Made by a program: the position numbers and the translations under genes. From Bacteroidota bacterium (lineage in GTDB: Bacteria; Bacteroidota; Ignavibacteria; Kapaibacteriales; NICIL-2): DNA of 64,000 bases. A model generated the notes under the pieces. The model did not search any database, had not been told where the DNA came from, and saw nothing but the letters and a program-made list of their open reading frames with translations. Position 1 is the stretch's first letter, and each line of letters starts with the position of its first letter. This document shows, piece after piece, positions 1 to 64,000 of the stretch. The stretch spans positions 1 through 64,000 of the forward strand of contig JAIBAE010000011.1 of NCBI GenBank assembly GCA_019695345.1, read 5' to 3'.

Positions 1-342
1 AAACTGTAAATAAACTGAGTATGGTGAGTTTCATAAGGTATTGAGCAATCGGAATTTAAAAAATATTTAGCGGTAAAATACGAAGAGGCGACTCAACAGA
101 CAATTATTGCTTTTTGTTTGAAACCAAAACAAAAAGGCGGTTTTCTTGTCACGGATTCAAGAGAGAAACCTCTGATTCCCGGTATCATCCACTTTGTGAA
201 CGATATGCTAAAAACTCAATTTCTAAGGATATACGTGTTGAACTTCGGACAGTTTGCCGTATTTTTGCAATCCGAAAGTTGGAAAGCTGATAAAATTCAG
301 ATATAAATAAGACGGGTAATGTAAAACAACAGCAGGTAACTA
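1..342. other. Leader region with no supported gene
   Basis: No convincing coding sequence is seen before the glycogen synthase start. One short open frame (118-306) begins with TTG and lacks any recognisable domain or ribosome binding site. The stretch may hold the 3' end of an upstream transcription unit and the glgA promoter, but I cannot place either. Confidence 0.4.
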
Positions 343-1815
343 ATGCCTTCTAAGCCGTTAAGTGTACTGTACGTTTCGAGTGAAGTTTATCCATTTGCAA
401 AAACCGGCGGGTTAGCCGATGTGTCATTTTCACTTCCTATAGCCATACGCGATTTAGGACATGATATCAGAGTTATGTTGCCTAAGTATGGGAATATTAG
501 TGAGCGAAAAAATCGCATCCACGAGATAAACCGCTTACGCGATATCCCAATTCCCGTTGGCGAAATCACCGAACCGGCTACAGTAAAATCTTCATCAATT
601 AACAACCCCAGAACTAAGGTTCAGGCGTATGTAACAACCAATTTTAACTTCTTTGATGCTAAAAAAGGGTTGTATGCCGACCCCGTAACGGGCGAAGCGT
701 ATAATAACGACGAACGATTTATATTTTTTGCCCGAACTGTAATACAAACATGTTTGTTGTTGGGTTGGTTCCCGGATATTATCCATTGTAATGGATGGCA
801 AACAGGGTTATTACCTGCATACTTGCGTACCATTTACGCAAAAGAGTTTGCAAACACAAAAATTCTGTACACCATTCACAACTTCTCCGACCAAGGAATT
901 TTTCCTGCAAGCAGTTGCGATAAAACCGGATTACCTACAGAAGTATATCCGCAAATTACACACGATAAAAAGCTAAACTTCCTAAAAGCAGGAATCTCCT
1001 TCTCCGATGCCTTATCTACCGTTAGCCCAACCTATGCTAAGGAGATGATAAAGGATAAAGAAATTGGTGGCGGTTTACATACCGCACTCAAGAACCATGA
1101 ACTGCCCTGTATAATTAATGGTATTGATTTGTATGGCTGGATGCCTAAAAGCGATATCATGATTGCAAAACAATACGATGCAAACACCTGGCAATCGGGA
1201 AAAGCAGCCAACAAAGAAAAATTACTACAGACATTTGATCTTCAGCCCAAAGAAAGCACTCCGGTAATTGGTATGATTTCACGCCTTTCCGAAGCTAAGG
1301 GAATTCCACTCTTTTTAGAAGCTGCGGCAGATATTCTTAAAGAAGATGTCCAGATTGTTTTCCTTGGCGATGGCGATACAAAGATGAAAAAAGAAATTAG
1401 CAAGATTGCTGCAAAATTCAAAGGTAACTTCTCAGTAAAATTGGGATTTGACGATGAACTTGCGCACTTGATTGAAGCCGGCTCGGATATGTTCTTAATG
1501 CCTTCGCATCACGAGCCATGCGGATTAAACCAGATGTATTCCATGATGTACGGTACAGTTCCTATTGTGCGCTCTACAGGCGGACTGGCAGACACTGTAA
1601 ACGATTACGACCCAAAGAAATCACCAGAAGGTAACGGAATTGTATTCAAGAAATACGAAGCGGCAGATTTAGTTCATGCTGTTCACCGCGCCGTTAAACT
1701 GTATGGAACCGAAAACTGGGAAACGGTTGTTCGCAATGGTCTATCAACCGATTTTTCGTGGTCGGCATCAGCTAAAAAGTACGATGAGTTGTATCGTTCT
1801 TTAATGGATGCTTAA
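343..1815 (+). CDS. glgA: Glycogen/starch synthase (GT5)
   Basis: ADP- or UDP-glucose dependent glycogen synthase, which adds alpha-1,4-glucosyl units to a growing glucan in the cytoplasm. The 490-residue length is normal for the GT5 family. The N-terminal nucleotide-sugar motif KTGGLADV lies at residues 20-27. The C-terminal Rossmann half carries HHEPCGLNQMYSM around residue 389, with the conserved Glu391, followed by a STGGLADTV loop. The start is an ATG and a strong intrinsic terminator follows the stop. In Bacteroidota this gene commonly sits next to a DUF4270 lipoprotein gene, as it does here. Function is secure; the preferred sugar donor is not readable from sequence. Confidence 0.95.
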   Translation: MPSKPLSVLYVSSEVYPFAKTGGLADVSFSLPIAIRDLGHDIRVMLPKYGNISERKNRIHEINRLRDIPIPVGEITEPATVKSSSINNPRTKVQAYVTTNFNFFDAKKGLYADPVTGEAYNNDERFIFFARTVIQTCLLLGWFPDIIHCNGWQTGLLPAYLRTIYAKEFANTKILYTIHNFSDQGIFPASSCDKTGLPTEVYPQITHDKKLNFLKAGISFSDALSTVSPTYAKEMIKDKEIGGGLHTALKNHELPCIINGIDLYGWMPKSDIMIAKQYDANTWQSGKAANKEKLLQTFDLQPKESTPVIGMISRLSEAKGIPLFLEAAADILKEDVQIVFLGDGDTKMKKEISKIAAKFKGNFSVKLGFDDELAHLIEAGSDMFLMPSHHEPCGLNQMYSMMYGTVPIVRSTGGLADTVNDYDPKKSPEGNGIVFKKYEAADLVHAVHRAVKLYGTENWETVVRNGLSTDFSWSASAKKYDELYRSLMDA

Positions 1816-1837
1816 CAGAAGTTAGTACGTATTTTCA

Positions 1838-1882
1838 GGACTTTCGCATAGTATAGCAGATACAGCGAAAGTCCTTTTTTTT
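1838..1882 (+). terminator. Intrinsic terminator after glgA
   Basis: A perfect 10-bp stem, GGACTTTCGC (1838-1847) with GCGAAAGTCC (1865-1874), is followed directly by eight T residues. It ends the glgA transcript and lies just before a family A repeat. Confidence 0.9.
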
Positions 1883-1891
1883 AGTAGTGAG

Positions 1892-2112
1892 TTTTTTGCT
1901 ATCGCATTACGGCACCAAACGACGTCTTCCAAACGTAAGTTACGTTGCCGGAGAGTTCAATTGCGATTGTATACAACCGTTTATCGTGTTTAGAAACAAA
2001 TGATAAAACGATGTGTCGGTGTAAGGGTATTTTGGAAAGTGAGTTTCTCTCCGCCGCATAGTGACGTTGTTTTTATACTATACGCTTCGTGGCGGTCAGG
2101 CGATAGCAAAAA
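1892..2112. repeat. Family A intergenic repeat, complete copy
   Basis: The left end reads TTTTGCTATCGCATTACGG and the right end is its inverted counterpart, GGCGGTCAGGCGATAGCAAA (2092-2111). Inner inverted blocks include TTGCCGGAGAG near 1949 and CTCTCCGCCGC near 2046. The same ends recur through the window. It fills most of the 366-bp gap between glgA and the lipoprotein gene. Confidence 0.8.
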
Positions 2113-2181
2113 TTTACAAATCTAATTTTTATTAGTATTGTGCGTCGTGCAGTTTCGTGAATTTGAATAACCAATAACAAA

Positions 2182-3519
2182 ATGGGTATTGAGTTGAATA
2201 AAACGTATCTGAATAATGTTGTTGCAACGGTTGTGCTGTTGCTTAGCGTATTGGTGTTACCATCGTGTAATGAGTTTCCGAATGAAGTTGGTTCGGTAAT
2301 GGCAACGGATTCTGTTTCTGCTACTACTGTTACCTCCCTGGATGATACAACGTTAATTGCCAGTTCTAAGGGGTCGTTAACAAGATCTGTTCAATACAAT
2401 TCAGGTAATTTATACATTGGTGCAACCTCTACAGCAAGAGCAGCCACCTTGATACGTTTTGTTAATATACCTGATTCATTAAAATCACTAACTGAATCGC
2501 AAATAGACTCTGTAAGAATATATATTATGCCCCACCGCTATGTGTTTGGCGATAGCGTAAATAATACTTTAGAATTTAATGTAGTTGCTTTGAAGAAAGC
2601 ATGGATTGTAAATGACAAAGATGGCAAAGTAAAACTTGAACCACGTTGGAATGATTTGTTTACTAATGGTATAACTCCAAGCCCTGCCTATTTTGGTGCT
2701 ACGTTAGGAACATTTAATGGAACTGTTGCATTAAATGATACATTAAAGGATGCTACGATTCCTTGCAGTACGAACGAAATGAAAAGTTTATTGGTACAAT
2801 GGTTTAAAGATAATGCCGATACTGCTACACGCGGTAACATATACGGTATAGGTTTTGTACCAACTGCCAATAGTAAGGTAATACGCGAGTTCAACACCCG
2901 TTCAACTTCCGATCAAACTTCACAGTTAGTTAGAATGAATGTCTATTACCGCCGCCCAAGTGATGCCGGTAGAGATTCACTCATTTTACTATCGGGTAAT
3001 GATGCTACGTTTTGTGATGCTGATTTACCGGATTCAACTCAATATATTAGTACCCAATCGTTGCTACAAACCAACGGAGAAATAGTACTTAATATTAATT
3101 CCTTACCTAAAGACCCCACTGTAGCAAAAGCACAACTAAAACTATACGCCGATACAACTATGTTTCAAGGTGGTAACAATGGTTTACCAACATCTATTAT
3201 GATAACTGTTAATGTAGATTACGATACAAGCAAATACGACCATAAAAATATTTCTAAATCAACATCCTTTGCGTATTACGCAACAAAAAGTTCCACAAGC
3301 AACGAATACACTTCCGATAACTTTGCCCGTGTGTTAGAACAAGCAAGACGAGATAATGCAATTCTAAAATCAAGCGGTAAGATTACCATTCTTGTATATG
3401 CAAACAACTCTCGTTTTGAACGTTCCGTATTTTACACTTCCAATAATCCGGATAAGAACAAACGACCCAAGTTAATTGTAAGTTACTTAACGCGCCCAAC
3501 CTTTGGAGGTAAACAATAA
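2182..3519 (+). CDS. DUF4270-like surface lipoprotein
   Basis: A 445-residue exported lipoprotein. The N-terminus has a hydrophobic segment (about residues 12-26) and a lipobox ending LPSC, with Cys29 as the probable lipidation site. The mature part is rich in beta-strand-like segments, such as AATLIRFVNIPDSL and SQIDSVRIYI, which resemble repeated beta-sandwich units. Its position after glgA matches the usual location of DUF4270 genes in Bacteroidota; that assignment is inferred from context and general composition. The stop overlaps the start of the next gene by one base (TAATG), so the two are probably translated together. No enzymatic motif was seen; molecular role unknown. Confidence 0.75.
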   Translation: MGIELNKTYLNNVVATVVLLLSVLVLPSCNEFPNEVGSVMATDSVSATTVTSLDDTTLIASSKGSLTRSVQYNSGNLYIGATSTARAATLIRFVNIPDSLKSLTESQIDSVRIYIMPHRYVFGDSVNNTLEFNVVALKKAWIVNDKDGKVKLEPRWNDLFTNGITPSPAYFGATLGTFNGTVALNDTLKDATIPCSTNEMKSLLVQWFKDNADTATRGNIYGIGFVPTANSKVIREFNTRSTSDQTSQLVRMNVYYRRPSDAGRDSLILLSGNDATFCDADLPDSTQYISTQSLLQTNGEIVLNINSLPKDPTVAKAQLKLYADTTMFQGGNNGLPTSIMITVNVDYDTSKYDHKNISKSTSFAYYATKSSTSNEYTSDNFARVLEQARRDNAILKSSGKITILVYANNSRFERSVFYTSNNPDKNKRPKLIVSYLTRPTFGGKQ

Positions 3520-4772
3520 TGAGAACAATCAGATCTATACTTACTGCTTTGGCATTATTGATAATTTCCAACGGATTGCTTTTTGCACAAGGTGGTTCTA
3601 ACTACTCAACGTTTGGCTTTGGCGATATTCGATTAAGTGTTGGTGCAGCATACGAAGGCATGGGCAGTACGTATTACGGAATTACTTCACCCTATCTAGT
3701 AAATACGGCAAACCCTGCATCGTGGAGTTTTGTACAAACCACACGTGTGCAAGCCGGCTATCGTTTTAATCAGAATAAAATTTCATCGTCAACAGCAAGT
3801 ACATCGCAAAACAATGGAAAGTTAGATGGTGCAACGGTGCTATTTAGCATTGACACCGGTATGGCTATTAGCGGTTGCATAGGGTTGTATCCATCAAGTT
3901 CAATCAACTACTCTTTTACAAAACCGATTTCTTTCATCAGTGAAGGCACAACGGTTACCGGAACCACATCATATTCTGGTACCGGTGGTTTAGTTACAGC
4001 CATCTTTGGTGGTTCAACCAGAGTAATGGATGGATTGTATGTAGGACTAGCAGGACTTTACCATTTTGGTAATATATCCGACCTTATTGAATCACGATTG
4101 GATGATGAATCATTTAACACTGCGTTAAATCTCAATCAGGATAAATTTAACGGCTTTGGGTTACGTACAGGATTACTCTATCAACCAACATCCCAACTAA
4201 CAATAGGTGCTTCATTTACAACAAGTGCTTCATTAAGTTATATACGATTACTGCGGTATGATGAAGCCAATGCGTTTGGACAGTTAGTAGATACAAGTTC
4301 AACCTATTCAGAACATACTACATCACTACCATCAATCCTAGGCTTAGGAGCCTCGTATCTTTCCGGGAAATTCCTTATTGCTGCCGATGCTGAGTTTCAA
4401 AACTTCGGCACAACAAACTATCGTATGAATCTCCCATTATCCATTGAATACACCAATGCTTCACGTTTCAGTGTTGGGGTTTCGCGCCGAGGTACAAGCG
4501 GCGCGGGGGTTTCCTATGGCGATAGAATCGGCATTAACTTCGGAGCCGGTATGAAGTCACTCTACTACAAAGTAAACGGCGAGAATATTAATGAATACTA
4601 TGGCTCATTCGGACTCCAACTCCCGTTTGGTGGAGCAGCTATGGTTGATGCATCTGTAACTGCGGGTATCCGCGGCACAACTAATAATAATCTCCTTAGC
4701 GAAAAATTTATTCGTTGTAGTTTCTCAATGAGTGTTGGAGAAATCTGGTTTGTTCCGTTTAAGCGCGATTAA
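3519..4772 (+). CDS. Outer-membrane beta-barrel protein
   Basis: A 417-residue exported protein with a signal peptide ending near LFAQG (about residue 25). The N-terminal part after cleavage (YSTFGFGDIRL, then VNTANPASW) resembles FadL/PorV-like barrels that begin with conserved small residues. The rest alternates polar and aromatic residues in about a dozen amphipathic strands. It overlaps the upstream lipoprotein gene by one base, so the pair may form a lipoprotein/barrel unit in the outer membrane. A family A repeat follows. The barrel assignment is an inference from composition; substrate unknown. Confidence 0.7.
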   Translation: MRTIRSILTALALLIISNGLLFAQGGSNYSTFGFGDIRLSVGAAYEGMGSTYYGITSPYLVNTANPASWSFVQTTRVQAGYRFNQNKISSSTASTSQNNGKLDGATVLFSIDTGMAISGCIGLYPSSSINYSFTKPISFISEGTTVTGTTSYSGTGGLVTAIFGGSTRVMDGLYVGLAGLYHFGNISDLIESRLDDESFNTALNLNQDKFNGFGLRTGLLYQPTSQLTIGASFTTSASLSYIRLLRYDEANAFGQLVDTSSTYSEHTTSLPSILGLGASYLSGKFLIAADAEFQNFGTTNYRMNLPLSIEYTNASRFSVGVSRRGTSGAGVSYGDRIGINFGAGMKSLYYKVNGENINEYYGSFGLQLPFGGAAMVDASVTAGIRGTTNNNLLSEKFIRCSFSMSVGEIWFVPFKRD

Positions 4773-4777
4773 TTTCC

Positions 4778-4959
4778 TTTTTGCTTACGCAGGACGGCAG
4801 AGTAGCTTCAACTAAAACTGTGCATTCATCTGCCGGAATTCAAGTTCTGCTCAACACAATCACATCATGATGTAGCTATTGACTTAATATAGGTTCTATC
4901 CCGCAAAGTATGGTTATGAATTGTACATATGTTTCGGCGCAGTCCAGCGATAGCAAAAA
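4778..4959. repeat. Family A intergenic repeat, complete copy
   Basis: The left end TTTGCTTACGCAGGACGGCA (4779-4798) is a diverged version of the family end. The right end, GGCGCAGTCCAGCGATAGCA (4936-4955), is typical. The copy lies between two convergent genes and stops directly at the stop codon of the minus-strand flavoprotein gene. Confidence 0.7.
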
Positions 4960-6522
4960 CTACACAAGTACCGATGCAATTTGTCTGGCTACACGCGCAC
5001 CATCCATAGCCGCAGATATAATTCCACCGGCATAGCCCGCACCCTCGCCACACGGATAAAGATTTTGAATGGTGATATGTTGAAGTGTTTCGTTGTTGCG
5101 AGGAATCTTAACAGGCGACGACGTGCGCGATTCTACACCTACTATCACCGCATCGTTCGTGTAGTACTCACGCATTTGTTTTCCAAATTCAACAAAAGCA
5201 CGTTGCAGACGTTGAGCTATTGGCTTAGGTAAAACTGCGTGTAACGGTGCGGCATGTACCCCCGGAATGTACGAGCTTTTTGGTAACGTGGCAGACATCA
5301 CTCCTTGTGCAAAATCAACCACACGTTGTGCAGGTGCACGTTGCGTTTCATCGCCACCTGCGGTAAAAGCAATACGTTCCATTTCTTTCTGATACTCAAG
5401 TCCGGCAAACTCTCCGTGTTTGGAGTATGGTTGCCAATCTTCGGGGGTTATCTCTACAACAATTCCGGAGTTTGCAAAGGCAGAGTCACGTCTACTCATG
5501 CTCATTCCATTTACCACTGTCTCGCCGGGTGCTGTTGCCGCAGGTACTATTAACCCACCGGGACACATACAAAACGAATACACTCCGCGGTTTTCTATCT
5601 GTGCTGCAAGCCTGTAACTTGATGCAGGTAAATACTGGTCGCGGGGTTGTTGCTTGTACTGAATTTTATCAATCAAAATTTGCGGGTGTTCAATGCGGAC
5701 TCCCATTGCAAACGGTTTTGCTTCTACCGTTACGGCTCTGTTTTTACAAAGTGAAAAAATATCACGTGCTGAGTGTCCCGTTGCTAGAATAACTGCATCT
5801 CCAACAACTTCATCTGTATCATTCACAACAACACCGCGTATAGCTGAATGCTCTACTATAAAATCGGTAACGTGAGCATTAAAGTGAACTTCGCCGCCAT
5901 ATTGTTCAATGGTATCACGCATGGCAGCCACAACCTTTGGCAGTTTGTTGGAACCAATATGCGGATGTACTTCTAACAAAATTTCTTCGCTTGCACCATG
6001 CTCAACAAGTAAGCGTAATGCGCGGCGTATATCTCCACGTTTATCGGAACGGGTGTAGAGTTTACCATCGGAGTATGTTCCTGCGCCGCCTTCGCCAAAA
6101 CAATAGTTAGAGTGCGGGTTAACAACGCCAAATTGCTGAATAGCACGCAAGTCTTTACGCCGTTCGCGCACGTCTTTACCGCGCTCTAACACAATTGGTT
6201 TAATGCCATGTAATAATAATTCTAATGCGGCAAAATATCCGGCGGGTCCGGCACCAACAATAAGTACTTGTTTCTTGGTTTGTACATTCCTGAATTGCGA
6301 AAGTATTGGTGGCTCTGTAACTACAGGTTCATCTATATACACTTCACATCCTAATACTACAAGTGGATGTCTTCCTCGTGCATCTATGGAACGGCGGCGT
6401 TGAATAACGGGTATTTCGGTATCTGGTGTACTAACACCGGCTACTTTTAATACTTGCTTACGAACAAACTCCGAATCGGCGGCTTGTTTGGGAGATAGTT
6501 TTACTTCAATCAGTTTTTTCAT
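4960..6522 (-). CDS. FAD-dependent oxidoreductase (COG2509-like)
   Basis: A 520-residue flavoprotein of the large uncharacterised dehydrogenase group. An N-terminal domain of about 85 residues precedes the dinucleotide-binding motif VGAGPAGYFAAL (residues 89-100), with LERG near 113 ending the second strand. Further FAD-binding sequence appears as CFGEGGAGTYSDGKL and, near the C-terminus, LYPCGEGAGYAGGI. No membrane segment is seen. The members I recognise are annotated only as FAD-dependent proteins, so the substrate is unknown. It is transcribed alone, with a TATCTTTG -7 box about 30 bp upstream. Confidence 0.85.
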   Translation of the reverse strand: MKKLIEVKLSPKQAADSEFVRKQVLKVAGVSTPDTEIPVIQRRRSIDARGRHPLVVLGCEVYIDEPVVTEPPILSQFRNVQTKKQVLIVGAGPAGYFAALELLLHGIKPIVLERGKDVRERRKDLRAIQQFGVVNPHSNYCFGEGGAGTYSDGKLYTRSDKRGDIRRALRLLVEHGASEEILLEVHPHIGSNKLPKVVAAMRDTIEQYGGEVHFNAHVTDFIVEHSAIRGVVVNDTDEVVGDAVILATGHSARDIFSLCKNRAVTVEAKPFAMGVRIEHPQILIDKIQYKQQPRDQYLPASSYRLAAQIENRGVYSFCMCPGGLIVPAATAPGETVVNGMSMSRRDSAFANSGIVVEITPEDWQPYSKHGEFAGLEYQKEMERIAFTAGGDETQRAPAQRVVDFAQGVMSATLPKSSYIPGVHAAPLHAVLPKPIAQRLQRAFVEFGKQMREYYTNDAVIVGVESRTSSPVKIPRNNETLQHITIQNLYPCGEGAGYAGGIISAAMDGARVARQIASVLV

Positions 6523-6551
6523 TTTGGAACATAGTTATTGTTCAACCTTTG

Positions 6552-6559
6552 CAAAGATA
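6552..6559 (-). promoter_or_regulatory. Bacteroidota-type -7 box for the flavoprotein gene
   Basis: On the minus strand this reads TATCTTTG, matching the TAnnTTTG consensus of Bacteroidota sigma-A promoters, about 30 bp before the ATG. The -33 element is not clear. Confidence 0.5.
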
Positions 6560-6580
6560 CAACTTGTATTGGTTGCATCT

Positions 6581-6753
6581 TTTTCTGCTATCGCATGACG
6601 GCACCGAATGTTAAGCAAGCTATTACATTTTTCTGCCGGAAAGAACCGCTACTTAGAAACCACGATAACCCTTCGGAATTGCTGAACATATTCTCTCCCG
6701 CTGTATAAGGGTTATGAAGTTAGCTGTTGTTTGGCGCGGCTTGCGATAGCATA
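6581..6753. repeat. Family A intergenic repeat, complete copy
   Basis: Left end TTCTGCTATCGCATGACGG (6583-6601); right end TTGGCGCGGCTTGCGATAGC (6731-6750). The inner signature TTCTGCCGGAAAGAACC follows the left end near 6632. It lies between the divergent flavoprotein and isocitrate dehydrogenase genes, between their promoters. Confidence 0.8.
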
Positions 6754-6772
6754 TTACCAACATTATAATCTA

Positions 6773-6780
6773 TATCTTTG
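6773..6780 (+). promoter_or_regulatory. Bacteroidota-type -7 box for isocitrate dehydrogenase
   Basis: TATCTTTG matches TAnnTTTG. It lies about 110 bp before the ATG at 6893, implying a leader of roughly 105 nt. The leader holds no structure I recognise. Confidence 0.5.
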
Positions 6781-6892
6781 TAATCGTCTTGATAAAATCT
6801 ATTCAGACCCCAGATTTTTTTCCGATACGTAATTAACTACACATGTACTGTGTGCATTATAAACTGAATTATTAACTACCAATGGATGTAGT

Positions 6893-8266
6893 ATGCAACA
6901 AACAGTAACTTTACTAAAGGGCGATGGCATCGGGCCGGAAATTGCCGATGCAGTTCGCGAAATTATTGATGCCACCGGCGCACCTATTACTTGGGAAGAA
7001 GCAGAAGCCGGTTTGGATTGCTATCATAAACATGGCACTCCCCTTCCGCAAGAAACCTTAGAGATTATTAAACACAATAAAGTTGCGCTTAAAAGTCCTA
7101 CAACTACACCCGTTGGCACAGGACACAAAAGCGTTAACGTAGCAATCAGAAAATCATTAGACCTTTTTGCTAACGTACGTCCGGCAAAAAGTTTACCCGG
7201 TGTTCACACACGTTATAGCAATGTTGACATCTGGCTTGTGCGTGAAAATGTTGAAGACACGTATGCAGGTATTGAATACATGCAAACGCCGGATGTAGCG
7301 CAGTCGTTAAAGATTATCACCCGTCCCGGCAGTGAAGCAATTATGCGCTACACATTCGAGATGGCACGTGCAATGAACCGCAAACGTGTTACCTGCGTGC
7401 ACAAAGCAAACATCCATAAAATGAGCGATGGTTTGTTTCTGGAATGTTTCCGCGAAATGGCAAAAGAATATCCCGACTTACATGCAGATGATATCATTGT
7501 AGATAACGCATGTATGCAGTTAGTAACAAAGCCCGAACAGTTTGATGTAATGGTGTTACCAAACTTGTACGGTGACATTGTTAGCGACCTATGCGCAGGA
7601 TTAATTGGCGGATTAGGTGTGGCTCCCGGCGGAAACATAGGAACCGAGATTGCAGTATTCGAGGCAGTACACGGTTCTGCGCCAGATATAGCAGGTAAGG
7701 GGTTAGCAAACCCAACTGCGTTGTTGTTAAGCGGTATCCAGATGTTACAGCACATTGGTTTCTACGAGCACGCAAGCCGTATAGAAGATGCAATGCGTTT
7801 GGCATTGGTAAGTGGTATCAAAACCCGTGACCTTGGCGGTAATGCTTCAACCAAAGAGTTTACTCGGGCAATCATTGCTGAACTTCCAAAGCAGGATGAT
7901 TCCGAATATCACGAACCAAACCCGATTAGATACAGCAATAAAATCACAACATCAAAACCAAAAACCGATTGGAAATTAGTAGGTACCGATGTGTTTGTTC
8001 AGAGTGCAACATTACCCGATGTACCCACGCGCATCGGTAAGTTTGAACTGCAACAAATTGCTAACCGTGGAACAGCAGTAACCAAAGAGAATGCTCATGA
8101 TATTCTTTTGGTAGATGTTTTCCGCTGCCGGTATATGGCAACCGAGGATATTACCGAGATGGATATTCTGGATGTACTTCGAGAGGTAACTTCGGCAGGT
8201 TGGAAATGGATGCACGTTGAGAATCTGCATAATGCCGGTAAGAACGCAGCGTACTCTAAAGCATAA
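6893..8266 (+). CDS. icd: Isocitrate dehydrogenase, long form
   Basis: Oxidative decarboxylation of isocitrate to 2-oxoglutarate in the TCA cycle. The first 340 residues are a classic beta-decarboxylating dehydrogenase: GDGIGPEI at the N-terminus, the substrate loop SVNVAIRKSLDLFANVRP, YAGIEY and NLYGDIVSDL. The coenzyme loop reads HGSAPDIAGKG. Family knowledge says Asp-Ile here, in place of Lys-Tyr of Escherichia coli Icd, favours NAD+. About 120 extra C-terminal residues form a separate domain, as in the Thermus/Rickettsia-type enzymes. A strong terminator follows. Isopropylmalate dehydrogenase is less likely, given the length and the IDH-type substrate loop. Confidence 0.92.
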   Translation: MQQTVTLLKGDGIGPEIADAVREIIDATGAPITWEEAEAGLDCYHKHGTPLPQETLEIIKHNKVALKSPTTTPVGTGHKSVNVAIRKSLDLFANVRPAKSLPGVHTRYSNVDIWLVRENVEDTYAGIEYMQTPDVAQSLKIITRPGSEAIMRYTFEMARAMNRKRVTCVHKANIHKMSDGLFLECFREMAKEYPDLHADDIIVDNACMQLVTKPEQFDVMVLPNLYGDIVSDLCAGLIGGLGVAPGGNIGTEIAVFEAVHGSAPDIAGKGLANPTALLLSGIQMLQHIGFYEHASRIEDAMRLALVSGIKTRDLGGNASTKEFTRAIIAELPKQDDSEYHEPNPIRYSNKITTSKPKTDWKLVGTDVFVQSATLPDVPTRIGKFELQQIANRGTAVTKENAHDILLVDVFRCRYMATEDITEMDILDVLREVTSAGWKWMHVENLHNAGKNAAYSKA

Positions 8267-8272
8267 AAACAA

Positions 8273-8330
8273 AAGCGTCGTGCAACAAAAGCAGGAGTTA
8301 ACTCTTGTACATGCACGACGCTTATTTTTT
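8273..8330 (+). terminator. Intrinsic terminator after isocitrate dehydrogenase
   Basis: A perfect 12-bp stem, AAGCGTCGTGCA (8273-8284) with TGCACGACGCTT (8312-8323), is followed by ATTTTTT. The T-run is shared with the left end of the following family A repeat. Confidence 0.92.
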
Positions 8331-8399
8331 GCTATCGCCTGACCGCACCAAACCTCGTATCACCAAAAGTATCTTATGCGGCGGGACAGCACCTCAACA
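8325..8399. repeat. Family A repeat, left half only
   Basis: TTTTTGCTATCGCCTGACCG, then CACCAAAC, and later the inner signature GGCGGGACAGCACC (8379-8392). No inverted right end follows. It fills the gap between the terminator and the stop codon of the next minus-strand gene. Confidence 0.75.
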
Positions 8400-8401
8400 A
8401 C

Positions 8402-9214
8402 TTATTTTATCTTCACAATTTTTTCGGTAACAATATCAACGCCATCCAATGCCGTCAGGAAATACACACCGTTAGTTTGATTTGTAATATCGAGTTGAAG
8501 AATATCAAAAACTTTAGGTGCAATCCATGTTGATTGCATCACAACCTTACCACTTTCATCGGTAATTGAATAATCTATATCGCCATCAAACTCCGAAAGT
8601 AATTGTACAGCTATTCTACCGTCGGATGGATTTGGATACACTCGTAAGCGTGCATCTTTACCATGCTCCGGTTGAGCCATAGCTAATTGGTCAATTGTAG
8701 TAACATCCGATGCAGCCGAACAACCGTTCTCATTGGAAATCACAACTTTATAATCACCCACTTCGGTACAAACAACTTCGCGTGTATTTGCTAAGGGTAA
8801 TGGCTTACCATTATAAAACCAACGGTAGGTTGCCGCTTCTGTTGACACCAGTTTATTACCTTGGCGGATAACATACGGCTTAAGTGCAGAAGGATAAATA
8901 GTTACTTTAACAGGCTCGGTAGCTACTTTACATCCCGATGCAGACTGAACCAAACAATGGTAATTACCCGATGCCTCGGAAGAATTGATAACAATTGTAC
9001 GTGTTTTAGAACCATCATTCCACAAATAATCAGCATACCCGTCTCCTGCATCAAGTGTTATGCTACCGCCCTCGCAGGTGTTTACACACCCAAGCGACAT
9101 GATCCGGGGTTTTAACGATGAACAATCTATATTGCCTTGTGCGTTCACAGAATGTAAACCAACAAAAAAGAGACATATCAAAACAAGTACTGTGGTGTTT
9201 GTACGGGTTATCAT
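8402..9214 (-). CDS. Secreted protein with type IX sorting domain
   Basis: About 270 residues starting at MITRTN, chosen because it gives a clean signal peptide (hydrophobic VLVLICLFFVGL, cleavage after VNAQ); an upstream in-frame ATG at 9289 would bury it. The mature protein has two Ig-like/PKD-like modules with paired cysteines (GCVNTCEGGSITLDAGDGY, then SASGCK and NENGCS). The C-terminal region from about residue 190 (RVYPNPSDGRIAVQL ... GVYFLTAL ... EKIVKIK) is a type IX secretion sorting domain. Such proteins cross the outer membrane and are anchored to the surface. No catalytic motif is seen; adhesion or binding is a guess. Confidence 0.8.
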   Translation of the reverse strand: MITRTNTTVLVLICLFFVGLHSVNAQGNIDCSSLKPRIMSLGCVNTCEGGSITLDAGDGYADYLWNDGSKTRTIVINSSEASGNYHCLVQSASGCKVATEPVKVTIYPSALKPYVIRQGNKLVSTEAATYRWFYNGKPLPLANTREVVCTEVGDYKVVISNENGCSAASDVTTIDQLAMAQPEHGKDARLRVYPNPSDGRIAVQLLSEFDGDIDYSITDESGKVVMQSTWIAPKVFDILQLDITNQTNGVYFLTALDGVDIVTEKIVKIK

Positions 9215-9427
9215 AAAATTACCTGATTGTTTGGTGAAACGAACTATGAGAAAGATAAACCTACAAAAAGCAAGAAGAACTCCGTGCATTTACGTATTTT
9301 TAGAGGTATGATACTGTAATTCCCTGATAAAACACAGTTTATTTTACTATTTGGGTGAAACAAACTAATTTTTTCATGATTATTGTTTTCAAAATCGGGG
9401 AATACATAACTAAGAATTGTTGATAGT

Positions 9428-10000
9428 ATGACGACCAATTATTCGACATACACTGATGCGGAACTCTACGCTCTGCTCCTTGGCGAAAAAGCTGAGAAAG
9501 ATGCAGCGTTTCAGGAAATTTATCAACGTTATTCTTCCAGGATATTCCTTTATTGCCGTAAGATTTTAGGCGACCCAACTCTGGCCGATGATGCATTCCA
9601 GGAAACATTTGCTTTGTTTGTGAGAAGCATCAACGCCGATAGAGAAATGACTAACCTTCCGGCATTTTTACTGCGCATTGCTCGTAACAGTTGTTTACGG
9701 ATGAAAGAACGGGATGCACAACATCCAACAATGATGTTCAACGAGGCAATGCATTTTCACGAACCGGGAGAACAACCCGTTGAGTCCGAAGAGTTAGCCA
9801 AGTTGATTTCCATGGCACTCGATCTTTTACCGGACGACCAAAGAGAGGCATTAGTACTTCAGGCATACGAAGGACTAAGCTATAACGAAATCTCCGAAAT
9901 AATGCACGTACCCATAACAACAGTTCGTAATTGGATTGTTAGGGCAAAAAGCAAAGTTCGGGCTACACTACAGCCTTATTGGGCTGATTACAGAAGGTAA
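9428..10000 (+). CDS. ECF-type RNA polymerase sigma factor
   Basis: 190 residues with the two-domain layout of extracytoplasmic-function sigma factors. Region 2 (residues about 25-95) includes DDAFQETFALFVRS and the following DNA-melting helix. Region 4 (about 125-185) has LPDDQREALVLQAYEGLSYNEI with a helix-turn-helix ending VPITTVRNWIVRAKSKVR. The next gene starts four bases after the stop and encodes an anti-sigma-like membrane protein, so the two very likely form a regulatory pair. The target regulon is not visible. Confidence 0.92.
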   Translation: MTTNYSTYTDAELYALLLGEKAEKDAAFQEIYQRYSSRIFLYCRKILGDPTLADDAFQETFALFVRSINADREMTNLPAFLLRIARNSCLRMKERDAQHPTMMFNEAMHFHEPGEQPVESEELAKLISMALDLLPDDQREALVLQAYEGLSYNEISEIMHVPITTVRNWIVRAKSKVRATLQPYWADYRR

Positions 10001-10004
10001 TGCA

Positions 10005-11135
10005 ATGATAGACGAACCACTCACACCATCGGAACTTATCTACCTCTACGTTGACGGCGAGGCAGATTCGGTACAGCAGACAACGCTTTTTGCTGCGCTT
10101 GCTACCGACCCCGAGTTACAACAAGAATTTAACGAAGCACTTGCTATGCGCAAGGCATTCGAACACGAACGTGCATCTGCACAACCGCCTGCATATTTAA
10201 CATCAAAAGTGTACGAAGATGCCGGGCTAATCACCGGAACTACAGTTGGTGCAGGTATCGCAACATTAATTTGGTTATGGTTACGTAAAGCAAGTATTCC
10301 GATTGGTGCATCAATCATTGGTGCTGTTGCAATGTACTTTGGGTTATCATTATCGCAGGGCACTACAAATACGGCAAGTATGCAACAATCCAATCAGCCA
10401 ACTACAACAATTGAGAAAGTTACACCACTTACTCAGCCGGTTCAAAACAACGTGGCTATAAATTCCGGAAACAACCAACAAAAAACACGAATTGTTTATG
10501 TTGATAGAATTCAACCAATTCCCGTACCGGCTGTTGTAAACGAATCATCTGAAAACAATATAGAAGCTACTCAAGAAGAAGTTACTCCTAACTTTACTGT
10601 TGGCGATGAACCTTTAGATTTACATAGTGCTTCCAACTATGGTGAAATGTTAACAAACACAAGGTACAACGCACGCAGAGTGTCAGGTCCTAACTTTTCA
10701 TATATCGCACCATCGCTTAAAGGAATTCAAACAGTTGGTATAAATGGTTTAGGGCAATATGAGTTTGTACAAAACCAAACCTCAATAGCCAATAAGAACA
10801 ATTTCTCGTTGACGTATGGATATCAAGTTGGAGACAATGTGTCGGTTGGTGTGGAAGGTGGTAAAATGGCAATGAATTACTCGCAATACACCAGATTTGG
10901 AATTTATGGCAACTATCGTTTTGATGCTGTTGCGCTTGGTGGTCAACCATACGTACAAGCTGTTTTAGGTGCAACCGATCAGGGGTTAAACCCATTTACT
11001 AATATCAATTTTGGAATGAGTTTCCCAATATGGTATTTCCGTTTCAACGCAGGTGTTGAGAGTAACTTATTATTCTTAAGCGATAAAACTCACGGAACAA
11101 TTGGTTTCACATCCGGGCTAAGCTATAGTTTCTGA
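10005..11135 (+). CDS. Anti-sigma-like protein with C-terminal barrel-like domain
   Basis: About 376 residues starting at MIDEPLTPS; this ATG lies four bases after the sigma gene stop, whereas an earlier in-frame ATG lies inside the sigma gene. Residues 1-75 resemble the cytoplasmic domain of anti-sigma factors (YLYVDGEADSVQQ, then ATDPELQQEF). One or two hydrophobic segments follow (about 75-115). Then comes a Gln/Thr-rich linker, and the last 125 residues alternate like beta-strands (LTYGYQVGDNVSVGVEGG ... GLSYSF), ending in a C-terminal Phe like outer-membrane barrels. Such a chain would span inner membrane, periplasm and possibly outer membrane. The anti-sigma role is inferred mainly from position. 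Confidence 0.7.
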   Translation: MIDEPLTPSELIYLYVDGEADSVQQTTLFAALATDPELQQEFNEALAMRKAFEHERASAQPPAYLTSKVYEDAGLITGTTVGAGIATLIWLWLRKASIPIGASIIGAVAMYFGLSLSQGTTNTASMQQSNQPTTTIEKVTPLTQPVQNNVAINSGNNQQKTRIVYVDRIQPIPVPAVVNESSENNIEATQEEVTPNFTVGDEPLDLHSASNYGEMLTNTRYNARRVSGPNFSYIAPSLKGIQTVGINGLGQYEFVQNQTSIANKNNFSLTYGYQVGDNVSVGVEGGKMAMNYSQYTRFGIYGNYRFDAVALGGQPYVQAVLGATDQGLNPFTNINFGMSFPIWYFRFNAGVESNLLFLSDKTHGTIGFTSGLSYSF

Positions 11136-11486
11136 TGCCTTATATTCTATAGTAGAATGCTTTGGATGCACCTCCCCTTTGCTAAGCGCGCTTAGTACGG
11201 GGTTTGGTGCTATAATTTGTTTGCTATCGCAGACCGCACCTCACCACCATTTTATGCAATAACTTCCATTTGCCAGACAGAACCACACTTTTCAATTCAC
11301 TCATATCACGATGAAGGTATCGCTTGTAAAGGTGGACTATTTCCGCATAATGAGCTGGTGACTATACTCACGGCTTGGTGCGGTAACGGGCAAAGCCCAA
11401 ATGAAAATCTACCAACAACCATTCAATGCTGTTTTCTGGAACAAAGATTTTGTAATTTGCCAATGGCAATTGATAGCAGGATTGTT
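11136..11486. other. Intergenic region upstream of the VWA/OmpA-like operon
   Basis: Contains a short inverted repeat AAGCGCGCTT (11184-11193) and a family A copy. The frame of the downstream gene stays open back to 11217, but only because it reads through the repeat, so this stretch is treated as non-coding. Confidence 0.55.
11218..11393. repeat. Family A intergenic repeat, complete copy
   Basis: Left end TTTGCTATCGCAGACCGCAC (11220-11239); right end GGCTTGGTGCGGTAACGGGC (11372-11391), a partial inverse match. The inner signature TTTGCCAGACAGAACC follows the left end (11270-11285). Confidence 0.7.
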
Positions 11487-14297
11487 ATGAAACGGCAGAT
11501 GTGTATTCAAATATTTTTTTTCGTTGTACTACTCCTGATTCCGTTTGGGATACGTGCACAATTTGTTGTTACTCAATCTTTAGATTATTCTCGGTTTCCC
11601 ACGTTAACAGCTCAAGTATTTGCATTTGATTCTACAGGAAATACGGTTAAGTTGGACTCTATCAGAGACAGATTAGTAATTGAAAAAACTGATAATAGTA
11701 CAAGCCAGAAGTTAGCAGTGATTACTTCACAGCCACAGTTAGTTAACAGGGTTTTTTCTGCTGTTCTCTGCCTCGACATTTCCAATCAAAGTATTTCTAA
11801 TGCCTTAAAGAACGGAGTTAAAGCGTGGTCAGCCTCCATGAATACTTTCTCAGAGAGTGCCATTACATTGTTTGCAGGAAGACCCTATATAGTTCAGGAT
11901 TTTACAACCGATACAAGCAGACTTAACAAAGTTGCAAACACGCTACAACCATTACCCGGTACTAACATAGATGCAGCTTTCAGAGAAGATTTTAACGGTG
12001 CGTTATCAGTTTTATCCCGAGGAAAATACCGACGTGTTATCATACTGGCAACAGATGGTCTATCGCCCGTAAATGATTCTGTAATTGTTGATGCAGCAAA
12101 TAAACTTAGTGCCGTTATCTATATATTAGTTGTTGGTAATCCCGCAACTACAGAGTTAAAAAATTGTGCTTCAAAAACAGATGGTGTTTGTATTGATAAC
12201 ATATCGTTATCAAAATTACCTTATTTCTTTACTGTATTGAGCAGATTAGCACAAGGTGCAGAACCTAATGTATACCGATGGACTACAGATAAAAACTTCT
12301 GTGGTTCGAAGCGCTCTACCGGATTTAAAATCAACTCGCTAAATGTACCTTCCATTGAGTATGGTTGGATAATACCGGAAACTTATATACCCAGATTGAA
12401 GGTTGATGAAACCACTAAAATTATTGGGAATGTGAAAAAAGATGAAACCCGTACTACAAGTTTCGTTCTGACAGCCACAGGTAACGATATTATAATTAAC
12501 TCCATCTCAAGTCCAAACCCGTTATTCACACTTACGCCAAAACTTATAAATTACAAGCTGTCAAAAGACAGTTCCGTTACTTTAACTTGTAGCTTTACCG
12601 GAACAGATACTATACTAAGAAGGCGTATCACGCAAGTAGATATAGTCAGCAATAGTTGTAGTAGTCCGCAGATTTATATTGAAGCAAACTCTTATGAGAA
12701 TCCGGCTATTACACCTCGGTTAGCATCGCTACGTGGTGGTGAAACAATTTTTGCAAATACAGATACTCTGATACAATGGTCGGGTGTTCTTCCAACCGAT
12801 TCTGTAAAAATTGAGTTTAACTCCAACGAAGTTGGTGCCCAATGGGAAACAATTGTAAAAGGTGCAACAGGTCTGTCGTATAAATGGCATATCCCCAATA
12901 AAATGGTTAATGCAACATTAAGAATTGCATTATTACATGGAGAAGTGTTTCATTATTCTGGGAATACAATAAAGATTATAAAACCAAATGTTACTGTAAA
13001 ATCAATTACTTCTCCTGTGACAAGATTAGGCGAACAGACGGAATTTTATATAACAGATGCCATACAAAACCACAATAATTCCCTTCTGCAAATTGATTCT
13101 GTCAGTGTCAATAACAATGAATTTTTTGTTGTATCGGGATTACCGGCTACATTAATAAGTAAAGCTAAATTAAAGTTACTTGAAGTACGTTTCCAGCCAA
13201 TTGATACCGGGTTTAGGGTTGGTACATTTACCTTTTATACAAATCAGGGTATAGTAGTTATTGAAATTTCCGGTATATGTATTTCTAATAAAATTCGTCC
13301 AGTACAAGTTATCAACTTTGGTCAGATTGAGTTAGGTGTTACTAAGGACACTATAGTAAACAATGCTATCTGCTTAGCAGAGGCAAAACTGATTACACTC
13401 AACAAGTTAGAAGTTGGGTATCCAGACGTTGAGCAATTTTTTTACAGTAAGATTAATTCAGAAATTATTCTCTCGGCAAATCAACAATGCACAAGTCTGC
13501 AGTTTCAATATAAACCAACTCATATTGGCAGAGTAAGCACAAGAGTAATTACATTAACAGATAACGGCGAGGAGTATGAATTTTACCTGTATGGTGAAGG
13601 AATTTGTAACACTCCATCCACAAATGTTAGACTGGTTGTACCAGACACCATCAAAACAGACATCAGCAATAAGATCACCATTCCCATAAGACTTTTAGGG
13701 ATGCCCAACTCATTTTATAGTACCAAAAGACCTTACATAGTAAAATTGCAATGGAATAAGTCTACGTTGATTCCAGAAAGCCCTACTCCAACAGGAGAGA
13801 TGACTATAGATAAGAGAGTTGTACAAATTCAGGGAAATGGTTTTGAAACTGGAGACACGTTAGTTACAATAAATGCAAAAACTGTATGGGGGAATGAACA
13901 ACAATTTCCAATTGAAATATTAGATTTTCATTGGAATGATGAATGCCCTAATCCACCTACTAACAAAAATGGCGTATTGTACTTGACAAACATCTGTTAC
14001 GCTGGTGGAACAGCTCGGCTATTCATAGATACCGATACTCTTAGCCTGACTAATATCAGACCTAATCCTGTGACTACTTATGTTGAAATCCAGTATTCAT
14101 TACGTGAAAACGGATATACATCTATCTATGTGTCTGATTTGTTTGGAAGACCCGTTTATGAGATTTTTCAGGGTGATATGAAATCCGGAAGTTATGAAAA
14201 AGCTGTCGATTTAGGCATGCTACCAACCGGGCAATATGTTCTTGTATTACATACACCAACTAAAGTTATTACAACTCTTTTAGGGGTGTCTCGATGA
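11487..14297 (+). CDS. Secreted VWA-domain protein with sorting domain
   Basis: 936 residues from MKRQMCIQI, chosen because it opens a signal peptide (FFFVVLLLIPFGI, cleavage after RAQ). Residues 88-240 form a von Willebrand factor A-like domain. The metal-site motif is LCLDISNQS (Asp97, Ser99), slightly off the DxSxS consensus, and ATDG lies at 188-191. The middle (about 430-800) looks like a series of Ig-like/choice-of-anchor domains. The last 80 residues (NIRPNPVTTYVEIQYSL ... GQYVLVLHT) are a type IX sorting domain. The 4-base ATGA overlap with the next gene shows an operon with an OmpA-like protein. A surface adhesin or assembly factor is plausible; exact role unknown. Confidence 0.78.
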   Translation: MKRQMCIQIFFFVVLLLIPFGIRAQFVVTQSLDYSRFPTLTAQVFAFDSTGNTVKLDSIRDRLVIEKTDNSTSQKLAVITSQPQLVNRVFSAVLCLDISNQSISNALKNGVKAWSASMNTFSESAITLFAGRPYIVQDFTTDTSRLNKVANTLQPLPGTNIDAAFREDFNGALSVLSRGKYRRVIILATDGLSPVNDSVIVDAANKLSAVIYILVVGNPATTELKNCASKTDGVCIDNISLSKLPYFFTVLSRLAQGAEPNVYRWTTDKNFCGSKRSTGFKINSLNVPSIEYGWIIPETYIPRLKVDETTKIIGNVKKDETRTTSFVLTATGNDIIINSISSPNPLFTLTPKLINYKLSKDSSVTLTCSFTGTDTILRRRITQVDIVSNSCSSPQIYIEANSYENPAITPRLASLRGGETIFANTDTLIQWSGVLPTDSVKIEFNSNEVGAQWETIVKGATGLSYKWHIPNKMVNATLRIALLHGEVFHYSGNTIKIIKPNVTVKSITSPVTRLGEQTEFYITDAIQNHNNSLLQIDSVSVNNNEFFVVSGLPATLISKAKLKLLEVRFQPIDTGFRVGTFTFYTNQGIVVIEISGICISNKIRPVQVINFGQIELGVTKDTIVNNAICLAEAKLITLNKLEVGYPDVEQFFYSKINSEIILSANQQCTSLQFQYKPTHIGRVSTRVITLTDNGEEYEFYLYGEGICNTPSTNVRLVVPDTIKTDISNKITIPIRLLGMPNSFYSTKRPYIVKLQWNKSTLIPESPTPTGEMTIDKRVVQIQGNGFETGDTLVTINAKTVWGNEQQFPIEILDFHWNDECPNPPTNKNGVLYLTNICYAGGTARLFIDTDTLSLTNIRPNPVTTYVEIQYSLRENGYTSIYVSDLFGRPVYEIFQGDMKSGSYEKAVDLGMLPTGQYVLVLHTPTKVITTLLGVSR

Positions 14298-16210
14298 GCA
14301 TGTATAAGCATATCATATTGCTTTATTTTATTTTTATAATCAGTATTGTAAACGTACATGCTCAGACCGATACAACTATTCGATTTCGTTTTGGTGGAAT
14401 ACTTGGTACAAGCATTTTATTGCATACTACTAATTTCCAATCACTACCGGGTTTCCCAACATGTTGCCCACAGTTTCATAGTGGTTCAGGTTTTGCACCT
14501 GCAGCCGGTATATTTATTGAGATTCCATTAAGTGAACATATTTCGCATTCACTACGCGCATCTTTAAGTGACCTGAGCGGAACTATAATAGCCACAGAAA
14601 TTCAACCGGTGATAGTTAGTTCTGTATTACGGAATGCTAGAATATCACACCAAATCAATACTTCCATAAAAGGTATTGGGTTTGAACCTTTAATAAACTT
14701 CAGAGCTTCCAATCAGTTGGGATTATTTGCAGGATTCCGCTTTGATATGGGCTTGTCCGGATCAGCAACTACAAAAGAAGAACTTATAGAACCTGAAACA
14801 GGTACATTTGAAAATGGTTCCAGAATTAGAAATGTTCAAGAAGGAAGTTTGATTGGCCTTCAACCAGTAGTCGTCTCAGCATTAGGTGGGATGCGTTTTC
14901 ATGTACCGTTAAATACTGATAATTCTCTGATAATGCTCCCTGAGTTATCGTTTGCTTTTGGTTTGAGTCATGTTACAGGTGGCGACGACTGGAGAGTACA
15001 TGCTTTTCGCTTTGGTATTGGTATTGCATTTCAGGCACCTAAAATAGAATCTATCAAACTAAATACAACTGTAACACCAACATTAGCTACTTCAATTGTA
15101 GCAGTACCATACGATGGAATCCGTGAACAACCCGGATTACCTGTTAGTATTATAGAGAACAAAACTGTCAGTATCCAACCTATATTACCAATGATATTCT
15201 TTGAGCAGAATAATGATGCCTTGCCAAGCAAATACAGATTACTTTCAACATCTGAAGTTTCAAATACTATTGATACCACACAATTCATAGGCAACACTGC
15301 ATTAGAATCCTATTATTCAATTCTAAATATTATAGGTTACCGATTACGTGCCTATAGTTCAGAAACCATTACTTTAGTTGCTGTCACAACTACATTACAT
15401 GAAGAAGCTAAAACGACATCCTTACCTTTACAACGTGCTGAAAATGTTTCGCGTTATTTACAGCAGGTTTGGGGGATAGATAAGAAAAGAATAGTAATCA
15501 CAGTGCGTACTATACCTGAATCAGAAACCGGAAAACTCTTATCTAAAGAAGAGAGAGCAGATTACAGACGTGTTGAAATTCAAGCAAGTAATATTATTTT
15601 ATCACCATTAATACGAAATGATTATTTGTGGCAATCTTCTCCACGATTTTTGCGTTTCAGACCCACCTCTGTAGGTACCGAGCTAATTGACCGTTGGGAA
15701 CTTGCCGTACGACAGATGAATAACACCATTAAAGTTCTCAGTGGGAATGGAGAATTACCTCTGCGTCTTCAAGTTGATTTAGGTGATGAAGATATACGCC
15801 TCACAGATCAACCAATAGTTGCAAACCTGATAGTGTACGGTAAAGGTGGAATTGCTGCATCTGACAATATTACAATCAGTTCCAGATTGCAATCAGTAAA
15901 AGATAAAAAATTGAATAACATTCAGGATACTATTACTATACAAACTTTAGTATTAAGCAATACTATTCCTAACACGGCAACAACAAGTTCATTGAGTAAT
16001 ACTATAAAGCCATTCTTGCTAGATGCTGGTCTGGTATCTATGAGCGATGATAAAAGCGTTAATGATATACTTCAATCATTAAAAAGTGTTTCATCAGATT
16101 CGTATTCCTTTACAACCATTCCAGTAGCCGCACCATATTCCAATTATTCACCAGAAAGTAGATTCTATAATAAGAGTGCTACAATTATCATTAAAACCTG
16201 GAATAAATAA
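14294..16210 (+). CDS. Outer-membrane protein with OmpA-like region
   Basis: 638 residues with a signal peptide (IILLYFIFIISIVNV, cleavage after HAQ). Residues about 25-240 look like an outer-membrane barrel (FRFGGILGTSILL, then FGLSHVTGG ... FRFGIGIAF). Residues about 295-425 resemble an OmpA C-terminal peptidoglycan-binding domain: an EQNNDALPSKYRLLS start and later LQRAENVSRYLQQVWGIDKKRI with RADYRRVEI. A further 200 residues of unknown fold follow. The start codon overlaps the stop of the VWA gene, so the barrel may anchor or help display that secreted partner. OmpA homology is moderate by eye. Confidence 0.72.
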   Translation: MSMYKHIILLYFIFIISIVNVHAQTDTTIRFRFGGILGTSILLHTTNFQSLPGFPTCCPQFHSGSGFAPAAGIFIEIPLSEHISHSLRASLSDLSGTIIATEIQPVIVSSVLRNARISHQINTSIKGIGFEPLINFRASNQLGLFAGFRFDMGLSGSATTKEELIEPETGTFENGSRIRNVQEGSLIGLQPVVVSALGGMRFHVPLNTDNSLIMLPELSFAFGLSHVTGGDDWRVHAFRFGIGIAFQAPKIESIKLNTTVTPTLATSIVAVPYDGIREQPGLPVSIIENKTVSIQPILPMIFFEQNNDALPSKYRLLSTSEVSNTIDTTQFIGNTALESYYSILNIIGYRLRAYSSETITLVAVTTTLHEEAKTTSLPLQRAENVSRYLQQVWGIDKKRIVITVRTIPESETGKLLSKEERADYRRVEIQASNIILSPLIRNDYLWQSSPRFLRFRPTSVGTELIDRWELAVRQMNNTIKVLSGNGELPLRLQVDLGDEDIRLTDQPIVANLIVYGKGGIAASDNITISSRLQSVKDKKLNNIQDTITIQTLVLSNTIPNTATTSSLSNTIKPFLLDAGLVSMSDDKSVNDILQSLKSVSSDSYSFTTIPVAAPYSNYSPESRFYNKSATIIIKTWNK

Positions 16211-16243
16211 TACCTGACTATATACGAATTGTGATATTATTAT

Positions 16244-16310
16244 AAAATGTGGTTCTGTCCGGCAAATAGAGATTTTTTTATTAAACTTAGGCACTCAGCC
16301 GTCAGGAACA
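16244..16310. repeat. Family A repeat remnant
   Basis: Reads GTGGTTCTGTCCGGCAAATA (16250-16269), the inverse of the inner TTTGCCGGACAGAACC signature, then GGCACTCAGCCGTCAGGAAC, a degraded right end. It lies directly beside a terminator hairpin. Confidence 0.6.
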
Positions 16311-16344
16311 AAAAATGCCGAACTCAAAATAGAGTCCGGCATTT
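16308..16344 (-). terminator. Intrinsic terminator for the DUF1573 gene
   Basis: On the minus strand, AAATGCCGGACTC pairs with GAGTTCGGCATTT around a 6-nt loop, with one G.T pair, and T residues follow. It lies 20 bp after the stop codon at 16365. Confidence 0.85.
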
Positions 16345-16364
16345 ATATCAATCTTAGATTTAGT

Positions 16365-17210
16365 TTACTTACCTGTTTTCTTCTTATTTGCGGGCGCGGC
16401 AGTTGTTGCAGCTGGCTTAGCACCACCAGGTGCAGGTAATTCAATCTTACCGTCTTTTGCTTTGCTTGGATCTATTGTAATAACGTTGGGATCTGGCTTA
16501 CCGCTTGGATCTTTTACATTACCATACGCACTTAATTCAAACGGAGGATAATCAGGACTGTCGGTTTCAACTAACAAGATAGCATTCCAATATCCTTTTT
16601 CTTTAGCTTGATATGAAGCATTGATATGCAATGTATCGCCCGGAGCAATAGTGAATGGGCCGGTTTTTTCAAGCTTTACTCCTTTTGTTGCCAATAACCG
16701 AGAAATTGTAAACGGTTTTGTATCGTTGTTTTTAAAAGTTGTATATGAATGTGCTGTCTCACCAGGTACAACTTCATTAAAATTTAGTGACTGTGGGGTA
16801 ACTGTGATTGGACGGAAAATGTTTGCTTTCAAATACATAATACGTCCATTTTTACTTCCTTCATCGTTAGCAAAAATTGTAAGATTCTTAAAAATCTCAC
16901 CACTTTGTAATGCAACATTTAATCCAATACCAAGATTAGTTGTTTCACCTGGTTTTAAATTCTTTTTTTCCAACGTTGGGTGTGTACAACCACAACCTAC
17001 TTTTACAGTATCAATAATCAATTCTTGATTACCAACATTTTTCAACTTAACATTTGCGTCAAGTGTAACCATTTTAAGTGGGTTTTCTTTTACTTCAACT
17101 TTACCCCAATCGTAGGTTTCCCCTCCTACAATTTCTAATTTTGGCTGAGCATATACAGAAACTGATGCAAATGCTACCAAAGCAATCATTGCGAGTACAA
17201 TACGATTCAT
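16365..17210 (-). CDS. DUF1573 periplasmic protein
   Basis: 281 residues with a signal peptide (cleavage after VYAQ, about residue 22). The first mature domain carries the DUF1573 signature: NVGNQELIIDTVKVGCGCTH, then LKPGE. A second immunoglobulin-like repeat follows at about residues 140-225 (TFKNNDTKPFTISRL). The tail (about 255-281) is rich in Ala, Pro and Lys and probably disordered. DUF1573 proteins are common envelope proteins of Bacteroidota with no firm function. It lies downstream of the sigma/anti-sigma pair on the same strand, about 80 bp away, so it may share their transcript. Confidence 0.85.
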   Translation of the reverse strand: MNRIVLAMIALVAFASVSVYAQPKLEIVGGETYDWGKVEVKENPLKMVTLDANVKLKNVGNQELIIDTVKVGCGCTHPTLEKKNLKPGETTNLGIGLNVALQSGEIFKNLTIFANDEGSKNGRIMYLKANIFRPITVTPQSLNFNEVVPGETAHSYTTFKNNDTKPFTISRLLATKGVKLEKTGPFTIAPGDTLHINASYQAKEKGYWNAILLVETDSPDYPPFELSAYGNVKDPSGKPDPNVITIDPSKAKDGKIELPAPGGAKPAATTAAPANKKKTGK

Positions 17211-17291
17211 TCTACTACTCTCTAATATAGTGTAACATGAAAATTTGAATTAGTTTTTTACAATTTTTGTCTAACGAATTTAACCCAGAAT

Positions 17292-18092
17292 TTATTTTGG
17301 CTGAATTACTTTTGCACTATCAAGTTTTTCAGTTGCCTCACAAACTGCATTGCTTGCAACATGGTGTACAACTTCTGCCTGTGCAGGATTTACCGATGCT
17401 TGATTTGTACTGATGTTATACAATACAAACTCTAAATCACCCAACAACTTCTGCATCTCAGGATTATTTTTAGCGTGCTGACGTATTTGAGAAGCTTCTT
17501 TTAGTAAGTCAGCTGCTATTTTTTTATTGTTGTATTGTTCCTGAATAGGTACACATTTTTCACATTTTACTTCGTTATCTACCGACGTTACTAAATAGAT
17601 TTGCGAACGCTTCAAGAAATCCGTTACCTTTTCGCTTGATGCTGGTAATGTAGATGAACTTGTTGTATCAACTACTGATGCAACTGATTGACTACTTTGT
17701 CCAGACTGCATTTTTGTTCCAATAAACATCCCCAGTAACATAAATGTTAACCCACCAGCCAAAACAAAACCAACTCGCTGAGGTGTTAAAAACATCTCTT
17801 TTAGAGAGTCCAGCCAAGTTGTTTTTTGGGGTTCAGCTATTGTAACAGGGTGCTGTTCTTTACGAATAGCGTTATGAATATTATATTCTAACGCTGTAAA
17901 GAAGTCCTCGCTAACCTCAGGTTGAGAATCATTCTTTATAGTAGACATAGAAGCTTTAAAGGCCTCGTATTGAGCTGTACGCGAAGCATCCTTAGTTAGT
18001 TCTGCCTGAAACGCCTGCAACTCAGAATCAGACAACTCACCGTAATAGGCAAGTATCATCTGTTCATCTGGTGAATATTGATTGTCTTTCAT
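17292..18092 (-). CDS. Putative anti-sigma factor, single membrane segment
   Basis: 266 residues. The N-terminal cytoplasmic part (LAYYGELSDSELQAFQ ... LTKDASRTAQYEAF, residues 14-46) resembles zinc-less anti-sigma domains. One membrane helix lies at about 108-127 (VGFVLAGGLTFMLLGMFIG). The outside part holds a CEKC motif (Cys177, Cys180), which could be redox-sensitive or bind metal, and a helical region. It is encoded 63 bp after the ECF sigma gene on the same strand, the usual arrangement of a sigma/anti-sigma pair. Function is inferred from context and topology. Confidence 0.75.
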   Translation of the reverse strand: MKDNQYSPDEQMILAYYGELSDSELQAFQAELTKDASRTAQYEAFKASMSTIKNDSQPEVSEDFFTALEYNIHNAIRKEQHPVTIAEPQKTTWLDSLKEMFLTPQRVGFVLAGGLTFMLLGMFIGTKMQSGQSSQSVASVVDTTSSSTLPASSEKVTDFLKRSQIYLVTSVDNEVKCEKCVPIQEQYNNKKIAADLLKEASQIRQHAKNNPEMQKLLGDLEFVLYNISTNQASVNPAQAEVVHHVASNAVCEATEKLDSAKVIQPK

Positions 18093-18155
18093 AATGTATT
18101 CCTTTCTCCTTACGTATGTCAGTGAACGTAAAACCGGAGAGTGGTGCTTGAATTG

Positions 18156-18755
18156 TTAGTTATCTTCTTTATAGAAAGAAAGCTTCTTTTGCAAATTATG
18201 AACAGCCCTAAACAAGAGTACTTTTACCGTACCTTCACTGTTACCAAGCTGTTCGGCAATTTCCTTAAGCGAAAGATCATGATAATGGCGTAGCATAAAA
18301 ACAGTTCGTTGCGATGGACTCAATGTTTCCAAGGCTTCTTTCAGATGTTGATCAATTACTTTTTGCGATAACGCATGTTCCGGATTACCCAAAAAGCCAA
18401 TCGAATTCCCACCCGAGTGTACGCCATACTCATCATCATATTCCTTTTTGGTTTTAGATGCTTCGTATGCTAAAGAACGTGTTCTGTTGATAAACGTATT
18501 TACGGTAATTCTGTACAACCAAGTACTCAACTTCGAATCCCCGCGAAATTGATCCAATGCCTTGTACACACGGATAAAAACATCTTGAGTAATATCTTCT
18601 GCATCATCGTGATTACGGCTTAAATCTAAAGCCAAATAGTACACCTGCTTTTTGTACGTATGCACTATGTCGGTGAATACAGCCGGGTCTTTCTCAAGTA
18701 TTCTATCAACAAAAACCCTGTCGTTTTCAATAGAACCAAAACTTCGTGATGCCAT
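18156..18755 (-). CDS. ECF-type RNA polymerase sigma factor
   Basis: 199 residues. Region 2 (about 20-90) includes NHDDAEDITQDVFIRVYKAL and STWLYRITVNTFINR, typical of RpoE/SigW-type factors. Region 4 (about 135-190) has LSPSQRTVFMLRHYHDLSLK followed by GNSEGTVKVLLFRAVHNL, the -35-recognising helix-turn-helix. The anti-sigma-like gene lies immediately downstream. It is better conserved with the general ECF family than the first sigma factor of the window. The inducing signal is unknown; the partner's external CxxC pair allows a redox signal as a guess. Confidence 0.93.
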   Translation of the reverse strand: MASRSFGSIENDRVFVDRILEKDPAVFTDIVHTYKKQVYYLALDLSRNHDDAEDITQDVFIRVYKALDQFRGDSKLSTWLYRITVNTFINRTRSLAYEASKTKKEYDDEYGVHSGGNSIGFLGNPEHALSQKVIDQHLKEALETLSPSQRTVFMLRHYHDLSLKEIAEQLGNSEGTVKVLLFRAVHNLQKKLSFYKEDN

Positions 18756-18892
18756 AGACTTACATTATTATTGAATCGTTGACAACGGCAATTTACTTTT
18801 TTAATTTTTTTTAGCCCATGAGTAAAATTTCATTTCCGTTTCGGTAGCTATGATTTGCAAAATCTCCATAAGGTTACAGGGATAGTTTTTCT

Positions 18893-18962
18893 TGGAACGC
18901 CGGCACCAAACGGCAACATAATCAACACCGTACTATTTGCCGGACAGACCAATTCTTCAAGA
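18893..18962. repeat. Family A repeat, partial
   Basis: GGAACGCCGGCACCAAACGG (18894-18913), a degraded left end, followed by TTTGCCGGACAGACC (18938-18952), the inner signature. It lies in the gap between the sigma-factor gene and the methyltransferase gene. Confidence 0.6.
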
Positions 18963-18997
18963 AATTAGGTTTACCGTGAATAGAAAAAGTTAAAGAA

Positions 18998-19774
18998 TTA
19001 ATCTTTTCTGGTAAAAATCACATCACTCTGCAATGCAAAAGCAGTGTTTTTATCGCTAAATCCTTGTTCTATAAACACTATTCTATATCCAAGCTTATCC
19101 ATGTTATTCGCAAAATCCATAAACAACGTCTCCCCTTCATACAAAGTAACAAACGATAACTCAGTCTGAACAAACTGAATTTTAGGGAGGGACTCCAAGG
19201 CTCCTAACAGAATTTTATCCTCTAATCCCTGCGCATCAATCTTCAAAAAAACCTTTTTATCCGGCGAATAGAACTCTTTGAATACAGAATCCAAGCGTTT
19301 TACCGTAATATGTTCATCGGCAATAAATTTTGAGGAAGAATCGGCACTTGTATGCGCGGATGTCATATTAAGCAATGAACTACTTTGAGAATTATTACTC
19401 ACATGTATAACGCTTGTACCATCATAATCTCCCAAAGCATAATGATGAGGAATCCAAAGTGCGTCTTTTTTCGCCTTTTTCTCAAGTAATGCAAAGGCAC
19501 TGGAAAGTGGCTCGAAGGAGTGCAGTAGTTGTTTGTATCCTGCTCTGCGGATTTGCCCCCCAAACTGACCTCTGTTAGCACCAATATCCAACACCATGTT
19601 TACCTGGTGGAGTTGGAACAACATATTCCTCCTTGCTATGGAGTGATAAAGTCCATAGGAATGAATATCAATACCGGTAATTCTATTAAACAACGAGCGT
19701 GTATCGTGCAAAAAATCACGCATTTCCGGCGAAAGGAACCTTTTTATCATCTTGTAACTACAAAAATCAAACAC
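18998..19774 (-). CDS. FkbM-family methyltransferase
   Basis: 258 residues of the SAM-dependent FkbM family. The SAM-binding motif is MVLDIGANRGQFG (about residues 60-72), then LLHSFEPLSSAFALLEKKA. The FkbM core continues with VKRLDSVFKEF, FLKIDAQGLEDKILLGA and FVQTELSFVTLYEGE, all typical. FkbM enzymes usually O-methylate sugars of glycans or natural products. A glycosyltransferase gene lies a few genes away but is not adjacent. The start at 19774 is tentative; a second Met lies eight codons in. Confidence 0.88.
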   Translation of the reverse strand: MFDFCSYKMIKRFLSPEMRDFLHDTRSLFNRITGIDIHSYGLYHSIARRNMLFQLHQVNMVLDIGANRGQFGGQIRRAGYKQLLHSFEPLSSAFALLEKKAKKDALWIPHHYALGDYDGTSVIHVSNNSQSSSLLNMTSAHTSADSSSKFIADEHITVKRLDSVFKEFYSPDKKVFLKIDAQGLEDKILLGALESLPKIQFVQTELSFVTLYEGETLFMDFANNMDKLGYRIVFIEQGFSDKNTAFALQSDVIFTRKD

Positions 19775-19793
19775 TGTGCAAGTTACGGAACAC

Positions 19794-21110
19794 TTAACGA
19801 ATGAGTTTGTTTGATTTTCCTAAAGCACGTTGATAGGTCTCCAAACAACGTTTTCTTGCATTCTCATGATTCACAATTTCCGTAGGGTATCGTTCTGTTC
19901 CAAACTCAGGTACCCATTGTTTAATGTATAAATGTATTGGATCAAACTTAGCAGTTTGTAGATATGGATTAAAAATCCTGAAGTAAGGCGCGGCATCACA
20001 ACCACATCCGGCAGCCCATTGCCATCCCCCATTGTTCGATGATAGTTCAAAATCCAACAAGTGCTTTGCAAAAAAAGCCTCACCCCATTTCCAATCAATA
20101 AGCAGATGTTTAGTTAAGAACGAAGCCGTTATCATACGTACTCTATTGTGCATATAACCGGTTTCAAGTAACTGACGGATTCCGGCATCTACAATAGGAT
20201 ATCCCGTTCGGCCTGCGCACCAAGCTTCAAACTCTGCCTCATCATTCCTCCACAAAATGTCGTTATAATCCAGTTTGAATGCAGAGGTCACAACGTGGGG
20301 AAAATTCCACAATATCATCATATAGAATTCTCTCCAAATTAGCTCGTTGAGATACTTCTCGTTTTTGGATAACGCAGTCTTTACTAAAGAACGTATGCTG
20401 ATTGTACCAAAACGTAAATGTACAGAAAGTCGTGACGTTCCTGCTATTGAAGGAACGTTTCTGGTGTTGTGATACTCTTGTATAACATCTATGTTGACAT
20501 TCTTAGATGGAAACGGAATAACTGTTTCTACAAATCCAAGTTCGTTTATAGATGGAAAAGATATGGGCACATTCTTCCAAAATTCTGAAACTAAACCGAG
20601 GCTATTTGATGCTTTTACAGCATCTTCCGTTAGTAGTTGCTTCCAGCGTTTACTATAGGGTGTGAATACTGTATATGGTTTTCCTTCGCCGTTAAGGATT
20701 TCATCTTTCTCAAATATACATTGGTCTTTGAATGACGAAAACCGGATATTCTTCTGGCGGAGTAAAGTCTGAATTTCACTATCCCGTTGAATTGCTTGTG
20801 GCTCGTAATCATGATTTGTAAACACACTATCTATTTGGAATTCATTAAGAAGTTGTGTGAATACTTCAGCGGGAGTGCCATAACGTACTAGTAACGTTGA
20901 GTTTTGCTCTAAGAGCTGGGTTTGTAGATTTTCGAGTGCCTTGTAAATGAACGTTACTCTTCTGTCGTTAACATTATCTAATTCATCCAATATATTTTTA
21001 TCAAAGATAAAAAGAGGTATAACAGGTTTCCCGGCACTAAGGGCATGATACAATCCTACATTATCATCTAGACGTAAGTCTCTGCGGAACCAAAAGATAT
21101 TATACATCAT
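19794..21110 (-). CDS. phrB: Deoxyribodipyrimidine photolyase (class I)
   Basis: Light-driven repair of UV-induced pyrimidine dimers. 438 residues when started at the MMYNIFWFRRDL methionine; an in-frame extension to 21194 is not supported by the family. The N-terminal antenna domain has FWFRRDLRLDDN (about residues 5-16). The FAD-binding half shows LIWREFYMMILWNFPH, AWCAGRTGYPIVDAGIRQL, GYMHNRVRMITASFLTKHL and the hallmark NNGGWQWAAGCGCDAAPYF. These fit class I CPD photolyases; a cryptochrome cannot be excluded without testing. It lies 19 bp upstream of the FkbM gene and may be co-transcribed with it. Confidence 0.93.
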   Translation of the reverse strand: MMYNIFWFRRDLRLDDNVGLYHALSAGKPVIPLFIFDKNILDELDNVNDRRVTFIYKALENLQTQLLEQNSTLLVRYGTPAEVFTQLLNEFQIDSVFTNHDYEPQAIQRDSEIQTLLRQKNIRFSSFKDQCIFEKDEILNGEGKPYTVFTPYSKRWKQLLTEDAVKASNSLGLVSEFWKNVPISFPSINELGFVETVIPFPSKNVNIDVIQEYHNTRNVPSIAGTSRLSVHLRFGTISIRSLVKTALSKNEKYLNELIWREFYMMILWNFPHVVTSAFKLDYNDILWRNDEAEFEAWCAGRTGYPIVDAGIRQLLETGYMHNRVRMITASFLTKHLLIDWKWGEAFFAKHLLDFELSSNNGGWQWAAGCGCDAAPYFRIFNPYLQTAKFDPIHLYIKQWVPEFGTERYPTEIVNHENARKRCLETYQRALGKSNKLIR

Positions 21111-21235
21111 TGTTCGTTCTTTAATATTGTGATTCCGTAAACGTGTAATCTTTGCAAAAAGTTTCCTTACCGGTTCACGATTAACACAATACAACGCTGA
21201 AGGATCTTATCGGCGGATTTTAGGATGTTTTTACA

Positions 21236-21262
21236 TCCACATTCGGTGCCGTCTGGAACAGA
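21236..21262. repeat. Family A end, isolated
   Basis: ATTCGGTGCCGTCTGGAACA (21241-21260) matches the right-end core GGTGCCGTC seen in complete copies. No opposite end is present, so it is probably a remnant. Confidence 0.4.
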
Positions 21263-21320
21263 AGAAATTTCCAATTACTCCTAACACTTGTTAAATTGTA
21301 TCGAACAATCAGAAACCACA

Positions 21321-22724
21321 ATGAAAAACCACGCGTATTTTACAGCTATAGATTTAAAGACCATATTTAATGAGAATGCCTTTGTGCCGGATTACCTTGC
21401 TACGGTTGGCGTTTCTACCGATACGAGAACGTTAGAACCGGGTAACATTTTTGTTGCATTGCAAGGTGAACGATTCGACGGACACAACAATATTAACGAT
21501 GCCATTATTAAAGGGGCGGTTTGTATAGTTTTTGAGAAACGTTGGTTAGAAACGTGGCACTCAACACTTGGCATAGAGTATCCTTCGTTCCCAAGAATTG
21601 TAGTTGACAATACGCTTCATGCTTTGGGGAAATTAGCACACTATCACCGTAAACGATTTTTAATACCAGTAGTAGCAATTGCTGGTGCTGCCGGAAAGAC
21701 ATCAACCAAAGAATTAACTAAACATCTTTTATCGCAACAGTTTAATACGTTATACACAGCAGCCAATTATAACAATCAGGTTGGAACTCCACTAACTTTA
21801 TTACAACTACATAAAAAACATCAGGCCGCTGTAATTGAAATAGGTACTAACGAACCCGGTGAAATAGAAATACTTTCCGAGATGACTTTACCAACTCATG
21901 GTGTAATAACCAACATTGGCAAAGAACATCTTGAGAAGTTGATAAACTTAGATGGTGTTGAAAAAGAAGAGACTTCCCTATTCCGTACACTCAATAAAAT
22001 TGATAGTACTGCCATTATCAATCTAGATGATGAACGGCTTAAGAAGTATGTTTCAACACAACATAGATGTACAACATTTTCGCTACAACAATCAGCTGAT
22101 GTAAGTGCATCTGTTTCATTCACCAACGCATTACATCCGGTACTTACTATCCAATATGCAAATAGTAAACATACAGTTACCTGTAACACGATTGGATATG
22201 CGGCTGCTTTAAATTCTATTTGTAGTGCTGCTGTTGTTTTATCGGTTGGTCTGACAATTGAAACAGTGTGTAAAGGTTTAGAGTCATATACTTCACCGGA
22301 AGTACATGGTTACGCAAGAATGGTAGTTGAACATATTAACGGATTAACAGTACTGAACGATTGCTATAATGCAAACCCGGAATCAATGAATATAGCGTTG
22401 CAAACTTTGACAGCATACCCAACTAAGGGGAAACGTGTTGCATTATTGGGCGATATGCGTGAACTTGGCGAGGCTTCGGAGTCAGAACATTTACAATTAC
22501 TGGAACATGCAGTTACGCAAACAGATATACAGATAGTTGTTGGCGAGTATTTTCAGCAAGCAGCAAACAGCCTTAATTCTATGAGTACGATTTACACATG
22601 TAGCACTCATAAGGAAGCAGCTGATATTGTTATGAAACTTGTTTCACCAGATGATATTATACTTGTAAAGGGTTCCAGAGGACTAGCATTAGAAAAAGTA
22701 CTTGAACTACTAAAGAATATGTAG
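21321..22724 (+). CDS. murF: UDP-MurNAc-tripeptide--D-Ala-D-Ala ligase
   Basis: Cytoplasmic ATP-dependent ligase that adds D-Ala-D-Ala in peptidoglycan precursor synthesis. 467 residues from the ATG at 21321; the frame is open further up only through a TTG. The N-terminal domain has VSTDTRTLEPGNIFVALQGE, where the UDP substrate binds. The ATP loop is GAAGKTST (residues 122-129), followed by NYNNQVGTPLTLL and HGVITNIGKEHLE. The C-terminal domain begins with VLNDCYNANPESM, typical of MurF. It stands outside any cell-division cluster. Confidence 0.95.
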   Translation: MKNHAYFTAIDLKTIFNENAFVPDYLATVGVSTDTRTLEPGNIFVALQGERFDGHNNINDAIIKGAVCIVFEKRWLETWHSTLGIEYPSFPRIVVDNTLHALGKLAHYHRKRFLIPVVAIAGAAGKTSTKELTKHLLSQQFNTLYTAANYNNQVGTPLTLLQLHKKHQAAVIEIGTNEPGEIEILSEMTLPTHGVITNIGKEHLEKLINLDGVEKEETSLFRTLNKIDSTAIINLDDERLKKYVSTQHRCTTFSLQQSADVSASVSFTNALHPVLTIQYANSKHTVTCNTIGYAAALNSICSAAVVLSVGLTIETVCKGLESYTSPEVHGYARMVVEHINGLTVLNDCYNANPESMNIALQTLTAYPTKGKRVALLGDMRELGEASESEHLQLLEHAVTQTDIQIVVGEYFQQAANSLNSMSTIYTCSTHKEAADIVMKLVSPDDIILVKGSRGLALEKVLELLKNM

Positions 22725-22795
22725 TTTTACCATTGAATACACTCTTTTTATATTACATGAGTCATAGCAACCAAACAAATTCTAATTATAGGTAT

Positions 22796-23617
22796 ATGAA
22801 AACAATTGCACGTGCATTGGTTGTACTCTCAATTACCGGAAGTTTATATATAATGCTTTCCGGAATGTTACAAAAAGAAGAACCAAATCTTGAGAAAGAA
22901 TTTAACCGTTATATAAAAAACGATGCATTTGGGTTTGGCGAACACTTAGATTACCGCGTTGGATACAAATTCATTACTGCCGGCACTGCCTCGTTTGATG
23001 TTGCTAGTGAACCTGTTACACGTAACGGGCGCCAAAGTTATGATATACGTTTTGATGTAAAATCGTTAGAGAGTTTAGAATGGCTATACAGAGTTCGCGA
23101 CCGTTACAGAACGGTGATGGATGTAAGTGGAATCTTCCCTTGGGAGTTTGAACAAACACTGCGAGAAGGTAATTACAAACGCGATTTCAAAGCATCATTC
23201 GACCAAGCAAGACATGTAGCAAAAACAACAGAGGGTGACTTTACTACATCACCATATGTGCATGATATAGTCTCTGCATTTTATTATGTACGCACTCAAA
23301 ATTTACGTGGTTACTCAAATAACAGCGTTATACCTCTCAAGAACTTTTTTGATAAACAAACTCATGAACTGGGAGTAAAAATTCTTGGAAAGCAAACTGT
23401 AGAAGTTGAAGCCGGAAAGTTTAAATGTATTGTAATTGAACCATTAATTAAAGAAGGTGGTTTGTTTAAAAGCGATGGGCGAATCTTAATCTGGCTTTCG
23501 GATGATGACAGAAAGATTCCGGTAAAAGTAAGCTCTAAGATTCCTATTGGTAGTATCGATGCAGAATTAACCGGTTACCGTGGCTTACGCGGACCACTAA
23601 CATCAAAAGTTGAATAA
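22796..23617 (+). CDS. DUF3108 envelope protein
   Basis: About 273 residues from MKTIARALVV; earlier in-frame starts (22733 TTG, 22757 ATG) exist but would precede the hydrophobic signal or anchor segment LVVLSITGSLYIMLSG. The body matches the DUF3108 pattern: LDYRVGYKFITAGTASFDV, then IRFDVKSLESLEWLYRVRDR and later GKFKCIVIEPLIKEGGLFKS. These proteins are periplasmic or outer-membrane associated, with a beta-rich fold related to lipoprotein-handling proteins. It is followed without a gap by a LolA-like gene, so a shared role in envelope maintenance is an inference. Confidence 0.82.
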   Translation: MKTIARALVVLSITGSLYIMLSGMLQKEEPNLEKEFNRYIKNDAFGFGEHLDYRVGYKFITAGTASFDVASEPVTRNGRQSYDIRFDVKSLESLEWLYRVRDRYRTVMDVSGIFPWEFEQTLREGNYKRDFKASFDQARHVAKTTEGDFTTSPYVHDIVSAFYYVRTQNLRGYSNNSVIPLKNFFDKQTHELGVKILGKQTVEVEAGKFKCIVIEPLIKEGGLFKSDGRILIWLSDDDRKIPVKVSSKIPIGSIDAELTGYRGLRGPLTSKVE

Positions 23618-23618
23618 C

Positions 23619-24221
23619 ATGAAATCACTGGTAATACTATTATGTGTGTTGTTTAATGCGCATTGTTTGTTGGCACAGGACGACGCCGCAACTCTGCATA
23701 AAAAAATATCCGACCAATTGTCGTCAGCACAAACTGTTAAGGTAGAAGCTACCATATCCTCTCCTGCAAAGGCTAATGTTATTATAACAGCCAAGCGCAC
23801 CAATAAATTTGTTCTTCAACTACCGGATAGAACAATTTACTGCAATGGTAAAGATGTATGGAATTATTCTGCAAAGGCTAAAAGCGTAACCGTGAGTGGC
23901 TTCAATCCAAAATCATCATCCTTATCGGTTGAAAAACTATTATTGGATATCATTAGTAGGTATTCGCCAAAATCGTTGCAGACTGTAGGCAAAAGTTATC
24001 AGCTTTTGTTAGAACCAAGTGGCACACCAATATTTGGTGTTAAATCAATCACACTTTCCATAGATAAGAAATCCACATCAATTACAGCAATTGCCATAGT
24101 TGGTGAACAGGGCAAACAATCCTGGAAAATTAAAACACTTCAATTGAATGTTCCTGTAACAGATAATACTTTCACCTATAAGCCAACTAAAGGTGTAGAA
24201 CTTATAGATATGCGTGAGTAA
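23619..24221 (+). CDS. LolA-like lipoprotein carrier
   Basis: 200 residues with a signal peptide (MKSLVILLCVLFNAHCLLAQ). The mature domain has the LolA layout, an unclosed beta-barrel: TVKVEATISSPAKANVIITA, LPDRTIYCNGKDVWNYSA, then a lid-like helical part LSVEKLLLDIISRY. LolA moves lipoproteins across the periplasm from the inner to the outer membrane. The ATG lies one base after the stop of the DUF3108 gene. Sequence matches are moderate, so it is called LolA-like. It ends next to the convergent glycosyltransferase gene with no spacer. Confidence 0.82.
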   Translation: MKSLVILLCVLFNAHCLLAQDDAATLHKKISDQLSSAQTVKVEATISSPAKANVIITAKRTNKFVLQLPDRTIYCNGKDVWNYSAKAKSVTVSGFNPKSSSLSVEKLLLDIISRYSPKSLQTVGKSYQLLLEPSGTPIFGVKSITLSIDKKSTSITAIAIVGEQGKQSWKIKTLQLNVPVTDNTFTYKPTKGVELIDMRE

Positions 24222-25532
24222 TTACGTTGTTAGTTTATCTAAAGTATTTGCAAGTTCCCTTGCAGATTCACGGCGTTCGTACCGTTGAATCAAATCAACA
24301 TGCGGATGATACAGCGGTTGTTTCTCGTTCCATAATGCATAGCTTTTTACAATCTCTTCCACACATCCGGTAACATCCCCTAATTCAATCGTAACACCGG
24401 CATTAGTTTCTCTTAGAAGTTTAGCAACTGCGCTTTGATTTGGCGCAAGTGCCAGAACAGGCTTCATTACACCAATGTACTCATACACTTTTCCGGGTAC
24501 AATTTCATTACTCTCCTTGGTATCATCAACTATAAGCAACAACATATCACTCTTCATAAGGTATGCAATACTTTCACCATGCGGAACGTAAGGAATAATC
24601 TCAATAGAATCTCTCAATATTGATTGCTCTAATGTTTGCTTCACATCATCCCCAACTCTCCCCACTATTCTGAATAGTATTTTAGATACGTCAATGCTAT
24701 TATTTTTAACAGCGAGTTCTAACGCTTGTAACAATGTATAAGGGTTTCTTAATCCATAGAGCGATCCGGAATACGTAATAGTAAAACGTTGGTTCTCTTG
24801 TTTTGGAACTTCCGGGAAATCCGCTGAATCATATCCGTTGGGAACATGCAGAAACTTTTCACGTGGGAGTTCAGGGTACTTTCTTCTTGCATCGGTGATA
24901 ATTCCTTCCCACGCACACTCTACATAATCGGCTTCTTTTAACACTGAGTGTTCTAAGTGACGGTCAATCATTGCCGGTAAAAACCAACGCTTGGGAGTTG
25001 TTAAGAACTCCGTCCACGGGTCACGAAGTCCTGCTATCCACGGCAATCCGGTTGAACGTTTCAATGCCCTTCCAATCAACGAACATGTATATGGCGGAGA
25101 GGAACTATATATTGCACTGATGTTATGTTCCTTAATCAACTGTTTACCTGCTTTTACAGCGCTAAACATCCATCCTATTCTGGCATCCGGGATAAAAAAC
25201 GTTGCCCGTATAAACTCCGCTATGCTCTTCTTTATACCACCACTTCCGTCTTTGGTCAGTACGCTTACGTCTATCGCTTTATTCTGTTGTTCACCAACAA
25301 AGGTTCGGTATAAATCGTATGGCTCATATATATGCGTGCGGACAACTGTAATATTGGGTGGAATTTTAGCAAGAAGTGATTCATCCCGTGCCGGAAAGGT
25401 TCCATTGCTCACCGTTAACACAATAGGGTTCCAACCAAATTGGGGTAAATACTGTACATTCTTTAACACACGTTGAACCCCCGGACCACCGGATGGCGGG
25501 AAGTAATAAGCTACAATCAGTAAATTCTTCAT
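24222..25532 (-). CDS. Glycosyltransferase, GT4-like
   Basis: 436 residues. The N-terminal acceptor domain opens with LIVAYYFPPSGGPGVQRVLK, a common start in GT4-type bacterial glycosyltransferases. The GT-B C-terminal half shows FLHVPNGYDSADFPEV, then FTITYSGSLYGLRNPYTLLQAL and EIVPGKVYEYIGVMKPVLAL, the sugar-nucleotide site with the E-x7-E-like pattern. No signal peptide. The product is probably an exopolysaccharide or lipopolysaccharide sugar linkage; donor and acceptor cannot be read. It stands alone and converges on the LolA-like gene without a gap. Confidence 0.88.
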   Translation of the reverse strand: MKNLLIVAYYFPPSGGPGVQRVLKNVQYLPQFGWNPIVLTVSNGTFPARDESLLAKIPPNITVVRTHIYEPYDLYRTFVGEQQNKAIDVSVLTKDGSGGIKKSIAEFIRATFFIPDARIGWMFSAVKAGKQLIKEHNISAIYSSSPPYTCSLIGRALKRSTGLPWIAGLRDPWTEFLTTPKRWFLPAMIDRHLEHSVLKEADYVECAWEGIITDARRKYPELPREKFLHVPNGYDSADFPEVPKQENQRFTITYSGSLYGLRNPYTLLQALELAVKNNSIDVSKILFRIVGRVGDDVKQTLEQSILRDSIEIIPYVPHGESIAYLMKSDMLLLIVDDTKESNEIVPGKVYEYIGVMKPVLALAPNQSAVAKLLRETNAGVTIELGDVTGCVEEIVKSYALWNEKQPLYHPHVDLIQRYERRESARELANTLDKLTT

Positions 25533-25627
25533 TTCAATTTGTAAAGAGTATTCTATTCTTCAATATAACTGATTACTCCCTAATTCGGCTGAATTCTCAC
25601 GTTGTTCCCATTGTTATACTATCAAAT

Positions 25628-25696
25628 TGCGACGCTGCAGCGGTCGGGTCGGACCGGGTTGGCGCGCTGACGCGGTTGCTTCGGAAGTAGCGGGAA
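25628..25696 (-). repeat. Family B repeat
   Basis: GC-rich block, reverse orientation: GGTCGGACCGGGTTGGCGCG (25648-25667), then GGTTGCTTCGGAAGTAGCGG. It is strikingly richer in G+C than its surroundings and matches the other family B copies. Confidence 0.65.
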
Positions 25697-25818
25697 CACA
25701 ATACTTACAATTGAGTTGAGAACATTAACAAAATTTATTCTACGTAATATCACGTATTCTCACTTTTAACTTGGATATATATAAGCATTTACAGTAGTTT
25801 GCAATAAACAATAATCTC

Positions 25819-25826
25819 TACATTTG
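25819..25826 (+). promoter_or_regulatory. Bacteroidota-type -7 box for the metalloprotease gene
   Basis: TACATTTG matches TAnnTTTG, 17 bp before the ATG at 25843, implying a short leader. Confidence 0.4.
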
Positions 25827-25842
25827 TTGTATAAGAATCCCT

Positions 25843-26535
25843 ATGAGTACCGGGTATACTACACCGCACAATACCACTTATAAACGCCTTCCTGCTGTAC
25901 AAATTCAGCGTAAGAAAGTGAAGCATGCTCGGCTATTGGTACATCACGATGGAGCTGTGCATTTTGTAGTGCCGGAAAGGTTTAGTCAAAACAAAATCAA
26001 TGAGCTTCTTGCAAAACATTCTGATTGGATTTCCAAGCACCTTGAACGTTTCTCCAAATTGGAACGCATTGAACTTGAACACGGTGAAATTTTATACCGA
26101 GGCGAGGCATATCGTTTCCAGCTTAAACCACAGTTAGAACACATTGTAGAGTTGTATTCTACACAAAAAGTTATTGCTTCGGGTGTTAACCTTCTGCATA
26201 AAAAAACGTTGGACAACTGGTACCTGCGCGAGGCAGAACGGGTAATACTCCGCAGAGTAAAATTTCTTGCCGAACGGTTTGGATTTACCTACAATCGTAT
26301 CAGGATAACTTCCCCAAAAACATTATGGGGTTCGTGCTCGTATAAGAAAGACATTATGTTTAACTGGCGGTTAATCAAAGCCCCGGCATTTGTTTTAGAT
26401 TACATCATCCTTCACGAATTAGTACACACCGAAATCCTTGCCCACAACCGTGCCTTTTGGAACCGCGTTGCCGAAGTTTGCCCTCGGCACGAAGAAGCAA
26501 TAGAATGGCTTAAAACATACGGTAGATGGATGTAA
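25843..26535 (+). CDS. YgjP-like zinc metallopeptidase (M48/DUF45 group)
   Basis: 230 residues. The C-terminal zinc site is HELVH (residues 191-195) with a third likely ligand His201 in the following AHNRAFW, the same spacing as in YgjP-type proteins (HELxH...NHxxxFW). Upstream, TLWGSCSYKKDIMFNWRLIKAP (about 161-181; conserved WGSCS and NWRLI) is the other family hallmark. No signal peptide or membrane helix, so it acts in the cytoplasm. Substrate unknown. It is a single-gene unit between two family B repeat regions. Confidence 0.9.
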   Translation: MSTGYTTPHNTTYKRLPAVQIQRKKVKHARLLVHHDGAVHFVVPERFSQNKINELLAKHSDWISKHLERFSKLERIELEHGEILYRGEAYRFQLKPQLEHIVELYSTQKVIASGVNLLHKKTLDNWYLREAERVILRRVKFLAERFGFTYNRIRITSPKTLWGSCSYKKDIMFNWRLIKAPAFVLDYIILHELVHTEILAHNRAFWNRVAEVCPRHEEAIEWLKTYGRWM

Positions 26536-26549
26536 AGAATATCTTGTGT

Positions 26550-26727
26550 TTCCCTCTTATGCCGAAACAACCCTCAAGCGCGCAGACCCGGCGCGAACCG
26601 AACGGTACAACTTCGCAGTTTGGTTACATCAAGTAACTTCAATCTCATCTCTGTAAAACAATGCGCCGCTGCAACGGTCGGAGCGGACAGGGTTGCCGCG
26701 CAGGCAGAATTGCTTCGGCAATAGCGC
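26550..26727. repeat. Two family B repeats in inverted orientation
   Basis: The first copy (26550-26612) is forward: TTATGCCGAAACAACCCTCA, then GACCCGGCGCGAACCGAACG. The second (26659-26727) is reversed: CAATGCGCCGCTGCAACGGT, then AATTGCTTCGGCAATAGCGC. Together they could fold into a long hairpin between the protease gene and tamB. They account for most of the 323-bp gap. Confidence 0.65.
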
Positions 26728-26790
26728 TTTACAAAACAGTTGTCAAACTGCTCAATTCTGTCCGTAGGCATGAGATGGAAGCATAATCGT

Positions 26791-26798
26791 TAAATTTG
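26791..26798 (+). promoter_or_regulatory. Bacteroidota-type -7 box for tamB
   Basis: TAAATTTG matches TAnnTTTG, about 60 bp before the ATG at 26859. Confidence 0.45.
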
Positions 26799-26858
26799 CA
26801 CCCGAAACAAAGTTCTGCTCACGGCGTCAGTGAGATATAACAACCTAACTTGCAATAC

Positions 26859-29800
26859 ATGAAAATAGGTAACATAGAATTTCACAGACCGGCGGCATTG
26901 AGTTTACGCGCTCAATCTACGTTTGCACGCCTGGTTTTGCGTTATACTATGTTTTTGCTTATTGCCTTTTTTCTGTTTTTGTTTGTTGCAGGAATAAGCA
27001 TTTACTTTATTACCAAAACAGATTGGTTTCACCGTTGGTCGGCACAGAAGTTAGAGGAAGTATTAGCTAATGAGTTAGAAGCCAAATTAGAGTTTTCTTC
27101 GATTGAGTTTAATGTATTCCGAGGAGTTGAACTTGACAGCGTACGCCTGATTACCAAAGGTGATACTGTTCTAAAAGCAAACTCCTTGCAGTTGTACTAC
27201 GAACTTGAACCACTGTTAATCCGCCGAATTGTAATACGAGAAGTATTGTTAGATAGAGCAGACATCAGGTTACTCCGCAACACTCACGATAGCACCTGGA
27301 ACGTAGCGCACATTGTAAAGCCCAAACAAGATACAACCGAAACGAAACCGTTTGATTGGAGTATTTATATACGCGACGTTGCCATACAACATTCCATAGT
27401 TACGGTGCATGACTCACTAAGTGGTGAGCCATTGCCCGATAGAATGCACTATACTAAAATGAAGCTACGTGATTTTAATTGTTCACTCTCGGCTGCACTC
27501 AATATTGCTCGTCAGGATTTTTCGGTTTGCATAAACTCCATGAGTTTCCACGAGCAGCGCACTAACTTCACAGCAAATGATATTCATCTGTGCGCCGAAG
27601 TTGATTCTACGCGCTTGGGAATTACAGCAATGCGACTAATTACCCCAACCACCAATATGTTTTTACGTGCTAACATTGACTCTGTAAATATTTTTAGGAG
27701 CGGCGCAAAGATAGAAGAGAAGCCACTAACGCTTGAAATCAACTCCAAAGCACTTGATGCTAAGGATATTAACTGGTTTATGCCGTCGACATTTACATTG
27801 GCAAACACTTTTTCTTTGCATACAGTTTGTTACGGTACATTAAATAACTTACTGTTAGAAGTAGATGAAGTTACAACAGGAAGTTCAAATTTACACGGCA
27901 CTTTGGAGTTAAATCACCTTACCGATGATAAAACGTTAGCGTACACCATTAACCTAACGCCATCTAAGGCAAGTTATCCAGATTTCAGAGTAGCACTTCC
28001 TACATTACAATTACCCGACATAAATTTTCTTGAACGGCTAGCATTCAGGCCTACCACTGTATATGGCAAAGGTGATTCGATTTACTGCGATGTTGATGTT
28101 ACCGGTGATTTTGGTACTATAGATGGAATTATCGAGTTAAAAACAACCAAGGTATTAGGTTATAAAGCTACTATTGATTGTAGAAATTTCAATATTGCCG
28201 GTTTCACACATAAGTCATCTAATATGAGTGATATCAATGGTTATATCCATGTTAATGGCAGTGGAACTACATTAGAGGAAGCTATTGCAAAGACAGACAT
28301 TGAACTTAAAAATTCCTCTTATGCAGGTAGAACTATTGAATCGTTACGATTGCTTGGCTCAACTACGAATGGTTTACTTCAAGTTGATTCGCTCAACGTT
28401 CATTTCCCGTGGAGTAGCAAGGATTCAAGCGACGCGTTCTTTATGTCAGGCGAGCCAAAAGAATTTACTGCAAAAGGAACCTTAGATCTTTCTAATACTT
28501 CCAGGCCTACCTACGATATGAATATTGGTTTGCTACATATGCCTTTAGCTGAATTGCTTCAATATCCGGCAGCACCACGTTTATTAAGTGGCGGGTTAGA
28601 TATTAAAGGTACCGGGTTTCATCCCGACTCATTATCAGCCGGGCTTAATGCACACTTTGAAGAATTTGTGTTGGTTGACCGTGCGTTGTTCCCATTTACT
28701 CTCAATACTAATGTTACAAGGCTTGATGCTGAGCACCGAAAAGTTGAATTATTCTCAGGTCCATTTGATGCAGTGTTAAGCGGCCGCTTTAAACTTGGAA
28801 CATTTGGTCAGGTATTTTTAGCACAATTAAACATGATTGATAAAACCATACGCAAAGGTTTTGCAATTATGGAAAGCGACACATCGGCTTCTTCCAACTT
28901 TACACCGTACGATTTACCAACCGATGAGTTGGATATGCGTTACAAAGTGAAAGTAAAGAACCTCTCCCCCATCAGTCCGTTTTTGGTTGGCGTTCGATTA
29001 AACGCACAAGGAGATGTAAGTGGTTACCTTCGTGGTAAGCCCGATTGTTACGAGTTAGGAGTTGATACAGCACGTGTTCCCAAATTCTCGTTGCAGGTAG
29101 GCGAAACGTATATGCGTGCAATGCCAATAAATCTGAGCATGATACTAAGAACAGAGAATATGAATACCATTCCATCGGTAATGCAGGCAGATATAGAGAC
29201 GTCATGCGATAGTGTTTTTAGAGCTGATAACACCTACTTTGTACAACCAACATTTTGGTTACGATTTATAGACGACAGAGCTCAGTTTGCGGCAAGCACA
29301 TGGTTAGACAACAAAATGCCTATTCGGGTTCGTGGCGATATCACCATGGAAGACAGAGAGTTTAACGTAATACTAGACTCACTAAAGTTTGGTTTAAACA
29401 CCGCTTTCTCGTTTAGTGCTAAAGATAAAGTTCGGGCTACAATTACTCCACGTGGTACAATGGTACATCAGTTAACTATGAAGCATGATAGTAGTCAGGC
29501 AACTATATCCGCCAATGGTGTATTTAACTTTAAGCGCTTTGACGGAATGAATTTTATTGTCAAGAATTTTGATATATCTCAATTACAAAAGATACGCGAA
29601 GTTGCTGCAATTCAACCATTACAATTACTAAATGGAAAAGTTGATTCGTTAGCTGTTACGGTAAGCGATAAATTTACCAACCCAAAGTTTAGTATAGATG
29701 GTATAGCTTACAACTTACGTTACAACAATGTGCTTATTGGGAATCAGGATATTCACGCAAAATTCGACGGAACAACTCTATCCGGTTATGCAAGTGTTGT

Positions 29801-31514
29801 GAATCCATCAATGAATAGCCAAACCAAAACATTGGATATTTCAATACATCAAATCCCTCTTCAATTTTCAATAATTCCCTTTAATCTTGGATTACGCAAC
29901 AAAGAAAAACTAGATATAGAAATAAGAGCGAATAGATTATCAATGGCGGCGGTTGCGCCCTTTATTCCCGGAGTAACAAATGTTAACGGTATTGCAAATG
30001 CAGGAATGAGCATAGCAGGAATAACACCGGATAATATTGATTACACCGGATTAGTAACTTATGATTCATGTTCGCTACTAGTGCCTGCAACAAACATCCG
30101 TTATACAAGTAAAGGTGGATTACGTTTACAAAACAATGTAGTATTGTTTGATAGTATTGATGTATATAACGAGCCATCGGATTTACGTGGTGGACATGCC
30201 CGAGCTACCGGAAAAATGTTTATCCGCGGATTTAACGTGGATAGCATTGCGTTTAAGGCAACAGTAAATAACAAAGAAAAACTGTTAGTTATGAGCGATG
30301 CTACTGCGGCTGTTAACAGAGATATGTATGGTAGAACAGTTATATCTACAACCGATGGCAAGGAAAATAAGTCGCTTAACTTTTTTGGAAGGTTGGATAA
30401 TCCACAATTAGATGGATTTGTTATGCTGGAGGAAGCTGACATCAAATTCCCTCCTTCTAACAATGTTGCATCCAAAACATCTTCGTTTAATTATAAACGT
30501 GTTGGTAATAATTATTTCTACACTACTGTTGAAGAACGTAAAGAGATAAAAGACACAACTATTGGCGACCTTCCCAAACGTACAGAAACATATACTGTAT
30601 CTCAACGCACATTAGGGCAGGCGTTTACAGATATTCTTACAACAAAGGTTAATGTAAAGATTAACAATGTGATGGATATTCGTATGGACTTTGGATTTAA
30701 CGACCAGCTTTCTGCAAAAGTTGAACAAGAAAACCCTAAAGATTACTTGGAGTTTATTCGTGATGGAAACCGTTCTACAAAACTTATAGGTAGAGTTGTA
30801 GTAAAACAAAGTACCTATAAGTTCTATAACAACTTTAATGCAACTGGACGGTTAGATTTTGCAACCGGACAAATTGATAACCCCGCACTGAACCTCACGG
30901 CAATCTATAAAGGCGATAGAGCAAAAGGCGATGACCAGCGTAAAGAAGAGTATACAATCACGATGTCAATTACCGGAACTAAAAAGATACCAAGAGTTGT
31001 GATGGATTATCAAATAAACGGAATTGATCATCCTGGTGTTGCAAATACAGACCAAGAAAAAATAACATCAAATGCTTTGTTGATGACGTTATTTGGAAGA
31101 ACGCAAGAAGAGTTTTTATCAGGTGGAAAAAGTGGCGGATTGGATGCCGGTGGTTCAGTGAACCAAGGTATTAATTCTGCAGCTTCTTCGGCAGCATCAG
31201 CGTTGTTAACAAGTGCTGTACAGGGTGGTATTGTTAAGGATATTGCCGTGGATTTTGGTGGTAATTATTCAGATTTATCACAAGCCCGCATTAAACTTAC
31301 AGGGCAGGTTTTAGGGGCTAATGTTACACTTGGTGGTACAATGGCAGATTTATCCACCAATAGTACTATAACCATCGATGCACGTTTAAGTGATATTTTA
31401 GGAATTGATGTAGGATCAGCAACAACACAATTCACCAAAACAACAAACCCTACGCAAAACGTAACCCGCCAGCAAAAAGAATGGGAACTTAAAGCTGGTT
31501 ATCGTTGGCCATAA
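26859..31514 (+). CDS. TamB-like translocation/assembly protein
   Basis: 1551 residues from the ATG at 26859, chosen over a TTG three codons upstream. A single N-terminal membrane anchor lies at about residues 28-55 (FLLIAFFLFLFVAGI). The very long remainder is beta-rich, AsmA/TamB-like: repeated strands such as LEFSSIEFNVFRGVELDSVRL near the anchor. A typical DUF490/TamB C-terminal domain holds GRVVVKQSTYKFYNNFNATG, NPALNLTAIYK and LLMTLFGRTQEEF. It ends in a conserved aromatic tail (KAGYRWP). TamB proteins bridge inner and outer membranes and are implicated in lipid transport and outer-membrane protein assembly. No TamA or BamA homologue is next to it. Confidence 0.88.
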   Translation: MKIGNIEFHRPAALSLRAQSTFARLVLRYTMFLLIAFFLFLFVAGISIYFITKTDWFHRWSAQKLEEVLANELEAKLEFSSIEFNVFRGVELDSVRLITKGDTVLKANSLQLYYELEPLLIRRIVIREVLLDRADIRLLRNTHDSTWNVAHIVKPKQDTTETKPFDWSIYIRDVAIQHSIVTVHDSLSGEPLPDRMHYTKMKLRDFNCSLSAALNIARQDFSVCINSMSFHEQRTNFTANDIHLCAEVDSTRLGITAMRLITPTTNMFLRANIDSVNIFRSGAKIEEKPLTLEINSKALDAKDINWFMPSTFTLANTFSLHTVCYGTLNNLLLEVDEVTTGSSNLHGTLELNHLTDDKTLAYTINLTPSKASYPDFRVALPTLQLPDINFLERLAFRPTTVYGKGDSIYCDVDVTGDFGTIDGIIELKTTKVLGYKATIDCRNFNIAGFTHKSSNMSDINGYIHVNGSGTTLEEAIAKTDIELKNSSYAGRTIESLRLLGSTTNGLLQVDSLNVHFPWSSKDSSDAFFMSGEPKEFTAKGTLDLSNTSRPTYDMNIGLLHMPLAELLQYPAAPRLLSGGLDIKGTGFHPDSLSAGLNAHFEEFVLVDRALFPFTLNTNVTRLDAEHRKVELFSGPFDAVLSGRFKLGTFGQVFLAQLNMIDKTIRKGFAIMESDTSASSNFTPYDLPTDELDMRYKVKVKNLSPISPFLVGVRLNAQGDVSGYLRGKPDCYELGVDTARVPKFSLQVGETYMRAMPINLSMILRTENMNTIPSVMQADIETSCDSVFRADNTYFVQPTFWLRFIDDRAQFAASTWLDNKMPIRVRGDITMEDREFNVILDSLKFGLNTAFSFSAKDKVRATITPRGTMVHQLTMKHDSSQATISANGVFNFKRFDGMNFIVKNFDISQLQKIREVAAIQPLQLLNGKVDSLAVTVSDKFTNPKFSIDGIAYNLRYNNVLIGNQDIHAKFDGTTLSGYASVVNPSMNSQTKTLDISIHQIPLQFSIIPFNLGLRNKEKLDIEIRANRLSMAAVAPFIPGVTNVNGIANAGMSIAGITPDNIDYTGLVTYDSCSLLVPATNIRYTSKGGLRLQNNVVLFDSIDVYNEPSDLRGGHARATGKMFIRGFNVDSIAFKATVNNKEKLLVMSDATAAVNRDMYGRTVISTTDGKENKSLNFFGRLDNPQLDGFVMLEEADIKFPPSNNVASKTSSFNYKRVGNNYFYTTVEERKEIKDTTIGDLPKRTETYTVSQRTLGQAFTDILTTKVNVKINNVMDIRMDFGFNDQLSAKVEQENPKDYLEFIRDGNRSTKLIGRVVVKQSTYKFYNNFNATGRLDFATGQIDNPALNLTAIYKGDRAKGDDQRKEEYTITMSITGTKKIPRVVMDYQINGIDHPGVANTDQEKITSNALLMTLFGRTQEEFLSGGKSGGLDAGGSVNQGINSAASSAASALLTSAVQGGIVKDIAVDFGGNYSDLSQARIKLTGQVLGANVTLGGTMADLSTNSTITIDARLSDILGIDVGSATTQFTKTTNPTQNVTRQQKEWELKAGYRWP

Positions 31515-31520
31515 ACATCG

Positions 31521-31528
31521 TATTTTTG
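31521..31528 (+). promoter_or_regulatory. Possible -7 box for the DinB-like gene
   Basis: TATTTTTG matches TAnnTTTG, 40 bp before the next ATG. It lies just after the tamB stop, so the DinB-like gene may have its own promoter. Confidence 0.35.
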
Positions 31529-31567
31529 TAGTGTACTATTTCTCCTCACCATTACCGCGGAGCAGTT

Positions 31568-32020
31568 ATGAACTACCTACTTTCAATGCTCAATTACAAC
31601 AAATGGGCTAACGAGCAAACTTTACAATCACTCGAATCAGCTAACACCCCCGATGCAAAAGCTGTACGTATCTTTGCTCACATCCTTAATGCAGAACTAA
31701 TCTGGTTACAGAGAATTAAAGGCACGCAATCAACAAAACCTTGGGATGAGCACACCATTGAAGAATGTAGAGAACAAATGATAAAGAATGCCGATGAAAT
31801 GACTGAGTTCCTTTCGTGGTTACGTCCCGATGAGTTAAAACGCGATATTGCCTATACCGATTTTCAAGGTAATAGCTGGAAGGTTCAACTTCGCGAAATT
31901 TTTGTACACTTGTTTAACCATGCAACGTATCACCGTGGGCAGGTTGCGTTGTTGTTACGCACAGGTGGTAATGAACCTATCTCAACCGATTATATTATCA
32001 ACGCTCGTGTTGCAGAATAA
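31568..32020 (+). CDS. DinB-family protein
   Basis: 150 residues of the DinB/YfiT four-helix-bundle superfamily. Three conserved His residues, expected to hold a divalent metal, are visible: His at FAHILNAELIWLQRI (about residue 42) and the pair in LFNHATYHRGQVALLLR (about 117-121). Family members act as thiol-dependent transferases or are of unknown function; this is not the DNA polymerase once called DinB. No signal peptide. The gene lies 53 bp after tamB and is followed by a family B repeat. Confidence 0.88.
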   Translation: MNYLLSMLNYNKWANEQTLQSLESANTPDAKAVRIFAHILNAELIWLQRIKGTQSTKPWDEHTIEECREQMIKNADEMTEFLSWLRPDELKRDIAYTDFQGNSWKVQLREIFVHLFNHATYHRGQVALLLRTGGNEPISTDYIINARVAE

Positions 32021-32029
32021 CAGTGTGAT

Positions 32030-32150
32030 TCCCTCTACTGCCGCGGCAAGCCATACTGCGCCGCAACCCGGTCGGGAACCATCCTTACTGCGCCGCGGAA
32101 CGTGCGGCTCGCACAGGGTTTGCGCGCTGAACGATTGCTTCGTTGCACAT
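32030..32150. repeat. Family B repeat, rearranged
   Basis: Forward part CTGCCGCGGCAAGCCATACT and GCAACCCGGTCGGGAACC, then reverse-type sequence GCACAGGGTTTGCGCGCTGA followed by ACGATTGCTTCGTTG. It looks like a double or recombined copy. It separates the convergent DinB-like and MazG-like genes. Confidence 0.55.
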
Positions 32151-32163
32151 GGGTAAACAAACG

Positions 32164-32484
32164 TTATTCTTGGTTATTAGTTGGTAAAAACTTGAACCAC
32201 TTTTTATCGAGCGCCTCTAATAAGTTAACGTTATTGTTGTGCGCAAACAGAAGGATGTGACTGAATACATCGGCAATTTCTTCGGTGAGTTTTGTGCGGA
32301 GTTGTTCTTCGGTAAATCCTTTATCGCGCGCCTGACCGTTAAGTTGTAAATATGCTTGGGTTAATTCGCCAAGTTCTTCGTGCAGTTTTAGCAAGTACCA
32401 ATCGGCTGTGCGGGTAATATTATGCGTCTGTTCGTAGTCTTGTGAGACTTGTTCAATTTTGGCTGTTAGTTCTTTTACGGTCAT
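32164..32484 (-). CDS. MazG-like NTP pyrophosphohydrolase
   Basis: 106 residues of the all-alpha NTP pyrophosphatase superfamily. The metal-binding motifs are LHEELGELTQAYL (about residues 30-42) and EEIADVFSHILLFA (about 68-81), the EExxE...ExxD pattern. Short single-domain members hydrolyse non-canonical nucleoside triphosphates as house-cleaning enzymes. Single gene, no visible partner; substrate unknown. Confidence 0.85.
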   Translation of the reverse strand: MTVKELTAKIEQVSQDYEQTHNITRTADWYLLKLHEELGELTQAYLQLNGQARDKGFTEEQLRTKLTEEIADVFSHILLFAHNNNVNLLEALDKKWFKFLPTNNQE

Positions 32485-32598
32485 GTGGAATAACTCCGGC
32501 GTAATAATTCTTTCATTTATCTCCGTAAAACTACGAACAAGTACAGATACCTACTGTAAAATGGTGTAGTTATTACGTGTTACCTGCATAAAAAGGGT

Positions 32599-32606
32599 TA
32601 TCTTTG
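32599..32606 (+). promoter_or_regulatory. Bacteroidota-type -7 box for the RNA helicase
   Basis: TATCTTTG matches TAnnTTTG, 30 bp before the ATG at 32636. Confidence 0.5.
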
Positions 32607-32635
32607 CAGTTGCATTTCTCATTTTCAGTTAATAC

Positions 32636-34447
32636 ATGCCAACATTTCAAGAACTCGGATTAAACGAAGACGTACTCCGCGGAATCCATGAACTCGGGTT
32701 TGAATCCCCGACTCCTATTCAGGAAAAAGTTATCGGTGTTTTGTTAGAAAACAAAAACGATATTATTGCACTTGCCCAAACAGGAACCGGCAAGACAGCC
32801 GCTTTTGGCTTACCTGTCTCTCAGAACATAGACGTTACACAACATAAGATTCAGGCTTTGGTACTTACCCCAACACGCGAATTGTGTAACCAGATTGCTA
32901 CCGATGTAACCAATTACACCAAGTACATGAAAGGAATGAAGATTGTTCCTGTGTATGGCGGCGAAGATATTATGCGCCAAATCAAACGTATCGAAAAACC
33001 ACCTCAATTTTTAGTTGCAACACCGGGCAGATTAGTAGATTTAATAGACCGCAAAAAAGTTGATCTTTCTTCGCTCCGTTTCCTTGTGTTAGATGAAGCC
33101 GATGAAATGTTAAACATGGGCTTTAAAGAAGACTTAACAGCAATTATCAATCACACACCATCCGAACGCAGAACGTTATTGTTCTCTGCTACGATGCCTC
33201 GCGAGGTTTCTCAGATTGCTAAAAATTACCTAACCGACCCCGTAGAGGTTTCGGTTGGAAAAAAGAATTCCGGTAGTGATAATGTTTCGCACGAATATTA
33301 CTTAGCACACGCAAAAGATAAATACCTAGTGCTTAAACGCATTATAGATATTAACCCGGATATCTACAGTATTGTATTCTGCCGCACACGTCAGGAAACA
33401 CAAGACATTGCCAACAAACTTATGCGCGATGGCTACGATGCCGATTCGCTACACGGAGATTTATCTCAGGCAATGCGCGATTCGGTAATGGAAAAATTCA
33501 AGATGCGGAATTTGCATATCCTTGTTGCTACCGATGTTGCCGCACGTGGTATTGATGTTAACAATCTTACACACGTTATCAATTTCTCGTTACCGGAAAA
33601 CCACGAGATTTATAATCACCGTAGTGGTCGTACTGGAAGGGCAAATAATCTTGGCGTTTGTATCAGCATTATCAATATGCACGAACGTTATAAAGTAAAT
33701 ATCATTGAGCGCGGTATTAACAAACGTATTCACCCAAAACAAATTCCATCGGGCGAAGACATCTGGAAAGCACAGCTATTTGCGCACATTGATAAGCTAC
33801 AACAAATTGAACTTGACCACGAACACATCGACCCAATTCTAAACGATGTGTACGCAAAGTTAGAATCGTTAGACCGAAACGAACTGATTAATCGTTTTGT
33901 GATGATGGAGTTTAAGCGTCTACTGAATTACTACAAAGATGCGCCCGACTTAAATGTACGTCCACGGAATGAGTACAGCAAAGACCGTAACGATAGATTT
34001 AGTAACGACCGCGGTGGACGCGGTGGAAGAGATAACCGCGATGACCGTTACAACGACCGTGGTGGCAGAGGCGGAGACCGTCGTAGCAGCGGCGGTGGAA
34101 GATTTGACGACCGCAGAAGTGGTGGCAACGACCGTTACAGCAACCGCGGAAGAGATAACCAAGATTCCGGCAGAGGTGGAGACAGACGTAAAGGTTCATC
34201 GCAATCATCGGGTGCACCAAAGTTCCGTTTATCCATCAACATGGGCGATAATCAAAACCTCACCGCGCCAAAACTTCTTGGTATGATTAACGATGCCGTT
34301 GGGCATAAAGAAATTGGCGTTGGGCAAATTAAAATTGAACGCGACCGCGCCTACTTCTCGGTATCAACTCATCAGGCAGAGGAAATTATCTCCGGCTTCC
34401 AGAAGCGGTTTAAGAAAAACAAAATACGGGTAGATATCGAAGGATAA
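32636..34447 (+). CDS. deaD: DEAD-box RNA helicase (DeaD/DbpA type)
   Basis: 603-residue ATP-dependent RNA helicase. Visible motifs: Q motif GFESPTPIQE (21-30), Walker A AQTGTGKT (47-54), PTRE (79-82), DEAD (153-156), SAT (around 187), and in the second RecA domain ARGID and HRSGRTGR. A low-complexity Arg/Gly/Asp-rich tail covers about residues 440-525, probably a disordered RNA-binding segment. The last 75 residues (KFRLSINMGDNQNLTAPKLL ... KNKIRVDIEG) look like the DbpA RNA-binding domain that contacts rRNA. Likely roles are ribosome assembly and cold response. A terminator follows. Confidence 0.95.
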   Translation: MPTFQELGLNEDVLRGIHELGFESPTPIQEKVIGVLLENKNDIIALAQTGTGKTAAFGLPVSQNIDVTQHKIQALVLTPTRELCNQIATDVTNYTKYMKGMKIVPVYGGEDIMRQIKRIEKPPQFLVATPGRLVDLIDRKKVDLSSLRFLVLDEADEMLNMGFKEDLTAIINHTPSERRTLLFSATMPREVSQIAKNYLTDPVEVSVGKKNSGSDNVSHEYYLAHAKDKYLVLKRIIDINPDIYSIVFCRTRQETQDIANKLMRDGYDADSLHGDLSQAMRDSVMEKFKMRNLHILVATDVAARGIDVNNLTHVINFSLPENHEIYNHRSGRTGRANNLGVCISIINMHERYKVNIIERGINKRIHPKQIPSGEDIWKAQLFAHIDKLQQIELDHEHIDPILNDVYAKLESLDRNELINRFVMMEFKRLLNYYKDAPDLNVRPRNEYSKDRNDRFSNDRGGRGGRDNRDDRYNDRGGRGGDRRSSGGGRFDDRRSGGNDRYSNRGRDNQDSGRGGDRRKGSSQSSGAPKFRLSINMGDNQNLTAPKLLGMINDAVGHKEIGVGQIKIERDRAYFSVSTHQAEEIISGFQKRFKKNKIRVDIEG

Positions 34448-34451
34448 ACTC

Positions 34452-34486
34452 AAAAAGGAATTACAATCGTAGTTCCTTTTTTTTTT
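34452..34486 (+). terminator. Intrinsic terminator after the RNA helicase
   Basis: AAAAAGGAA (34452-34460) pairs with TTCCTTTTT (from 34473) around a 12-nt loop, followed by more T residues. The T-run passes directly into the left end of a family A repeat. Confidence 0.85.
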
Positions 34487-34648
34487 GCTGTCGCCTGACC
34501 GCACCGAACGTTAGTTTCAACACAATCATAATTGTGCGGAACAGAACGCCAATTACGAACAAGGGTTTATCGTGCATTAAGGTTCTTTCCGGCAAGGCTA
34601 CGTTGTTTAGAAAAGTCTGTGCTTGGTGCCGTCCGGCGTTAGCAAAAG
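34481..34648. repeat. Family A intergenic repeat, complete copy
   Basis: Left end TTTTTTGCTGTCGCCTGACC (34481-34500), then GCACCGAACG; right end GCTTGGTGCCGTCCGGCGTT (34621-34640), then AGCAAAAG. Inner signatures TGTGCGGAACAGAACG and GGTTCTTTCCGGCAAGG face each other, showing the inverted symmetry clearly. Confidence 0.85.
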
Positions 34649-34728
34649 AAAAAATGTAAAATGATTGTACTTCACAGAAGAAACACCTAATTTCACGGAT
34701 ATTCTGCACAACAACTTTCAAGAACACC

Positions 34729-36591
34729 ATGTATCTGAAACGCCTGCGCTATTGGTTAGATAATTACATGAGCAAAGGAACACCTGCAATTGTAATGGCA
34801 TTGTTTGTTCTATCGGGTTTGATAATTGTATTTGTTGCAACGCTGTTATTTGTGTTTCGTTTGGAACCCAAGCCGGAATCCTCGTATTGGGATTACATTT
34901 GGGTTACGTTCCTGCATACGTACGACCCCTCGCAACTTGCGTACGATGATAAACCCTGGCAGTATGAGATAATTATATTTATTGCATGTTTGGCCGGATT
35001 GTTTTTGCTATCTACGTTGGTTGGTGTTTTGATGGCGGGCTTTCAGGCAAAGATTCTTGAGTTACGAAAAGGCAAAACCTTAGTTGTTGAAGAAGACCAT
35101 ACGTTAATTTTAGGATGGTCGGAAGAAGTGATTAGTGTTATCCGCGAGATTATCATTGCTAATCACAACCGTAAGAATGCGTGTATTGTGATATTATCGG
35201 AAAAAGAGAAGATGTGGATGGAAGATGAAATCCGCATCAAGATTGGTAATTCCGGCAACACGCGCATTGTATGCAGAAGCGGCTCTCCTATCGAGTTCAG
35301 CGATTTAGATATTGTGGTACCGCATAAAGCACGCGCCGTAATAGTTATCTCGCCCGATAACATTGCCAACCCCGATGCATATGTTATGAAGGTTATTCTT
35401 GCATTAACCAGCGATAAGTTCCCTGCCCCAATTAAAAGTATCGTGTGTTCTTTAGCCGATGAAGATAATAGAAACATTGCCCGACTGATTGGTGGCGAGC
35501 GTATTAGTGTTGTGGCAGCGGAAAATGTTATTGCACAGATTATTACACAAACATGCCGTCAGCCCGGACTCTCGTTTGTGTATCAGGAGTTGCTGGATTT
35601 TGATGGCGACGAAATTTACTTCCAAAACGAACCGCGCCTCTTTGCTTTTGATTATCGTGATGCAGTGATGAGTTATGAAACTTCCACTATTATTGGCATC
35701 CGCAAAGCAAGCAACGAGATTGTTTTAAATCCATCGTCGTTTTCTATGCTTGGAATGGGTGATTCGTTGATTGCAATTTCGGAAGATGATGACACCGTGA
35801 TTATGTCGGGAATTGCAAAGCCACCAATTAACACCGAGGCAATTTCAAATGGTACAGAGCCAATCCAAAAACGCGAACGGGTGTTGATATTGGGTTGGAA
35901 TAAGAATGCTCCAAATATTCTACGCGAACTTGACCACTACGTAACAATGGAATCTCAAGCGCGGGTTGTGGCAGAGCGATTAGTTGGAGAGCACATCTTT
36001 CAACTTGATGCTGACCTTAAAAAGTTGGATTGCACATTTACTTACGGAAGCATTACCAAACGAGGTGTGTTAGATTCGTTGGATATTCCTTCGTTTGATA
36101 GCGTGATTTTGTTAAGCTACGATGATATTCACGATGTACAAGAAGCAGACTCACAAACTTTAGTAACACTGGTTCACCTGCGCGATATAGCCGCAAAAAG
36201 CGGCAAGCAGCTTTCTATTGTCAGCGAAATGCGGGACGAACGTAACAGGTCGTTGGTAGAAATTGATAGTGTACACGATTTTATTGTAAGCCATCAGTTG
36301 GTATCATTACTCATGACTCAACTCTCTGAGAATCCTGAATTGGATTATGTCTTCAAAGATTTGTTTGACGACTCTGGTGTAGAGATTTACCTTAAGGCGG
36401 TGGAGGTGTACGTAAAGACTGATATGCCCGTAAACTTCTATACAGTAAGCGAGGCAGCATTACGCCGTAACGAAACTGCAATTGGCTACAAACGTATTGC
36501 AGACCAAGGTAAAGTAAAAGTTAATCCTAAAAAAAGTGATATGGTAACATTTCAGCATGGAGATATGATAGTTGTACTTGCTGAACAGTAA
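34729..36591 (+). CDS. CASTOR/POLLUX-like ion channel
   Basis: 620 residues resembling the bacterial relatives of plant CASTOR/POLLUX nuclear ion channels. Two membrane helices lie at about 20-42 (IVMALFVLSGLIIVFVATLL) and 86-110 (FIACLAGLFLLSTLVGVLMA), with a pore-like YWDYIWVTFLHTYDP between. Two RCK/TrkA-N-like cytoplasmic modules follow, starting at HTLILGWSEEVISVIREI (about 124) and RVLILGWNKNAPNILREL (about 384). The protein should tetramerise in the inner membrane and gate cations (K+ or Ca2+) in response to a cytoplasmic ligand. Ion choice and ligand are unknown. Confidence 0.85.
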   Translation: MYLKRLRYWLDNYMSKGTPAIVMALFVLSGLIIVFVATLLFVFRLEPKPESSYWDYIWVTFLHTYDPSQLAYDDKPWQYEIIIFIACLAGLFLLSTLVGVLMAGFQAKILELRKGKTLVVEEDHTLILGWSEEVISVIREIIIANHNRKNACIVILSEKEKMWMEDEIRIKIGNSGNTRIVCRSGSPIEFSDLDIVVPHKARAVIVISPDNIANPDAYVMKVILALTSDKFPAPIKSIVCSLADEDNRNIARLIGGERISVVAAENVIAQIITQTCRQPGLSFVYQELLDFDGDEIYFQNEPRLFAFDYRDAVMSYETSTIIGIRKASNEIVLNPSSFSMLGMGDSLIAISEDDDTVIMSGIAKPPINTEAISNGTEPIQKRERVLILGWNKNAPNILRELDHYVTMESQARVVAERLVGEHIFQLDADLKKLDCTFTYGSITKRGVLDSLDIPSFDSVILLSYDDIHDVQEADSQTLVTLVHLRDIAAKSGKQLSIVSEMRDERNRSLVEIDSVHDFIVSHQLVSLLMTQLSENPELDYVFKDLFDDSGVEIYLKAVEVYVKTDMPVNFYTVSEAALRRNETAIGYKRIADQGKVKVNPKKSDMVTFQHGDMIVVLAEQ

Positions 36592-36593
36592 GA

Positions 36594-37757
36594 TTACTTT
36601 ACAACTAAGAACTCTTTATGTACAATGTTCTTCCCTAACTTCAATTTGGCAGAATACGTTCCGCTTGATAACATTGAGGTTGATAGCTGCACAGAGTGAC
36701 TTCCGCTTTGTAAAGGGCGCTCAGCCATAAGCGATATTGTATTGCCTTTAACATCCGCAACATCAAGTGATACTTTTCCTTCTTTTAGCAAACTGAACTT
36801 GATAGTAAAATCTTTATACGATGGATTTGGATAAATGGCATCTATATTCACATTTCTATCATTGTAATCCGTCGGGCTTAGTACCCCCATATCTGTAGCA
36901 CGTGAATAATAATACACATGAGCAGGTATTTTTAGTGGTGTCGTTTCCGACGTTGTAAAAAAGCCATCTCCTTTCGCATCAAAGCAAATTGCCTCACCTT
37001 GTGGTTCTTGTTCGTATGGAATGATAACTGGTTGTTGAGTAAATGCACTTTTTAAAGGTTGTTTATAACCTCGGGTAAAGTAATACACGTTAGTGTAGTT
37101 TTTAAGAAGAATCTCTCTGCCATCAGGCGATATATCGCCCGCAACAATATATGTTAATGGTAAACTTACCACATACTCGGCTGTGATAACAGATGTTGTT
37201 GATTGCGGATACGGCAGACGGTACACACGCACAGAATCCTCGCGTTTGGAAACGATGTACAAATCTTTGGTAATTGGGTCAAGCATTAAGGTTTCAGCAT
37301 CACGTTTGCCATCAGGATACACAAAGGTTATCTTTTCAGCACCGCTGATGTTTTGTTGTGTAAAGTTCTGTTCATCGGAAACAGTTGGTTCGGGAATGCG
37401 GTAGATGGATTTGGTGTCGTACACGGCATCATTATCACCAATTTCGCCAACATAAATGTACTGAATTCCATCTTTGGGTCCGACACCAATACAAATATCT
37501 TCCCAATCGCGGTTTGTAGCTCCTTCAATAGCATACTCGCCTACAACATGTGCATCGTAGGTCATGGCAAACAGACGTGGTTTATCTCCGGAATCATTGT
37601 GTGTCCACAATATATTAGCATTGGTATGGCTTGCGGCAATACCGGAGGCTTCATCAAGTACGTTATTATCTATCGTCCCTTTATCGGAACGCTCATCAAA
37701 TCGTTGTGCGGATGCCATGGCAACTGCAAACAACATCACACTTAAAACCCATTTCAT
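36594..37757 (-). CDS. Secreted protein with type IX sorting domain
   Basis: 387 residues from MKWVLSVMLFAVAMASAQ, chosen because this Met opens a perfect signal peptide; the frame extends upstream to 37919 without support. The body (DEASGIAASHTNANILWTHN, then DNDAVYDTKSIYRIPEP and PDGKRDAETLMLDP) looks like a beta-propeller of the type annotated as esterase-like or hypothetical secreted protein. The C-terminus (IYPNPSYKDFTIKF ... SGTYSAKLKLG) is a type IX sorting domain. It is convergent with the channel gene, only 2 bp apart. Function unknown. Confidence 0.78.
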   Translation of the reverse strand: MKWVLSVMLFAVAMASAQRFDERSDKGTIDNNVLDEASGIAASHTNANILWTHNDSGDKPRLFAMTYDAHVVGEYAIEGATNRDWEDICIGVGPKDGIQYIYVGEIGDNDAVYDTKSIYRIPEPTVSDEQNFTQQNISGAEKITFVYPDGKRDAETLMLDPITKDLYIVSKREDSVRVYRLPYPQSTTSVITAEYVVSLPLTYIVAGDISPDGREILLKNYTNVYYFTRGYKQPLKSAFTQQPVIIPYEQEPQGEAICFDAKGDGFFTTSETTPLKIPAHVYYYSRATDMGVLSPTDYNDRNVNIDAIYPNPSYKDFTIKFSLLKEGKVSLDVADVKGNTISLMAERPLQSGSHSVQLSTSMLSSGTYSAKLKLGKNIVHKEFLVVK

Positions 37758-37893
37758 AGTACAGCAGATAATGTTTAACGAACATTCCTCTTTATGGCGC
37801 CCAACATCCACTGTTATCAATCCCTTACAGTTCATTTCCCCATAAACCGTACATGCAAAGCTATAAAAAGAAACGATAAGGAAAAACAGTTTC

Positions 37894-38034
37894 TTGGTTA
37901 CCCACTTCTGCCGAAGCAACCCACCAGCGCGCCAACCCGGTGCGAGCCAACCGTTGTGCGGCGCAGAAGAATCTTTCCGGCAAGTTGTTGTTTATTTGAT
38001 GGAATACCAATTGGAGCTGTCACGCGATAGCAGA
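37894..38034. repeat. Chimeric repeat: family B followed by family A right half
   Basis: Family B, forward: TTCTGCCGAAGCAACCCACC, then GCCAACCCGGTGCGAGCC and GTTGTGCGGCGCA (37894-37970). It passes without a gap into TCTTTCCGGCAAG and GGAGCTGTCACGCGATAGCA (38008-38028), the right half of family A. The two families appear joined, possibly by recombination or nested insertion. Confidence 0.6.
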
Positions 38035-38132
38035 AACACTATTCTGTTTTCAGCAATAACCGTATTATTGTGCGTGATTCAAATGTCTGTTTATTGTGTT
38101 ATTAAACTTGTAAAGAAAATCTTGGAATAAAT

Positions 38133-40955
38133 ATGAAAACGTTATTAATTGTATTGATTGTTTGGTGTAGTGTTTTGGAGGTACAAGCAGGTGTTACTAA
38201 CCGCGTGTATGTGCGCATTAAGCCTGAGTTTAAATCACAGCCAATAACACAGATTTTACAGGTACAAACCGGAGTTATAATTGAACAACCTTTATTACGC
38301 TGGGAGCAATCGGAGGCATCCAGGTTGTTATCGCCAACTACACAAAACAGTACTACCGATGCAATACTAAAAGCAGAGGAACCATTACTACGCACCTATA
38401 CACTCCAACTTCCTGATAACTTATCACCAACCGAATTTTGTACACAATTAGTGAAGTCAAACATGGCTGTTGAAGTTGCTATTCCTATTTATACTAATCA
38501 ACTTCAGTTTACGCCAAACGATGTACGCTTTGCCGAGCAACAGTTTATGAAATCAATTCATGCAGAGGAAGCATGGGATGTAACACGTGGCGATAGTACG
38601 GTACTTATAGGCATTAGTGATGCTGGTATGCGAACTACTCACGAAGATTTAGTTAACAGCATCGCCTACAACACAAAAGAAATCCCCAACAATAAAATTG
38701 ATGATGACAACAACGGTTATGTAGATGATTACAAAGGGTACAACATATCTTTTATAGCGGATAAGACAAGCGAGGACAGCGTATTCCATCCACAAGAAAA
38801 TCACGGAACTAAAGCAAGTGGTTTAGTTGCTGCTACATCGAACAACGGTAAGGGTATTTCGGGTGTTGCAGGAAAATGTAGGCTTGTTCCAATTAAAACT
38901 GTACCCAACAATTTACGCGATGTAATCTATGGCTATGAGTCATTATTGTATGCTGTTGCACGTGGGTGCAAAGTTGTTAACTGTAGTTGGGGAAATGAGC
39001 GACAAACATACAATGTTGTAGAGCAATCAATTGTGGATTACGCTATAAGCAAGGATGTTGCACTTGTTGTTTCTGCCGGAAACTATGGGGGTATTAACCC
39101 CTGTTTTCCCGCTTCGTATTCTGGTGTGCTAAGTGTAGGAGAAACAAACCCCGATGGCTTTTTAGTTGGCAGTAGTAACTATGGCTCGCAGTGTTTAATA
39201 ACAGCACCCGGCGAGGGAGCACTCACCACCGATCATTTTTCCGATGATTCATATAGCGGATTTGCCGGTACTTCATCTGCCTCACCTATTGTAGCAGGTG
39301 TTGTAGGATTAGTACGTTCTAAGTTTCCAACCTTAACAGCAATGCAGGCATTAGAACAAGTGCGTGTTTCATCCGATGATATTTCTTCTAAGAATGTCAA
39401 TTATCAAAAACTCATTCCCGGTTTTGTGAATGCAAAGAATGCTGTTACACGTAAGCCATTTTCAACTCCGGCTATACGAGTGTTATCATACTCCATGCAA
39501 AAGAACTCCGTAAAAGTTACGCGCGCTCATGTAGGCGATACGGTACAGTTATTCTTAAAAGCAAAGAACTACCTTGGTAAAGGAACCGAAATGCGGTTTG
39601 CGTTATCTGTGGGGTATTCTGATATTTCTAATGTTTTGGAAATCATTGATAGCGTTGTGACTATTCCTGCAATCCAAACCAACGAAGAGTTTGTTATAGC
39701 ACCATTTAAGGTGTTAGTACAATCGGCAAGTACCAAACGTATGGTTCTTCGTGTTGATATTACAGGTAAAGGCGACCCAAATGAAAACGAAGGAACTCCT
39801 GTACAATATAGAGATTTTGCTAAAGTTGATTTCTTTGCTACAAAAGACTTTGCAACTCTCTCCAATGATAGTATTTCGTTTTCTGTTGGCGATTACGGAT
39901 GGCTTGGTACCAATGCCGGAGCTTTTAACGGAATAAAGGGTAATGGCTTTAACGTTAAAGGTATGGGTAATTTGTTATACCGTGCCGGACTTATGGTTGT
40001 TCACGAACCGACACAAAAAGCACGTTGCGGTTTTGGTAGCGATGGTGATTCATTCAACGATTTTGATATGGTAAAAGTAAACGACTCTCAACCATTCTCG
40101 CTAACATTAACAGATACCTCTAAAACAACCGAGAAGATTGGCGTTGAGGTTGAGCAACAGTTTGTGATTCCCAACAATACGTCAACAGTTGCCAAAGTTA
40201 TTCTCAATTTGAAAAACATGAACAACACTGCATTAAAGAACGTAGCAATGGGATATTTCTTCGATTGGGATATCACCTTAACAGGCGATAGTTCTAAAGC
40301 AGAGTTCTTACCCGAAGCAGTGGTTGCTGCTGGTTCAATGCAGTCTGTTGCTGAGTTTGCTACACGCACAAACGCAGACCCCGTTGTTGGCGCAGCTGCT
40401 ATATCAGGCGGTTTAGATGTTCTAGGCGAAGCAGCTGGACTAAATGCAGAATTTATAAACGGTTTTGACAACTCAAAAAAAATACAAACACTAAATAGTG
40501 GTATTGGTTTACAACAAGGAAATGGCGATGTATCTATGGTTGTTGGAATGAAGTACAGCGGAGATATTCAACCTACACAATCACGCCAATGTATTGTTTG
40601 CTTTGGTGCCGCAAAAACCCGTAAGGAACTCGCCGCAAAACTGTACGATTGCCAACTCGGAACAGACGTTTCAGTCCACGAATCAACACCAAACACCACA
40701 GCAATGTTACTACAGGTAACTCCACAACCTGCAAGCGAAAACTTTTCGGTCCAGTTACAAGCCAACGCCAATGCCACCGGCATTCTATCATTGGTATCCT
40801 TAAATGGCGAAACCATTTTGCAACGCACAGTGTATTGTACCGACGGCACTACCTTCCTTCGCCTGCCTACAACCGAGGTGGCGCAAGGAGTATATGTCCT
40901 TCACGTTCGCGTTGGGAATACAACCGTCTCAAAACTAACAACTATTGTTAAGTAA
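38133..40955 (+). CDS. Secreted subtilisin-like protease with sorting domain
   Basis: 940-residue S8 serine protease. Signal peptide at residues 1-19, then a propeptide-like region to about 140. Catalytic triad: Asp163 in ISDAGMRTTH, His224 in ENHGTKASG, and Ser381 in GTSSASPIVAG; the oxyanion Asn is in SAGN (about 317). The DDDNNGYVDDYKGYN insert is common in Bacteroidota subtilisins. A beta-rich middle region of about 400 residues follows. The C-terminus (LQVTPQPASENFSVQL ... GVYVLHVRVG) is a type IX sorting domain, so the enzyme should be exported and surface-bound. The substrate is unknown, probably extracellular protein for nutrition. Confidence 0.92.
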   Translation: MKTLLIVLIVWCSVLEVQAGVTNRVYVRIKPEFKSQPITQILQVQTGVIIEQPLLRWEQSEASRLLSPTTQNSTTDAILKAEEPLLRTYTLQLPDNLSPTEFCTQLVKSNMAVEVAIPIYTNQLQFTPNDVRFAEQQFMKSIHAEEAWDVTRGDSTVLIGISDAGMRTTHEDLVNSIAYNTKEIPNNKIDDDNNGYVDDYKGYNISFIADKTSEDSVFHPQENHGTKASGLVAATSNNGKGISGVAGKCRLVPIKTVPNNLRDVIYGYESLLYAVARGCKVVNCSWGNERQTYNVVEQSIVDYAISKDVALVVSAGNYGGINPCFPASYSGVLSVGETNPDGFLVGSSNYGSQCLITAPGEGALTTDHFSDDSYSGFAGTSSASPIVAGVVGLVRSKFPTLTAMQALEQVRVSSDDISSKNVNYQKLIPGFVNAKNAVTRKPFSTPAIRVLSYSMQKNSVKVTRAHVGDTVQLFLKAKNYLGKGTEMRFALSVGYSDISNVLEIIDSVVTIPAIQTNEEFVIAPFKVLVQSASTKRMVLRVDITGKGDPNENEGTPVQYRDFAKVDFFATKDFATLSNDSISFSVGDYGWLGTNAGAFNGIKGNGFNVKGMGNLLYRAGLMVVHEPTQKARCGFGSDGDSFNDFDMVKVNDSQPFSLTLTDTSKTTEKIGVEVEQQFVIPNNTSTVAKVILNLKNMNNTALKNVAMGYFFDWDITLTGDSSKAEFLPEAVVAAGSMQSVAEFATRTNADPVVGAAAISGGLDVLGEAAGLNAEFINGFDNSKKIQTLNSGIGLQQGNGDVSMVVGMKYSGDIQPTQSRQCIVCFGAAKTRKELAAKLYDCQLGTDVSVHESTPNTTAMLLQVTPQPASENFSVQLQANANATGILSLVSLNGETILQRTVYCTDGTTFLRLPTTEVAQGVYVLHVRVGNTTVSKLTTIVK

Positions 40956-40985
40956 CTATCTTTGGTTACTCTCACGCAAAATCAA

Positions 40986-41021
40986 ACCGTGTCTGCGCGG
41001 CAACCCGGTCCGCTCCGCACG
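40986..41021. repeat. Family B repeat, fragment
   Basis: GCGCGGCAACCCGGTCCGCT (40995-41014) carries the family core. The outer parts of the repeat are missing. Confidence 0.45.
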
Positions 41022-41034
41022 TTTTTAGTAACTT

Positions 41035-41057
41035 GCATGTGTTCGGAAAACACATGC
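41035..41057. promoter_or_regulatory. Perfect hairpin upstream of cysteine desulfurase
   Basis: GCATGTGTT (41035-41043) pairs with AACACATGC (41049-41057) around a 5-nt loop, 13 bp before the ATG. There is no T-run, so it is more likely an operator or leader structure than a terminator. Its role is unknown. Confidence 0.4.
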
Positions 41058-41070
41058 TAAACGTATCAAC

Positions 41071-42198
41071 ATGATTTACCTCGATAATTCAGCTACCACA
41101 CAAATAGATGAACACGTTTTAGAAGCAATGCTTCCTTGGCTACGCGAGGATTATGGCAATGCCTCATCTACACATGCGTACGGCAGAAAGGCACGTGTTG
41201 CCGTAGAATCTGCACGCGAGGAAATAGCGTCGCTCATTAATGCACATCCCGCTGAAGTCATTTTTACTAGTGGGGGAACAGAATCGAACAATACCGTATT
41301 AAAATCGTGTGTGTTTGAATCTGCTTTAGTTGATTCCATAGTCACCTCGGCAACGGAACATCATGCAATACTCTATCCAACCGAAGAAATACAACGAACG
41401 GGTGTACGCTCTACAATTCTTGGCGTTAATCAACAAGGTCACATTTCTGTAGATGAACTTGAACAATACGATTCCAAACGGACGCTTGTTAGCATTATGC
41501 ACGCTAACAACGAGACCGGAACTGTACACCGGTTACGAGAAATACGGAGCACCGTACCAGACGCCTATCTCCATACTGATGCTGTTCAATCATTTGGAAA
41601 GGTACCGTTTGATGTAGCTGAACTGGGTGTTGACTTTGCAACGTTCTCGGCACATAAAATTCACGGACCAAAAGGTGTTGGTGCTTTGTTTATAAAGAAG
41701 GGCATTGACTTTAAAGCACATCAACAAGGCGGCGGACAAGAGCGCAACCGTCGCGCAGGAACAGAAGCAGTAGCTCTTATTGTTGGCTTCCAAACAGCTG
41801 CCAGAATTGCACATGCCTCAATGCAACATTTTGCAGAACATACTCGCGCGTTAACTACCTCAATGCGCCAACAGCTAATAAACTCCATCCCCAACATCCA
41901 CATCAATACACCGGAGGTTGAATCATTGCCAAACATCCTTAATGTATCTTTTGCCGATGCTGAACATATTGATGGCGATGCAATATTGCAAATTATGGAT
42001 ATGAAAGGTATAGCGTGTAGTAATGGCTCTGCATGTGTTAGTGGTACAATGCAACCATCGCATGTGTTATCGGCTATGGGTCGTGCGGATGCAGAGGCAA
42101 AAGCAGCAGTACGTTTTTCATTAAGTAAATACACTACTCATGCAGAAGTAACCACAGCCGTAACAACCTTAGCTGAAATCTTAGACCAAATGAGATAA
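41071..42198 (+). CDS. Cysteine desulfurase, NifS/IscS family
   Basis: 375-residue PLP enzyme that takes sulfur from cysteine for Fe-S clusters or thio-modification. N-terminal IYLDNSATTQI is typical. The PLP lysine is Lys196 in SAHKIHGPKGVGAL. A probable persulfide cysteine is Cys322, in CSNGSACVSG, a short loop of the NifS/IscS type. STHAYGRKARVAVESAREEI and GGTESNNT are further family motifs. No iscU, iscA or suf gene is adjacent, so it may serve tRNA thiolation or act as a stand-alone enzyme. Confidence 0.93.
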   Translation: MIYLDNSATTQIDEHVLEAMLPWLREDYGNASSTHAYGRKARVAVESAREEIASLINAHPAEVIFTSGGTESNNTVLKSCVFESALVDSIVTSATEHHAILYPTEEIQRTGVRSTILGVNQQGHISVDELEQYDSKRTLVSIMHANNETGTVHRLREIRSTVPDAYLHTDAVQSFGKVPFDVAELGVDFATFSAHKIHGPKGVGALFIKKGIDFKAHQQGGGQERNRRAGTEAVALIVGFQTAARIAHASMQHFAEHTRALTTSMRQQLINSIPNIHINTPEVESLPNILNVSFADAEHIDGDAILQIMDMKGIACSNGSACVSGTMQPSHVLSAMGRADAEAKAAVRFSLSKYTTHAEVTTAVTTLAEILDQMR

Positions 42199-42210
42199 CG
42201 TCTCTTTTCA

Positions 42211-42284
42211 CAATGCGTTGCTGTAACGATCGGTTCGCACCGGGTTGGCGCGCAGGCGGCTTGCCTCGGCAGAAGTGGGAAACC
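42211..42284 (-). repeat. Family B repeat
   Basis: Reverse orientation: CAATGCGTTGCTGTAACGAT, then CACCGGGTTGGCGCGCAGGC and GCCTCGGCAGAAGTGGG. It lies between the cysteine desulfurase stop and the endonuclease gene. Confidence 0.65.
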
Positions 42285-42376
42285 CAAATGGTATTTACAA
42301 AATATATCCTTTACTATTTGGGTATGATTCGTACTTTGCAAATTGAATTATCAAGACAATATTTAACGGAGATATA

Positions 42377-43195
42377 ATGAAAATCAGAAACTTTGCAAAG
42401 ATACTTTCCCTTGTTATTATTCCCTACCTTGTTGGATGTGCCGATTCCACTAATACACCTACCGATACCCGCACAGCGCGCTCGGTTCATACGGAGTTGG
42501 GATGGATTACCGACGCTGATTCATCGGACGATTTTATTATTCAACGTCCGCAATACGATTTATCGTATAACAAAAACCTTAATGTTGCTAATTGGGTTGC
42601 ATGGAATGAAAACAAAAGTTGGTACGGTCCTGCCGAGCGATACGGAACCTTTATGCCCGATACTCTATTGCCATCATCGTTTACATTTGTTTCGCCAAGC
42701 GATTACACAGGTAGCGGGTACGACCGTTCGCACATACTTGGTAGTGAAGCTCGTACTGCAACCGATGCCGATAACAAAGCAACATTCTATTTAACAAACA
42801 TCTTTCCGCAAACACCAACGCTTAACCAACAAACATGGTACTCGTTAGAAAAATATTGTGATTCGTTGTGCAATACCTACAACAAAGAATTGTATGTAGT
42901 TGCAGGTGGTGTGTATAAAACTAAAAACAGAATTAAGAGTAAAATCACCATCCCGGACTCCTGCTGGAAAATTGTGGTTGTGTTAGACCGCGGACAGAAA
43001 TTATCATCTGTTACATCAACAACCGAGGTAATAGCCGTAATGATGAACAACGGCACATACACAACAGCAAACAACGATTGGCAGTTATATACAACAACTG
43101 TGGAGAACATAGAACAGCAAACCGGTTATACTTTTTTTAAGGATGTTCCTGAAGCAACAAGGGCAATCTTAAAAAAAACTAAGGTTGTACTATAA
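42377..43195 (+). CDS. DNA/RNA non-specific endonuclease, lipoprotein
   Basis: 272 residues. A short signal and lipobox LVGC (residues 18-21) predict a lipid-anchored protein. The nuclease core is SGYDRSHILGS, with DRSH at 116-119 where most family members have DRGH, and TNIFPQTPTLNQ (140-151) with the metal-binding Asn141. The catalytic His is His119. The RNGxW-like element appears as VANWVAWNENKSW near residue 70. These sugar-non-specific nucleases degrade external DNA and RNA, perhaps for phosphate or nucleotide uptake. No inhibitor gene is adjacent, consistent with action outside the cytoplasm. Confidence 0.9.
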   Translation: MKIRNFAKILSLVIIPYLVGCADSTNTPTDTRTARSVHTELGWITDADSSDDFIIQRPQYDLSYNKNLNVANWVAWNENKSWYGPAERYGTFMPDTLLPSSFTFVSPSDYTGSGYDRSHILGSEARTATDADNKATFYLTNIFPQTPTLNQQTWYSLEKYCDSLCNTYNKELYVVAGGVYKTKNRIKSKITIPDSCWKIVVVLDRGQKLSSVTSTTEVIAVMMNNGTYTTANNDWQLYTTTVENIEQQTGYTFFKDVPEATRAILKKTKVVL

Positions 43196-43206
43196 CATTG
43201 TAGTTT

Positions 43207-43290
43207 TATTTTATGCTATCGCCAGACCGCACCAACTGTTGTGCTACAAAGCAACGTGTGTGGCGGGAAAGAACGTCTACGTAACTCAAA
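43207..43290. repeat. Family A repeat, left half
   Basis: TTTATGCTATCGCCAGACCG (43210-43229), then CACCAACTGTTG, and the inner signature GTGTGGCGGGAAAGAACG (43258-43275). It directly precedes the next gene and may lie within its leader. Confidence 0.65.
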
Positions 43291-43313
43291 TTCTTAAACC
43301 GAAACTATACACT

Positions 43314-43883
43314 ATGAATATCACTGTACAATCTGCCACATCGCGTGGAATTATTATTATTACACTATTACTTTTTGTAAGCACAATATTACACGCACAA
43401 CCTACCACTATTTGTAATCCGTTACAAGTAAAGAAATGTGCGTTACCATTTGGTTCGTTTGCCATGACCTCTGCTGAGTTGTTAGACATGGTACACGAAC
43501 AAACTGCAGTAGTTGGAAAGGTGCGCATTCAGGTTGATTCAATTTACGGTGTAACAAACGCTACCGGTAAACCAAGCGAAACAATTGTACAGCGTACCAT
43601 CCGTTTTGCCGATGTACAAACAGAATACACGTATGTATTTACCAAAAACGGCGCGCAGTTAGAAACTGTTACGTATGCATCAAAACTTGCTAATGCAGCA
43701 TCTGCGACATCTGCCGCTAACGAATTCAATACTGCAACGAAACTGGTAGCTACTTCAATCTCAACAAACAAAAAAGTAAATACCTACTCAACAAAGTGCG
43801 ATAATGGAACTATAACAATCTCCATTGCAAAGAGTGATGCTACAAAAGTTGTTGTTAGTTATAGCTGGTCTCTTATTAAGTAA
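43314..43883 (+). CDS. Small exported protein of unknown function
   Basis: 189 residues from MNITVQSATS; the frame is open upstream to 43185 only through a family A repeat. The signal peptide GIIIITLLLFVSTILHAQ is clear. The mature part has two cysteines near the start (TTICNPLQVKKCALPFG), a region VVGKVRIQVDSIYGV ... ETIVQRTIRFADVQ, and a C-terminal cysteine (YSTKCDNG). No known domain is recognised. A bidirectional terminator follows. It is probably periplasmic or secreted. Confidence 0.7.
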   Translation: MNITVQSATSRGIIIITLLLFVSTILHAQPTTICNPLQVKKCALPFGSFAMTSAELLDMVHEQTAVVGKVRIQVDSIYGVTNATGKPSETIVQRTIRFADVQTEYTYVFTKNGAQLETVTYASKLANAASATSAANEFNTATKLVATSISTNKKVNTYSTKCDNGTITISIAKSDATKVVVSYSWSLIK

Positions 43884-43911
43884 GGTTATCTCCCGCTAAT
43901 AGTACATACAC

Positions 43912-43937
43912 AAAAGGGCAGTATTAACTGCCCTTTT
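43912..43937. terminator. Bidirectional terminator
   Basis: A perfect stem, AAAAGGGCAGT (43912-43922) with ACTGCCCTTTT (43927-43937), around a 4-nt loop. The A/T flanks allow it to work for the plus-strand small gene and for the convergent minus-strand barrel gene. Confidence 0.88.
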
Positions 43938-43947
43938 GTGTTTAATA

Positions 43948-43980
43948 GTTCAGGTTCGGTGCGGTCAGGCGATAGCAAAT
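43948..43980. repeat. Family A repeat, right end
   Basis: GGTTCGGTGCGGTCAGGCGA (43954-43973), then TAGCAAA, ending at the stop codon of the barrel gene on the minus strand. It faces the left half at 43207 across the small exported gene. Confidence 0.65.
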
Positions 43981-45626
43981 TAAAATGAACTTGTTACCGA
44001 TAGCGTTAAACCGTTTGCTGCCGGAACAACGCGGCAAACACCGCCTACACATAGTATTCCCGCACGTTGTCTGCCATATCCAAACGATACCCGAGTTGTG
44101 TTCTTAACAAAGGCAACGGCACCGCTATAATAATGTATCTTCTCCTGTTCGTTGTGATTGCCATAATTCCATTCGTCGAACACTGTAAAGTACCAATTAG
44201 AATTATAAGTGTACTCCAACAAACCAAACGCCCAGTTGTTTTTGTCTGCTTTTACCGAATCTGCAGATACGCCAAGATGCTGTAGCTCGCAACGGAGTGC
44301 ATTAGTACTGTTTATTGTATATGTGCCTTCTAACACAGCTATGGTTGGATGAATTAGCCCGTATTCATTCTTACCTTCAATAATATCACGCTGATAGGAT
44401 TGAGTTGCAAACATTACCGTGCTTTTAAAACTCTTTGACCAAATATGTGATACTTCAATATTCAAATCATTAAACAAAAGTGTTTTTCCAAAAGCAAAGA
44501 ACTTGGAATCATACGTAAAACGATTTACACTGGTATCAGTTAATGTAGAATCCAGGTTATGAAGATTAGCATAGTTAACTGTTACCGTAGTACCGTATTT
44601 ACCACCAAGGAATGAATTCTTAGGGAAGGTATATACTACTTCTCCCTGTAACCCAATTTCTCCGTTTGGCTGAGTTGCATATGGAAACATAGTTGCCAAA
44701 CGGTAGGTATGCTGTTTAGTTAGTGCAGGTAAAAAACTTAATGTTAAACTGTTAATGGCAGCAGCTCGGTCGCTACGGAAATCCATATTATCAATGCGTT
44801 TAAATATCAGGTTAACTCCTAAACCGGTTCCACTATAGGCAGCAGATACATACAAACCATTACCGGGGTTAAACGATTTACTATTTGCTTCCGATGGGTC
44901 GTTAATTTTATAAGCCCATTCGCCGTACACGTTGAACCCACCGGAACTTACTCTGGCACGGGTGGAATAAGCAAATACATTTAAAGGAATTTTAAGAAGT
45001 GGGTCGCTGGATGGTTGATATTTACTTACTCCGCTTGCACCCAGACGCACTTGAACATCATCTCCTAACCACCCTTGTCCAAATATATCCATCTCATTAA
45101 GATTGATGTCTGCATCAACACCACGAACAATTCCCGGACCCAATGAAAAATACGAACGCTGTTTTCCAACAACACCTGTTAATTGTAACCCATTCAATGG
45201 AGTTGCTTTAATACGTAATCCGTCAATCGAATTATCAACACCCAAAGCCCAATCTTGGTATAACCGCAATATCATCCCCGAACCAAATTGTTCGTAGAAA
45301 TTACCAACGGTTGCTTCAATTTCATCGTTTCTGTACATAGCATAGCGGAAAGGAATTCCGCTTCCTGTATATTTTGGGTCAATCCCAACTAACGGATTAA
45401 AGAAGCCCTCGTAGCGCATTCCGGCTTCAAACTTATCGTAGGAGTAAATTAAACTCAGAAACCCCATACTCGAAACTTTTTCCGGTGGTTGTTCGGCTTT
45501 AATAATAGTATCCTGCGAATATTGTTGTGCATCAAGCTGAAAGTTTGCTCGGAGTGTGCCACCTGTTTGCGCCTGAACCACACACCATACACTACAAATA
45601 AGAACTGCGTACATCACTAATTTCAT
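43980..45626 (-). CDS. Outer-membrane barrel, DUF6029-like
   Basis: 548 residues with a signal peptide (cleavage after VVQAQ, about residue 19). The N-terminal region (SLIYSYDKFEAGMRYEGFFN, then YRNDEIEATVGNFYEQFGSG) resembles the DUF6029 family of Bacteroidota outer-membrane proteins. The remainder is a run of amphipathic strands and ends TLSVTSSF with a C-terminal Phe, the usual barrel signal. It is probably a 16- or 18-stranded porin-like protein. Its cargo is unknown. It is transcribed alone, with a family A end and a terminator downstream. Confidence 0.78.
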   Translation of the reverse strand: MKLVMYAVLICSVWCVVQAQTGGTLRANFQLDAQQYSQDTIIKAEQPPEKVSSMGFLSLIYSYDKFEAGMRYEGFFNPLVGIDPKYTGSGIPFRYAMYRNDEIEATVGNFYEQFGSGMILRLYQDWALGVDNSIDGLRIKATPLNGLQLTGVVGKQRSYFSLGPGIVRGVDADINLNEMDIFGQGWLGDDVQVRLGASGVSKYQPSSDPLLKIPLNVFAYSTRARVSSGGFNVYGEWAYKINDPSEANSKSFNPGNGLYVSAAYSGTGLGVNLIFKRIDNMDFRSDRAAAINSLTLSFLPALTKQHTYRLATMFPYATQPNGEIGLQGEVVYTFPKNSFLGGKYGTTVTVNYANLHNLDSTLTDTSVNRFTYDSKFFAFGKTLLFNDLNIEVSHIWSKSFKSTVMFATQSYQRDIIEGKNEYGLIHPTIAVLEGTYTINSTNALRCELQHLGVSADSVKADKNNWAFGLLEYTYNSNWYFTVFDEWNYGNHNEQEKIHYYSGAVAFVKNTTRVSFGYGRQRAGILCVGGVCRVVPAANGLTLSVTSSF

Positions 45627-45703
45627 ACAAATCTACCTTATGTATAAAAATCCCCTTTTTAATTATTGGCAATTTACAAAGTTCAAACAAAACGGGTGGT
45701 ATT

Positions 45704-45768
45704 TGTTGCTATCGCCGGACGGCGCCAAACGGTATTTATCAACATATCCGTCGGTTTGCCGGAAAATA
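45704..45768. repeat. Family A repeat, left half (interrupted copy)
   Basis: TTGTTGCTATCGCCGGACGG (45704-45723), then CGCCAAACGG and the inner signature GTTTGCCGGAAAATAAC. The matching right half lies 1 kb away at 46762-46829, so this copy seems to have been split by the IS200/palindrome block. Confidence 0.7.
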
Positions 45769-45771
45769 ACT

Positions 45772-45921
45772 CATAGCTACAGAGTAGCGGCATCATCATA
45801 GCTATAGAGTAGCAACATCCTCATAGCTACGGAGTAGCGGCATCTTCATAGCTATAGAGTAGCAACATCCTCATAGCTACGGAGTAGCGGCATCTTCATA
45901 GCTACGGAGTAGCGACATCTT
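45772..45921. repeat. Six 25-bp tandem palindromic units (REP type 1)
   Basis: Six uninterrupted 25-bp units at 45772, 45797, 45822, 45847, 45872 and 45897. Each holds a 13-bp palindrome of the form GCTAnnnnnTAGC, for example GCTACGGAGTAGC, followed by GGCATCTT-like sequence. Units alternate between two versions (GCTACGG... and GCTATAG...). The last unit overlaps the 3' end of the transposase gene, whose stop codon is inside the palindrome. Confidence 0.92.
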
Positions 45922-46381
45922 CATCAATCCATTCAAAAAGATAATGTTCTTCAAATCCGATATTGTAGGAAACCAACAAACTATGATACTCTTCCCTAAA
46001 GGTCTTCAAACGATGATGCTCTTCTTGGTTATTGATATAATGTATCACAACATCAAGTTGAGATTGTGATACAGAAAATGCTCCGAACCCTTCTTGCCAC
46101 TCAAACTTTCCTCTTACAAACGACTTCCCATTAATCCATTTTGATGAATTAGATTTCAAATCACGTATTATATCCGATAAGGCCACTGAAGGAGATATTG
46201 ATAGTAATATATGCACATGGTTAGCAACTCCATTAATAGCATATATTTTTTGTTTTACGCCTGTAGCTGTTCCACAGATGTATTTATACAATTCATCCTT
46301 CCAATCTTTATGAATCAAACTTTGGCGGTTCTTAACCGCGAATACCACATGAATATACAGCTGTGTATAGGTATTTGCCAT
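45902..46381 (-). CDS. IS200-like Y1 transposase (REP-associated)
   Basis: 159 residues from MANTYTQLYI; the frame extends upstream to 46522 only through the palindromic repeats. HUH single-strand endonuclease of the Y1 family: the metal-binding pair is His55-Val-His57 (ANHVHILL) and the probable catalytic Tyr is Tyr115 in VVIHYINNQEEHH. SLIHKDWKDELYKYICGTA is another family stretch. Such enzymes move single-stranded DNA by recognising short hairpins. The gene sits between two arrays of different hairpins, the layout of a REP-associated tyrosine transposase. It is intact and may be active. No TnpB is present. Confidence 0.93.
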   Translation of the reverse strand: MANTYTQLYIHVVFAVKNRQSLIHKDWKDELYKYICGTATGVKQKIYAINGVANHVHILLSISPSVALSDIIRDLKSNSSKWINGKSFVRGKFEWQEGFGAFSVSQSQLDVVIHYINNQEEHHRLKTFREEYHSLLVSYNIGFEEHYLFEWIDEDVATP

Positions 46382-46437
46382 AATAACATCTCCAACATTT
46401 TTCTCGAAACTAAATAAACGATTTCTATAACGATACC

Positions 46438-46751
46438 GCTCCGATGGAGCTTTGATGCAAATGTAACCAACTTCTACTAGGATGTCGCTCCGATGGAGCT
46501 TCGAGGCAACTGATTCTATCAATCTATGATGAGGTGCCTATCATGGATTCTATGAAGATGCCGCTCCGATGGAGCTTCGAGACAAATGTTATTATCTTTC
46601 TATGAGGATGTCGCTCCGATGGAGCTTCGAGGCAACTGATTCTATCAATCTATGATGAGGTGCCTATCATGGATTCTATGAAGATGCCGCTCCGATGGAG
46701 CTTCGAGGCAAATGTTATTATCTTTCTATGAGGATGTCGCTCCAGTGGAGC
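46438..46751. repeat. Six-palindrome array (REP type 2)
   Basis: GCTCCGATGGAGC palindromes start at 46438, 46487, 46563, 46613 and 46689, with a variant GCTCCAGTGGAGC at 46739. Spacings are 49, 76, 50, 76 and 50 bp, so the array is built from a 126-bp doublet (about 46480-46605 and 46606-46731) that is nearly identical in its two copies. Most palindromes are preceded by GATGYC. This array lies upstream of the transposase gene. Confidence 0.92.
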
Positions 46752-46761
46752 TTAACATGAA

Positions 46762-46829
46762 GAGTTACATTCCCGCACGGTAAGGCTGCTTGGAAATGCG
46801 AGGCGCGGTGCGGTCATGCGATAGCATAT
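46762..46829. repeat. Family A repeat, right half (interrupted copy)
   Basis: ACATTCCCGCACGGTAAGG, then GCGCGGTGCGGTCATGCGAT (46803-46822) and AGCATATT. The sequence resembles the right half of the copy at 6581-6753 (CTCTCCCGCTGTATAAGGG ... GCGATAGCATATTA). It ends at the stop codon of the next minus-strand gene. Confidence 0.7.
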
Positions 46830-49240
46830 TAAAATGTTGCTGCCGACAACGTAAAAAAGAACTGCGGTTTTGTGCGTTGGCTTAAACGGGCGGATATATC
46901 AAACCGGAAGAAGATAAGCAGTTTGTTTATTCCTAAGCCACACTCGTAATAGAGTTCATCGAGTGTTGCGGCTGTACTTGGTAATGGTGTATTTGTAAGC
47001 GACCGTGTTTTATCGGTAAACTTGGTCCACGCTACTCTGCCAATAGCAATAAAGTCAATTCCAAAACTGGCAAGGTTTGGAATCCTGAGTACTCCGGGTA
47101 TCACTTCGCCAAAACTATGCTCAACCGATACAGCAACAAATCTATCACCGTAAAACTCTTTGATTCCCATACCACGATACACCGCATCTGCCGCCAAACC
47201 ACTTACCGATGACTCCAACGAATAAAACCGTTGAGGCGGTGCATTGCCAAACACAATACCTCCGTTTACTCGCATATCCAAACGCCACAAAGGTAACGTC
47301 GTGGTACGCCAAACAAACTGACCCGATAGCAACGTAAAATCAAAATCATCAGAGCCAATTGCAGGCGATGCATACTCTGCCTGAATGCCAAATCCAAAAT
47401 TAGAAATACGACGGTACGGACTAAAGTAATACCCAGCATCAAATCCAACCGATTGCATTACCCCGTGTTGTGCCGGAGGATTTTCGCGGTAGGTTCTACC
47501 GGAGCCAAACAAACTCCATTGTGTGTTAACCGTTGCTGTTTCATGGAACTCGCGTCGGGTAAATACTTTAATGTACGATGGGCGTGCAAAAATATCACGG
47601 CGTATAAATCGCAACTGCCCGAACGTGGCTTCAAAACTAAGCTCGCCACCGTTGTTGTAATAGTAATCTCCGTAATCACTTTTGTTTAGAGCCGAGAATA
47701 ACGTAACGGTCAGCGGTGCTACAATGTATGGGTTATCGCGCCGTGCAAGGCGTTGATATGCTATTGCACTAATTGAATACTTTCTGTTGGTGTCAAGGTA
47801 ATACTTACTACCAAGTTCTCCATACCAACGTTTATCGGAAAAACCGTATCCAACTTTTCCTGTGGCTTCCCAACGTTCTGCTACAGTATCAAGTAAGCCA
47901 ACACCAAGATACAACCCGGTAATTCTGTTGTACCGCAACATGTCTTCTATGCCGGTAAAAGGGCGTCGGTTCAGTTTTGATAACGTGCGGGGTATCCATC
48001 CAAAAATCTGATCGAACAACCCCGATGCAACTGTTGAATCGTTATTCTCTAACGACTGTTCAATCTGTTTATATGCACTTGCTTCCTCCGGACGTAACTG
48101 CATTACCGAACGTTCTTGCCAAAAAGTTGAATCAAACTTCTCGGCAACTTTACTTACTTCCGTGCGGCGTTGTTCAAACAACTCATTCTCCAATTGTTGG
48201 TTGATGGTATAATCATAGGCCATAGTTTCTATATTCAAATCCAAACGTGGGTTAATAACCCAAAACAAATGTATCTGCACATTGCCCTGAATCCGCATGT
48301 ATTGCGGAACAATCATATCGCCTACCCGCTGAAACGATTGCTCATACTCTAATGCCGCATCAAACGGAAGTTGAACAGCGCGGTTTGGTTTTAACTTACA
48401 GGCAATGGGAATAAGATTCTTTTCATCAATATCAATGTACCCTGCAAACAATTTTCTGCCATTACCTTTTGGCGTAACAGTTATACGTGTAATGGTAACA
48501 GTGTCATCTTCCTGAAGCGTTTTTAGGATGGTAAAATCGTAGTAGTCAATTGCATCGGGGTGGAACGGAGTTGCAACTTGCTCATTAAAAAAGGTAATGT
48601 AATCATCGTATCCGTTAGTGTTGGTTCCAAACGTAACCACATTTGCTTCGGGTGGAATGTTTGCAGTTTGCCTGCGCTGAACAATCTCGTTAAAATACTT
48701 ATCGGGCTTTGAGTAATAACCTTTGGAATACGATTCAAATATCGAAACAATCGTTGTATCGCCTCTGCCACTTGTTCTTCCTGCTGTAACAGTATCAGTA
48801 CTTGCATCAAACTTAGTGTACAACATGTACGAATACGTTTGCAACGAGTCTTGCTGACGTTTTTTTCGTTCAATAACTTTACGCATTAAACGTACGGCAG
48901 GGTCTTCGCCATATACAACAACCTCAGCAGCACTGGATGGAGCTTCCTTCAGAAGTATTTTCAGATTCACAGAGTCCACAACCGAAACATTGCGCCGTTC
49001 TGTTTTGTATCCAATAAAGCTAAACACAAATGTATAGTTGCCTTTTGCAAGCCGAAGTGTAAACTCACCATTTTTATTTGTTATTACACCTTTCTTTGTA
49101 CCATCTACCTTAACCGTAACCGAGCGCATCGGTTCATTAGAAACAGAATCGCGCACAATACCACGCACAACCTGAGCTTCCACTCCGGTAACAGTAATAA
49201 TTGCCAGTATAAAAAGTAACAGTACACGCATAGATGCCAA
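46829..49240 (-). CDS. DUF5686 outer-membrane protein with CarboxypepD_reg domain
   Basis: 803 residues. Signal peptide (LLLFILAIITVTGVEAQ). Residues about 22-110 form a carboxypeptidase regulatory-like beta-sandwich (VVRGIVRDSVSNEPMRSVTV, then GEFTLRLAKGNYTFVFSFIG), as at the N-terminus of many Bacteroidota outer-membrane proteins. The rest fits the DUF5686 family: AAEVVVYGEDPAVRLMRKVI followed by a long barrel-like part ending with GLGINKLLIFFRFDISARL. There is no TonB plug. These proteins are thought to be outer-membrane barrels of unknown cargo. Single gene; a family B repeat lies upstream. Confidence 0.83.
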   Translation of the reverse strand: MASMRVLLLFILAIITVTGVEAQVVRGIVRDSVSNEPMRSVTVKVDGTKKGVITNKNGEFTLRLAKGNYTFVFSFIGYKTERRNVSVVDSVNLKILLKEAPSSAAEVVVYGEDPAVRLMRKVIERKKRQQDSLQTYSYMLYTKFDASTDTVTAGRTSGRGDTTIVSIFESYSKGYYSKPDKYFNEIVQRRQTANIPPEANVVTFGTNTNGYDDYITFFNEQVATPFHPDAIDYYDFTILKTLQEDDTVTITRITVTPKGNGRKLFAGYIDIDEKNLIPIACKLKPNRAVQLPFDAALEYEQSFQRVGDMIVPQYMRIQGNVQIHLFWVINPRLDLNIETMAYDYTINQQLENELFEQRRTEVSKVAEKFDSTFWQERSVMQLRPEEASAYKQIEQSLENNDSTVASGLFDQIFGWIPRTLSKLNRRPFTGIEDMLRYNRITGLYLGVGLLDTVAERWEATGKVGYGFSDKRWYGELGSKYYLDTNRKYSISAIAYQRLARRDNPYIVAPLTVTLFSALNKSDYGDYYYNNGGELSFEATFGQLRFIRRDIFARPSYIKVFTRREFHETATVNTQWSLFGSGRTYRENPPAQHGVMQSVGFDAGYYFSPYRRISNFGFGIQAEYASPAIGSDDFDFTLLSGQFVWRTTTLPLWRLDMRVNGGIVFGNAPPQRFYSLESSVSGLAADAVYRGMGIKEFYGDRFVAVSVEHSFGEVIPGVLRIPNLASFGIDFIAIGRVAWTKFTDKTRSLTNTPLPSTAATLDELYYECGLGINKLLIFFRFDISARLSQRTKPQFFFTLSAATF

Positions 49241-49291
49241 ACGACGTATAACACAGGAAGTTTCGTGCTTGGCAACAATACATAAAAAATT

Positions 49292-49373
49292 GTGGTTCCC
49301 CGCCTCTGCCGAAGCAATCCTTCAGCTCGGTAACCCGGTCCGAACCCAACGTTGTGCGGCGCAAGAGGAATCC
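49292..49373 (+). repeat. Family B repeat
   Basis: Forward, well preserved: CCTCTGCCGAAGCAATCCTT, then GGTAACCCGGTCCGAACCCA and CGTTGTGCGGCGCAAGAGG. It separates the DUF5686 promoter region from the 3' end of hsdR. Confidence 0.7.
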
Positions 49374-49388
49374 ATATTGTGGATTTGA

Positions 49389-52367
49389 TTAATAATATTC
49401 TTTAATGTAGGAATAGGCTTTAAGATATAAATCTTCATCTTTTATTTGATATTTCGTCCACAGGATTTTTCGCAGTTCTCGCTTAACTTCTCGTTCCCCT
49501 ACCGTAGAGTTTTGCCATCCATCAAAACGAACAACACGAACAATCTCATCAATATCTGTTACAATGCGTTCAACTATTATAGGTGTTGTATCAGTTCTTA
49601 ATTCTAAAAACAATTCTGTTAAAGCAGCCTTTGCATTTTTCTTCTGTTCAACTGGCTCAACAGTTTTTTCCGCCTGAAGTGTTTCTTTTGCCAATAAACA
49701 TAACTCCTTGATAAATTCAATAGAATTTATTAATCCCTTTTCTGCTCTATCACGAACTGCTTCTAATCTTTCACTTAGCTTTTTGAATATTGGATTATTG
49801 CCATGAATATGTAATCGTCCGATTAACAGTCTCAATACTTTTTCAGCTTCTTTGGGATCCTTTTTGTTCATTAAGTCATCAATAACTTCAGCGTCTAAAA
49901 TCATTTCTTCCATGTCATGGTTTATTCCAGAAACATGAATATGTTCATGAATTAGTGCAGTTGTTTGTGCTCCCAAGGCGTGCCATATCAATCTTCCGTT
50001 ATCATCTGAAGTTGGTTTTACCGATGTGTATACCTGTGATAACCATTTATAATCTTTTTCAAATTGGTTTAAAATTGGGTCTGGAGAAAGTGCTTCCCAC
50101 AGTTTAATGAGGATGCTAAAATCTTTTGCAAAGGCATCTCGTTTAACATTAGAGTTAATACAATCCTGTGCTTGCAACAAACCTTCAAACCCTGATAACG
50201 TTCTATCTACTCCGGTAAAATGCGTTAAACATTTTTCTATACATTCGGGCAATTTATCTTTCAACTCTTGTAGGTTACTGATTACCTGTTTTACATTTTC
50301 ATCATCAAATGCAAGTGCCTTTGCCGTATCATCAAATACTCCAAAATAGTCAACTATTCTGCCAAATGTTTTGTTTGGGAACAACCTATTGGTTCTGCAA
50401 ATTGCTTGTAATAATGTGTGATCTTTTAGAGATTTATCTAAATACATAGTTTGTAAAATTGGGGCATCAAATCCTGTTAAAAGTTTGGCAGTAACAATCA
50501 GAAAAACTAATGGCGAATCCGGATCATTAAATTTTTCAATAATTTTTTCCTGTTTATCTTTATCCATTCCCCACTTTTGCTTAAAGTCAAATTCATCACT
50601 AGCTTTTGTGCTTATTACTACTTCACTTGCATTAGTATCCATTAGTTTATCTAATTCCTCCTTGTACAAAACACACGCATAACGGTCGGGGGTTACAATC
50701 ATAGCCTTCAATCCCTCTGGGCTTACATGATTTGTAAAATGTTGTACTATATCATTAGCTATGATATGTATTCTTTCAGGTGACTTTAGAAAGACAAGCA
50801 TATTAGCTGCCTTCTGGCTAAGTTTATTTATATCTTCTTCGCTAAGGTCTTTTGCTAATTCCTTAAATGCAATATCAATAGAATTATTATCAATATGATA
50901 GTTGGGTAATCTTGGCTCAAAGTGTAATGGCAATGTGGCGTTGTCTCTAATACTTTCCTGAAAAGTATAACGGCTCATATACCCACCACTGTCCTGTTCA
51001 GCCCCAAAAGCCCAGAATGTATTTTTATCTGCTTTGTTTATCGGTGTTCCTGTTAAACCAAACAAAAATGCGTTTGGTAATGCATTCCGCATTTTGCGTC
51101 CTAAGTCGCCTTCTTGTGTTCGGTGTGCCTCATCAACCATTACTATTACATTATCGCGCGTATTCATATTAGCGTATGCATCTCTAAACTTATGCACCAT
51201 CGTAATAATAATCTTTCGTGTATCTTGTTCCAATAAATCGTGTAAATCTTTTATGCTATCGGTTGTAATAAGATTGGGAACATCGGCAGAATTGAATGTT
51301 GCGGTTATCTGAGTATCTAAATCTATTCTATCTACTACTATTATCACCGTTGGATTATGTAGTTCTTGTTGTTTTCTTAATTTTTGAGCAGCAAACAACA
51401 TAAGCAGTGATTTCCCTGAACCCTGAAAATGCCATATCAATCCCTTTTTTATTCTCCCTTCTTTAACTCGTTCAACAATAGCATTTGCACCTTCGTATTG
51501 TTGGTAACGGCACACAACTTTAATTTTCTTCTTTTTACTGTTGGTTGCATAAATAGTATAGAACTGCAAAATATCCAACAGGGTTGATGGCTTTAACAGA
51601 TGTGTTAATTGTTTTGCAATATCCTGCAATCCAATAATTGAATGTACTTCAGAATTATCATCCTCAATTCTCCAAGGAGCCCAAAATTCTAACGGAGTTC
51701 TTACTCCACCAATAAACAATTCTTTGCCTTCGGTGGCAAAAGAAAACACATTGGGAACAAACAACTGCGGAATGGCATTTTCGTACACCACATTTATATC
51801 ATGTGCTGCATCGAACCAAGTGACAGCAGGACGCACAGGTGTTTTTGCTTCACCAACTACCAAAGGTATTCCATTTACATAAAGTACAATATCCGGAATT
51901 TTTATTTCTCTTGCTCGTAGTTTAACCTGATTACACAGAACAAAACTATTGTTCTTTAACTCTTCAAAATCAATCAGGCGAATTGCAACATGCTGGTTGT
52001 TTTTACCAATGGGCAACGTTACTTCGTTACGAAGCCATTTAGCAAATTCTTCGTTTGCTCTAACTAAACCTACATTATTTACCGTTAAAAGAATGGCTCT
52101 TAGTTTATGAATTACTTCTTCTGCCCTATCGGGGTTCTGAGTAATATCAGGATTTAGGCGGCATAGTGCTTCCTTCAGTTCTTTCTCAACAAGCACATCG
52201 GTAATATCACGTTGCAATACCTCGGGCTGTACATATTTCCATTGCACGCCATCGTTATAATTTACTGATTCTTCTTTGGCTACATTGCCTTGCACTGCAT
52301 TTAAATTCACTCCTGTTAGTTGGTGAATAATAAAATGCTCTACGGTATTTTGTTCGTTAAAGGCCAT
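49389..52367 (-). CDS. hsdR: Type I restriction enzyme, R subunit
   Basis: 992-residue translocase/nuclease of a type I restriction system, which cleaves unmodified DNA far from the recognition site. N-terminal PD-(D/E)xK nuclease: Asp159 in IPDIVLYVNG, Glu173 and Lys175 in VVGEAKTP. Motor domains: Walker A HFQGSGKSLL (GSGKS 316-320), DEAH 412-415 in MVDEAHRTQEGDL, later FGLTGTPI and a C-terminal helicase region with ICRTNRLFPNKTFGRIVDYFG. A helical C-terminus probably contacts HsdM. The ATG directly follows the stop of the 167-residue gene, so the two are translated together. Looks intact. Confidence 0.95.
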   Translation of the reverse strand: MAFNEQNTVEHFIIHQLTGVNLNAVQGNVAKEESVNYNDGVQWKYVQPEVLQRDITDVLVEKELKEALCRLNPDITQNPDRAEEVIHKLRAILLTVNNVGLVRANEEFAKWLRNEVTLPIGKNNQHVAIRLIDFEELKNNSFVLCNQVKLRAREIKIPDIVLYVNGIPLVVGEAKTPVRPAVTWFDAAHDINVVYENAIPQLFVPNVFSFATEGKELFIGGVRTPLEFWAPWRIEDDNSEVHSIIGLQDIAKQLTHLLKPSTLLDILQFYTIYATNSKKKKIKVVCRYQQYEGANAIVERVKEGRIKKGLIWHFQGSGKSLLMLFAAQKLRKQQELHNPTVIIVVDRIDLDTQITATFNSADVPNLITTDSIKDLHDLLEQDTRKIIITMVHKFRDAYANMNTRDNVIVMVDEAHRTQEGDLGRKMRNALPNAFLFGLTGTPINKADKNTFWAFGAEQDSGGYMSRYTFQESIRDNATLPLHFEPRLPNYHIDNNSIDIAFKELAKDLSEEDINKLSQKAANMLVFLKSPERIHIIANDIVQHFTNHVSPEGLKAMIVTPDRYACVLYKEELDKLMDTNASEVVISTKASDEFDFKQKWGMDKDKQEKIIEKFNDPDSPLVFLIVTAKLLTGFDAPILQTMYLDKSLKDHTLLQAICRTNRLFPNKTFGRIVDYFGVFDDTAKALAFDDENVKQVISNLQELKDKLPECIEKCLTHFTGVDRTLSGFEGLLQAQDCINSNVKRDAFAKDFSILIKLWEALSPDPILNQFEKDYKWLSQVYTSVKPTSDDNGRLIWHALGAQTTALIHEHIHVSGINHDMEEMILDAEVIDDLMNKKDPKEAEKVLRLLIGRLHIHGNNPIFKKLSERLEAVRDRAEKGLINSIEFIKELCLLAKETLQAEKTVEPVEQKKNAKAALTELFLELRTDTTPIIVERIVTDIDEIVRVVRFDGWQNSTVGEREVKRELRKILWTKYQIKDEDLYLKAYSYIKEYY

Positions 52368-52871
52368 TTATTCAATTATTATTTCTGCATCGAAATGAAT
52401 TCTCATTTTATATCTAGAGTGAAAATACTGCCGTTGTTCGGTATTGTTTTCTTGAAATGCGGGAAACCTATTTTTTCTATTTGCAACTACTGCCTTCCTC
52501 TTATTGAATCCATAATAATAATCATTATACTCTTCAATCATTCTCTTTGCAATGTTTTCAATTTGAGCCAATCCTTCTGATTGCCAAGAGTCTCTTTTAT
52601 TCTTTAACTCTACTAGTAGAAGGACGGAGTCGTATGTTAGCATACAATCGCATCGACTGTCCATTTCTCCGTTTTTTCTTAACACATCAACGCAGTTATC
52701 TATTGCGGTAAATAAAATTAACCTGCGACCCTTATTAATTACAGTGGCATTCCAAGTTGCCTCATTCGTTATTGTAATTGTTGCAGGAGTACTATCTTCT
52801 GCGTCATACAAACCAAACTTCATTTCGCTTGTAGTTTGTTGACATTCAGCTTTAAATAAATTTATACACAT
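52368..52871 (-). CDS. Small protein with PD-(D/E)xK-like motif
   Basis: 167 residues, unrecognised family. A nuclease-like core is visible: Asp75 in CDCMLTYDSV, then Glu88 and Lys90 in LLLVELKNKRDSW. This gives D-x12-E-x-K after predicted strands, followed by a helix with GLAQIENIAKRMIEEY as in many restriction-type folds. The N-terminal 60 residues are beta-rich. The start overlaps the end of the ATPase gene by 10 bases, so coupled translation with the ATPase is likely; a second Met lies 16 codons in. It may be the effector nuclease of an ATPase/nuclease pair. The motif is seen; the function is inference. Confidence 0.7.
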   Translation of the reverse strand: MCINLFKAECQQTTSEMKFGLYDAEDSTPATITITNEATWNATVINKGRRLILFTAIDNCVDVLRKNGEMDSRCDCMLTYDSVLLLVELKNKRDSWQSEGLAQIENIAKRMIEEYNDYYYGFNKRKAVVANRKNRFPAFQENNTEQRQYFHSRYKMRIHFDAEIIIE

Positions 52872-54100
52872 AGATCTTCTTCTATTCCCAAAAGTTTATC
52901 AAAATCAATATTCCCAATTTTGATTGATTGATTTAGATAATTATTATCTGAAGGAATTCCTTCAAAATTACCAAGCATTTTAATTGAACCATCACTTTCA
53001 TCTAACTCATATATCACTAATTCTTTCGGACTAACGGTAGAAGATATGGGAACTATTTTATTTAATTTATCCTTCTCTTCTTTGATTTTCATTTTACTTT
53101 TCAATTCGTAGGCTTTCACCGCAAGTGAGAGATAATTAATAATATACGGACTATGTGTTGTCATAATCAACTTATTCCCTTCATTCATATTATTAAACTC
53201 TAACAAACTATTCAACATTTTACGTTGAGAAGTAGGGAATAAATTTTGTTCTGGCTCTTCAACAATATTTACAAAAGCAGTTTTAGTAAATTCTTTTGCT
53301 AAGTCTGACATTGCAATTCTTCTCAACTCATCTGTCAAATCTGGATTATCGTTAATTGCCTGCACTCTTTTACGGAAACGTTCTCTCTGTTCACTCGATA
53401 ACGGTTCTTTTGTGTTTTCGCTTTGCTTCTTTACCGAATTTGATAGATACCAGGAAACAAGATAAAGTGGCACAAGCGATTGAAAACCACTTGAAGATTC
53501 AGTGAGTTTTATACGATAATCGTTTCCTTTAATGTAAAAAATATCGTTCAGTTTATGGTATTCAACATACACATCGTCATTTATTGGTAATAACATCGGA
53601 CCTTTCATTGCACTACCTGCATTTATTAATTCTGTAACCAACTCTGAAAGCGAAGGTGAAATCTGTTTTAGTGCTCTTGGTGTTCGTACATTAGAAATGA
53701 AGTTTCTGTCGGCTGGCATATACATAATCTGTGGCAATGGATATGCACCATTTTTTGCGTCATTAATTTTCAAATTACCATTTTTATACTCTATGTGAAA
53801 TGAATCTCCTCGATAATCAATTATTGTATCACCATGCTTTGAAAAATAATTTTCAATTCGATGATAGCTTAAATATTGATTTTTTAATTTGCTTTTGCGT
53901 TCAAAGTATTTGCTATCATAATCTCCACGAGTCAATGCTTTCTCCATCCATGAGAAAGTAGAAATTAGTTTTGCGATTACACTTTTACCTGAACCTTGAT
54001 TACCAATAAACACGGTAACCTTCTTCACATCAAGCCAACCATCATACTCCTGATAGCCTTCTTTGATGGGTCCGAAATTTTTTATTTTTATTCTGCTCAT
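52862..54100 (-). CDS. OLD-like ABC-type ATPase
   Basis: 412 residues. Walker A is IGNQGSGKS (GNQGSGKS 33-40) after an N-terminal strand pair IKIKNFGPIKEG. ABC-signature-like ESSSGFQSLVPL (201-212), Walker B FVNIVEEPEQNLFP (276-289) and switch His316 in MTTHSPYII complete the set, typical of AAA_15/OLD/RecF-like ATPases. About 100 residues follow the H-loop but no TOPRIM motif is visible, unlike full-length OLD nucleases. Such ATPases in defence loci usually sense DNA or phage and drive a partner nuclease. The partner may be the overlapping small gene. RloA-type ATPases linked to type I loci are the nearest idea I can offer. Confidence 0.85.
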   Translation of the reverse strand: MSRIKIKNFGPIKEGYQEYDGWLDVKKVTVFIGNQGSGKSVIAKLISTFSWMEKALTRGDYDSKYFERKSKLKNQYLSYHRIENYFSKHGDTIIDYRGDSFHIEYKNGNLKINDAKNGAYPLPQIMYMPADRNFISNVRTPRALKQISPSLSELVTELINAGSAMKGPMLLPINDDVYVEYHKLNDIFYIKGNDYRIKLTESSSGFQSLVPLYLVSWYLSNSVKKQSENTKEPLSSEQRERFRKRVQAINDNPDLTDELRRIAMSDLAKEFTKTAFVNIVEEPEQNLFPTSQRKMLNSLLEFNNMNEGNKLIMTTHSPYIINYLSLAVKAYELKSKMKIKEEKDKLNKIVPISSTVSPKELVIYELDESDGSIKMLGNFEGIPSDNNYLNQSIKIGNIDFDKLLGIEEDLCV

Positions 54101-54131
54101 TATACTTTAAGTTATTAATGTTCAAATGTAA

Positions 54132-54572
54132 TTATTGGGGTTCATAAACATAAATTTCTGCATTAGAACTACCCAGTTCGTTTGTTATTGCTTCTTTAAC
54201 GATTTCCCATTTAAGGCCTCCTAAACCGCAACCTAACGCTGGCAATGCAATACTTGCTAATTTTAACTCAGCTATTTTATGTTTGAGTGCTATTAAGCCT
54301 TCTGCAATGTACTCAATTTTTGATACATCCTTCCAATGGGCTTTGGTTGGAAAATTAATTATGGTTTTGCCATCGCTTTCTTTAACTGCTAAAACAGTTC
54401 CAATTATTAACACACTTTTGTCACAGTCATCTTTGTATATTTTATAATTATTGGGGTATCGATTTTTAAATTCTAAAGCAATGCCTTTGCCCATAACACC
54501 AACAGTGTTCACAGCATTTACCAATGCTTGTGCATTACTTTCAAATAAGTTTCCTTTTACAAAATGTATCAT
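54132..54572 (-). CDS. Stand-alone macrodomain, TARG1/DarG-like
   Basis: 146 residues, a single macrodomain that binds or removes ADP-ribose. N-terminal VKGNLFESNAQALVNAVN and NTVGVMGKGIALEFKNRYP (22-40) match the ALC1/TARG1/DarG subclass. INFPTKAHWKDVS carries Lys77, equivalent by pattern to the catalytic lysine of DarG and TARG1. PALGCGLGGLKW (111-122) is the phosphate loop with the second catalytic region. DarG proteins carry an extra C-terminal domain that binds the toxin DarT; it is absent here and no DarT gene is adjacent. It lies 5 bp after hsdS. Removal of ADP-ribose from DNA is a likely activity; its purpose here is unknown. Confidence 0.88.
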   Translation of the reverse strand: MIHFVKGNLFESNAQALVNAVNTVGVMGKGIALEFKNRYPNNYKIYKDDCDKSVLIIGTVLAVKESDGKTIINFPTKAHWKDVSKIEYIAEGLIALKHKIAELKLASIALPALGCGLGGLKWEIVKEAITNELGSSNAEIYVYEPQ

Positions 54573-54577
54573 TTTCC

Positions 54578-55723
54578 TTACCCCAAAATCTCATTTAATA
54601 ATTTCTGCTTCAACAATTTTAAGGTTGTTTTTTGTTGCTTGAGGTGTTTAACTGTATTATCCAACTGCTGTAATACTGCTAAAATCTTTTCTTGTGTTTT
54701 TAGGTCAGGAATAGACACTTCTAAATTTGCTAAGTCTTTCCACTTGGTTCTTGGTGAAAGTGAACCGGCGGATGTACTTATAGCATGTTGAATAAAACCA
54801 TCTGCTGAAATATAATAAGGCAATAAACCTTGTAACATTGTATTTGCTTTGGCTCTTATTACTAAAATATCTCCAGAACAAATACCATCATAATCTGCAA
54901 TGGCAACTTTTTTTAAGTAAGGTCTACGTTTACCAAATAACACATCGCCTTTTACAAAACGTTTAGTAAATGTGGTTCCGTTGGCAACTAAACCAAAACC
55001 TTGCAGTTGAAAGTTGTCAGGTTCTATATTTTCTAATCCAACAAATCGTTCTACTTCATCTTTGTGTTCTGGATAATTTTTATCACATTCTGCTATTTCT
55101 CCAAACGTTGCAGCTTTACAATTGTTGCTGTTCAACAAGTTACCAAACTCAGGGTGCTTGTTGTACAAACCATTCACCAATGATTTTTGTAATGCCTTCA
55201 AATTCTTCTCCTGCACATCAACCTGCTCAATAGCTGTTTCTATGCTTTGAAACAATGCCGCTATTTGCTTTTGCTCTTCGAGTGGGGGAAGGGGGAAAAA
55301 CTGATTTGCTAATGTTTTCCATTTTATAGTTGGTGACAGGGAACCTTCAGAGATTTCAACTGCCCTATTCATGAATAAATCAGAATGTATAAAAGCTAAC
55401 AAATAATCTTTTACAACGTGATTTTCATTTGCTCTTAAAACCATTGAATGGGCTGAACAGATGGCATCAAAATCAGCGACAGCAGCCTTTCTTTGATAAG
55501 CCCTTCTTTTTCCGAAAATTATGTCTCCCTTATAAATTTTCAGTTTTGTCCCTATAACTTCACTTGGACTTCCATGTCTCCCTATTTTTATTTTTCCACT
55601 ATCTAAATGTTCAAGTCCAATATATTTATCAAGCGAAGTATCATTGGGCTCTACCCGCTCTGAAACATTGAAAACAAGTTTATCAAGCTTGACTTTATCC
55701 CATTTATCCTTTTTCAACTTCAT
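54578..55723 (-). CDS. hsdS: Type I restriction specificity subunit
   Basis: 381 residues. Two target-recognition domains (about 1-150 and 205-335) are each followed by a conserved helical spacer (PPLEEQKQIAALFQSIETAI, then DLKTQEKILAVLQQLDNTV). The two recognition domains resemble each other: KGDIIFGKRRAYQRKAAVAD in the first and KGDVLFGKRRPYLKKVAIAD in the second, and both carry GSLSPxxKWKxLA. The target is therefore probably bipartite with related halves. It overlaps hsdM by 4 bases (ATGA). The DNA target cannot be deduced by eye. Confidence 0.93.
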   Translation of the reverse strand: MKLKKDKWDKVKLDKLVFNVSERVEPNDTSLDKYIGLEHLDSGKIKIGRHGSPSEVIGTKLKIYKGDIIFGKRRAYQRKAAVADFDAICSAHSMVLRANENHVVKDYLLAFIHSDLFMNRAVEISEGSLSPTIKWKTLANQFFPLPPLEEQKQIAALFQSIETAIEQVDVQEKNLKALQKSLVNGLYNKHPEFGNLLNSNNCKAATFGEIAECDKNYPEHKDEVERFVGLENIEPDNFQLQGFGLVANGTTFTKRFVKGDVLFGKRRPYLKKVAIADYDGICSGDILVIRAKANTMLQGLLPYYISADGFIQHAISTSAGSLSPRTKWKDLANLEVSIPDLKTQEKILAVLQQLDNTVKHLKQQKTTLKLLKQKLLNEILG

Positions 55724-57195
55724 GCTTCTATTCCAATATTTTTAAGTTGCGTAAATAAGTTTTCCAACGAAGCATTGATTTGTTTTTGCCCTGCTTTCAC
55801 ATCAGTAATCAGTTCTTCGGTATTGTGTTCAATGGTATTAGCTGCTTGCTTTACATATAGTTGTATGCTTAGGTTGCCATTACTATCCAAGACTTCTTTG
55901 TTGGTGGCAACTTTAGCAAAACCTTCTGCGTCGTTAAACTGCCAGTAAGCATCACTTATCTTTTTAATATGCTGTGGTTCTAACCAAGCATTGGTGCGTT
56001 CAATACGTAGTTCTTCCTTGGCATCAATAAAAATAATTTTTCCTTTTCTTTCCTTTGGTTTATTCATACGGCACACCAATAAACAGCTTTCCATACTGCT
56101 GTTGTAAAACAGGTTTTTACCCAAACCAATTACGGCATCTACATAATCTTCTTCAATCATGCGTTTGCGTATCTCTGCTTCGCTATCTCTAAACAACACG
56201 CCATGCGGCCACAACACCACACAACGGCCTGTTTGGGGGTTTAAACTTTTCATAATATGCTGCTGAAAAGCATAGTCGGCACAACCTTGCGGTGGTGTTC
56301 CCCAAATATTGCGTCCAAAAGGGTCATTCATCCATTTGCTTTGGCTCCACTTTTTTACACTGTACGGCGGGTTAGCCATAATTACATCAAACTTTTTCAG
56401 TTCGTCATTTTCCAATATTTGCGGGCTATCCAAAGTATCTCCTTGCACAATCAAAAACTCATCTACATTGTGCATAAACATATTAATACGGGCAATGGCA
56501 GAGGTAATAAGGTTTAGTTCTTGCCCGTATAATTTCAGCGTTCGGTATTCTTTACCTTGTTCCTTAAGGTGCAAAGCGGCACTTAGTAAAATACCACCAC
56601 TACCACAGGTGGGGTCGTAAATACTTTCGTTGCTTTTGGGGTCGGTAATTTGCGTCATCAGTTTTACCACCGTGCGGTTGGTGTAAAACTCGGCGGCGGT
56701 ATGCCCGCTGTCATCAGCAAATTTTTTAATCAAGTATTCGTAACCTTCGCCCATTATATCGTGTGGAACATTGGCTACGCTCAAATTCATTTTGCTAAAA
56801 TGCTCAATCAGGTCTAGCATTTTCTCATCGCTCATACGGCGTTTGTTTGTCCATTGGGCATCGCCAAATACATCGTGCAGTATTTCAAAGTTAGCTTTCT
56901 CTATACCGTTCAATGCTTTTTGCAGGTAAGCACCTACATCAGCAGACTTTTTCCGTACATCGTTCCAGTGGCATCCATCCGGAATCTGGAATCGGTGGTT
57001 TTCGGCAAACTCAGCATAGCTTAAATCGCCATTACTTTCTTCTAATGCACTTTGGAATTCTTCATCCCATAGGTCGCTTACTCTTTTAAAGAAGAGAAGC
57101 GGAAATATGTATTGCTTAAAGTCCGCCGCATCAATCATTCCGCGCAGAATGTTGGCTGCACCCCACAGATAATCTTCTAATTGTTTTTGTGTCAT
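55720..57195 (-). CDS. hsdM: Type I restriction adenine methyltransferase
   Basis: 491-residue N6-adenine methyltransferase. An N-terminal helical domain (ILRGMIDAADFKQYIFPLLF) precedes the catalytic core with SAM motif I DPTCGSGG (194-201) and the catalytic NPPY (275-278) in IMANPPYSVKKW. With HsdS it methylates the host target; with HsdR it forms the restriction complex. It is the first gene of the six-gene operon. A promoter-like TATTTTTG lies 29 bp before its ATG. Length and motifs look intact. Confidence 0.96.
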   Translation of the reverse strand: MTQKQLEDYLWGAANILRGMIDAADFKQYIFPLLFFKRVSDLWDEEFQSALEESNGDLSYAEFAENHRFQIPDGCHWNDVRKKSADVGAYLQKALNGIEKANFEILHDVFGDAQWTNKRRMSDEKMLDLIEHFSKMNLSVANVPHDIMGEGYEYLIKKFADDSGHTAAEFYTNRTVVKLMTQITDPKSNESIYDPTCGSGGILLSAALHLKEQGKEYRTLKLYGQELNLITSAIARINMFMHNVDEFLIVQGDTLDSPQILENDELKKFDVIMANPPYSVKKWSQSKWMNDPFGRNIWGTPPQGCADYAFQQHIMKSLNPQTGRCVVLWPHGVLFRDSEAEIRKRMIEEDYVDAVIGLGKNLFYNSSMESCLLVCRMNKPKERKGKIIFIDAKEELRIERTNAWLEPQHIKKISDAYWQFNDAEGFAKVATNKEVLDSNGNLSIQLYVKQAANTIEHNTEELITDVKAGQKQINASLENLFTQLKNIGIEA

Positions 57196-57223
57196 GGATT
57201 CAAGGTTTGTTAGAATTGTACAG

Positions 57224-57231
57224 CAAAAATA
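57224..57231 (-). promoter_or_regulatory. Bacteroidota-type -7 box for the hsdM operon
   Basis: On the minus strand this reads TATTTTTG, matching TAnnTTTG, 29 bp before the hsdM start. It probably drives all six genes down to 49389. Confidence 0.5.
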
Positions 57232-57334
57232 TCAGTATTACCATAATACAGATAAGGATTTCTTCTTTGGTTTACAGTTATAGTATCTAACTTAATTCAC
57301 TTTCAATTTATAAATGATGTACGTTTGATTGTAA

Positions 57335-57404
57335 TGGGGCATTATCTCCGGCAAGATGTGGGTTGATTGAGTATAAGTTAAGGTGCCGTCAAGCGATAGC
57401 AAAA
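57335..57404. repeat. Family A repeat, right half
   Basis: TCTCCGGCAAGATGTGGG, then AAGGTGCCGTCAAGCGATAG (57380-57399) and CAAAAG. It lies beside the terminator of the MFS gene, upstream of the hsd promoter. Confidence 0.65.
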
Positions 57405-57438
57405 GAAACACCCCACTACACAACAATGTAATGGGGTG
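57401..57438 (-). terminator. Intrinsic terminator for the MFS gene
   Basis: On the minus strand CACCCCATTACA pairs with TGTAGTGGGGTG, with a 5-nt loop and a TTTCTTTT run after it. It lies 9 bp after the stop at 57447. Confidence 0.88.
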
Positions 57439-57446
57439 ATTGGTAT

Positions 57447-58637
57447 CTATGCAACTTCAGCTTCCGGTGTTAAATCGCGCTCTACATATATCAGCATAAT
57501 TCCGCCAGTTAGTAGAAACACAAGCCCGCAACTAAGTAACGCTGTGCTCATGGAGTAATGGTCGGACACCCAACCGGAGATTGGTCCCGTAACAATAAAA
57601 ATTGTACGTGTAACTAACTGCCGTGCCGAGAGAACTGTAGCCCGCCTATCGCTTGGAACCATTTGGTTAATATAGGTTGTAAAGATTGGATTGTTCATTC
57701 CGCGCACAAAGTAAAAACAAAGCAACGCCGGAATCATCCACAACGCCTCGTGCATACTTGTTAGTATGTACCCAAGTACAACAACAATCAACAATCCGGC
57801 AACTACAACACGCTCGCCAAATTTGCGTTCCAAGTTGTGGGCATTAAAACTAAAGAAGCCCACGCTAAGGTTCAGTGCCGCCCAAGCAAAACCAAAGTAA
57901 CCAACCGGCAAGCCACACCGCACCATGTACGGCTGAATAAACCATACCATTGTTAACGTTGCCGCACCAAGTATTCCCGAATACAATATCAACCACCGTA
58001 AACGCAGATGCGAGAGGACAGCCCACTTTGATATTTCCCAAATACCCTTAAATGTTCCAAGCTCGTTGGAGTATGTGTGGCGTTTGGGTTCAACCAGTAA
58101 AAACGCAAATGGAATTGCCATTGCCAGTATTCCAGTTTGTATGTACAACGGTGTGCGTATGGAAATGATGGCAAGTAAACCACCAACAATTCCTGCAACT
58201 GCTTCGGAGAAGTTACCAAAGGAAATTTGCTTTCCTTCTTGTTCAATAGAGCGTTCAGTTTGCCCAAGTTCGGCAAGAGAATCAAACATCAATGCTGAGT
58301 CGGTGCCGCTTATAAAACTTGCACCAATACCAAGCACACACTCTGCAAGAAGAATACTCCAGAAGCCCGTTGCAACACAATACACGCCAAAACCGGCAAC
58401 ACCAAGTAACACGCCTATAATCATGGTTGTACGTCTGCCCAACACATCGGAAAAATACCCCGAGGGAATTTCGAATAAGAATATAACAGCAGAGAACACC
58501 GCTTGTGTAACCATGATATCGTACATGGTTAGCCCAACAGTTGTAAAGAACAACGTTATAATGGGCATCATAACCATGCAGTAGCGCAATACCTGAATAA
58601 TAGACAGGTAACGAATGTTATGTTGAACCGACCTCAT
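57447..58637 (-). CDS. MFS transporter
   Basis: 396 residues with about twelve hydrophobic helices and no signal peptide. The loop after helix 2 has FSDVLGRRTTMIIG, the GxxxDRxGRR-like MFS signature. A conserved FLFEIPSGYFSDVLGR stretch is typical of drug-efflux-like MFS proteins. The second half contains LERKFGERVVVAGL and MVPSDRRATVLSARQLV, a motif common to this subgroup. Direction is probably export or proton-linked exchange; the substrate is unknown. It is a single gene with its own terminator. Confidence 0.88.
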   Translation of the reverse strand: MRSVQHNIRYLSIIQVLRYCMVMMPIITLFFTTVGLTMYDIMVTQAVFSAVIFLFEIPSGYFSDVLGRRTTMIIGVLLGVAGFGVYCVATGFWSILLAECVLGIGASFISGTDSALMFDSLAELGQTERSIEQEGKQISFGNFSEAVAGIVGGLLAIISIRTPLYIQTGILAMAIPFAFLLVEPKRHTYSNELGTFKGIWEISKWAVLSHLRLRWLILYSGILGAATLTMVWFIQPYMVRCGLPVGYFGFAWAALNLSVGFFSFNAHNLERKFGERVVVAGLLIVVVLGYILTSMHEALWMIPALLCFYFVRGMNNPIFTTYINQMVPSDRRATVLSARQLVTRTIFIVTGPISGWVSDHYSMSTALLSCGLVFLLTGGIMLIYVERDLTPEAEVA

Positions 58638-58679
58638 ATCAACTCTCCTTTCTGTGAGTGAAATGGTTGTGTGTATAAA

Positions 58680-58716
58680 AACAAAAAACCCGCAGAGTGT
58701 GTAGTTCTGCGGGTTT
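58680..58716 (-). terminator. Intrinsic terminator, minus strand
   Basis: AAACCCGCAGA (58686-58696) pairs perfectly with TCTGCGGGTTT (58706-58716); on the minus strand a TTTTTTG run follows. It would end a transcript entering from above 58749, just before the MFS gene. Confidence 0.85.
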
Positions 58717-58748
58717 GAAACTGTTGTTCGGAATAACGTGTAATCTTT

Positions 58749-58907
58749 TTAACGTTCTCTTTCAAACTCCGCAGATTGTGGTAGAATAAACCAAGTATTG
58801 GGGAAACACGGTAATGCAACAGGCATAGAGACCACAACATCATTGGCACCAAAAGCAATACTATGCTTGGTGTTTAGAGTAGTGTTATATTTCTGTGCAG
58901 TGTGCAT
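58749..58907 (-). CDS. Possible small protein
   Basis: About 52 residues from MHTAQKYN, or 67 from a TTG at 58952. No known domain. Support is only that the frame lies just before a strong terminator in an otherwise empty 617-bp gap. It may instead be a non-coding transcript. Confidence 0.28.
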   Translation of the reverse strand: MHTAQKYNTTLNTKHSIAFGANDVVVSMPVALPCFPNTWFILPQSAEFERER

Positions 58908-58997
58908 TGTTGAAAAAGAATCTTTTGTGATTTCTTGAATGAACTTGTACAAGTATAGTGTAATTTGTTTACGAATCCAAATTAGTATAAACTATTT

Positions 58998-59133
58998 TTG
59001 TGCCAAGCCGCACCGCACCTCAGGCAAAGTGGTACGTCATGGTGCGGGAGAGAATCGTAACTAAGGAACTGCTCCGCAACCGTGAGGGATGTACCGGAAA
59101 TCAAGGATTGGTGCGGTCTGCGGAAGCAAAAAA
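58998..59133. repeat. Family A-like repeat, degraded
   Basis: GCCAAGCCGCACCGCACCTC (59002-59021), then GGTGCGGGAGAGAATCG in the middle and GGATTGGTGCGGTCTGCGGA (59104-59123) at the right. The ends match family A but lack the GCTATCGC outer part. Confidence 0.5.
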
Positions 59134-59196
59134 CAATTACCAACACCCCGTCACTTCGTGTCACCCCTCTTTTTACAAAAGATGGGAATATAAATT

Positions 59197-59218
59197 CCCC
59201 TTCGCTTGAGTGAAGGGG
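59197..59218. promoter_or_regulatory. Hairpin in the peroxiredoxin leader
   Basis: CCCCTTC (59197-59203) pairs with GAAGGGG (59212-59218). There is no T-run, and it lies about 37 bp before the ATG. It may be a leader structure or a repeat remnant; role unknown. Confidence 0.35.
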
Positions 59219-59254
59219 TTCCGCAAAGCGGCGGGATAGAAACAGAAGAACACT

Positions 59255-59722
59255 ATGCCATTACAACCAAAAACTAAAGCACCATTATTTACCACCACAA
59301 ATCAGCATGGCGAAAAGTTTTCGTTAAAAGAAGTGTTGGGAACAAACATCGTGTTATACTTTTACCCAAAAGATGACACCGAGACCTGCACAAAACAAGC
59401 GTGTAAACTTCGCGATAACATGCAACGCATTACTGCCCACAATGCCGTAGTGATTGGCGTTAGCCCGGACGATGAACACTCGCACCAAAAGTTTATTAAC
59501 AAGTACGATTTGAACTTTACGTTAATTACCGATACCACAACAAAACTGTGTAAGAAGTACGATGTGTGGCAAGAGAAAACTCTGTACGGAAGAACGTACA
59601 TGGGCGTTGAACGGACTACCTATATCATAAACAAGAAAGGTGTTATTACTCACACGTTTGAGAAGGTGCGTGTTAAAGGACATGTTGATGCAATTATTGA
59701 AGCGTTAAAGGAGTCCCGGTAG
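59255..59722 (+). CDS. bcp: Thiol peroxidase, BCP/PrxQ type
   Basis: 155-residue peroxiredoxin that reduces H2O2 and organic peroxides, recycled by thioredoxin. The active site DDTETCTKQACKLRD has the peroxidatic Cys45 and the resolving Cys50 five residues later, the atypical 2-Cys BCP pattern. FYPKDDTETCT and GVSPDDEHSHQKFINKY are family motifs. The stop lies 29 bp inside the end of the convergent acyltransferase gene, so the two 3' ends overlap. Confidence 0.95.
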   Translation: MPLQPKTKAPLFTTTNQHGEKFSLKEVLGTNIVLYFYPKDDTETCTKQACKLRDNMQRITAHNAVVIGVSPDDEHSHQKFINKYDLNFTLITDTTTKLCKKYDVWQEKTLYGRTYMGVERTTYIINKKGVITHTFEKVRVKGHVDAIIEALKESR

Positions 59723-60281
59723 ATTCACTTAACTGTACAAGTATCTCATCTACATCTTCTCGTGTTGCAGTTGTAGGGATTGTAAGTACTTGTTGTACGG
59801 TAATGATTACTTCTGCAAACGGCAACGGAATCATAAAATTATCCCAGCTTTTGTGAAGATGTTTTGCACGGTTGCATTCTACACGTACCACACAAAGTGC
59901 AACACCCGCACGTTGCGCACAAACAACTGCACCGGGTTTGAATTGCAGAGCGGGACCTCGCGGACCATCGGGCGTTACAAGAACGTAGTGTTGTTGAGCG
60001 TGTTCTACCATTTGTTGCAACACTTCACTTCCACCTTTGCTCGATGACCCACGTAGTACGGTATAGTTCCAACTCTCCAACAACGCCGCAAGAATATCTC
60101 CATCTTTACTTTGGCTTGTTACCCCAACAGGCTTAAACCGAGAAAAGTATTTCCAAACGGGTAACATGCCGCCATGCCAAAACGCAATAACCGCGGGTTG
60201 TGCAGGTAACTTGCCACGCAAGGTTATGCACCACGTTGAGGCAAGTATTCGTATCAATATGGAGGCAATTGTTTTTTTCAC
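59694..60281 (-). CDS. Lysophospholipid acyltransferase-like (DUF374)
   Basis: 195 residues of the DUF374 family. The acyltransferase-like motif is IAFWHGGMLPVW (about residues 32-43), then GVTSQSKDGDILAALLESW, LRGSSSKGGSEVL and LVTPDGPRGPALQFKPGAVV (about 101-120). The N-terminus is hydrophobic and suits membrane association. Family members are thought to acylate lipid A or Kdo precursors. Together with lpxB on the same strand upstream, a role in lipid A or outer-membrane lipids is plausible. The 3' end overlaps bcp by 29 bp. Confidence 0.87.
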   Translation of the reverse strand: MKKTIASILIRILASTWCITLRGKLPAQPAVIAFWHGGMLPVWKYFSRFKPVGVTSQSKDGDILAALLESWNYTVLRGSSSKGGSEVLQQMVEHAQQHYVLVTPDGPRGPALQFKPGAVVCAQRAGVALCVVRVECNRAKHLHKSWDNFMIPLPFAEVIITVQQVLTIPTTATREDVDEILVQLSESTGTPLTLQ

Positions 60282-60334
60282 ACTAATTAATATGGTTCAA
60301 TTGCAAAGACGTTTAAGTGTAATGTCGTTTGATT

Positions 60335-60362
60335 GTAAAGACGTTCCGCGGAACGTCTCTAC
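60335..60362. repeat. 28-bp near-perfect palindrome
   Basis: The central 20 bp, AGACGTTCCGCGGAACGTCT (60339-60358), are a perfect palindrome, and the flanks GTAA/CTAC extend it with one mismatch. It sits between lpxB and the acyltransferase gene. It resembles a GTAGAGACGT...ACGTCTCTAC class of interspersed hairpins known from other bacteria, and may act as a terminator-like structure. Confidence 0.7.
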
Positions 60363-60384
60363 GTAATATAAATCTAAACATCAA

Positions 60385-61488
60385 CTAGATGCTATACTCT
60401 AATATGAGTCGTGCAGTCCGTACCGATGCACCACTTTCGCCAAGCATTTCCCTGACTTCAACAAAATGATTATACATTTCTTGGGCATAATCGGCGTTGT
60501 TCAGAAGTCGTTCAAGTTCGTTTGCCATAGATTGCGGTGTTGCTTCTTTTTGTATCAACTCCTTTACAATTGTTTTCCGCGCTAAGATATTAACCAACGA
60601 GATATGATTCAGGTTAACAAGGTTCTTTGCAATGGTATACGATAGCATTGATGTTTTATACATCATAGTAAAGGGCATTCCACACAACGCGGCTTCCAAA
60701 GTAGATGTTCCTGTTTTTACTACACCAGCCGCACATTGTTTCATTACCCAACGCGAATCACCATGAAACTCAAACAAACTTGAATCGGCTACATGCTTAC
60801 AATACACTTCCTGCGGTAATGTTGGCGATGTTGCAACCATACAACGCACTAACGGGAAACGTTCTTTAACACGTTGTGCAGTTTCAACAAACAACGGCAT
60901 GTGGCGTTCAACTTCCTGCGCTCTGCTTCCGGGTAAAAATGCAACTGCGTGGTTACGTCCTTCTAATGGTTGCATTGGTGGTGCAAAATCTTCATCATCT
61001 AACAACGGATGTCCAACAAATCTGGCATCAATCCCATATCTGCTAAAGAACTCCACTTCAAAGGGGAACACCACAAACAATTCGTTCACAACTTGCGCTA
61101 ATTGCTTAGCTCGGTTCTTTCCCCACGCCCACAATTGTGGGGCAATATACCACAACACCGGAATCCCCATACTGCGCGCATGTGTTGCCAAGCGTATGTT
61201 AAACCCGGGGTAATCCACCGGAACAAACACACTACATCCAAGTTCTTTCATGCGTGTAGCCGCTTGTTGTAACACACTTTTAAAAAAGCTATACCGTTTT
61301 GCAACTTCCCAAAACCCAACAACGCTCATTTGTTCTAACGGAACCAACGAGTGTAATCCGGCGGCTATCATGCGTTCGCCACCAATACCATAAAACTCCG
61401 TATCAGGTGCAAGTTGCAATAGTGCCTGCATTAACCGCGCACCGTGTAAATCTCCGCTGGGCTCTCCCGCAACAATAAAAACTCTCAT
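60385..61488 (-). CDS. lpxB: Lipid-A-disaccharide synthase
   Basis: 367 residues, the normal length. Joins UDP-2,3-diacylglucosamine and lipid X into the lipid A disaccharide at the inner membrane. N-terminal VAGEPSGDLHGARLMQAL is the family signature, followed by YGIGGERM and VPVDYPGFNIRLA. The C-terminal half has FLPGSRAQEVERHMPLF, KTGTSTLEAALCGMPFTMMY and the YK start of the last domain. It shows the organism makes lipopolysaccharide or a related lipid A. No other lpx gene is adjacent. Confidence 0.96.
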   Translation of the reverse strand: MRVFIVAGEPSGDLHGARLMQALLQLAPDTEFYGIGGERMIAAGLHSLVPLEQMSVVGFWEVAKRYSFFKSVLQQAATRMKELGCSVFVPVDYPGFNIRLATHARSMGIPVLWYIAPQLWAWGKNRAKQLAQVVNELFVVFPFEVEFFSRYGIDARFVGHPLLDDEDFAPPMQPLEGRNHAVAFLPGSRAQEVERHMPLFVETAQRVKERFPLVRCMVATSPTLPQEVYCKHVADSSLFEFHGDSRWVMKQCAAGVVKTGTSTLEAALCGMPFTMMYKTSMLSYTIAKNLVNLNHISLVNILARKTIVKELIQKEATPQSMANELERLLNNADYAQEMYNHFVEVREMLGESGASVRTARLILEYSI

Positions 61489-61557
61489 GTGTTCGCAAAA
61501 TCCTCTATAAAAATGCCGTAACGGTAAATTCCTGCTTTTCAGAATTGGCAGTATGCT

Positions 61558-61565
61558 TATTTTTG
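61558..61565 (+). promoter_or_regulatory. Possible -7 box for tRNA-Lys
   Basis: TATTTTTG matches TAnnTTTG and ends 3 bp before the mature tRNA. Transcription would have to begin at or very near the tRNA 5' end, so the match could be accidental. Confidence 0.3.
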
Positions 61566-61568
61566 TCC

Positions 61569-61642
61569 GCTCCCGTAGCTCAGCTGGCTAGAGCAATTGA
61601 CTCTTAATCAATAGGTCGTGGGTTCGAACCCCACCGGTAGCA
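61569..61642 (+). tRNA. tRNA-Lys (anticodon CTT)
   Basis: 74-nt cloverleaf. Acceptor stem GCTCCCG/CGGTAGC (one C-T mismatch at the fourth pair), D-stem GCTC/GAGC, anticodon stem ATTGA/TCAAT with loop CTCTTAA giving anticodon CTT, T-stem GTGGG/CCCAC with loop TTCGAAC, discriminator A. CCA is not encoded. A terminator follows directly. It could serve as an attachment site for an inserted element, but no copy of its 3' end was seen in the rest of the window. Confidence 0.96.
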
Positions 61643-61653
61643 CTTACGAACGT

Positions 61654-61694
61654 AAAAATGCTCATTTTTTAGCTAAAAAAATGGGCATTTTTTT
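61654..61694 (+). terminator. Intrinsic terminator after tRNA-Lys
   Basis: AAAATGCTCATTTTTTAGC pairs with GCTAAAAAAATGGGCATTTT (one bulge and G.T pairs), ending in a long T-run. Nothing coding was seen between it and the terminator at 61947. Confidence 0.85.
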
Positions 61695-61946
61695 ATTTAT
61701 TGCCACATTTTACTTTTTTACGAAATTTTATTCCTGCAATTTCCCCTACAATTTCCAACCTGAAAAGTACCATTGACCAAGTATCAATGGGTCATCTAAA
61801 TTACATGAATCATATAGCAATTATTTTGAGAAACTTCTTTTTGCTAATTCCATATAATAATATAAAAGTAAAATATATTCATTTGCTTGATTAGAAATTA
61901 TTCCTGTAATGTTCCTGCAATTGATTTCGTAAATGATTACCAGTAA

Positions 61947-61983
61947 CAAAAAACGCGGCAGTATTAATTATACTTTGCCGCGC
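61947..61983 (-). terminator. Intrinsic terminator for the minus-strand pair
   Basis: On the minus strand GCGGCAAAGTAT and ATACTGCCGC form a stem with small bulges around AATTA, followed by TTTTTTG. It lies 30 bp after the stop at 62013. Confidence 0.8.
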
Positions 61984-62012
61984 TTCATAAAACACTAAAC
62001 TAATATTTTTCT

Positions 62013-62591
62013 CTAATCACTTTTCTTCTTCTTCAGTTTTTTAATTTTTATAAGTACCAACCATTGTTTCATATTACATTTTACTATATACCATACACAA
62101 TAAAGGCAAACTAAAGTTGCTATTGCAAAAGCTAAACATAAAGATAACAAGTATTTGTTATTAAACATTCCTAATGTTAATTGACATATTGACGTGAATA
62201 AAGATAATGCAATTCCATTAAGCAAAAGCTGATTAAGATTTACAAGTGGTATGTATATATTATTTACAATTTCCACAGTATATTTATCAGTTTGTTCTTT
62301 AGATTGCTCCTTAACAAATTGCTTTGTGTAAACTTCATCGTCATAAATCTCATATACTTTTTGTAGTATCATGGATTTAAGCGATAGAAGAAAACTACCT
62401 ACCGTTAAATATCCAGTAAATAACGAAGCTCTTAGTTTATCATATACAGCAAAGAACCATGCACTTCCATAACAATCTGATATAACAACAAAGTATAAAA
62501 ATGATAAAGCAAATGAGCATAACACATATAAGATTATCCGTTTTTTTGAGAGATTTACTTTAACTATTTCTAATTCGATACTTTCTTCCAT
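62013..62591 (-). CDS. Four-helix membrane protein, unknown
   Basis: 192 residues, no recognised family. Predicted membrane helices at about 17-37 (ILYVLCSFALSFLYFVVISD), 53-75 (FTGYLTVGSFLLSLKSMI), 120-142 (NGIALSLFTSICQLTLGMF) and 147-170 (LLSLCLAFAIATLVCLYCVW). A charged cytoplasmic loop (VYEIYDDEVYTKQFVKEQSK) lies between helices 2 and 3, and the C-terminus is Lys-rich. It starts 3 bp after the stop of the upstream soluble gene, so the two form an operon. The layout recalls two-gene systems with a soluble sensor and a membrane effector, but no homology is claimed. Confidence 0.75.
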   Translation of the reverse strand: MEESIELEIVKVNLSKKRIILYVLCSFALSFLYFVVISDCYGSAWFFAVYDKLRASLFTGYLTVGSFLLSLKSMILQKVYEIYDDEVYTKQFVKEQSKEQTDKYTVEIVNNIYIPLVNLNQLLLNGIALSLFTSICQLTLGMFNNKYLLSLCLAFAIATLVCLYCVWYIVKCNMKQWLVLIKIKKLKKKKSD

Positions 62592-62594
62592 AAT

Positions 62595-63551
62595 CTATTT
62601 GGAAATAAATTTTTGACCTTCTTTAGATTTGGCTACTCTTACCAATTCATCTATAGCAACTGATTTTTGTAAATCTTGTATTAGTGTATCAGAAGCATAT
62701 TTAATTAGCTGAACAATTTGATTATAATCACGTTCCCAGAAAACCATTTTATCATTATTATGTTCTAAATCGAAAAATCTACTGTAGTTATCAGCATCAA
62801 CACCATTCATTTTAACATTCTTAACAAAACTTTTTTTGATTAGTTCTAACGCTAATTTACTTAACTCAATAATATTTTGCCCTTCTGTTTCTAAAGTTAA
62901 CTTACGTTTTTCAGTCTTGACTGATTGTAGGATTCCACCATAATCCTGTTGAGATTCCACTATATAATCAGAAAATATCTCAAGTTCAATGTTTTTAAGT
63001 ATTGATAATTGTTCAAGGAAGTCTTCTGGAGAGTCTGACCTCAAATATATTTTACCATTTACTAATGTATTTACCCATTTATTCTTCTTATTTGCTTTTT
63101 GTATTGATGATAGCCCATCGTTATTCGGATTTGTAGTATTTAGATTATGATAATTTTCAATTTCAGAATAGAGTCGTTTTACCAGTGAAAACAGAGTGCC
63201 TATCTGTGCAGAACCTTCATAAATTTGGTAGAGTCCCTTACCATTATTTTGATTAATTATAAAGTGGTTGAACTCAATTAATCGTTCATCATAACCCAAC
63301 TTTTGTATCTCGGTATGAAAATCTGCATTTGTTCCGTGTATTTTTGGAAAAGCGTTCATATCCTTTGGTTTCAATAATACACCTGCCCAAATATAATCTG
63401 AATTATCATTTCTGTACTTACAATCTGTAAGCGCATAAATATAATTTTTGTTATAAATATTACCCGAAGTCTGTGCGATGTGGAGCAATAAATCTTCAAA
63501 CGATTTACTTCCATTAAGAGTTAATTGAAAACCCAATGTTCTTATTTTCAT
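62595..63551 (-). CDS. Soluble protein paired with membrane protein, unknown
   Basis: 318 residues from MKIRTLGFQLTLN; an upstream in-frame Met at 63620 would add 23 hydrophobic residues and is less likely. No known domain is recognised. Notable stretches are DYIWAGVLLKPKDMNAFPKI, then LIEFNHFIINQNNGKGLYQI and YEGSAQIGTLFSLVKRLY, which look like a conserved core, and a helical C-terminus with LIQDLQKSVAIDELVRVAKS. No signal peptide in the chosen form. It is the first gene of an AT-rich pair just after tRNA-Lys, which suggests an acquired module. Function unknown. Confidence 0.72.
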   Translation of the reverse strand: MKIRTLGFQLTLNGSKSFEDLLLHIAQTSGNIYNKNYIYALTDCKYRNDNSDYIWAGVLLKPKDMNAFPKIHGTNADFHTEIQKLGYDERLIEFNHFIINQNNGKGLYQIYEGSAQIGTLFSLVKRLYSEIENYHNLNTTNPNNDGLSSIQKANKKNKWVNTLVNGKIYLRSDSPEDFLEQLSILKNIELEIFSDYIVESQQDYGGILQSVKTEKRKLTLETEGQNIIELSKLALELIKKSFVKNVKMNGVDADNYSRFFDLEHNNDKMVFWERDYNQIVQLIKYASDTLIQDLQKSVAIDELVRVAKSKEGQKFISK

Positions 63552-63620
63552 AATTACTTTGATATTTTTTACAACATAATAACAGGTGAGTAATATAGCT
63601 ATCATATTAACATATATCAC

Positions 63621-63691
63621 TACTCATTTTCTACGGTGGTGGTACTCATTTTCTACGGTGGTCGGTACTCATTTTCTACGGTGGTCAGTAC
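63621..63691. repeat. Three tandem 22-23 bp repeats
   Basis: Three copies of a unit beginning TACTCATTTTCTACGGTGGT start at 63621, 63643 and 63666, with variable last bases, and a final TAC. Repeated short units like this are found at the ends of some IS elements (IS21 family, for example), where they bind transposase. No transposase gene is in the window, so this may be a solitary end or a remnant. Confidence 0.75.
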
Positions 63692-63918
63692 ACGGTTATA
63701 TGTGCACTCGTAGTTTTTCTGCCTTTTTATAAATCAAACAGATAAAATTTATACATATAATTACCCTATAACGATTCAATAAAGTTTAATCTTATTATTC
63801 CAAAGAAGTCATCAATCACCTAATTAGTATAATGTAAACTATTGACTTCCATTTAGTAAATAAATTAGGGATGTGAGACACCCCACACCCCTGCTCCCTA
63901 CAATCGCTTGTTTAATAC
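63692..63918. other. AT-rich intergenic stretch
   Basis: No gene, hairpin or repeat was recognised here, apart from a short run reading GACACCCCACACCCCTGCTC (63875-63894). Confidence 0.4.
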
Positions 63919-64000
63919 TTACTTACTAATAATAAACCTCATTGTACACAACGTTGTTTTCTCCGCATCCTCAAGTTGTAAAATGTATGTTCCTGAAGCT
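63919..64000 (-). CDS. C-terminal end of a type IX sorting-domain protein (partial)
   Basis: Only the last 26 codons are in the window. They read ASGTYILQLEDAEKTT, then CTMRFIISK and a stop, which matches the end of a type IX sorting domain (the usual SGTYIL...K pattern). The rest of the gene lies beyond 64000, so its main function cannot be seen. Confidence 0.7.
   Translation of the reverse strand, partial: ASGTYILQLEDAEKTTLCTMRFIISK

Follow-up and report, generated by a model that had tools for sequence, protein, structure and literature searches.

A subclass 1.2 Y1 transposase gene between two related arrays of REP-like hairpin units: a probable REPtron-like locus in a Bacteroidota bacterium

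The window, that is, the whole stretch of 64,000 nucleotides that was analysed, contains a gene for an HUH/Y1 transposase that is located between two sets of short hairpins. The gene lies on the minus strand, and all hairpins read outward from it. The array downstream of the gene will be called A-type, and the array upstream of it C-type. The features of the locus are as follows:

45771..45924, minus strand: A-type array of six 25-nt units, head GATGYC followed by GCTAC-nnn-GTAGC (repeat and pattern analysis)
45776, 45801 (imperfect), 45826, 45851 (imperfect), 45876 and 45901, minus strand: the 13-nt A-type hairpins
45902..46381, minus strand: tnpA, 159 aa, Y1/HUH single-strand DNA transposase (Pfam, NCBIfam, structure relatives, motif conservation)
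45902..45925, minus strand: 3' end of the ORF, overlapping the first A unit, with the stop codon TAG in the 3' arm of the hairpin (sequence)
46425..46753, plus strand: C-type array of six units, head GATGYC (GATACC in the first) followed by GCTCC-nnn-GGAGC (repeat and pattern analysis)
46438, 46487, 46563, 46613, 46689 and 46739, plus strand: the 13-nt C-type hairpins
46472..46597, plus strand: 126-bp two-hairpin tandem duplication, copy 1 (self-comparison; TRF period 126)
46598..46723, plus strand: 126-bp duplication, copy 2, 98% identical to copy 1 (self-comparison)

The protein, which starts with the ATG at 46381, matches the Pfam family Y1_Tnp (E = 2.1e-29), and its relatives of solved structure, as found by sequence match, are IS200/IS605 transposases, including the TnpA of ISHp608. 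The original prediction called it a REP-associated transposase. In the strict sense this label does not apply: the protein scores above the cut-off of the NCBIfam IS200 model (75.6 bits, cut-off 55) and below that of REP_Tyr_transpos (25.5 bits, cut-off 80). Its HUH motif reads NHVH, where DH[IV]H is given for subclass 1.2 (the first position is D in 93 and N in 16 of 110 relatives), and its Y motif reads YINNQEEHH. Over 110 homologues there is hardly any variation in W, Q, Y and HH, with WQ present in all of them and Y---Q--HH in 108. The last residues of the protein (EDVATP) are encoded by the first A-type repeat unit; the first downstream hairpin overlaps the end of the ORF in several relatives as well, for example L037, L063, L097, L105, L107, L110 and L122. 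The genome of the window holds one intact tnpA and one frameshifted paralogue with an identity of only 42-46%. This paralogue (L002, G000:C53:24377-24839) is flanked by inward-facing GACTCC-GGAT-GGAGTC hairpins, opposite to the window locus, and the hairpins of L062 are also inward-facing. No viral relatives were found.

For the downstream array, six GCTAC/GTAGC hairpins with a period of 25 bp had been predicted. The six units and the period are there (TRF: period 25, 6.2 copies; period 50 at 94%), but a perfect stem is found in four of the units; those at 45801 and 45851 read GCTACTCTATAGC, have lost the loop-closing pair and share the head GATGTT. In the upstream array we recovered the six expected GCTCC/GGAGC hairpins together with their alternating spacing (49, 76, 50, 76, 50), and the alternation results from the 126-bp tandem duplication rather than from independent units.

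Along either array, AAGATGCC and GGATGT(C/T) take turns as the head of most units. That the arrays share a head is borne out, as their units match the halves of the dispersed elements described below over 28-29 nt, CTATGARGATGYC-GCTMC-nnn-GKAGC-T. The foot of the units is ATGYC / ATRTC; the GT[AG]G foot of GTAG REPs is not present. The stems, on the other hand, do differ as had been stated, but only by a single compensatory base pair of five (A-T in the A type, C-G in the C type), to which a difference in the loops (TCC/TCT versus mostly GAT) is added. Because just one base pair separates the two types, the suggestion that they evolved from one ancestor is plausible. Exact matches to CGCTMCNNNGKAGC (CGCTMC-nnn-GKAGC) occur 10 times in the window, compared to 0.05 expected and to at most 1 match in 100 shuffles. 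The single hairpins have a weak predicted fold, but one of the expected form, and a search of Rfam gave no matching family for the units.

Another repeat, GGTGCSGTCATGCGATAGCA, is abundant, dispersed and structured. It occurs at 718 places of the genome (355+363 copies with up to 3 mismatches; control 0), and in the window at the following positions:

1897 (minus), 2089 (plus), 4936 (plus), 6586 (minus), 8330 (minus), 34486 (minus), 34625 (plus): copies of GGTGCSGTCATGCGATAGCA
38013 (plus), 43214 (minus), 43958 (plus), 45707 (minus), 46807 (plus), 57382 (plus): further copies of GGTGCSGTCATGCGATAGCA

The motif TTCTyTCCSGCA lies about 28 nt upstream of this repeat. The S positions of the repeat co-vary, being complementary in 28 of 30 sampled copies, and several window copies are located just after stop codons and read toward the gene. 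No Rfam match was found for this repeat. The idea that the arrays are enclosed by a longer inverted repeat was also considered and rejected: the local alignment is marginal (5 of 500 shuffles were as good) and arises because two copies of the unrelated 718-copy repeat bracket the arrays.

To collect homologous loci, we used whole genomes belonging to the order and class, together with a large genome collection. A hairpin was counted if it had a perfect 5-bp stem starting with GC, a loop of 3-4 nt and a preceding C, and 135 windows shifted by 1.5 kb were used as controls. In this sample, which consists of the closest homologues, including related Flavobacterium species, so that the counts are not fully independent, outward CGC-headed hairpins were present upstream of the gene in 62 of 109 loci, compared to 2 of 135 control windows (Fisher, 3e-25), and downstream in 56 of 109, compared to 1 of 135 (Fisher, 3e-23). 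Head-plus-hairpin units were found at 69 of the 109 loci, and the other 40 are without an outward one under the strict definition. The ratio of outward to other orientations is 140:37 upstream and 106:42 downstream; the hairpins directly adjoin tnpA, and the head consensus of the family is ATRTC immediately before the stem. The idea that the hairpins belong with the transposase therefore holds well beyond the window, and in relatives most hairpins are found at the gene rather than independently of it. Records that bear hairpins are labelled mostly Bacteroidota and Ignavibacteria; single ones are labelled Jettenia (Planctomycetes), Poribacteria, Opitutales and others, and many are metagenome bins.

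Among sites picked by head and frame only, with no pairing required, the middle bases of the stem are complementary in 131 of 139, while permutation gives a mean of 44 and a maximum of 58. Eleven different middle dinucleotides occur among the co-varying stems. Since these bases co-vary, selection seems to act on the hairpin itself. That the head is shared while the stem differs, as the original prediction had it, is supported in so far as conservation lies in the head and the stems change in a compensatory manner. Its proposal that any short hairpin would be recognised is not supported in this wording: the stems keep the frame GC..C, and the more alike the proteins are, the more often they have stem types in common. 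Nor do the two sides of the gene carry a mirror pair of different stems throughout the family. The nearest hairpins on the two sides have the same stem more often than by chance, namely in 28 of 47 loci where permutation predicts 21.8, and the idea that the sides generally carry different stems was rejected on this ground; only convergent pairs follow such a rule.

We searched the genome of the window (4.56 Mb) with a pattern and a covariance model, and found that both hairpin types, not just one of them, are dispersed. Outside the locus there are five 72-nt elements (on C24, C49, C114 and C22, and at C123:74763) and a solo C unit on C47; C123 has, next to its element, an additional A unit and an additional C unit. 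All five elements consist of one C and one A unit, inverted and with the heads outside, in the layout CTATGA-GGATGTC-GCTCC-nnn-GGAGC-T-N16-18-GCTAC-AGA-GTAGC-GGCAT..TCATAG. The linkers measure 16-19 nt in four of the five and the outer inverted ends are conserved, with a mean pairwise identity of 100% in the A hairpin, 79% in the left head, 73% in the C hairpin and 38% in the linker. The covariance model scores the elements with E values from 3e-20 to 4e-17, having been built from the same five copies that it retrieved, so that these values are no independent test of them. As each element pairs a C with an A unit, the two array types correspond to the two ends of one dispersed unit. The small number of copies (five in 4.56 Mb) suggests that amplification is weak or old. 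We were not able to find an empty site for any mini-element. As for the locus itself, G002 has a 63% homologue of its 803-aa neighbour but neither the 548-aa neighbour nor the hairpins, so that this genome offers no usable empty site.

The mini-elements on C22, C24, C49 and C114 (L173-L176) and the one at C123:74763 (L177) lie between or beside inverted copies of a repeat of ~76 nt. This repeat has at least 40 copies, and most of the 30 examined are solo. Three of its four inverted pairs contain a mini-element; the spacer of the fourth (C11:47200, L162) is ~72 nt shorter. Either an insertion preference or a composite unit could be read from this arrangement.

Where neighbouring hairpins of relatives converge, 11 of 12 pairs (9 loci) are heterotypic, whereas neighbours that point in the same direction are mostly same-stem and heterotypic in 46 of 124 (p = 3e-4; p = 0.017 when collapsed per locus). 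Outside the genome of the window dispersal is weak, as most unit matches in 26 other genomes are found at tnpA loci. One of the 30 genomes searched for pairs, Chitinophaga vietnamensis (G177, behind L128), has >100 matches, unlike the other 29; many of them are in long 51-bp tandem arrays of GCCCC-nnn-GGGGC hairpins, mostly same-stem. It is tempting to see hetero-pairing not as an accident of history but as a functional rule by which a mobile mini-element must carry an inverted A and C unit, in a class-1 (IS200-like) REP system that extends over Bacteroidota and other phyla; we consider such a rule rather doubtful. A simple alternative is that a pair of identical units in inverted orientation would fold into a long perfect hairpin, which the cell would not maintain stably; the predicted fold of the mini-element is already one long hairpin (z -5.0 for a consensus-like sequence; two real copies gave -1.8 and -1.4). 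A clover-leaf fold of the whole element with two hairpins, which we also tried, is not favoured over the long hairpin in isolation.

Taken together, the locus is probably REPtron-like: a sedentary subclass 1.2 TnpA flanked by its own cognate REP-like units, with heterotypic REPIN-like mini-elements. A unit consists of a 12-13-nt head (CTATGARGATGYC here, ATRTC family-wide) directly 5' of a hairpin with a 5-bp stem and a 3-nt loop. The upstream C and the downstream A units are two subtypes, one stem pair and the loop apart, and one and the same enzyme probably binds both, using the strand on which the hairpin follows the head. Beside the gene the units have been multiplied by tandem duplication, and the dispersed form is the 72-nt REPIN-like mini-element, made of a C unit, a variable linker of ~17 nt and an inverted A unit. 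By analogy with TnpA_REP and IS200/IS605 enzymes (PMC8266576), the most likely course is that TnpA binds the unit as a single strand in which the hairpin follows the head, reads the head (as a recognition or guide sequence) and the loop, tolerates stem changes that preserve pairing, and nicks nearby, acting in this way on both unit types. The inverted C and A units would then be the mobile or formerly mobile form, and TnpA or an ancestor of it may have made the mini-elements.

Several other explanations have to be weighed against this one. An ordinary IS200/IS605 element, with left and right ends multiplied by slippage into arrays and the whole element still moving, would agree with the score above the NCBIfam IS200 cut-off, with the solved relatives and with hairpins that immediately adjoin the gene in relatives. 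We regard it as improbable: the genome has only one intact copy beside the diverged, frameshifted paralogue, and the end hairpins in the window are on opposite strands, while the ends of canonical IS200/IS605 elements have their hairpins on one strand. Moreover, a published survey finds subclass 1.2 without IS properties (PMC6006769).

Instead of serving the enzyme as substrates, the arrays could also act as regulatory RNA or as terminator hairpins in the tnpA transcript, or else as cis elements restricting its expression. Such a role would fit their position, with one array just upstream of the start and the other running over the stop codon, and also the fold of the single hairpins, which is weak but of the expected form. 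Nevertheless, we give this idea little credence. The hairpins are not followed by a T-run, and for the upstream C units it is the non-coding strand on which the head lies 5' of the hairpin. Conservation of the head extends to both sides of the gene, of which only one is in transcript orientation, and inverted unit pairs are also dispersed away from the gene. A chance neighbourhood, in which the transposase gene inserted into an independent tandem-repeat or REP family, would fit a genome that is rich in other dispersed repeats and in which the 718-copy family even brackets the locus; yet the recurrence of the association over homologous loci, with control windows nearly empty, makes it very improbable.

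If the REPtron-like reading is correct, it has some wider bearing. REP sequences are thought to be derived from domesticated IS200-like transposases, but the assigned TnpA_REP families belong to class 2 or to the small class 3. With a protein of class 1, nearest to the true IS200 transposases, such a REP-like system could be an intermediate state. It would link a transposase group thought to be REP-free to a recognisable repeat family of its own, and provide a lead on function for TnpA_Y1 subclass 1.2, which previously had none. The short two-type substrate set might also be a handle on how such enzymes read head, stem and loop.

How does the locus compare with known systems? Subclass 1.2 is characterised by the signature Y---Q--HH, and the survey table gives "REP: no" for it (PMC6006769, Quentin et al. 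2018). We found no description of REPs for this subclass in the open-access literature that was searched. The survey searched automatically for the GT[AG]G foot (PMC6006769), which is the very foot that the window units are missing. The window protein resembles subclass 1.2 in Y---Q--HH, WQ, a length of ~150 aa, a low number of divergent copies and a Bacteroidota-centred distribution (PMC6006769). Most members sampled here carry a hairpin family with another foot, which departs from the lack of REPs reported in the survey, an observation on the subclass and not a part of its definition.

In E. coli, the REPtron has a TnpA_REP of subclass 2.2 and Y and Z2 REPs in inverted pairs, known as BIME/REPIN (PMC6006769, PMC8266576). 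Similarly, our locus has a sedentary HUH/Y1 gene flanked by head-plus-hairpin units of two related subtypes, inverted pairs of both, and flanking as well as dispersed units (the arrays, five pairs and the solo unit), and the 72-nt elements have the inverted pairing, variable linker and dispersal of REPINs. Unlike the E. coli system, it has YINNQ and the Y---Q--HH signature instead of Y---NP, a foot of ATRTC/GATGYC instead of GTAG, short 5-bp stems without a bulge, and about five dispersed pairs, not hundreds. The catalytic core and the small hairpins with a 5' guide-like sequence are shared with IS200/IS605 elements (IS608, ISDra2), which differ in that the window hairpins are on opposite strands, with several per side, and in that there are no near-identical copies of a whole element in the genome. 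CGTC-tagged REPs are likewise non-GTAG tagged short palindromes, found in some Bacteroidetes and predominantly as head-to-head dimers (PMC3733652, Di Nocera et al. 2013); unlike the window units, they have stems of 8-9 bp that start with AT pairs and no associated transposase gene. The locus fits best into TnpA_Y1 subclass 1.2, as a REPtron-like variant, and is neither a class 2 TnpA_REP nor a typical IS.
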